IMG/VR virus record: IMGVR_UViG_3300015374_000054
Coordinates: 1 to 25,640 of that record
Length of the DNA: 25,640 bases
Origin: a virus
Direction: 5' to 3' (one strand)
Each line of letters starts with the position of its first letter. Position 1 is the first letter of the stretch. Positions 1-25,640 of the stretch are shown here, piece after piece. The notes under the pieces were generated by a model. It had not been told where the DNA came from, ran no database searches, and worked only from the letters and a program-made list of their open reading frames with translations. A program made the position numbers and the translations under genes.

Positions 1-198
1 AATGGTGCAGAGTTCCACCTACAGGAGCCAAATGTAAGAACCTCTGCTGAGAAATGGTTAGGTTTTAATTACAAGTCACATACACCTGATGATAAGGCAG
101 CCCATGCTCATGGAGTTAAGTGGCTAGTCAACAACCGTATCCTCACTGTGGAGAAGGCGATAAAGGACAACGAGGAATATGACCAAAGAGATCACTAA
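1..198 (+). CDS. C-terminal fragment of a possible RuvC-like / RNase H-fold nuclease (5' truncated)
   Basis: Frame 1 is open from the window edge to a TAA at 196-198 and gives the last 65 residues of a protein. The fragment contains a W-L-G-F block followed by SHTPDDKAAHAHGVKWL. An acidic residue followed by a small-residue/His-rich helix ending in W-L is how phage RuvC-like Holliday-junction resolvases and related RNase H-fold nucleases often finish, where the Asp is the last metal ligand. This is inference from a short tail; the N-terminal catalytic acids lie outside the window. The next gene starts inside its last codons (20-base overlap), so the two are probably co-translated. It could instead be an unrelated DNA-metabolism protein. 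Confidence 0.6.
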   Translation, partial: NGAEFHLQEPNVRTSAEKWLGFNYKSHTPDDKAAHAHGVKWLVNNRILTVEKAIKDNEEYDQRDH

Positions 199-697
199 AA
201 AGAAGAAAGCTTTAGAAACTCTTCGGGATCAAGGTCTGCTCACTCCTGCAATGGAGGAAGAGCTACGTCACTTGCTGCAAGTTGAAGAGGATTTGAAGAA
301 AGAAGAGAAGAATGACCTCGACGACAAATCTCGTGAAGCTGAATCTATTCTTGCTCTTATCCGCCGCCAGGATCTTTTTACGTCTAAAGTCTGTAAGTAT
401 CGTGGCTGCAATGGTGTTTTTGCTTCTAACTACGCTGATGTCGCTTTTTGCTCTAATCGCTGTCGTAGGTTAAAGCTGGAAGAGCAAGGTATTATATGGG
501 ATCATAAAAAGCCACCTGCTCAGAGATGGGGTTGGCGGGGAATTCCAGAGGACTTTGAATCAGTGCCATTAGTCGTACCAGCCGAAGCCTTAAAGGCTGC
601 TGCACATCATCCTGTTATCCAGCAATTTTTAGCTGAGACGCTAATAGAGCTGGTTGCTGATGATAGGACTGTTGACGCTTCCGCGCCCTCTCACTAA
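179..697 (+). CDS. Zinc-finger hypothetical protein
   Basis: The 172-residue protein has three visible parts. Residues 1-60 are charged and Lys/Glu-rich, likely helical. A Cys cluster at about residues 72-95 has the form C-x4-C ... F-C-S-N-R-C, which resembles FCS-type or treble-clef zinc fingers. The C-terminal half is hydrophobic/acidic with no recognised motif. The ATG sits inside the end of the preceding gene, and GAGGA just upstream serves as ribosome-binding site. It is the last gene of the rightward operon seen here. Its final 83 bases are antisense to the 3' end of the converging whiB-like gene. The zinc-binding call is from Cys spacing; a nucleic-acid-binding role is inference only. 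Confidence 0.8.
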   Translation: MTKEITKKKKALETLRDQGLLTPAMEEELRHLLQVEEDLKKEEKNDLDDKSREAESILALIRRQDLFTSKVCKYRGCNGVFASNYADVAFCSNRCRRLKLEEQGIIWDHKKPPAQRWGWRGIPEDFESVPLVVPAEALKAAAHHPVIQQFLAETLIELVADDRTVDASAPSH

Positions 698-911
698 TTC
701 CCCACCACCCCTTCTCCTTTAATTGATAGGCAGTACGAATGCAAATATCTTTGACGGGACAGTCATCGCAAAGATACCGTGCTCCACCATAATTCTTGTG
801 GAAGAGCATTTCATCTACCATTTGATAAGCTAGACGCCGGTCGTCTAACTCATCAGCAAGCCATTCAGCATAACTGCTGCATTGACTTAGTAGCTTCCAT
901 TCCCCTGCCAT
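615..911 (-). CDS. whiB-like: WhiB-family iron-sulfur transcription factor, phage-encoded
   Basis: A 98-residue protein with the WhiB cysteine signature: C11, then C48-x2-C51-P-V-x3-C57, followed by G-W-W-G-I-S at 68-73, matching the family turn (usually G-[VI]-W-G-G), and a basic tail (RARKRQ). In known WhiB proteins the four cysteines hold a [4Fe-4S] cluster, and the protein acts by binding the host primary sigma factor. Phage copies are known; WhiB of mycobacteriophage TM4 down-regulates host whiB2 and excludes superinfection. This is the last gene of the leftward late block, 54 bases after the holin-like gene, so it may be made late or have its own promoter (none convincing was seen). Its 3' end runs 83 bases into the convergent zinc-finger gene. 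Confidence 0.9.
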   Translation of the reverse strand: MAGEWKLLSQCSSYAEWLADELDDRRLAYQMVDEMLFHKNYGGARYLCDDCPVKDICIRTAYQLKEKGWWGISERARKRQQSYHQQPALLASQLKIAG

Positions 912-965
912 ACCTTAGAGTGTGTCATAACCTCTAATAGAAGTCAAGCACACAGTTAGTGGGAA

Positions 966-1160
966 CTAAACTCGGGAGTTAGGATCATTAGGAGTAAGCC
1001 AAGTAGTAAAACCAGTAACGGCTAAAGCCCCTAATGCACTCCACCATTCTGCTGATGTAATATTAGAACCACCATCAGTGAAGGTTCCGTTAGCAGCAAG
1101 TAACATTCCCGCTCCCGCAAGAACACCTGCAACTAAAGCCTTACGAATAGGTCCAATCAT
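966..1160 (-). CDS. Holin-like small membrane protein
   Basis: A 64-residue protein with two predicted membrane segments, about residues 7-25 (Ala/Gly/Leu-rich) and 38-56 (starting S-A-E-W-W), joined by a short polar Gly/Asn/Thr loop. The N-terminus is basic and the C-terminus short and polar. Size, two-segment topology and position directly after the endolysin are typical of phage holins, which open the membrane so the endolysin reaches the wall. The ATG begins immediately after the endolysin stop with no gap, so translation is probably coupled. The call is topology- and context-based; a second two-segment protein lies at 2474-2668, so which is holin and which an antiholin or accessory protein cannot be decided here. 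Confidence 0.8.
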   Translation of the reverse strand: MIGPIRKALVAGVLAGAGMLLAANGTFTDGGSNITSAEWWSALGALAVTGFTTWLTPNDPNSRV

Positions 1161-2015
1161 TTAGCTCACCTGACTGTCGATAGAATCTAGCCTATTGCCG
1201 ATGTTGACAAGAGCAGCAGTAATGCTATCTAACTGTGCTTTTACTGCCACGTCTCGCTCTTTAGTGTTTTTATCCCGAGCAAGTTCACGAGTGCGAAACT
1301 CTTCAAACTCCGCACTTAAAGCGTTCACCTTATCAGTAGCATTAGCAGCTTGCTGAGAAGCCTCCTGTAGTTTAGAACGGGCCTCATCCACGTCACCCTC
1401 AGGACCAATTTTCTCAGCCCAAACTGCGTTTGAAATTTCCGCTAACGTAGGCAACTGATTATCCTTCCACTTCTTTAAATTGAATACAGGAATAGGGTGG
1501 GGCCTTGGATGATAGTCCTTATGCTCAGGACTTAATCCATCATTCCCTCTGCGATAACTTCCCCACTGAAATACTGCACCTGGTCCTGATGGTTCGGCGC
1601 CGCCACCATCAACACCTTTAAACTCATCTAATAAGGTCCAATGCATATGTTCATCGAACCCACCATGTTGGGAATCTCGTCTCCAAACCGCCCAACCTAC
1701 AGAACGCGAAGCAATAATTACTTTACGCTCTTGTGCTGAATCAATATCCCAAGTTCGAGTATCAATACAAGAACTTAGATCGTGATATCCCGCAGAGGCA
1801 TCTGCTCCACCACCTGCGAATTTCATAAAGGCACCCTGGACAATATCCAACTCATTAGCCAGATTATCAGGTAGCTTCTCCATTGTTGCTAAGTAAGCTC
1901 CCCACATTCTACGACTCATGAAGAGGGGGCGTCCAGAAGTGTCGTCACCTAAGTAAAGAACTTCATATCGGCCGTCTAAAGTACGTTGGCCTTTCACTCT
2001 ATATTTAGTAAACAT
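1161..2015 (-). CDS. Endolysin candidate: M15/VanY-like metallopeptidase domain with C-terminal coiled coil
   Basis: A 284-residue protein. Residues about 30-135 match the layout of a metallopeptidase-like domain frequent in actinobacteria and their phages: an M-[ST]-R-R-x helix, an 'IVQGAF' strand, S-A-G-Y-H-D-L-S-S-C-I-D (H78, D85), a V-G-W-A-V-W-R-R-D segment, then D-E-H-M-H-W (H123, H125). H78, D85 and H125 would be the zinc ligands. The predicted role is cutting peptidoglycan peptide bonds at lysis. No wall-binding domain is visible; residues about 205-284 are instead a charged heptad-like coiled coil, which is unusual for an endolysin. The gene lies three bases after the preceding membrane protein and abuts the holin-like gene. 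The domain call is fairly safe; the exact bond cut is not. Confidence 0.82.
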   Translation of the reverse strand: MFTKYRVKGQRTLDGRYEVLYLGDDTSGRPLFMSRRMWGAYLATMEKLPDNLANELDIVQGAFMKFAGGGADASAGYHDLSSCIDTRTWDIDSAQERKVIIASRSVGWAVWRRDSQHGGFDEHMHWTLLDEFKGVDGGGAEPSGPGAVFQWGSYRRGNDGLSPEHKDYHPRPHPIPVFNLKKWKDNQLPTLAEISNAVWAEKIGPEGDVDEARSKLQEASQQAANATDKVNALSAEFEEFRTRELARDKNTKERDVAVKAQLDSITAALVNIGNRLDSIDSQVS

Positions 2016-2018
2016 ACA

Positions 2019-2387
2019 CTAGTCTCTCTCTAAACAATCTTGTAAATCTTTGGCGTTTACAACAATAGCTACCTCCTGTAGTGAATGCTTAGCTTTATCA
2101 CTTGAATTTAATAAAGGTACTGCACTAGTTTGATCTTTAATATCTCTAAGAAATGCACTAAATTCATCAAAGAATTTTACTAATGCCGCTCTATACTTTT
2201 GAGACGATTCATCCCTTGTACCCACGGATTTAATAGCACATGTAACAATATCATTTGTTTGTTTATTTTCAGTATGCCATAAGTAATACGAAGGACTGAT
2301 CATTAAGAAGCCTATTACAACGGTAGCTATGACCGCTGTAACTCCGGGATTACGATTAATCCATAATGGATTATCTCGGTTAGGCAT
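2019..2387 (-). CDS. Single-pass membrane protein of the lysis cassette
   Basis: A 122-residue protein with a short cytoplasmic N-terminus, one strong membrane segment at about residues 15-36, and a roughly 85-residue hydrophilic, mainly helical outer part containing two cysteines (C50 and C118). The TAGGA upstream is well placed before ATG. The start overlaps the stop of the 39-residue membrane protein by eight bases. N-in/C-out topology beside an endolysin recalls i-spanins or signal-anchor regulators of lysis, but actinobacterial phages do not always carry spanins, so this is context only. No specific family was recognised. Confidence 0.75.
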   Translation of the reverse strand: MPNRDNPLWINRNPGVTAVIATVVIGFLMISPSYYLWHTENKQTNDIVTCAIKSVGTRDESSQKYRAALVKFFDEFSAFLRDIKDQTSAVPLLNSSDKAKHSLQEVAIVVNAKDLQDCLERD

Positions 2388-2499
2388 GTATGATTCCTAG
2401 GTCGGTGAGGACGGCAAGAGTGTAGAGAACAGGCCATACTACAAATAGGACAAAACAAGTAGCAGGGTTATGTTTAATCAGACTTGACATTCGTCTCAT
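2380..2499 (-). CDS. 39-residue single-pass membrane protein nested between lysis genes
   Basis: A short frame starting at ATG 2499 (a second in-frame ATG at 2490) encodes 39 residues: a basic start (M-R-R-M-S-S-L-I-K-H), a hydrophobic stretch of about 22 residues (TCFVLFVVWPVLYTLAVL), then D-L-G-I-I-H-A. It fills the otherwise empty gap between two membrane-protein genes, overlapping the upstream stop by 26 bases and the downstream start by eight. This tiling fits the packing of the rest of the block and suggests coupled translation. Possible roles are antiholin, lysis regulator or accessory holin; none is proven. It is too short for a standard gene caller, and comparison in related phages would confirm it. 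Confidence 0.6.
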   Translation of the reverse strand: MRRMSSLIKHNPATCFVLFVVWPVLYTLAVLTDLGIIHA

Positions 2500-2668
2500 C
2501 TCTGTTAAGAACATTGTCAACCTTAAGTCCCAAGGCTAATGACCAAGCTCCTGTGCAGAAGAAATATACTGCCGGGTCCCGTTGACCGAATACAGTTTCA
2601 TAAACTCCTAGTAAGGCTCCAACCATTACTAGAATATAACTGCAAACGATTCTCCATGAAGTTATCAC
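2474..2668 (-). CDS. Second holin-like two-segment membrane protein (GTG start)
   Basis: A 64-residue protein with two predicted membrane segments, about residues 5-23 and 32-49, separated by a short Q-R-D-P loop and followed by a charged tail. The start is GTG at 2666-2668; no ATG lies before the first membrane segment in this frame, and AGGG stands about seven bases upstream. It lies 12 bases after the transglycosylase gene and overlaps the 39-residue membrane gene. With the 966-1160 protein this gives two candidate holins flanking the endolysin; one could be an antiholin. Function is inferred from topology and position only. Confidence 0.75.
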   Translation of the reverse strand: MITSWRIVCSYILVMVGALLGVYETVFGQRDPAVYFFCTGAWSLALGLKVDNVLNRDETNVKSD

Positions 2669-2680
2669 CAGCCACCCTAC

Positions 2681-3325
2681 TTATCGCCGTCTATTCATGA
2701 TAGCGCGCATTTGTGCTAGAATACTATCAGCATATCCACCTGTTGAGGGGTAACCACTACCACCGCTAATATTGTTATTACCGACTGCGCCAGGTCCACC
2801 ATACCACGCCTGAGCAGCCCCGCGCGCTCCGTACTGGCGAAAGTATTGCCTAAGTTTATGGCGAGCAATTCTCTCTTGCGCCCTCGGGTGACGCATGTAA
2901 TAACGGAGTCTAATATCTCGTCCTAACGCTTCTTTATCCCATCCTCCTGGACCAACGAAGTTACCTGGCATAATTTGGTATTTACCTGCGGCACCTGAAC
3001 TAGAGTTCACAGCACCGTAATTACCGCCAGACTCCTGCCCAGAGATAGCTTTCATAAAGGCTTCAAAACGAGCGTTATTGCTGTGCGGCATTTTACCGTG
3101 ATGTTTAGGACCGCCTCTGTGTCCTCCACCACCACCTAAACCCCGCATACTTCCACTGCTTGCTGCTGACATTCTATCCATTTTCTGAATAGAACTAAGC
3201 AACCCCATAGTGGCTTTACGCCTTTTAACGGAAGCTTTTTGCTGATCACTCAGAACCTTAAGTAGACCAGTCGCTCCATAATTAGTATTGAAGCGAACAC
3301 TCGCTGCATCAAAATCTTCGGCCAT
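2681..3325 (-). CDS. Virion-associated lytic transglycosylase-like enzyme
   Basis: A 214-residue protein. Residues 1-60 are helical and polar, residues 61-75 form a Gly/His-rich linker (GLGGGGGHRGG), and from about residue 88 a lysozyme-fold (SLT/transglycosylase-like) domain begins with A-I-S-G-Q-E-S-G-G-N-Y. E98 is the likely catalytic glutamate and G-A-A-G-K-Y-Q-I-M-P at 111-120 is the matching family block. It should cut the glycan strand. The absence of a signal peptide and its place just after the internal virion proteins suggest it travels in the particle and makes a local hole during DNA entry. Its ATG overlaps the stop of the M15 peptidase gene in a TAATG junction. The flexible linker is a common way of tethering an enzyme to the virion. 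Confidence 0.88.
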   Translation of the reverse strand: MAEDFDAASVRFNTNYGATGLLKVLSDQQKASVKRRKATMGLLSSIQKMDRMSAASSGSMRGLGGGGGHRGGPKHHGKMPHSNNARFEAFMKAISGQESGGNYGAVNSSSGAAGKYQIMPGNFVGPGGWDKEALGRDIRLRYYMRHPRAQERIARHKLRQYFRQYGARGAAQAWYGGPGAVGNNNISGGSGYPSTGGYADSILAQMRAIMNRRR

Positions 3326-3930
3326 TATTTAGTCCCGAAGAATGGGAAGGAGAAGTGCATGGGGTCCTTCTTACTTCCGTGCCAATTACCGCCCCAGGTA
3401 ATTCCGTAACGCTTAGCTAGTCGTCCAATTCCACGCGGAAGATTTTCGTGCATTCCACGTCGAGAACCATAATAGACTGGGTTAGAGGACGGGTTAATGT
3501 CAATAGCTAAACCGTACGAATGTAGACTGCGAGTGCTAGTCCCAGCAATATTCCTATTGGCATAGCCGCCAATAGAGTCAATATCGTAACCCGTTTTCTT
3601 AAGGGCTCGTAAGAATCGTTTGAAGTCATCTGCCACCGTCTTATTGACTTGAACCGAATGGCCTTGACCATCCCTAATAGTAACAATTTTAGCGTTTGGC
3701 CTAATAGGTCCAACCGCTCCACGAGCATGACCAATTTTACCGAGACTCTTACCCATCCCTACAGGAGGTCCATTGAATTTTCCTGAACCTCCTCCGCCAC
3801 CAAATCCAGCACTCTGTGATGCACGAGCGTTCATATACATCTTAATGAGACGCCCGGTCGCATCCATACTAGATTGTGAGGAAGCAACGCTTTGACGCGC
3901 AATTTTTTCAATTTCAGAGCCGTAAGCCAT
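3325..3930 (-). CDS. Virion-associated M15 peptidase (D-Ala-D-Ala carboxypeptidase / L-Ala-D-Glu peptidase type)
   Basis: A 201-residue protein. Residues 1-42 are a short helical segment, 43-50 a Gly linker (GFGGGGGSG), and about 82-195 an M15 domain. The motif S-L-H-S-Y-G-L-A-I-D-I-N provides H137 and D144, and D-P-M-H-F provides D189 and H192: the zinc ligands and catalytic acid expected of the family. It should cut peptide cross-bridges or stems of peptidoglycan. It sits between the 1131-residue internal protein and the transglycosylase, joined to both by TAATG overlaps, and shares with the transglycosylase the plan helical tail / Gly linker / enzyme. A virion-associated lysin used at entry is the best reading; a second lysis enzyme is the alternative. 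Confidence 0.9.
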   Translation of the reverse strand: MAYGSEIEKIARQSVASSQSSMDATGRLIKMYMNARASQSAGFGGGGGSGKFNGPPVGMGKSLGKIGHARGAVGPIRPNAKIVTIRDGQGHSVQVNKTVADDFKRFLRALKKTGYDIDSIGGYANRNIAGTSTRSLHSYGLAIDINPSSNPVYYGSRRGMHENLPRGIGRLAKRYGITWGGNWHGSKKDPMHFSFPFFGTK

Positions 3931-6900
3931 TAGTATTCAACTCCGAAACGATACTTAAGAATCTGCCTAATTCGAGCGTTCTCTTCGGTTGTTAAATCTT
4001 CCTCAAACAGCTGACGCAAAAGCTCATTACGCATATCGCGTTCCGTTAATTCACGAGAATACATACCAGTCAAGTTAGTTGCAGCCGGACCCAAGTTACC
4101 TTCACCCTCATTAAATGCACCAGTAGCACCAAGAATCTGTCGCATAAATGGAACAGGTAATTGGTTAGCAGTGTATTCAACTGGACCAGGCAAAGGTACA
4201 TTTTCACCAGCAAACATTGACTGATGACCCATCATTAATTCTGCCGGAATTCTAATTGCAGGGTTAGATTGTGAGATAAAGGAGTCCGCAATTCCACGTC
4301 CTCCAGCAGCAAAATCTCCACCCTGGAAGGCGAGAATATCACTGAATGGTGAGGGGTAACGAGCGAACATCGGATTACCAGTACCAGGAGTATTATACAT
4401 CGGTAAGTAACCGCCGGCCTTTAACCAGTCAGGTACTAATTGATTATCTAATCCTGGCAGCGGATCATCTTCTGTAGGCCAATATCCAAATGCCCCACTG
4501 AGGTTTCGGGTAATTTTCTCCGGAATGATAACCTTCCCTGGATGCTCGAACATGAACCGAGACATAAGGGGTAAGGCTTTTCTTGTCCACTTGTAGAAGG
4601 GAAACACGTTGGACAAATATTGCTGTTCAAATTTGGTGAAGTCCGTGTAATCAAAATGGGTCATCCTAACCCTGTCAGCAGCCCACTGCATAGCCTCATC
4701 AAGAGACCTAGCTTTACTAGGATTAGAGCGAAGTAAATGCATGAAATGAGCCATGCGCATATAATCTTCACGCCATTCAGAGATACGCCTAAAAGGCTCT
4801 CCCATCTTTCGAGTAACCCCTGAGAAAGCAGTCTCGAAAGTATTAACAGCTGACTCTAGTTCACCGAATTGAGACACAGCAAAGTTCTGACGAATACCGT
4901 GTTTGTTCATTCCAGCATAAATTTCAGAGTCAAGAATGTATTTCTTAACCTGTCCTTCTGCGTCACGAAGATTAGCAGTATTCCGAATTAAAGGTTTATT
5001 CTGAATCTTTAAAGCGTTCTTAAGAGGGTCACCCGCCATACGTAACAGCGGATCAGAACCGTCCACAAAACCCTCGAATTTCTCCATTCCATGAAAGCGC
5101 CAGCCTAATAACCTAGCAGCCGCTCGGTAATCAGCTGGATTAACAGCACCATCAATCCAGTTAATAAAAGCGTCTCCCATAAGATTACGAATGTGGTAAC
5201 CAGGGTTAGGCTGTGTAACAAGGAATTTCCAAGGACCTGTAATACGATTCAGGAATTTAGTAAAATTAGACCATTCTCTCTGATCCTCCATTGTCTTAAG
5301 CATCTTAGAAATGCCTTCGGCAACTTCTGGATTAAAGACAACGTCTTCTAATTCTTTAACACCCTTAGCAGGAACCCAACCGCGTTTCTTCACTAAGTCA
5401 TTCACAAGAATCCGCCCTGCCTCATCAACAGTAGCTAATTCTTTAGAAAAACCAAATGAAGCAATAAGGTTGTCAAGTAATTGACGTCGAGCAGCAGCAT
5501 GCTCTACGGCAGCGGTAGCGATCCATAAAGAGTGTGCTCCATCCTTCATACCCTTAATGTTGGAGTCTTTAGCTACGCGCAATAAAGAAGAACGGAACCA
5601 ATCCTGTTCTTGGAAAGCCTTCTGTAGTTCAGCCTTCTTTCCCTTAAGAATTTTACCAGTCTTAGGATTAATTAAACCAAGTTCTAGCCCAATCTCCTTC
5701 ATCTTACGCTTACCAAAAATAGGAGGCAAACCAGGAGGCAGCATCCTATTAAGCTCAGCAGGAGAATAAGGAAGCTCTCCTAATAAACCTGTAACCCGCT
5801 GAGAAAGCATATCAACGTGAGCACTAAATACGTCCGAAGCTACTTGTTCCACATTAGACCCTGGAGCTTTAACTAAAAGTTGTCCCGAATCTCTGCGAAG
5901 TCCTAACATCCATTCTGCAACGCGATCCTCTCGCGTCATTTTACGGATAGCACTACCGTCCTTTACATGCTTAAAGGTGTCGTCAATATAACGACCAGCC
6001 ATATAAGTAGTAGAACGGCCTAAATGCATCGCCTCAACTTTAGTGCGATATACGTCCTCCACAATTTTATGGGAGTTACGCAAATACTTTTGAGTGATGT
6101 CAAGACCTTGCTCAATAGGCTTAATTTGAGCGATCTTCTGTAAACCTTCAAGTGTCTTAGAAGGCAGAATGGGAACTCGGACTTTCCTCGTACCAATACC
6201 AAGAGTCTGTTTGTAATTAGCCTCGACAATAGTACGGTAATTGTCCAGAGCTTCTTTAATTGTTAATTCAACAGCCTCATCGCCAGCTTTAGTAGCAGCT
6301 TCTCCTGCCATAACCTTAGGACTCATGAACCGATAATTACGGTCCTGAATAGAGGACTTAGGCAGTTTCTGAATATTAGCTAAGGTATCACTAAATACCC
6401 TATTAGCAGCAAAGCGACCTTTATCATTGGCGATCTGTCGAATTAAATCAGCAGCTTCTCCCTCTTTAGCCTGTGCTCCCTTAGCTTTCTGGAATCCTTG
6501 CCGGAACTTATTAGCAGTTAATAGGTCTTTAATCTTACGCGCTTGTTCGTCCGACATAACGCCGGTTTTAAGGAGGTTATTAACTAGCTTATTCTGCCGA
6601 GTAACAGCAGCTTCGACTGACTTAGCATCCTTAAAAATACGAGCGCCAGTACCCATTTTACCTACAAGACCAACACCAATATAAGTAGTAGGATCGAGCA
6701 GGATATCGCCAGTAAGACCTACAGCAGCGGTTGTCTTATTATGCTTCCTCCACCATTCTGGAGTAGTTCCAGGTACATTAACACCCGTAGCTTTGTTAAC
6801 ACCAATTCCAAATCCAGCAGAAACTGGATTAGCTTGAGTGTTCCGAAGAACTTCTCCAAAGGTAGTGTGTTCTTTTCCACTAAAACCTTGCCATGCTCCG

Positions 6901-7325
6901 GCTCCACCTGCCCGGAACATATCTCCAACGTCTCTAAGCTGATTACTTAAACTACCACCTCTAATGACGTCAGTAAACTGTTCGCTGAAATCTTTAGAGC
7001 CTTCGGCAACAGCGTAAAGAGGACGAGAAAGTTTATCCACCGTCCACTGAATAGGAGAACTAGTCCAGAATCCTCCCTGGTCACTACTCTCAGCATCGTT
7101 TTGAGCAACCGCCCATTTTGGAGGGAGATCAGAATTCATAAAGCTGTAAGGAACGTTAAACTTAGCTAATGGCTTCGGGGCAGGATGAGACTCCCTATTC
7201 ATTAAATATTGCATGAATAGGTTAAGCCCTGGATCGTAGAAATTAGGGCTAGGACTTGAGGCACGCCTGCGCGTAGGATGCCGCTTACGCAGCTTCCTAG
7301 CGTAAGAGTTCCTACCCTTAGCCAT
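3930..7325 (-). CDS. Large internal virion / DNA-ejection protein (1131 residues)
   Basis: The largest gene in the window. The N-terminus is very basic (about residues 1-25, Arg/Lys/His). About residues 200-225 carry a hydrophobic block G-L-T-G-D-I-L-L-D-P-T-T-Y-I-G, a motif remembered from large structural proteins of short-tailed phages. Much of the middle is helical and charged. About residues 905-925 hold an aromatic-basic block F-P-F-Y-K-W-T-R-K followed by hydrophobic stretches. No catalytic motif was recognised. By position (after nozzle and smaller internal proteins, before virion lysins) it corresponds to the large ejected core protein of podoviruses, the role of T7 gp16, but with the wall-cutting enzymes encoded separately. 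It is not a typical tape measure: no long regular coiled coil and no tail-tube genes nearby. Confidence 0.8.
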   Translation of the reverse strand: MAKGRNSYARKLRKRHPTRRRASSPSPNFYDPGLNLFMQYLMNRESHPAPKPLAKFNVPYSFMNSDLPPKWAVAQNDAESSDQGGFWTSSPIQWTVDKLSRPLYAVAEGSKDFSEQFTDVIRGGSLSNQLRDVGDMFRAGGAGAWQGFSGKEHTTFGEVLRNTQANPVSAGFGIGVNKATGVNVPGTTPEWWRKHNKTTAAVGLTGDILLDPTTYIGVGLVGKMGTGARIFKDAKSVEAAVTRQNKLVNNLLKTGVMSDEQARKIKDLLTANKFRQGFQKAKGAQAKEGEAADLIRQIANDKGRFAANRVFSDTLANIQKLPKSSIQDRNYRFMSPKVMAGEAATKAGDEAVELTIKEALDNYRTIVEANYKQTLGIGTRKVRVPILPSKTLEGLQKIAQIKPIEQGLDITQKYLRNSHKIVEDVYRTKVEAMHLGRSTTYMAGRYIDDTFKHVKDGSAIRKMTREDRVAEWMLGLRRDSGQLLVKAPGSNVEQVASDVFSAHVDMLSQRVTGLLGELPYSPAELNRMLPPGLPPIFGKRKMKEIGLELGLINPKTGKILKGKKAELQKAFQEQDWFRSSLLRVAKDSNIKGMKDGAHSLWIATAAVEHAAARRQLLDNLIASFGFSKELATVDEAGRILVNDLVKKRGWVPAKGVKELEDVVFNPEVAEGISKMLKTMEDQREWSNFTKFLNRITGPWKFLVTQPNPGYHIRNLMGDAFINWIDGAVNPADYRAAARLLGWRFHGMEKFEGFVDGSDPLLRMAGDPLKNALKIQNKPLIRNTANLRDAEGQVKKYILDSEIYAGMNKHGIRQNFAVSQFGELESAVNTFETAFSGVTRKMGEPFRRISEWREDYMRMAHFMHLLRSNPSKARSLDEAMQWAADRVRMTHFDYTDFTKFEQQYLSNVFPFYKWTRKALPLMSRFMFEHPGKVIIPEKITRNLSGAFGYWPTEDDPLPGLDNQLVPDWLKAGGYLPMYNTPGTGNPMFARYPSPFSDILAFQGGDFAAGGRGIADSFISQSNPAIRIPAELMMGHQSMFAGENVPLPGPVEYTANQLPVPFMRQILGATGAFNEGEGNLGPAATNLTGMYSRELTERDMRNELLRQLFEEDLTTEENARIRQILKYRFGVEY

Positions 7326-7326
7326 T

Positions 7327-9177
7327 TTAAATTAAGCCCCACTCAATCTGTAATGCTTGCTTAATTGCAAGCTTCAACTTCAAAGGCGCAGTCTTAAGGT
7401 TCGTGTGAGTCATAAGGTATTTAATCATGTGGTTGTCTTTACGCTGAGGGAGATTAGCCCAACCACCGGCAGAAGCGATGTTATTAGCTGCTTCTTCAAC
7501 CCTAATGTAAAGGTCAACTCCACCGCCCTTAAGACCACGATCCTTCAAATAGTCAACAGCACCAGTACGAGAGTTAGAGTACCCTCGTGGCTTCTTCCTC
7601 TTAGGCTTATTGTTATCAAGCTGGTCAGCCATAAACTTAGCTTTATCCAAACCGAACTTTTTAAGGTCCAATTTGTTTTGGAATCGCTGAGTTCGAGTGT
7701 CCTGCTTGAATTTAGCAACGTCAAGACCAAATTCTCGATTAGCCAACCTAGAAGCTAAACGGTCCTGAATTGCTTGACTTCGAGCCGCCCTATTAGCTGC
7801 CTGTAGAGCAGTAACAGCAGTGCTGATCTTACCGAGTCGAGTAGCCCCTAATGCAGACCTCTGATCCCTGAGAGACATAATCTCATCAGTAAACTTCTGA
7901 CGCGCAGTAGTACGAGCTCCTAATCCCTGAGCCTGTAATTCTCCACCAATCAAAGCCATTAATTGATCGAAGCCCTGAGTATTCTCTCGCTGTGCTGATG
8001 AACTTTCAGCTTGCGAAAGATTAGCCTGACTAAGAGCGTATTTTTCGTCTCGGGATAAACCGGAAGTAGCAGCGTCAGTAACTCCACCAATACCTAGGCG
8101 AGATAGTTCATCTTTAACATCTTGAGTCGCACTATCATAATTACTGCCAAGATTCTCTTTAATCCGCTCATAAGCATTACGAGTATCTTCAAGAGCATTA
8201 GCACCACGAGTATCAATACGTTCTGTATTACTCTCGTTCTGTGCTCCTGCACGTTCGTATAGACCCTTTAAGTCTTGAAGCGTACGCTTCCTTTCTTTTC
8301 GGGTCTGCTTAACGCGGTGTGTAAGAGCCTTAAGTTGCGGATCAAGTTCAGCACTAACAGCTAAGCCAGCTTTACGGTATAATTTACCCGCACCAGTACC
8401 TCGCTCCCGAACATCTTTCATCATGTTCTTACGAGCGATTTGAACTAGTTTTTTCTCTCGCTTGGGATTTTTTGTATGCTTAACGATGTACTTACGTCGC
8501 TTACGAAAATCTGCAACTTCCTTTTTAACGTTTTGCTCATTAGCACGGAGATAACGATTCTCAGTGATATTTGTAATCTTACGCGCTAATCGCTTACCAG
8601 GCTTGCCAAGTTTAATATCCTGCTTTTTAGGCTTCCCCTTGCCTGGACCCTTGCCTCTGGGATGGTGCCTCTTCTTGAGCTTTGGCCGGTTAGGCTTGCG
8701 ATGGGGTCGCCCCGGTGCTCCTGGCCCTTGATGATGCGGAGAACCTAATTTCGGAGGCGGCCGATTATGAGTAGGCTGCTTAGGCGGGTTCTTTTTCTTT
8801 GGTTTAGTTCCGTGACCTTTAGAGCCGCCCTGACCAATAGCATTTCCGCCTAAACCCACTCCGCTACCAATACCACCATAATGAGGCTTAGTATTACGGC
8901 GCGCAGAAGAAACTCGCTTAGCTGACTGTCGAGCGTAGAAGTTATTACTACGATTCAGCCTTTTAACTAGACGGTGCGTAGACCGTTTCTGTTGACGTCC
9001 ATAAGTGCCGCGTGCCTGTGAAGTATTAATAGCGTTCACAGCACGCCTCGTGGCACGAGTAATCTGTCGATTAGACGCACCACTACGAACTAAACGCTGA
9101 ACACGCCTAATCTTTCGTGAAGTATGCAATCCTCGACGACGATTTAATCCGCCACCACCTGGATTTACTGGATACAT
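7327..9177 (-). CDS. Basic internal virion protein (616 residues)
   Basis: About residues 1-200 are extremely rich in Arg, Lys, His, Gly and Pro, including proline/lysine runs such as KPKKKNPPKQP, with almost no acidic residues; this could bind DNA inside the head. Residues about 200-530 are predicted long helices with frequent Arg/Glu/Gln and Ala, likely coiled coil. The last 80 residues are more globular. It begins in a TAATG overlap with the 171-residue gene and ends one base before the 1131-residue gene. It is best read as one of the internal (ejected) proteins, by analogy with T7 gp15 position and size; there is no recognised domain, so the role is inferred. Confidence 0.75.
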   Translation of the reverse strand: MYPVNPGGGGLNRRRGLHTSRKIRRVQRLVRSGASNRQITRATRRAVNAINTSQARGTYGRQQKRSTHRLVKRLNRSNNFYARQSAKRVSSARRNTKPHYGGIGSGVGLGGNAIGQGGSKGHGTKPKKKNPPKQPTHNRPPPKLGSPHHQGPGAPGRPHRKPNRPKLKKRHHPRGKGPGKGKPKKQDIKLGKPGKRLARKITNITENRYLRANEQNVKKEVADFRKRRKYIVKHTKNPKREKKLVQIARKNMMKDVRERGTGAGKLYRKAGLAVSAELDPQLKALTHRVKQTRKERKRTLQDLKGLYERAGAQNESNTERIDTRGANALEDTRNAYERIKENLGSNYDSATQDVKDELSRLGIGGVTDAATSGLSRDEKYALSQANLSQAESSSAQRENTQGFDQLMALIGGELQAQGLGARTTARQKFTDEIMSLRDQRSALGATRLGKISTAVTALQAANRAARSQAIQDRLASRLANREFGLDVAKFKQDTRTQRFQNKLDLKKFGLDKAKFMADQLDNNKPKRKKPRGYSNSRTGAVDYLKDRGLKGGGVDLYIRVEEAANNIASAGGWANLPQRKDNHMIKYLMTHTNLKTAPLKLKLAIKQALQIEWGLI

Positions 9178-9692
9178 TATGGCCGCCTATTTTTCTTCTT
9201 CTTCGTAAGCTTTCCTCGACCAAAACCTAAATTACCAGCATTCCGCTCAGCGCCTTGCGCTTGTCCCTGCATCACATTAGACAGCTGATACTGATAATTA
9301 GCCATAGCACGCTCTTTATCTTCACGCATACGGTCTAAGTTAATACCTAATTCAGAAGTGAGATTAGCCTTCTGATTAGCCATTTGATTCGCTGCTTGAC
9401 CGTAATTATAACCATAACCTGAGGAGAACGCCATTCCTCGTCCCGCAGCATTATTTAAGATGCTACGGTAAACGTTAGGTGCCTCTTGATTAATGTCACG
9501 AATGGCATTAGTCGTATACCTATTAGCGTCTTGAACATTGCGTCGATAATCAGACCGCATGTTCATGCGACCCTGCAATAAACTCCGTCGCCTTTGTGCA
9601 GCACCTAAATCAAAAGGAAGCGCAGTAGGCTGAGGCTTAGGCGGGCCTGGGTTCTTGGGCGGCTTGCGGGGCTTGCGCTTGATTTCCGGCAT
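9177..9692 (-). CDS. Small internal virion protein, helical (171 residues)
   Basis: The N-terminus is Pro/Lys-rich (K-R-K-P-R-K-P-P-K-N-P-G-P-P-K), followed by about 120 residues of Asn/Gln/Arg/Ala-rich helix, then a Gly/Lys-rich tail (GKLTKKKKNRR). Asn-Gln-Ala helices of this kind recall the small ejected proteins of podoviruses (position of T7 gp14). It overlaps the end of the 112-residue gene by 56 bases in another frame and joins the 616-residue gene by TAATG. There is no enzymatic motif. The structural role is inferred from neighbours and composition. Confidence 0.75.
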   Translation of the reverse strand: MPEIKRKPRKPPKNPGPPKPQPTALPFDLGAAQRRRSLLQGRMNMRSDYRRNVQDANRYTTNAIRDINQEAPNVYRSILNNAAGRGMAFSSGYGYNYGQAANQMANQKANLTSELGINLDRMREDKERAMANYQYQLSNVMQGQAQGAERNAGNLGFGRGKLTKKKKNRRP

Positions 9693-9975
9693 TATAAATT
9701 CTCCCTCTACGATCCTTCATTAATCCAGGACCTACAGGAACTAGAGGCTGTGGAATAATAGGAGTAGGCATACTTTGCTGTTGATTACCGTTAATTCGAT
9801 CTCTAAGATTTAATGCTGCTGCGGCTAATCCTGAACGACTATCACTCTGTTCTTTTTTAATTCCTCGTTGGATATAGCCAGTCGGGTCTTTACGTCCCGA
9901 ATCAGGAGCATGGCTAGTTCCACGGTAAACTCTATTACCGTTTAAGAAGCTACGCTCCCGTTCTTGACCCTTCAT
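9637..9975 (-). CDS. Small conserved structural-operon protein (112 residues)
   Basis: A polar 112-residue protein. The central block K-D-P-T-G-Y-I-Q-R-G-I followed by S-D-S-R-S-G-L-A-A-A-A-L-N-L-R-D-R looks conserved; I recall similar blocks in small proteins of actinophage structural operons, but cannot check this here. The C-terminal 40 residues are Pro/Gln/Ala-rich and disordered. It starts 21 bases after the nozzle-like gene (AGGA upstream of ATG) and overlaps the next gene by 56 bases. The function is unknown; it may be a minor internal or tail-assembly protein. Confidence 0.75.
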   Translation of the reverse strand: MKGQERERSFLNGNRVYRGTSHAPDSGRKDPTGYIQRGIKKEQSDSRSGLAAAALNLRDRINGNQQQSMPTPIIPQPLVPVGPGLMKDRRGRIYNAGNQAQAPQAAQEPRPA

Positions 9976-9996
9976 ATTCTTATCCTAATCTATCTG

Positions 9997-11658
9997 TCAA
10001 GTCCGAATAAGACCACGGATGCTATAATCCATAGTTAAACCACGAACACGGAAAGTAACTTGATCCGTAATTCCGGAACCCGTAGCCGTTTCAGCTTTAT
10101 CGATACCAAATTGAATAACTCGAAAACGCTGTTGTTTCGTTACAACGCTATCGAAAAAATCAGTATAAAAATCAGCGTAATTAGTAATAAGTTGACTGGC
10201 ATCAACGACCGATGGATCGCCTTCTCTAATCGAGAAAGTTGGTTTTGCATCCAGGTTATCCGCATCCACATGCTGTAAATCATAACGCCACCTGTAAAGT
10301 TTTTTCCATCGCGTAGCATCATCCATAGCTAATGGTACTGTCACCATCATATAACGAGGAACTAAAAAGTTACCGGAGCGGTCTTGATCCTTACATTTTC
10401 CATCCGGATTGTTAATATCTCCACCAATACGCATCATGGAGAAATATCCGCCACCTGAATTCAGAACACCATCCACTACCGCACTTGGAGTATCACCCCA
10501 TACCTGCCAAGCAGTACCCGAACTAGAGGAAACAGCAAAAGATCGTTTACTATTAGCACTAATGAAGCTATCCGAAGGATCGTATTTAGTCCAGGCTCCT
10601 GTATTAAGATTCATACAAAGAGAAGTATAACTCCCTGACTCGAAAAATCCACCTAAGATGAGACGATTAGCGACGATGGTAATACTAACGCTCTCGCCCC
10701 AAGAGTCAGGAGAGTCAATAATCGTTCGAATGTTCTCTGCAATACTGAGGAACTCACCATCAATAAACCGATAAATACCCTGACGATTAACAACATAAAT
10801 GTCACTACCCTTATTTGTAGCATCAAGAGCACCAAACTGTTTATTGACCTGGCGAAGAATACCGTCCACTGCTGGGTCAGTATTAAAAGTGAAGGCCCAG
10901 GTGGAATCCTCTTTAAAAATGTAGACAATATCTTCTAAAGCAATAACAGCTGTAACCTGTTGCGCATCTAAAGGATTAACACTAAAAAATCCACCATCAG
11001 GAGCAGTCCAGTTTCGCGGAGCAGTAGCCTTTGAATAATTCACTTTGGAACCATTCAAATCTACTACAAACACACGATCCTGCATTACGAAGGAATAGTA
11101 TCCAAATTGAGATTGTACAAGAGTTAAAGCATTCGCAGTAGCTCCTGTAGTATCTCCATTATCCATAGAAATATTATTCTGAAAAGTACCTGCGCTAGCA
11201 GCACCACGACGGATAAAGAAAAGTTCTCCGTTGTACAAAACAACTGAATTAATTAATTTATTATCCGCAGGTTTTGAAGCTCCGTGATCGTTCTCAAATA
11301 ATTGAGTCGGAGAACCAGTCGTCGGATCATCCGTGTAATAAACTCGCTCCCGCCAAGTTCCTGTAACCTGTTTTAAAATTGAAACGTACAGTCGAAGGTT
11401 ACCATTAATTGCCGAGGGATGAGAGCCTAATAACCGAAATGTTCCAAAGTTGGTGAAACTACCAGGCCAACCATCAGCCCAAGCATCATGAAAACGAACA
11501 AAACCCGGACGTTGTATCAAGACACCATAATCTGTCACATCCAAATTAATAATGTCCCCAACGAAAGATTCAGCAACGTCATAACTACCCTCGTGCCGAG
11601 TAATTAATCCATCTGGCCAAGGACCAACGTAACGACTAATTTTGTCACTAGGTGGCAT
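9997..11658 (-). CDS. Tail nozzle / hub-like beta-rich protein
   Basis: A 553-residue protein. Near the N-terminus the motif I-N-L-D-V-T-D-Y-G-V-L-I-Q-R-P-G-F (about residues 37-53) is the classic opening of podovirus nozzle/stabilisation proteins (T7 gp12, P22 gp10 type), where 'N-L-D ... RPG' precedes a beta-propeller. The rest is strand-rich with repeated aromatic-Gly turns, such as blocks around V-V-L-Y-N-G-E-L-F-F-I and A-V-I-A-L-E-D-I-V-Y-I-F, which look like propeller blades. It directly follows the adaptor gene (11-base overlap), the order usual in short-tailed phages. It should form the end of the short tail that holds and releases DNA. The family call rests on motif and synteny. Confidence 0.78.
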   Translation of the reverse strand: MPPSDKISRYVGPWPDGLITRHEGSYDVAESFVGDIINLDVTDYGVLIQRPGFVRFHDAWADGWPGSFTNFGTFRLLGSHPSAINGNLRLYVSILKQVTGTWRERVYYTDDPTTGSPTQLFENDHGASKPADNKLINSVVLYNGELFFIRRGAASAGTFQNNISMDNGDTTGATANALTLVQSQFGYYSFVMQDRVFVVDLNGSKVNYSKATAPRNWTAPDGGFFSVNPLDAQQVTAVIALEDIVYIFKEDSTWAFTFNTDPAVDGILRQVNKQFGALDATNKGSDIYVVNRQGIYRFIDGEFLSIAENIRTIIDSPDSWGESVSITIVANRLILGGFFESGSYTSLCMNLNTGAWTKYDPSDSFISANSKRSFAVSSSSGTAWQVWGDTPSAVVDGVLNSGGGYFSMMRIGGDINNPDGKCKDQDRSGNFLVPRYMMVTVPLAMDDATRWKKLYRWRYDLQHVDADNLDAKPTFSIREGDPSVVDASQLITNYADFYTDFFDSVVTKQQRFRVIQFGIDKAETATGSGITDQVTFRVRGLTMDYSIRGLIRT

Positions 11659-12313
11659 AATAGCTCGAATCTTCTTCTGCTATTTGAATTGACGGGTACA
11701 CGTTCTGATTTCGGATAAAAGAGTCCGATTGTGCATCATCTAGGCTACTATTAAACTGAGCCATTTTAGTAGCGTAACGACTATCATTATCATCTAGTTC
11801 TGCTGCCTGAGCTAAGCAATATTCTACCACCCTCTGATGATATTGAAGGGGTAAGTCGATTGTCCCTGTAGGGTCAGTACCGATAATTGCAGTAGCATCA
11901 GTAGGATAACGCTCATAGTAAAGCGTTAAATCCGCTGCGCTACTTGTTGCAGGTGCAGGACGTAAATTGATTTCGTTATTAAAGAACCAATACTCAAGCG
12001 GCGTACCAGTGGGAATAGGAGTTAAATCTTTGTCAGGATAATCTTGTTCCGCTGCCTGAATCGAAATAGGATTAAGAGCAATCCCTTTATATGCTACCCG
12101 ATGGAGACGGATAATTTCAGTAGGTAAAGTATAATTAGCCGTACCACCGGTCGTAGCCATAGTGGCTTTTTTCTGCAGAATCTCTTTGTTACGATTAACA
12201 ATTTCCCTTTGGGCGTCATTAATCCAGTCAAGAATAACAGCGTCAGTAATCTGTGATCCTGACTCATCACCAAATTGGCGCTTGACCCGAGTAGCAACGT
12301 CTAAAGTTCTCAT
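11648..12313 (-). CDS. Head-to-tail adaptor-like protein
   Basis: A 221-residue protein beginning M-R-T-L-D-V-A-T-R-V-K-R-Q-F-G-D. The early helix I-L-D-W-I-N-D-A-Q-R-E-I (about residues 28-39) and later Y-T-L-P-T-E-I-I-R-L-H-R-V and L-R-P-A-P blocks match the layout of portal-adaptor proteins of short-tailed phages (role of T7 gp11 / P22 gp4): an alpha-helical bundle with a beta insertion. The C-terminal helix carries E-L-D-D-N-D-S-R-Y-A-T-K-M. It should sit under the portal and bind the nozzle. Its ATG overlaps the previous stop as ATGA, and its end overlaps the nozzle start by 11 bases. Confidence 0.78.
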   Translation of the reverse strand: MRTLDVATRVKRQFGDESGSQITDAVILDWINDAQREIVNRNKEILQKKATMATTGGTANYTLPTEIIRLHRVAYKGIALNPISIQAAEQDYPDKDLTPIPTGTPLEYWFFNNEINLRPAPATSSAADLTLYYERYPTDATAIIGTDPTGTIDLPLQYHQRVVEYCLAQAAELDDNDSRYATKMAQFNSSLDDAQSDSFIRNQNVYPSIQIAEEDSSYYAT

Positions 12314-12777
12314 CGCAACCTATTCCCGTAGTCCTTAATCACAACATCTTTACTGACACGGTATTTATTCAGAGGGGAAGCGATGACGTGTTTAGCTATG
12401 TCAGTCGCCTCTGCCATTTGCTCCTGTTGCGCTTTCTTATGCATGAGTTTAAGGGCTTCATTGTGCGCATCAATATCGGTGATAACATCGTTGCGCGATG
12501 TATCCGCTTTGATAATCTGTTCGAGGATTCGTCCATCAAATTGGGATTCATCTTGAACGTGGAAAATTATGTATTCTTTTCCATGCACCCTTTCAACGAC
12601 TGCGAATTGTGGTTCCCCCGGAAGCCTCTTATCAGCAGGAATCCACTTAACGTCCAATCGAGGATTATAAGCGCGAATAGCCTCAACAATATGAACAGTC
12701 CTCTCATTGACAGCATTACCGTCTGTCAATGGAGCTAAAATAAGAGCCTTATTAAAGGCTAATTGACGATTAGACAT
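12310..12777 (-). CDS. Conserved hypothetical protein of the head-tail region (155 residues)
   Basis: The N-terminal two thirds read as a small alpha/beta fold with L-D-V-K-W-I-P, Q-F-A-V-V-E-R and Y-I-I-F-H-V-Q-D-E-S-Q-F-D-G-R-I-L-E-Q-I; proteins with this block are, as far as I recall, common in tailed phages of actinobacteria next to adaptor genes. The C-terminal third is a charged helix. It links the decoration-like gene (TAATG) and the adaptor gene (ATGA). A role in head completion or head-tail joining is inference from place; no motif proves it. Confidence 0.75.
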   Translation of the reverse strand: MSNRQLAFNKALILAPLTDGNAVNERTVHIVEAIRAYNPRLDVKWIPADKRLPGEPQFAVVERVHGKEYIIFHVQDESQFDGRILEQIIKADTSRNDVITDIDAHNEALKLMHKKAQQEQMAEATDIAKHVIASPLNKYRVSKDVVIKDYGNRLR

Positions 12778-13424
12778 TAAACGGCCCTTAACAGAAGTCG
12801 TGGTGATGAACCTGAATACAAATTATTAGCATTAAAAGTAAACGTACCAGGTAAGGCTCCTGTAATTCCAGCCAGAATATAACCTGATCCAGATGTCACC
12901 CTAGAAGGATCGTCTAAAGCAACATAAGGTGTCCAACCTGCTGCATAACCACGTAATTCCATAGTTCCAGCAGCAACTTGAGCACAACCAGCTAACCAAT
13001 AAAGACCCGGATTTAATGTCTGAGTAATTGGAAGTGTCTTAGAACCAGTAGTAGAACAGTCTACTGTACCCGCATCAACTAAAAGCGTACTAGGTTTACC
13101 ACCTGAATCAGAATTATAAATTCCTAAGCGATAAACAGAAGTCGCTTGCAAAATAGTGCAGGCACAAGCAATTTGATCAAATGCTTGACGCTCTCCAACA
13201 ATAAACGGAAAAAGGTCTAATTCATTGAGAGTAGGAACTTTCGTTGAGTTACCACCATTAGAATCTGGACCATAATATAAACCCGTAGCGAAGCGTCTAT
13301 TAGATGCAATTCCAAAAGTTTGCTGAGCGTAGAAAAGCGCCTGTAAATCCTGGATAGATAATCCAGACGAACTTAAACCTAATTGCGTCAGGTAGTAAAG
13401 TCGTTCTAGATCAGCGTTAGTCAT
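12777..13424 (-). CDS. Head decoration or fibre-like protein with jelly-roll domain
   Basis: A 215-residue protein. The first 40 residues are helical (L-E-R-L-Y-Y-L-T-Q-L-G-L ... Q-D-L-Q-A-L-F-Y-A), a plausible docking segment. From about residue 60 a strand-rich domain appears: F-P-F-I-V-G-E-R-Q-A-F-D-Q-I, Y-R-L-G-I-Y-N-S-D-S-G-G-K-P-S-T-L-L-V-D-A-G-T-V-D and L-N-P-G-L-Y-W-L-A. The pattern 'R-L-G-I-Y-N ... L-L-D-A-G-T-V ... PG-x-Y-W-L-A' occurs in beta-sandwich domains of phage fibres and surface proteins that often bind sugars. It follows the major capsid gene after a terminator, with a strong GGAGGG ribosome-binding site. It is either a capsid fibre or the main receptor-binding protein, since no other spike or fibre gene is seen. 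Confidence 0.72.
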   Translation of the reverse strand: MTNADLERLYYLTQLGLSSSGLSIQDLQALFYAQQTFGIASNRRFATGLYYGPDSNGGNSTKVPTLNELDLFPFIVGERQAFDQIACACTILQATSVYRLGIYNSDSGGKPSTLLVDAGTVDCSTTGSKTLPITQTLNPGLYWLAGCAQVAAGTMELRGYAAGWTPYVALDDPSRVTSGSGYILAGITGALPGTFTFNANNLYSGSSPRLLLRAV

Positions 13425-13440
13425 TTCATATCCCTCCGAG

Positions 13441-13469
13441 AAAGGCCGGCCCCCATAATGGAACCGGCC
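13441..13469 (-). terminator. Intrinsic terminator after the major capsid gene
   Basis: On the minus strand GGCCGG pairs with CCGGCC (plus-strand 13464-13469 and 13444-13449), extended inward by two G-U and two G-C pairs around a six-base AT-rich loop, then TTTCTC. It lies 26 bases after the capsid stop and 19 before the next start. It would limit transcription of the downstream tail genes relative to capsid. The U-tract is short and broken, so partial read-through is likely. Confidence 0.75.
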
Positions 13470-13495
13470 CTCTCGTTAGTCACTAGGATTACGAA

Positions 13496-14710
13496 TCACG
13501 TCTCAGTGATGTCGCCAACCTTAAAGTGAGAGTTACGCCGATCAATACCAAGCTCCCAATAACGACGGAGAATTGCTTCCCAAGCGTCGAAGTCGGTAAC
13601 CCATTTGAGAACGGAATTATCGTCGTCCGCAAATTCCCACTCAGCCTCACGGTAAACAGTAAAATTACTCTCCTGTAAACCATAAGAAGTGTTCGGTGGG
13701 CAGTCAACATCTTCCACTACAGGAATATCTCCTCCACCAGCGGCGAAAGCTAATCCCTGGAAACCACCCTCGAACGTCTGAGCCTTAACAAATTGACGCT
13801 GAGCCTTAAGTAATGAGAAGTAAGCTCGACGAACACCAAGACTCGCAAAAATAACGGACACCTTGCCGCCATTAATACGAGTGTTGTCGCAAGCCTTAAT
13901 CCACATTTCCTCAGTCAGTGAGCGGTTAGAGCCACCATTTGTGTCAATAATCGAAGCCCACTTAGGCTCAGTAGCAGGGTCCACGTTATAAAGAGCGCCA
14001 GTAGAAGCAATAATGCTTCCCAAACCATTCGGCTCACGGAAAACTCCCGCAGAAACCGTACCGGAACCAGTACGCACAATAACGTCGTTAGCTACTGCCG
14101 TTCCGTCAGCACCATCATAAGTAACCGTACCAGCCGGGAAAGTACCCGGCACAATAGCGGTAATCTTACGGTTGCTGAACTTAACAGCACCAGTACCCGG
14201 CGTAATAACGTCGATCATCATATCCAGTTCGAGATACTGGATATTAGAAACGGTAACTGTGTTAGCACCATCAGCCGTAACAACAGCTAATTGACCAGTC
14301 GCGTTACCGTAGAAAATTCGAGCGCAGTCCTTAGCGGTGTCATCCTTAAGACCGTCCATTTCCTTTTCCATCGCATTAGCGAAGGACTGAGGATTGGTTT
14401 CCGCTAATTTCATAAGCTGACCAGTTAAACGGACTCGTCCATAACCGTACTTCAACGGAATACGAACGGACGCATAACCCTGCTGACCAGCCGCAGGAAG
14501 CTGCTCATTTTCCTGCCGATAACCCTGACCGTGATTACGACGAACACGGAGAGGGAAAGTCACATATTTTCCACCAACGTCTTGAGAAACACCACGGTTG
14601 GTACTCTCAATACGCTTATATCCAATAACTTCACTTTGCAGCTGCTCTCGGAGAGAACCCTGATAGATTTCTTTGAGCAGCGCGTTTACGGTTGCTAAAC
14701 TCGCTGGCAT
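13496..14710 (-). CDS. Major capsid protein (HK97-fold type)
   Basis: A 404-residue protein beginning with A-T-V-N-A-L-L-K-E-I-Y-Q-G-S-L-R-E-Q-L, the N-terminal arm pattern of HK97-fold capsid proteins in many tailed phages, followed by a 'GKYVTFPLRVRRNHGQGYR' E-loop-like section and a long strand-rich P-domain. The end carries F-D-A-W-E-A-I-L-R-R-Y-W-E-L-G-I-D. Size, position right after the scaffold gene and a following terminator all agree. The AGGAG before the ATG is strong, and many codons look favoured, as for the most abundant virion protein. No separate protease gene is visible, so a cleaved maturation pathway is not indicated. Confidence 0.92.
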   Translation of the reverse strand: MPASLATVNALLKEIYQGSLREQLQSEVIGYKRIESTNRGVSQDVGGKYVTFPLRVRRNHGQGYRQENEQLPAAGQQGYASVRIPLKYGYGRVRLTGQLMKLAETNPQSFANAMEKEMDGLKDDTAKDCARIFYGNATGQLAVVTADGANTVTVSNIQYLELDMMIDVITPGTGAVKFSNRKITAIVPGTFPAGTVTYDGADGTAVANDVIVRTGSGTVSAGVFREPNGLGSIIASTGALYNVDPATEPKWASIIDTNGGSNRSLTEEMWIKACDNTRINGGKVSVIFASLGVRRAYFSLLKAQRQFVKAQTFEGGFQGLAFAAGGGDIPVVEDVDCPPNTSYGLQESNFTVYREAEWEFADDDNSVLKWVTDFDAWEAILRRYWELGIDRRNSHFKVGDITET

Positions 14711-14726
14711 TTTAAACTCCTAGTGA

Positions 14727-15530
14727 CTACTGCTGTTGATTGGCAGAATTTAATAACTGCTCAACCATTGACTGTCGAGCTTTCTTATCAGAATAAATCT
14801 TCTGTAAGTCGCCCTGTTCACTCGGCAGACCTCCGCCAGCACCTAATGGCTGAGGCGCAGTTGGAGTAGTTGGCGCACCGTTAACCTGTTGACCTCCATT
14901 AGAAGGCCGAGCAACATTCTCATAATACCAGGTTAATGCACTCTCTAAGCCCTGATCTGGATAAGTAGCTGCTCTAGTAAGAACAATTTCCATATCCATC
15001 GGACCATACTCCGGAGACATTTCCTCGTCTACCGCTACTAAACTATTCCAAATTTCTGTTTCTTCGGCTTCCTGACTTCGAGTCTGCGTATCATTCTCAA
15101 TACGCTCACTTAAATCAGAAATAGCCTGCCTCATAGCAGTTAATTCAGCGTTGTCTCCATCCGGCATATATTCATCCGGATCAACGTCATCCTCACCAAT
15201 ATCGTAATCTAATGAGGCTGCTAACTGCTTAAGGATTTCCTCAGGATTATCACGCAGCTGAGTAGCAAGATGAATAGCCATTTGAACATCATTAGGCTGA
15301 TACTGATTAATAATCTGTTCGTATGGCTGGTAACGCTGATATTGCTGAGCTTGCTGCTGGAACCGCTGATTAACCTGCTGTTCCCATTTCTTAAATGTCG
15401 GCTCAACAACAGGCCGCATTGCCTCTGGCAATTCTTGAAGCTCATTCCAATAAGGGGGATGAGATTCTTGACCTGCATTTTCCTGCCCTGTACCCGGTTG
15501 GCCTTGGGGCTCGGGGATCATGTTAGACAT
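14727..15530 (-). CDS. Capsid scaffolding protein
   Basis: A 267-residue, acidic and Gln-rich protein. The N-terminal 25 residues are disordered (PEPQGQPGTGQENAGQ), then a helical Q-rich region (Q-Q-A-Q-Q-Y-Q-R-Y), an acidic middle (I-G-E-D-D-V-D-P-D-E-Y) with a coiled-coil stretch around M-R-Q-A-I-S-D-L-S-E-R-I, a Pro/Gly/Thr-rich linker, and a short basic helical end (K-K-A-R-Q-S-M-V-E-Q-L-L). That plan, with a C-terminal capsid-binding helix, and the location just before the capsid gene identify it as scaffold. The upstream ribosome-binding site is weak (AGAAAG then a T-run), in contrast to the capsid gene's strong AGGAG, which may help set the scaffold/capsid ratio. Confidence 0.88.
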   Translation of the reverse strand: MSNMIPEPQGQPGTGQENAGQESHPPYWNELQELPEAMRPVVEPTFKKWEQQVNQRFQQQAQQYQRYQPYEQIINQYQPNDVQMAIHLATQLRDNPEEILKQLAASLDYDIGEDDVDPDEYMPDGDNAELTAMRQAISDLSERIENDTQTRSQEAEETEIWNSLVAVDEEMSPEYGPMDMEIVLTRAATYPDQGLESALTWYYENVARPSNGGQQVNGAPTTPTAPQPLGAGGGLPSEQGDLQKIYSDKKARQSMVEQLLNSANQQQ

Positions 15531-15616
15531 TTAAAAAACTTTCTACTCGGTAGACCGTACTTTGGCCTTGGCCCTTATTAGGACTGTACCGCTGCCTTAG
15601 TCACTAGGACACTTCT

Positions 15617-15646
15617 AGGATAAACCCTGACCTATAAACGTGTCAA
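15617..15646 (-). promoter_or_regulatory. Capsid-cassette promoter
   Basis: In the 122-base gap before the scaffold gene the minus strand reads TTGACA (15641-15646), an 18-base spacer, then TATCCT (15617-15622). This fits a primary-sigma promoter with an actinobacterial TANNNT -10. Transcription would start near 15610 and leave a leader of about 80 bases. Together with the terminator at 13441-13469 it makes scaffold plus capsid a separate transcription unit inside the long block. Confidence 0.65.
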
Positions 15647-15652
15647 GTCAGG
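15626..15652. promoter_or_regulatory. Inverted repeat flanking the capsid promoter -35
   Basis: CCTGAC at 15626-15631 and GTCAGG at 15647-15652 are perfect inverted copies 15 bases apart, and they bracket the -35 hexamer. The size and placement fit a repressor or activator site. Just downstream in transcription TCCTAG occurs twice within 20 bases. The binding protein is unknown; the regulator encoded at 23686-24255 is one candidate, though this repeat does not match the palindrome at its own promoter. Confidence 0.4.
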
Positions 15653-16429
15653 TTAAGAACGTACTTTCTTTGCCATAGCCCTCTGACGAGCCTTGGCAAT
15701 TCTAGCAGATAATTTAGCGCCCTCAGGCTCAGGAGGAGGATTAGAAGTAGGAGTGTCATCCCCGCCGCGCTTAGGAGGAGGATTGATTTGCTGATTGAAC
15801 ATCTTATACAAACCAGTGCCTTTAGTGTACGGCTTAATCGTCTTTAAGAAATCAGACGTAGTGTTGCCTTTATTCTCACCAAAGACGTAACCACCAAACT
15901 GCTTACCCTGTAATGCACGAGTATACATACGCAGTAAAGGCTTCATAGCCTTACGGTTGTTTTTCTTATTCTTATCCGTAAGAGTGTTCAACCGTCCCTT
16001 AACTGGCTGATTCCTAGGACGGGGCTCAGGCTCAACTCCGGGAATAATCGGAGGACCACTATTAGGGTCAGGCTCTCCCGGAGCAACGTTCTTCTTAGGA
16101 GGAAGATTATGCCCTTGGTAATCATTCAACGGATCGCGTTGAATATAAGGCGGATTACTATTCTGTAACGGTCCCTTACTATTAGAACCAACTCGCCTCG
16201 GAACACCAGGAGTCATATTACGACCAACGCGACGACCAGGTAAATTAAAAGGAGAACGAGGGCCACCAGGGCTACGACCCTTACCTGGACCAACGTTTTT
16301 CATTGCATTTTTAATCTTTGAGCGAGCATCTGGCATTGGTTTTCCTCCATATTCTTTATCCCACCGAGCAGCAATCGCAGGCTCATGAATATGCATCCAG
16401 GCTCGCTGCTTATCTGATTTGTAAGGCAT
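15653..16429 (-). CDS. Basic Pro/Gly-rich protein between portal and scaffold (258 residues)
   Basis: The first 30 residues, with M-P-Y-K-S-D-K-Q-R-A-W-M-H and I-A-A-R-W-D-K-E-Y-G-G-K, form a small motif seen at the start or end of many phage head-region proteins ('KS-x-K-Q-R-x-W-M-H ... R-W-D-K-E'). The rest is disordered, rich in Pro, Gly, Arg, Asn and Lys, with a helical section around residues 155-205. It is strongly basic overall. It starts three bases after the portal stop. The role is unknown; a DNA-binding minor head protein is possible. The gene is followed by the capsid promoter. Confidence 0.78.
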   Translation of the reverse strand: MPYKSDKQRAWMHIHEPAIAARWDKEYGGKPMPDARSKIKNAMKNVGPGKGRSPGGPRSPFNLPGRRVGRNMTPGVPRRVGSNSKGPLQNSNPPYIQRDPLNDYQGHNLPPKKNVAPGEPDPNSGPPIIPGVEPEPRPRNQPVKGRLNTLTDKNKKNNRKAMKPLLRMYTRALQGKQFGGYVFGENKGNTTSDFLKTIKPYTKGTGLYKMFNQQINPPPKRGGDDTPTSNPPPEPEGAKLSARIAKARQRAMAKKVRS

Positions 16430-16432
16430 AAA

Positions 16433-18553
16433 TTACATCCCAGGCAATACCTGTTGCATTGGGTCTTGTGGATATTGCTGAGCTTGTTGCTGACTAACTT
16501 CTTGTCCACCCTGGTCTACAGGGGGCGCAATTCCCTGCTGTTGCATCATAGCCATTTGAACCATCATTTGATGTTGAGTAACGTGGTCCTCAAAAGCGGC
16601 CTGTGCTTCTGGCGGGAGAATTTCAAATTGCTGAGTTTTACGGAACTGATTATGAACTTCAATATGAAGCTCATGATTATCAAACGTATTAACAGGCAAT
16701 CCCATAACAGGCTGCATAGGCTGACCAGTCATCGGGTCAACACTATTCGGATCCATTAATGGCATCCCATCAGGGCCTGTCATTGGTTCTAACATGCCCT
16801 GCTGCATCTTAAGGTTTTCTCGGGTAGCCTGTCGCTTATCAGTTTCTAAGTTCTCATAGAGTTTCTCAATACCCGGGAAATTGAGAACCTCTAGTCCAGC
16901 CAATGCTGGAATGTGCTGGTTGTTCATTAAATCAGTAATAAAAGCTTGACGAGCCGATTTACTAATCGAAAGAGCAGAACCCTGCTCAACTCGAACGTCC
17001 TTATTACCTTGAATTGCTGATCCCTGGAACATCTGAGCGTCGAAATAAGCGTCAGTACCAACGGTCTTGACTAAACGCTCAGTATCCCAATACTGCTCAA
17101 CATAGGAGAGTGTAAGAAAACCTAACTTCTCCATTCCCATTTCAATACTATCAATCGTAGTACTAAGCTGAGAGTCATCCTGTTCTTGAAGAGTGCTAAT
17201 AGCAGTAGCCGCTACCACACTTCCAGGAGCGTTTCCTCGAGAAACTTCATGCTGCGCACTTAAATCATCAAAGTCCATACGTAACTGATCTAGATGATTA
17301 ATTACGTAACTAGGAATCTCCGGAGGCTGTTGTGCTTTAGGCTCTCCAAGACCCGGATTAAACTCAATTACTTGTCCAGGTTCAGAGGTCATCCGCGTAG
17401 GATCAATAGAACCCTTCGGGCTGATATAGCTAATTTTGCCCATCAAGTTCTTATTCTCAACAATCTGAGAACGTGTCCTATTAAGTTCCCTCTGTACTGG
17501 AACTAAGTCCTCAATAACTGAGGCAGGATAAAATTGACCGGTAGGAATGTGATCAATTTTAACGAACGGATATTTCTTATGGTGATAAGGATACGCAACC
17601 TCAGATTGCTGAGGCGCCATAGCAGCCATTTCTGGCGGCAAATTAGGATCAACAATCGGCATCCTACTAATCTGAGCTAGATTATCGCCTACAATTAAAA
17701 GGTAAGCACCCTTCGGAAAACGAGCAACTTTCCCAGGCTTAATCCACATTTCAAGTAGTAAAACTTCATCAGGCTCACTATTTTTAGCTGCCGTCAAATT
17801 AAGGAAAGCCTCTTCCATAATAGAAGAAACGGCCTTAACATCAGGCTGAACTTTCAATCCAGGGAAACGAGAATTAACCCACTCTACAGAGCGTGTCTGA
17901 GCATGGATAATGTAGGACTGATTCTCAATCTCCTCTTCTAACAGATCAGGTACGAAAATATGAAAAGGGTCTACCACTAGGTAATCAATATCGCCCTGGT
18001 ATTCGTACTGGCCGTATCCACAAATAGCCATCGGGTCCCAAATGGACTTGATAAACCCGACCCCACAAGAAGAACTCCAAAAGACTGCTTTCTTTAATTT
18101 ATTTTGGATCTTCTTCTCATCATAAATCGAAGTAAAAATCTGTTCTGCCACTCGGGCTGCTACAACATCTTGATCTTCTGTAGTATTAGGTACGACAGTC
18201 CAATTAGGTTTAGACGAAGTTAACTTAGCAATCTCTTTACGAATAATTGGGCGAATCATATTAATCTGTAAACGCACTCGCCAGCGCGGAGCAGGAGGTA
18301 CGTACAGCTTAAAACCTGAGGCAGAAGTAGAAGTCTTAATCCAGTCTACGTACTGATGCCCCAAAAGAAAGCTCAGATTTAAATACCATTGACGCTCTTT
18401 TTTGAGTCGCTGAGCCTTACAACGTTTGTACTGATCCTTAACCCAGGCAACGGTTTTCTTATCTTCCGCTACCTGACCTTTTCCGGTTATAAAACTAAGA
18501 GCCTGTTGCGCACGGCTCGGAGAATCAACCGACGAAAGATCCGCTGCCATCAT
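16433..18553 (-). CDS. Portal protein
   Basis: A 706-residue protein. After a short N-terminus, residues about 35-130 have A-W-V-K-D-Q-Y-K-R-C-K-A-Q-R-L-K-K-E-R-Q-W-Y-L-N and I-N-M-I-R-P-I-I-R-K-E-I-A-K-L-T-S-S-K-P, the opening of portal proteins of the P22-like/podovirus type. The middle has L-V-P-V-Q-R-E-L-N-R-T-R-S-Q-I-V-E-N (stem/clip helices). The last 60 residues are Met/Gln/Pro-rich, a barrel-like or disordered tail. It forms the dodecameric vertex through which DNA is packaged and leaves. ATG codons at 18553 and 18550 are both possible; AGGG suits the second better. The start lies inside the end of the 133-residue membrane gene. Confidence 0.9.
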   Translation of the reverse strand: MMAADLSSVDSPSRAQQALSFITGKGQVAEDKKTVAWVKDQYKRCKAQRLKKERQWYLNLSFLLGHQYVDWIKTSTSASGFKLYVPPAPRWRVRLQINMIRPIIRKEIAKLTSSKPNWTVVPNTTEDQDVVAARVAEQIFTSIYDEKKIQNKLKKAVFWSSSCGVGFIKSIWDPMAICGYGQYEYQGDIDYLVVDPFHIFVPDLLEEEIENQSYIIHAQTRSVEWVNSRFPGLKVQPDVKAVSSIMEEAFLNLTAAKNSEPDEVLLLEMWIKPGKVARFPKGAYLLIVGDNLAQISRMPIVDPNLPPEMAAMAPQQSEVAYPYHHKKYPFVKIDHIPTGQFYPASVIEDLVPVQRELNRTRSQIVENKNLMGKISYISPKGSIDPTRMTSEPGQVIEFNPGLGEPKAQQPPEIPSYVINHLDQLRMDFDDLSAQHEVSRGNAPGSVVAATAISTLQEQDDSQLSTTIDSIEMGMEKLGFLTLSYVEQYWDTERLVKTVGTDAYFDAQMFQGSAIQGNKDVRVEQGSALSISKSARQAFITDLMNNQHIPALAGLEVLNFPGIEKLYENLETDKRQATRENLKMQQGMLEPMTGPDGMPLMDPNSVDPMTGQPMQPVMGLPVNTFDNHELHIEVHNQFRKTQQFEILPPEAQAAFEDHVTQHQMMVQMAMMQQQGIAPPVDQGGQEVSQQQAQQYPQDPMQQVLPGM

Positions 18554-18926
18554 CCGACCCTATAAACTCAGAGAGGTCAAAAGGCTGTAAGCCTTCTGCA
18601 ATGCGTTGACGGTTTACTTCATCTAAATCTGTACCGGATGCAAGATATTCACTCGTCGAGTTCATCGAGGAATTTGGAATCACTGTCGTCGTCGCTTGAA
18701 GTGCTGAGAACGTCTGAGGATTCTTCGACAGAACTAAGTTCGTCAGTTCTTGATTCCTCATCATTAGTTCCCCCACTAGCTTCCTCAGGTAATTTATCTC
18801 CGTCGGAGCTAATGTCTTCACTTTCGTCCGGCGAGGTTTCTTCTCCCAAACTTGGAGTGTCTTCCAAATCAGTCCCGTCAGAATCGTCGTGACCAAAATT
18901 AGAAAGACTAAGACTGGAGTATCCAT
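18525..18926 (-). CDS. Signal-anchor membrane protein overlapping the zinc-finger gene
   Basis: A 133-residue protein from ATG 18926 with GAAGGA six bases upstream; a TTG six bases further up is less likely. Residues 4-22 are one strong membrane segment (V-L-V-F-L-I-L-V-T-T-I-L-T-G-L-I), followed by basic residues K-K-P-R-R, so C-in is expected. Then comes a helix E-I-N-Y-L-R-K-L-V-G-E-L-M-M-R-N-Q-E-L and a polar tail. It shares 278 bases, two thirds of its length, with the zinc-finger gene in the +1 frame and ends 29 bases inside the portal gene. The good ribosome-binding site, the coherent membrane segment and the exact reach to the portal support a real gene. The function is unknown. Confidence 0.72.
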   Translation of the reverse strand: MDTPVLVFLILVTTILTGLIWKTLQVWEKKPRRTKVKTLAPTEINYLRKLVGELMMRNQELTNLVLSKNPQTFSALQATTTVIPNSSMNSTSEYLASGTDLDEVNRQRIAEGLQPFDLSEFIGSDDGSGSFVG

Positions 18927-19236
18927 CGACAATCCTTCGCAGGTGCTCGTTTTCCACCGTTAATTGAGTGACCTGCAATTCCCGAGAAGCAAGTCTATTA
19001 GCAATATCTTCATAGTCACCAGGGGAAATTAGACCGGCAACAGCTGCTAATTCACGAATACAGTTATAACAGATGTAGCAGACGCCGTACCAATCAATGT
19101 CTCGACCTAAATCGACCATACCAAAGCTTTTACCTTCGGTATTTCCATTATCGGTAGTTCCGCATCCAATACAAATGTTAGGGGCCTGATAATATTCCCC
19201 AACCTTAAATTTATAACTAATAACATTATCCGACAT
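18649..19236 (-). CDS. Zinc-finger / coiled-coil protein with very acidic tail
   Basis: A 195-residue protein. C22-x2-C25 and C53-x2-C56-x2-C59 form a zinc-ribbon-like site at residues 22-59. Residues 72-104 are a leucine-heptad coiled coil (V-T-Q-L-T-V-E-N-E-H-L-R-R-I-V). From about 115 to the end the chain is almost only Asp, Ser, Glu, Gly and Thr. As far as I recall, zinc ribbon plus coiled coil just before the portal is a common arrangement in actinophages. The whole acidic tail is encoded by DNA that also encodes the 133-residue membrane protein, so it may have arisen by overprinting. The start is in a TAATG overlap with the preceding gene. The role is unknown; head assembly is suggested by location. 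Confidence 0.78.
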   Translation of the reverse strand: MSDNVISYKFKVGEYYQAPNICIGCGTTDNGNTEGKSFGMVDLGRDIDWYGVCYICYNCIRELAAVAGLISPGDYEDIANRLASRELQVTQLTVENEHLRRIVDGYSSLSLSNFGHDDSDGTDLEDTPSLGEETSPDESEDISSDGDKLPEEASGGTNDEESRTDELSSVEESSDVLSTSSDDDSDSKFLDELDE

Positions 19237-19742
19237 TACTTAGTGCTTTCTGCTTCAAAGTCAAAATCGTCTTCTGACTCATCCTCTGACTCAGCAGCTT
19301 CACGCTTCTCATCCGGAGTCTGCGGAGCGTCCTTAACGTACATAACGGGGGCGTAAGCCTCCACGTTTTCTGCTCCACTTTCACGCCGCTCTTTATTACT
19401 CTTACGACGGTTCTCATCAGCCTCAGCCTCTAAACGCTGAGCTTCATCATAAGGCGTCTGAGTATTCTGAGTTGTGCCTTCAATAGTCTTAAGACCTTGA
19501 TCTTTATCCGTCTTATCATTGTGCTGACGAGTTGCATAACGGCCCTCTTTAGTCTGTAACTGCTGACTAGGAGAACCCCATACAATCATTTCCTCAGCAA
19601 GACCCTCAGCCATAACATCGGCAACGGTCTTATATTTTGGCTCACGGCCTTCTCGGGCTGCGCTTAAAAGCTCAGCCTCAAAACGATCACGCTCAGGAAG
19701 CGTGGGTAAACGACCATTCTTACTCTTTGATTTAGCAGCCAT
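19236..19742 (-). CDS. Hypothetical head-module protein, basic start and acidic end (168 residues)
   Basis: An ATG at 19742 has AAGGAG five bases upstream, so this start is preferred to a 21-codon longer frame that would run through the promoter hairpin. The N-terminus is basic (A-A-K-S-K-S-K-N-G-R), the middle has R-F-E-A-E-L-L-S-A-A-R-E-G-R-E-P-K-Y-K-T-V and a W-G-S-P block, then a charged helix (residues about 95-120), and the last 30 residues are acidic (E-D-E-S-E-D-D-F-D-F-E). No family was recognised. It is the first gene after the 19777-19805 promoter and leads into the zinc-finger, membrane and portal genes, so a head-assembly role is likely but unproven. Confidence 0.75.
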   Translation of the reverse strand: MAAKSKSKNGRLPTLPERDRFEAELLSAAREGREPKYKTVADVMAEGLAEEMIVWGSPSQQLQTKEGRYATRQHNDKTDKDQGLKTIEGTTQNTQTPYDEAQRLEAEADENRRKSNKERRESGAENVEAYAPVMYVKDAPQTPDEKREAAESEDESEDDFDFEAESTK

Positions 19743-19760
19743 TATAGCTCCTTGAACGCG

Positions 19761-19786
19761 AAAAACGACTACTCCAAGAGTAGTCG
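19761..19786 (-). terminator. Hairpin with T-tract between terminase and head genes (terminator and/or operator)
   Basis: A perfect nine-pair inverted repeat, arms CGACTACTC (19766-19774) and GAGTAGTCG (19778-19786) with a three-base loop, is followed on the minus strand by TTTTT. That is a good intrinsic terminator for transcripts coming from the terminase side. The same sequence also holds the -10 of the promoter at 19777-19805, so it can equally act as a protein-binding operator. Confidence 0.65.
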
Positions 19787-19805
19787 CCTCGCTAATGCTT
19801 GTCAA
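19777..19805 (-). promoter_or_regulatory. Head-gene promoter with -10 inside the inverted repeat
   Basis: The minus strand reads TTGACA (19800-19805), a 17-base spacer, then TACTCT (19777-19782). The -35 itself lies in an 11-base palindrome GCTTGACAAGC, and the -10 lies in the loop and upstream arm of the 19766-19786 hairpin. Transcription would start near 19770, at the T-tract side of the hairpin, about 28 bases before the ATG at 19742. It would serve the head genes from 19742 leftward. Confidence 0.65.
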
Positions 19806-19811
19806 GCCAAT

Positions 19812-19973
19812 CTAAAGCGGTTTTATACTTCCATGCTTGCTTTCAATCCAAGATTGAATAAAATAAATGTTTTTCCCAATCATCCAATTACCAATAGGCG
19901 CAGCATCTACTACTGTTTTATTACGTACTTCTACACCAAAACAAGCATAAGGTAATACAACTCTAGCCCACAT
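19812..19973 (-). CDS. Small conserved-looking protein (53 residues)
   Basis: From ATG 19973 the frame encodes 53 residues with the order W-A-R-V-V-L-P-Y-A-C-F-G-V-E-V, V-V-D-A-A-P-I-G-N-W-M-I-G-K, then Q-S-W-I-E-S-K-H-G. The layout 'Y-A-C-F-G-[IV]-x-V ... A-A-P-I-x-x-W-M-x-G-K ... W' resembles short proteins I recall from several phages, with no known function. The ATG overlaps the previous stop (TAATG) and the stop lies seven bases before the -35 of the next promoter, so it fits exactly into the available space. One small beta/alpha fold seems likely. Confidence 0.68.
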   Translation of the reverse strand: MWARVVLPYACFGVEVRNKTVVDAAPIGNWMIGKNIYFIQSWIESKHGSIKPL

Positions 19974-20137
19974 TAGTCATAAATACCATAACTCGGATCA
20001 AAGGCTTGAGTGAAACAAAAGAAAAGGATTACTAAAGCAATCAGGGTCCAGACTGTGATCCAAAATAAGTAGTATTTAAAAGCTGCCCAAGGGTGTTCCC
20101 TATGGTGCTCTACTAAAAGCTGACTTTTTCTGCTCAC
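19973..20137 (-). CDS. Small membrane protein (54 residues, GTG start)
   Basis: From GTG 20135-20137 the frame encodes 54 residues: a charged start (S-R-K-S-Q-L-L-V-E-H-H-R-E-H), a membrane segment of about 20 residues from Y-L-F-W-I-T-V-W-T-L-I-A-L-V-I-L to F-F-C-F, and a tail F-D-P-S-Y-G-I-Y-D. It overlaps the upstream gene by 38 bases and ends in a TAATG overlap with the 53-residue gene. The ribosome-binding site is weak (GGTGAAAG), so coupling is probable. The function is unknown. Confidence 0.6.
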   Translation of the reverse strand: MSRKSQLLVEHHREHPWAAFKYYLFWITVWTLIALVILFFCFTQAFDPSYGIYD

Positions 20138-20309
20138 GTTCTTTCACCGCAATTCTATTCGCAGCTAACAAACAAGCTCGACATTGTTTGATAGCATTTT
20201 TAGTAGCCGGAACTGGATAAGTTGAGTAGTCCTCAATATCTAATAATTCTCCATTACAAGCTTTTCGATTAGAACCTTCGGGGTGTTCTAAATGTGCAAT
20301 CTTTATCAT
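20100..20309 (-). CDS. Small Cys-containing protein downstream of terminase (69 residues)
   Basis: From ATG 20309, in a TAATG overlap with the terminase stop (a second ATG two codons upstream is possible), the frame encodes 69 residues. Visible are I-A-H-L-E-H-P-E-G, a single Cys in K-A-C-N-G-E, the pair C-R-A-C, and a basic tail R-E-Q-K-K. The three cysteines plus histidines could bind zinc, but the spacing does not match a family I know. It could be an HNH-like remnant or packaging accessory; that is speculation from place beside the terminase. Confidence 0.65.
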   Translation of the reverse strand: MIKIAHLEHPEGSNRKACNGELLDIEDYSTYPVPATKNAIKQCRACLLAANRIAVKEREQKKSAFSRAP

Positions 20310-21934
20310 TACCATCCACTCGATTCGTTAAACTCGACTCGATTTTCTCTAACACCCGGATCGTATTCCCAACCGCTAGTCTTAATAGCGTTTTTAGGAA
20401 TGTCGGCACGTTCAATTAATCTCACCGCTCTAGTTGCTTCTACAGGGGAGTACTTGAGAGGGTTAATCTCAGACCTTAAAGACTTAGCGATTTCAGCGAA
20501 GTCTGGACGACACATCAGCATATACCTTAATGAGTCGCAAGTGTGGTCGTCTTTTTTCTTAGGGCGCTCTTTCTCATTCTTTTCCCTCTTAGCGCCCTTT
20601 TCTTTCCAGGGGTCCCAACGGTAATGACCGATTTCTTTAATCGTGTGCACGCATCTTTCGCACACAGCCCATAAAGATCGCATCACTCCTTGCTCGTCTT
20701 TATAAACTGGTTTCATGTAAGCACGGACGCGGTCAATTCCAGCTGTAACATCGTTGAGTCCTGGGTTTGCTTGAATGAAAATTCCAAATTTACCGTACTC
20801 TTCCAATATGCTAGTACGGGTAATTGGGTCAGTATTTCGGATGCTGGGATCGCCAACGTAAAAGTCTGGCTCTCGTCCAAGGGCTTTGTTAATTTTAAGG
20901 ACCTCAATAGCATGTTCTCTCACAACCCTGTTCTTAACGTAGTATTCATAAAAAGTAATAATCCTACCGTTAGGTAAGAGACAATGCCATAACCAGGCTG
21001 TAGGGTTAGCTAAACCGTGGTCGAGGCTAGCGAATACTGTTCCCTCATCCCTTTGAGGGGTCCAGTTAGGAATTACGTGCGTTTCCTTCTTAAAGCCTGG
21101 GTAAATAAGGCCCGTCTTACTAATATAAGTTCCCTCAATACGCATTGCGCTTTCATCGTCATCATCCTGCCATAATGACGCGAACATTGAAATTTCATCT
21201 TTATCAATGTGAGGGTTATCAAAAACTGAGACGTTCACAATTAAAATTGGAAAAGCTGCTTCACCTGTAGAGCCTGGCTCATATAATCTGTCATAAGTCC
21301 AAGTCATACCCTCTACAGGAGTCATGGTAAACCAGCAACGACCTCCGGTGTCCATGAGGCGCGCCATGTTTTCACCATAAATGTCTTCGGGGGGTTCTTC
21401 ATCAAAGTGAACAAAATGTCTACTAGTACCGGCATGTTTATCAAGCTGTTGGTCGTATGAACGTAACTCAATGAATCCACCATTACTAAAATGAACTGTT
21501 CGTTCTTCTGCGTCCCAAGCAGATTCCCAGGACCCGCCTTTAAACTTACTAGCAGGGCACCATCTTTTGAGAGCTGGGATAATGATACCCTCACCGCCGT
21601 TAACAAAGTCTGTCGTACAGATGCGGCCCCTAATAGGTTCAGGCCAGATATTCTCGATGTCAATAAAGGGGTGCTCTTTAGTAACCCACCATATATCCTC
21701 GACAATTCCTCCGACCGTTTTTCCACTGCGGTTGCCGCCAACATAAAATCTCACTTTCTGAATATCTGATTTACTAGTAAGGTATTCGTCACTGTCACAA
21801 GTGTGAAAAGTTTTCTGCTTTTCGTGTGGCTCATATCTGTATAAGTTAGGCTGTAACGCCTGAGTACGTAAAGACTCACCCACCTGACGTAAAGCGTCAG
21901 CCGGGTTAAATTCTTCTTTCTTACGTCTAGGCAC
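20309..21934 (-). CDS. terL: Terminase large subunit
   Basis: A 541-residue protein counted from GTG 21934, which overlaps the preceding stop as TAGTG; a TTG two codons earlier is an alternative. The ATPase domain has a Walker A motif G-G-N-R-S-G-K-T (K72) and a Walker B with the acidic pair H-F-D-E-E (D178, E179). The RNase H-like nuclease domain has S-L-D-H-G (D305), V-G-D-P-S (D362) and D-D-H-T-C-D (D463 or D467). These are the motor and the head-filling/cutting activities of DNA packaging, working with the small subunit and portal. All key residues are present. The C-terminal 60 residues have no special motif. Confidence 0.95.
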   Translation of the reverse strand: MPRRKKEEFNPADALRQVGESLRTQALQPNLYRYEPHEKQKTFHTCDSDEYLTSKSDIQKVRFYVGGNRSGKTVGGIVEDIWWVTKEHPFIDIENIWPEPIRGRICTTDFVNGGEGIIIPALKRWCPASKFKGGSWESAWDAEERTVHFSNGGFIELRSYDQQLDKHAGTSRHFVHFDEEPPEDIYGENMARLMDTGGRCWFTMTPVEGMTWTYDRLYEPGSTGEAAFPILIVNVSVFDNPHIDKDEISMFASLWQDDDDESAMRIEGTYISKTGLIYPGFKKETHVIPNWTPQRDEGTVFASLDHGLANPTAWLWHCLLPNGRIITFYEYYVKNRVVREHAIEVLKINKALGREPDFYVGDPSIRNTDPITRTSILEEYGKFGIFIQANPGLNDVTAGIDRVRAYMKPVYKDEQGVMRSLWAVCERCVHTIKEIGHYRWDPWKEKGAKREKNEKERPKKKDDHTCDSLRYMLMCRPDFAEIAKSLRSEINPLKYSPVEATRAVRLIERADIPKNAIKTSGWEYDPGVRENRVEFNESSGW

Positions 21935-22719
21935 TACCAAGACCCATTCAATAGGAATTTACGTGAAGCGATTTCAGGACCCGGAATCTGAGGCACAATA
22001 GTACCTGATGCTAAACCTGCGGAGTCGATTTTCAGAGGGTGGGTTCTAATAATCTTAAGGTGTGTAATGAAGAACCCGGCTTTAATAGCTAAGTTCACAG
22101 TAGAGTTTTGAAAGGTTTGAACTTGAATTACTTCATCTACGTTTAAATCAATTCCAAAAGCGTGATCTTGAACCTGAGTTTGAGTTGCTCCACCGCCAAG
22201 CGTAGGAACTTCTTGTCGCTGTTGTTGCGTACCGTTACTGAAATAACTAATTCCACGGCGTCCTGTACCGTTACCTTCAAAAGAGGTCCTGCAAGTAATG
22301 GTTGCAATATGACGTTTTAAAACTTTTACTTCACTAGCGGAGACTTTTGAATAGTACTCTTGATCCCAAAATTTGTAATCGGTAAAAGCTAAAGCCTGGT
22401 AGTTACCTGAACTGTTATGCAAACCATCACTTGACCTATAAAGCCAAATTCCAATTAATCGGTGACCGTGGTCACCTGGCGCGGCTTGGTTTCTTCCAGG
22501 ACCTAAAGTGTGATGACTACTTCTAGTTGAGGAATCCGTATCACTAGCTAAATGAAGTCGGTGGACTTTTTCTCGATCGAAGCCTTCTAATAACTGCTTA
22601 TCTAAATTTTGCTTATCGCTGTCTTGCTTATCTCCACCTTTACCGGGGTGGTAGTAATGAGGGAGTTGATGGGGTGGTGAACCTAAAGGACCTTTACCGC
22701 TACTGCTAGATTGTGCCAT
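21934..22719 (-). CDS. Putative structural/fibre-like protein between the terminase genes (261 residues)
   Basis: Residues 1-45 are disordered (Ser/Gly/Pro/His, then D-K-Q repeats: K-Q-D-S-D-K-Q-N-L-D-K-Q). Residues about 67-84 read S-S-H-H-T-L-G-P-G-R-N-Q-A-A-P-G-D-H, a motif I know from fibre-like and minor tail proteins of actinophages ('HHTLG ... QAAPG-[DN]-H'). The remaining 170 residues are strand-rich with T-I-T-C-R-T-S-F-E-G-N-G-T and I-D-L-N-V-D-E-V-I-Q-V-Q. A beta-sandwich structural protein is likely. Its position between small and large terminase is odd for a tail or fibre gene. The last base of its stop codon is the first base of the terL GTG start. Confidence 0.7.
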   Translation of the reverse strand: MAQSSSSGKGPLGSPPHQLPHYYHPGKGGDKQDSDKQNLDKQLLEGFDREKVHRLHLASDTDSSTRSSHHTLGPGRNQAAPGDHGHRLIGIWLYRSSDGLHNSSGNYQALAFTDYKFWDQEYYSKVSASEVKVLKRHIATITCRTSFEGNGTGRRGISYFSNGTQQQRQEVPTLGGGATQTQVQDHAFGIDLNVDEVIQVQTFQNSTVNLAIKAGFFITHLKIIRTHPLKIDSAGLASGTIVPQIPGPEIASRKFLLNGSW

Positions 22720-22744
22720 TACTTGCTAACTCCTAACAGGGAGT

Positions 22745-23527
22745 TTAGAAATCAATCCCCGACTCAATTTCTCCTACAGGAGTGACTGTGGATTTATCAA
22801 TGAAGCTAGGGTTCTGCACAGTCTGTTGATTAATAGCCATGAAAATATGAGCCGAGATACGCTGTAGCTGTTCAGGGTCTGTAACTTCACGCTGAATGAT
22901 GTCAATAATCTGTTGCACAATAGTCTGCATTGAAACAAGGGCTGTATCGTTAGGACGGTAAATACCCTTCATTTCAAAGTACATCTTAATAGCTTGGTGG
23001 TCACCTGACCGAATGTTATCCATAAACGCTCGGTAGGCGTCGTCGTCCCCATCACGTACTAAATTAGCAGCTAAAGAATGCTGGTATTCTAAAAAGACCG
23101 GGTCTTTACGCCAAGTGTTGTATTCCTGAGTGCTAATACCGAGTTTCTTTAACTTGGTGTGATCAGGCCGCATATCATTTGGATCATATAAGGCTTTAGC
23201 TGCTTCAAGTTGACGGAAGGTTAATGCCGCTTTAACTTGTTGTTTTTGTTCTTCTGCTGAGAGAGGTTCAGGAGTTCTAAGTTGTATGCCTCTAGTATTG
23301 AGACAATTTCTGACGGAATTGTTACGCCAATACTTGGACCATTGCTCATCAGATATTTCAATGTAATCTCGGGCTTCCTCATGCGTGGGAAGTCGTCCCT
23401 CTTTGAGGAAGAACTGTTCGACGAGTAAGATGAACTCAACTTGATCTTCCTTAAGGTCGGGGTTTTTATCAATTAGCTTGTCAACGAAGACTTTATCCCG
23501 AGTCTGAGCGAATTTAGCCGTCGTCAT
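22745..23527 (-). CDS. terS: Terminase small subunit (putative)
   Basis: A 260-residue protein. Residues about 20-75 form a helical region with a W-S-K-Y-W block. Residues about 100-190 match the layout of small terminases: Q-L-E-A-A-K-A-L-Y-D, then K-L-K-K-L-G-I-S-T-Q-E-Y-N-T-W-R-K-D-P-V-F (helix-turn-helix with the 'W-x-x-D-P-x-F' block), then S-G-D-H-Q-A-I-K-M-Y-F-E-M-K-G, the recurring 'GD-x-x-A-x-K ... E-x-x-G' block. It should bind phage DNA and start packaging with the large subunit. The gene order, regulator - coiled coil - small subunit - structural - large subunit, supports this. The last 60 residues are an oligomer-type helix plus a disordered tail. Confidence 0.82.
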   Translation of the reverse strand: MTTAKFAQTRDKVFVDKLIDKNPDLKEDQVEFILLVEQFFLKEGRLPTHEEARDYIEISDEQWSKYWRNNSVRNCLNTRGIQLRTPEPLSAEEQKQQVKAALTFRQLEAAKALYDPNDMRPDHTKLKKLGISTQEYNTWRKDPVFLEYQHSLAANLVRDGDDDAYRAFMDNIRSGDHQAIKMYFEMKGIYRPNDTALVSMQTIVQQIIDIIQREVTDPEQLQRISAHIFMAINQQTVQNPSFIDKSTVTPVGEIESGIDF

Positions 23528-23639
23528 TGTCTGCCGCCTTACGCATTAAATACGCTGCTAAATTCTCTAAGTCTTTAACCTTTGTCTCTAAATTTTTAAT
23601 TCGGTCTTCGAGATTTAAGATGTAAGTAGCTTCACTCAT
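23514..23639 (-). CDS. 41-residue coiled-coil protein upstream of terS
   Basis: From ATG 23639 the frame encodes 41 residues, nearly all one amphipathic helix with leucine/isoleucine heptads: I-L-N-L-E-D-R-I-K-N-L-E-T-K-V-K-D-L-E-N-L. The stop lies 14 bases inside the terS start. The frame fills most of the otherwise empty gap between regulator and terS. GTGGGG stands about five bases before ATG. It probably forms a small dimer or trimer and could be a partner of terS or of the regulator, but no function is known. Confidence 0.65.
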   Translation of the reverse strand: MSEATYILNLEDRIKNLETKVKDLENLAAYLMRKAADNDDG

Positions 23640-23685
23640 GAGGACCCCACTAACCAATCACAAAACCATTGATACAATTGATTAG

Positions 23686-24255
23686 TCACGCGGCTTCCCT
23701 CTTTCCCGTAAACTCGTCATAGAGACGCTGTAGCTTTGAGTAAACTCGCGTAGCCAAACTCTTTCCGGGAAAAATGTCTTGGAAGAGTTCATACATAATA
23801 TCAGGTACGTACTCAGTCTTAGCTTTCTCGAAACGTGAGAGAGTACTATTATGTACGCAAAAAGCAGTACAGAAACCCATACGAGTTGTATAACCACAGC
23901 GATGCCTCCACCAAATAAAGGGATGTAAACCTTCCTCTGTATCTAATGGAGCTAATTCTAATTTGGCAGGAAGTAGTGGTTTTTTATTCTGGGCCCACTG
24001 ACGATGCTTCTCAATAAAGAGCTTGTAATGCGCGTTTAACTCTTCAATAGTGTACCCACGCATCTCTGATAAAGCGTAAGCAACAGCTGGAGGGATATTA
24101 CTATAAATACCTTGCTCGGCTCGCATAACAACTTGATCAGAGCATCGAGCTAAGTTAGCGAACTCTTTTAGCGTTAAGTTCTTATTAGTTCTTACCTGTC
24201 TAATAATAGACACGGGTTCCCCTACAGGGAGGGTGTCGTTGCCAGTAGTCCTCAT
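23686..24255 (-). CDS. Double helix-turn-helix (XRE-like) regulator
   Basis: A 189-residue protein with two Cro/CI-type helix-turn-helix units. The first, residues about 16-65, has L-T-L-K-E-F-A-N-L-A-R-C-S-D-Q-V-V-M-R-A-E-Q-G. The second, about 110-160, has T-R-M-G-F-C-T-A-F-C-V-H-N-S-T-L-S-R-F-E-K-A-K. The two are joined by a charged helix. No peptidase or ligand domain is visible, so it is not a LexA/CI-type self-cleaving repressor. It is the first gene of the leftward block and its start coincides with the predicted transcription start of its promoter (leaderless). Repeated DNA-binding units suit binding to the 15-base palindrome in that promoter, giving autoregulation; this is inference. 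No terminator separates it from terS. Confidence 0.82.
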   Translation of the reverse strand: MRTTGNDTLPVGEPVSIIRQVRTNKNLTLKEFANLARCSDQVVMRAEQGIYSNIPPAVAYALSEMRGYTIEELNAHYKLFIEKHRQWAQNKKPLLPAKLELAPLDTEEGLHPFIWWRHRCGYTTRMGFCTAFCVHNSTLSRFEKAKTEYVPDIMYELFQDIFPGKSLATRVYSKLQRLYDEFTGKREAA

Positions 24256-24261
24256 ACTTCA

Positions 24262-24290
24262 ATGGTACATCACCCTTGACAGTGTGTCAA
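24262..24290 (-). promoter_or_regulatory. Leftward promoter of the regulator (leaderless)
   Basis: The minus strand reads TTGACA (24285-24290), 17 bases, then TACCAT (24262-24267). Six bases separate the -10 from the ATG at 24255, so transcription is expected to begin at or next to that A. The -35 is one half of the palindrome at 24276-24290. Confidence 0.75.
24276..24290. promoter_or_regulatory. Shared palindromic operator carrying both -35 hexamers
   Basis: TTGACA-GTG-TGTCAA (15 bases, perfect six-base arms). Each arm is the consensus -35 of one of the two diverging promoters. A dimer bound here would cover both -35 elements. It is the most likely target of the divergently encoded regulators at 23686-24255 and 24311-24541. 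RNA polymerase could probably occupy only one of the two promoters at a time. Confidence 0.7.
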
Positions 24291-24304
24291 GAGCGTTGTA
24301 CGAT
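24276..24304 (+). promoter_or_regulatory. Rightward promoter of the ribbon-helix-helix gene (leaderless)
   Basis: The plus strand reads TTGACA (24276-24281), 17 bases, then TACGAT (24299-24304). Six bases separate the -10 from the ATG at 24311, so the mRNA should begin at the start codon. Geometry is identical to the leftward promoter. Confidence 0.75.
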
Positions 24305-24310
24305 GGGTTT

Positions 24311-24541
24311 ATGAGCAGCTTAAGCAACCCTACTCCGGTCGCAAAAGATGACCCGATTAGGGTTATAAACATTCAGAAGTACAGCAATAACAAGACCGTC
24401 GGTAGGTTTGTCATTAAGGGAGAGGACGCTTATTGGCTGGAAAGATTAGCTAGGGAGCAAGGCATGACTGTGGACGCGCTAGTTAAAATCTTTGTAATTG
24501 AAGGATTATATCGCCGGCGTTCGTACTTAAATCTTGGATAA
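24311..24541 (+). CDS. Ribbon-helix-helix-like small DNA-binding protein
   Basis: A 76-residue protein from ATG 24311. An upstream in-frame ATG (24233) is rejected because it lies before the promoter. Residues about 28-68 fit the Arc/MetJ/CopG fold: a strand T-V-G-R-F-V-I, a first helix E-D-A-Y-W-L-E-R-L-A-R-E-Q-G, a turn M-T-V, and a second helix D-A-L-V-K-I-F-V-I-E-G-L. The family binds DNA as dimers through the strand. It diverges from the helix-turn-helix regulator across the shared operator and so may act as the opposing repressor in a two-state switch, as Cro opposes CI in lambda (by analogy, not homology). It is the first rightward gene. Confidence 0.75.
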   Translation: MSSLSNPTPVAKDDPIRVINIQKYSNNKTVGRFVIKGEDAYWLERLAREQGMTVDALVKIFVIEGLYRRRSYLNLG

Positions 24542-24647
24542 AAAAATATTTCGAGAAATAGATTCCTTGATGCATTAATACTGGGAAATTTAAGGAAAAG
24601 GATGTTAAAATATCTGGGAGTAGCCTCGCTTCGCTCACCTTACCATA

Positions 24648-24678
24648 TTGAACTGTATTTTGCAACATGATATATAAT
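24648..24678 (+). promoter_or_regulatory. Candidate early promoter
   Basis: TTGAAC at 24648-24653 and a perfect TATAAT at 24673-24678 are 19 bases apart, longer than ideal. The TATAAT is the best -10 match in the region. A transcript from here would include the two palindromes and the SOS box in a leader of roughly 175 bases before 24859. Confidence 0.35.
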
Positions 24679-24693
24679 CCACGGTGTATTGAC

Positions 24694-24710
24694 ATACCCT
24701 AGGGGGGTAT
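24694..24710. promoter_or_regulatory. Inverted repeat, operator candidate
   Basis: ATACCC (24694-24699) and GGGTAT (24705-24710) are perfect inverted copies with a five-base spacer. The repeat begins on the last base of the TTGACA at 24689-24694, so a bound protein would block a promoter using that -35. The matching -10 is poor (TATCAG after 18 bases). Confidence 0.45.
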
Positions 24711-24727
24711 GGTATCAGCGCACGCAC

Positions 24728-24745
24728 ATCGAACGTGTGTTCGAT
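24728..24745. promoter_or_regulatory. LexA-binding (SOS) box
   Basis: ATCGAACGTGTGTTCGAT is an 18-base perfect palindrome containing TCGAAC-GTGT-GTTCGA (24729-24744), the form of the LexA operator of mycobacteria and of the related Gram-positive box (GAAC-N4-GTTC). A -10-like TAAAAT at 24751-24756 lies at a distance that would put the box across its -35/spacer, the usual position for LexA repression. It precedes the early gene at 24859 by 113 bases. The motif match is direct; control by the host repressor is a strong inference. Confidence 0.8.
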
Positions 24746-24858
24746 CAAATTAAAATCATAAAGTGTCCATATGTTGAGACCATCTATTGCTTGTGACACA
24801 CCGACCCCTCATACTTAAGGGGTAGGACAGTAATCCACACAGAGAGGTAACACACATC

Positions 24859-25638
24859 ATGACTGAGACAGTCACCGAACAGACGACCGAAGAGACAACC
24901 GAGTCAGCCGAAGAGGCTAAGCTCCCGAGTCTTGAAGAGGCTTTCGGTCCTAGTGCCGTTGCTGCAAAGGATCTTATTGCGCAGGCTAACGCTAAGATCG
25001 CCGTCCAGACTAAGCAAGCGCAGTGGCTTAAGGAAAATAGCCGCGACCCGCAAGAGTTGGTCGATGCTCTTAAGTCGGGCGAGACTGAGAACGAAGAGCT
25101 TAAGCCGCTTGTTGAGAAGCGCGAAAAGGCTGCACTTGCTTTGGCCCGGGTGGAAGAGCAACTATTTATTCAGGCCGAAAAGATCGCTAAGGCTCAGCTG
25201 GCCGAAGAGACTGACGAGGATGCAGTCGCTAAGCACACCGATGCTTACGAAAATGCAGTCAAGAGCGTGCGCGACATTAAGAAGGCGCTTGAGACTATTT
25301 TCACGGATAAGGTTTTCGCTTATCTCGACACGCCTCAGACTCTTAAGCGTAAGAGTTCCGGTACTCCCGGTTCTGGTCCTCCGCGTCTGCGCGGTATGAG
25401 TGTTAAGGTTGACGGCACTCTGGCGACAAAGAAAATGGGAGCCAAGCAAGAAGTCAAGAGCTCTTTTGGAGCGGCTGCCGAAAAGATCGGAAACATCTCG
25501 GTTAAGACTCTTGTCGAGGCTTATCAGAAGTCAGTCGGAACTACCGACTCAACTAAGTACCCCACCGATTGGCACCCTTTCGAGGTGACAGTCGATGACA
25601 AGACTTACAAGGTCGAGGCAAAGAAGGAAGCCGAGTAA
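24859..25638 (+). CDS. Acidic early protein of unknown function (259 residues)
   Basis: Residues 1-30 are Thr/Glu-rich (T-E-T-V-T-E-Q-T-T-E-E-T-T-E). Residues about 30-155 are long Ala/Glu/Lys helices, likely coiled coil (K-R-E-K-A-A-L-A-L-A-R-V-E-E-Q-L). About 160-175 is a basic, Gly/Pro-rich linker (K-R-K-S-S-G-T-P-G-S-G-P-P-R). The last 80 residues are a small globular part ending with a strand W-H-P-F-E-V-T-V-D and an acidic/basic tail. Codon use differs from the structural block: AAG, GCT/GCC, CTT, GAG and GTC dominate, as in strongly expressed genes, and GC is visibly higher. It lies downstream of the SOS box and GAGAGGT. No family was recognised; an abundant early, possibly DNA-linked, protein is the cautious reading. 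Confidence 0.78.
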   Translation: MTETVTEQTTEETTESAEEAKLPSLEEAFGPSAVAAKDLIAQANAKIAVQTKQAQWLKENSRDPQELVDALKSGETENEELKPLVEKREKAALALARVEEQLFIQAEKIAKAQLAEETDEDAVAKHTDAYENAVKSVRDIKKALETIFTDKVFAYLDTPQTLKRKSSGTPGSGPPRLRGMSVKVDGTLATKKMGAKQEVKSSFGAAAEKIGNISVKTLVEAYQKSVGTTDSTKYPTDWHPFEVTVDDKTYKVEAKKEAE

Positions 25639-25640
25639 GT

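Follow-up and report, generated by a model that had tools for sequence, protein, structure and literature searches.

Can 55 bases between two divergent genes hold two complete promoters, an operator and two translation starts, and does such an arrangement amount to a switch? The question is raised by positions 24253–24313 of a viral DNA stretch of 25,640 nucleotides (IMG/VR record IMGVR_UViG_3300015374_000054), referred to here, at its full length, as the window. A sequence-only reading had proposed a mirror-image pair of leaderless promoters built on one palindrome, forming a two-state switch between two small regulators.

Geometry of the divergent promoters

As read from the sequence, the two genes diverge from starts at 24255 (minus strand) and 24311 (plus strand), with 55 intergenic bases separating them. 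Its elements and the flanking genes, with the basis of each assignment, are as follows.

23686–24255, minus strand: left gene P0001, 189 aa, tandem-duplicated XRE/HTH (Pfam HTH_3, hhalign, model, gene context)
24256–24261, minus strand: six-base gap from left −10 to ATG, predicted leaderless start (sequence; the most frequent gap length among family members)
24262–24267, minus strand: left −10, TACCAT (sequence; leaderless signature according to PMC3160421)
24285–24290, minus strand: left −35, TTGACA (sequence; same element in many family members)
24275–24291, no strand: 17-bp dyad with both −35 elements, candidate operator (sequence; dyad of contigs L127/L128 in the same frame)
24276–24281, plus strand: right −35, TTGACA (sequence)
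24299–24304, plus strand: right −10, TACGAT (sequence; TAGTAT at the same 17-base spacing in L127/L128)
24305–24310, plus strand: six-base gap from right −10 to ATG, predicted leaderless start, in the window's clade only (sequence)
24311–24541, plus strand: right gene P0002, 76 aa, putative ribbon-helix-helix, first rightward gene (L127/L128 homologue, model)

On the plus strand, TTGACA (24276–24281) is followed by a 17-base spacer, TACGAT (24299–24304), six bases and the ATG at 24311–24313, while on the minus strand TTGACA (24290–24285) is followed by an equally long 17-base spacer, TACCAT (24267–24262), six bases and the ATG at 24255–24253. The consensus −35 on each strand, the spacers, the TANNNT −10 elements, the gaps and the start codons had all been described in this way, and the description is exact. 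The two −10 elements are 31 bp apart, and on both the P0001 and the P0002 sides the first T of TANNNT lies 12 bp upstream of the ATG. A TANNNT motif some 12 bp upstream of the start codon is accepted as the mark of leaderless bacterial genes, a class whose share in Actinobacteria is above 20% (PMC3160421).

Two details of that description require correction. The 15-base palindrome, reading TTGACACACTGTCAA on the minus strand and TTGACAGTGTGTCAA on the plus strand, is present with its two TTGACA elements, but the dyad is really 17 bp long (CTTGACA-GTG-TGTCAAG, 24275–24291) and has an asymmetric centre. The palindrome was also said to be shared as both −35 elements; the opposed hexamers do lie adjacent and back to back, but they are 3 bp (GTG) apart and consist of distinct bases.

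When the window was scanned for TTGACA (at most 1 mismatch), a spacer of 16–18 bases, TANNNT, a gap of 5–7 bases and ATG, exactly two matches were obtained, namely the left and right sites at the dyad. In 60 dinucleotide-preserving shuffles one-sided sites occurred at a mean of 0.6 and two-sided sites numbered 0. The two-sided promoter arrangement is non-random, and the presence of two opposed sigma70-type promoters with back-to-back −35 elements, each with leaderless-gene geometry, is supported.

The flanking genes and their genomic setting

The left product was correctly said to contain two HTH units. Profile comparison shows the N- and C-terminal halves of P0001 to be homologous (hhalign E 1.3e-10), which makes the protein a tandem duplication and in effect a single-chain pseudo-dimer, and the model, derived from an alignment of 40 family members, displays two four-helix XRE cores (pLDDT 91). 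Residues 18–73 match Pfam HTH_3 with E 1.6e-6 (28.5 bits against a gathering score of 23). Full-length structural matches are confined to uncharacterised proteins of the phages Shocker and GurgleFerb, and a PDB fold search gave single XRE domains only. The gene heads the leftward late operon, and in 58 of about 85 loci a homologue is found upstream of the terminase. DNA and protein searches of phage and plasmid collections gave no match for P0001 or P0002, and an alignment search of 84,980 bacterial and archaeal genomes gave no relative of P0001. Its Shine-Dalgarno (SD) duplex energy is −6.3 kcal/mol, with the complementarity too far upstream, other window genes ranging from −3.3 to −10.0 kcal/mol. 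In contig L129 (966–1648) the HTH gene is apparently split by a frameshift between the first HTH and the remainder, which appears to reflect assembly error or decay.

The right product had been likened to a ribbon-helix-helix protein. Its model has the expected beta-alpha-alpha order at low confidence (pLDDT 63) and weakly matches Arc, CopG and AmrZ, but it is too poor for a fold verdict; P0002 has no Pfam match at E 1, and a relative matches Antitox_RHH weakly (E 0.043). The ribbon-helix-helix assignment is plausible but weak. The protein is 100% identical in a contig that is itself 93% identical to the window, and an alignment search of IMG/VR with P0002 brought up only the clades of five already known contigs.

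Leftward from the locus, the window encodes both terminase subunits, small and large, together with a portal of P22 type. Its terminase shares 37% identity with that of Arthrobacter phage Jasmine and 33–37% with those of Cellulosimicrobium DS1 and Microbacterium Shocker, which makes an actinobacterial host very probable. The DNA belongs to a podovirus-like actinophage, a distant relative of Jasmine. In the orientation of P0002, longer relatives carry an SNF2 helicase, RecA-like AAA and DnaB-like ATPases, a PD-(D/E)XK nuclease and a family A DNA polymerase (PolA). With late genes to the left and replication genes to the right, the region would lie between late and early blocks, and it is from this gene context that we infer the timing of the two sides.

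The gene setting also bears on the lifestyle of the phage. No integrase is present among the inspected ORFs of these incomplete contigs, and terminase relatives in bacterial genomes are restricted to a phage-sized contig of 46,429 bp and a MAG contig. The former (L225, NZ_BNBR01000011.1), assigned to Streptomyces griseosporeus, is of whole-phage size, carries both the family terminase and the HTH gene, and probably represents a phage that is extrachromosomal or a contaminant rather than a prophage. Jasmine, a podovirus, has no integrase and comes from a collection whose phages are described as mainly lytic (PMC5513430). The window phage is probably lytic as well, and with no integrase among the inspected ORFs and no integrated member of the family seen, a divergent early/late promoter pair is a better fit than a switch governing lysogeny.

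A lambda-like lysis/lysogeny switch, in which the left HTH protein would be the immunity repressor and the right product its Cro-like antagonist, is accordingly a very improbable account of the locus. It would suit two divergent small DNA-binding proteins (the right one weakly supported) with overlapping promoters, as well as a leaderless repressor like those of lambda (cI) and PY54 (PMC4488713). Against this, in relatives throughout the family the HTH gene stands at the head of a structural operon, and the window contains a single perfect dyad with no second exact operator copy; these points stand beside the lack of an integrase among the inspected ORFs, the HTH protein without a relative in the 84,980 bacterial and archaeal genomes and the terminase relatives on just the two contigs named above. 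The two-state switch of the sequence-only reading, taken as one of lysogeny type, is unlikely, as neither an integrase among the inspected ORFs nor a chromosomal relative of the left gene was found.

Further features lie to the right of P0002. Upstream of a rightward ORF at 24859, the window carries TCGAACGTGTGTTCGA at 24729–24744, which agrees perfectly with the LexA/SOS box of actinobacteria, tCGAAC-N4-GNNCGa (PMC9380542); the core arms are kept and the centre is changed in L002, a contig of the window's clade. The box suggests a host DNA-damage input to rightward transcription. Before it lies a non-coding block, 24541–24683, whose 143 bp are identical in the 93% identical relative, the following 178 bp differing by 29%. 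A CTGGG...TCGCTNCGCTC motif near this block recurs at a similar place in L127 and L129, and a second promoter region (24681–24858) may drive the rightward operon. A sub-threshold Rfam match to GcvB on the minus strand was treated as chance.

Conservation and rarity of the arrangement

Within the window's own clade (L002 and L003, 93–97% identical) the intergenic region is unchanged, the 93% identical contig having 0 of 55 differences there as against 6% in each flanking gene. More informative are L127/L128, in which the left and right flanking proteins share 36% and 48% identity, respectively, with those of the window. Their intergenic region of 71 bp contains a 19-bp dyad, ACTTGACTC-C-GAGTCAAGT, in the TTGAC-N5-GTCAA frame of the window, with 9-bp arms and a symmetric centre of different sequence. 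Both arms have T in place of A as the last −35 base (TTGACA to TTGACT), the two 17-base spacers are kept, the −10 elements read CATACT (left) and TAGTAT (right), and the left gene retains its six-base gap. Their right gene, in contrast, has a leader with AAGGAGGT and an SD duplex of −17.7 kcal/mol, as against −3.6 kcal/mol for P0002 in the window. In L130 the left TACACT-6-ATG is kept, the right gene is SD-led and weakly similar, and the intergenic region has no TTGAC dyad. A TTGAC-based dyad is likewise absent at the HTH promoters of most family members, Jasmine included, for which reason a family-wide operator was rejected.

The dyad is thus carried by two lineages only, in one of which the right gene is SD-led. 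The sequence-only reading had looked to related phages for the palindrome, spacing and six-base gaps; L127/L128 have the dyad frame and the 17-base spacers but not the right six-base gap, and the palindrome, whose loss in close relatives was to tell against the switch, persists in L127/L128 and disappears further out. Mirror symmetry as a functional requirement is not supported, given the leadered right gene of L127/L128 and L130, which has no TTGAC dyad. As predicted promoters, the back-to-back −35 elements are conserved in two lineages, while within the family the putative mirror leaderlessness is restricted to the window's near-identical clade.

An alternative is that the right side is not leaderless at all, P0002 being served by another start or a longer transcript and the spacing between −10 and ATG being coincidental. 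The SD-led right genes of L127/L128 and L130 point that way, as do an in-frame GTG and upstream starts available to P0002. The reading is nevertheless unlikely, given that no apparently usable SD precedes 24311 in the window, that the right gap is exactly the six bases usual in the family, and that similarity to the relative's protein begins at the ATG at 24311, where MSSLSNP in the window product faces MSQLSNP in the relative.

The left side is far more widespread. Among 44 nonredundant family members, a pattern of TTGACA-like hexamer, 15–19 bases, TANNNT, 5–7 bases and ATG occurs at the HTH gene in 19, compared with 68 of 5115 ATGs (1.3%) in the same loci. Of the ORFs measuring 130 aa or more in these loci, 19 bear the leaderless signature, and 17 of them are the HTH gene. 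Six is the most frequent gap between −10 and ATG among the members. The HTH genes of Jasmine and GurgleFerb have the leaderless geometry and that of Shocker has TACCCT six bases before its ATG with a weaker −35; several other members have an SD-led HTH gene. The predicted leaderless promoter on the left is a trait of the family, conserved far beyond L127/L128, and the apparent recurrent leaderlessness of the regulator heading the late operon in actinobacterial podovirus-like phages is a firmer proposition than the mirror switch. Upstream of the HTH gene, L199, L184, L159, L158, L167 and L153 encode small divergent proteins that resemble RHH or other short DNA-binding proteins and are unrelated in sequence, as if this neighbour had frequently been exchanged for another of like type.

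Outside the family, IMG/VR was searched for the exact mirror geometry with any centre. Six contigs were returned, two of them the window's own clade. A possible independent case is L237 (13227–13287), an unrelated viral contig in which the geometry separates a gene for a 70-aa Cro-like HTH protein from a 264-aa ORF; three other contigs, having only ORFs of 9–20 aa on one side, were rejected as chance or non-genic. The exact mirror was absent from 396 Actinomycetota genomes. A palindrome with one leaderless side is common in IMG/VR (at least 119 matches), and among the palindrome matches listed only the window's clade has both sides leaderless.

Mechanism and comparison with known systems

The explanation we favour, and regard as fairly probable, is that the 55-bp region serves as a divergent late/early control point with mutually exclusive promoters and a dyad that is probably bound by a regulator. 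It draws on the computed geometry, its non-randomness, conservation and gene context, with transcription starts, exclusion, binding and timing deduced from these. Two promoters of sigma70/SigA type would stand back to back, directing transcription of the leftward late operon or of the rightward genes. Each −35 would fall within the spacer of the other promoter, so that polymerase could probably occupy only one promoter at a time. The left transcript would begin at or beside the ATG of the tandem-HTH gene and, in the window's clade, the right transcript at or beside that of the RHH-like gene. One of the neighbouring proteins would probably bind the dyad too and bias the choice of direction, the RHH-like product being the better candidate because the dyad is seen only where its gene is present and is missing from other HTH promoters of the family.

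The operator is challenged by a rival explanation, in which the locus consists of promoters only and regulation proceeds by polymerase competition or by factors elsewhere. Opposed consensus −35 elements automatically produce TTGACA-N3-TGTCAA, so symmetry alone is no proof of an operator, and since a C before TTGACA is common in family promoters, the seventh dyad pair adds weak evidence. Moreover, some family members have the same left promoter yet no dyad, and competition alone is established at E. coli bidirectional promoters (PMC12825309). What promoter function alone does not predict is that the L127/L128 arms have shifted together to TTGACT, off the −35 consensus, and that their symmetry extends to 9-bp arms and a symmetric centre. 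The symmetric A-to-T change and the longer arms, a single comparison, argue for an operator, and an account by promoters alone is possible without being probable. A more elaborate toggle, in which the tandem XRE pseudo-dimer and the RHH protein compete for the 17–19 bp dyad as an early/late decision, the operator coinciding with both −35 elements and both mRNAs being leaderless, is improbable.

Should the promoters be mutually exclusive, as in the favoured explanation, a 57-bp fragment would hold a complete choice of direction and offer a clean test bed for polymerase competition across a shared −35 region. More broadly, actinobacterial podovirus-like phages form a large, little-characterised group that appears to retain leaderless initiation at one specific regulator gene, the first of the late operon, and the start of this gene alternates between leaderless and SD-led in sister lineages. 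The cause of the frequent leaderless mRNAs of phage regulators becomes testable in cultured phages, e.g., Jasmine and GurgleFerb.

Among known systems, lambda PRM/PR offers close divergent promoters with an operator between them and a leaderless cI, combined with three operators, non-symmetric promoters, a leadered cro and control of lysogeny. The window, by comparison, has a single dyad and belongs to a probably lytic phage. The suggestion that no known phage is comparable holds for the exact geometry, of which no published description was found within the limited literature searched, but not for the general design, as cI and cro of PY54 are divergent and both of their mRNAs are leaderless by 5′-RACE (PMC4488713). 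PY54 resembles the window in its divergent repressor genes, leaderless mRNAs (predicted here) and operator in the intergenic region (a candidate here). It differs in being a temperate plasmid prophage of an enterobacterium, in that no mirror-image dyad of back-to-back −35 elements has been described, and in that Cro and CI are both HTH proteins and the HTH gene does not head a late operon.

Overlapping divergent core promoters that couple both sides, with an HTH regulator (the C protein), are found in the CR/M systems EcoRV and CfrBI (PMC5333194), which are not of phage origin, overlap in another geometry and, in the case of EcoRV, have a C transcript that is not leaderless. Bidirectional promoters of E. 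coli exhibit pseudo-symmetric DNA, opposed polymerase binding and competition (PMC12825309); they share a −10, whereas in the window the −35 elements are back to back and the −10 elements far apart. In Jasmine/GurgleFerb and Shocker a homologous tandem-HTH gene with leaderless geometry heads the late operon; the neighbouring genes are different, the HTH gene is annotated as hypothetical only, and the promoter of Jasmine is without the TTGAC dyad. Set beside these systems, the region in the window is a compact, local variation on known divergent phage promoter and switch designs.
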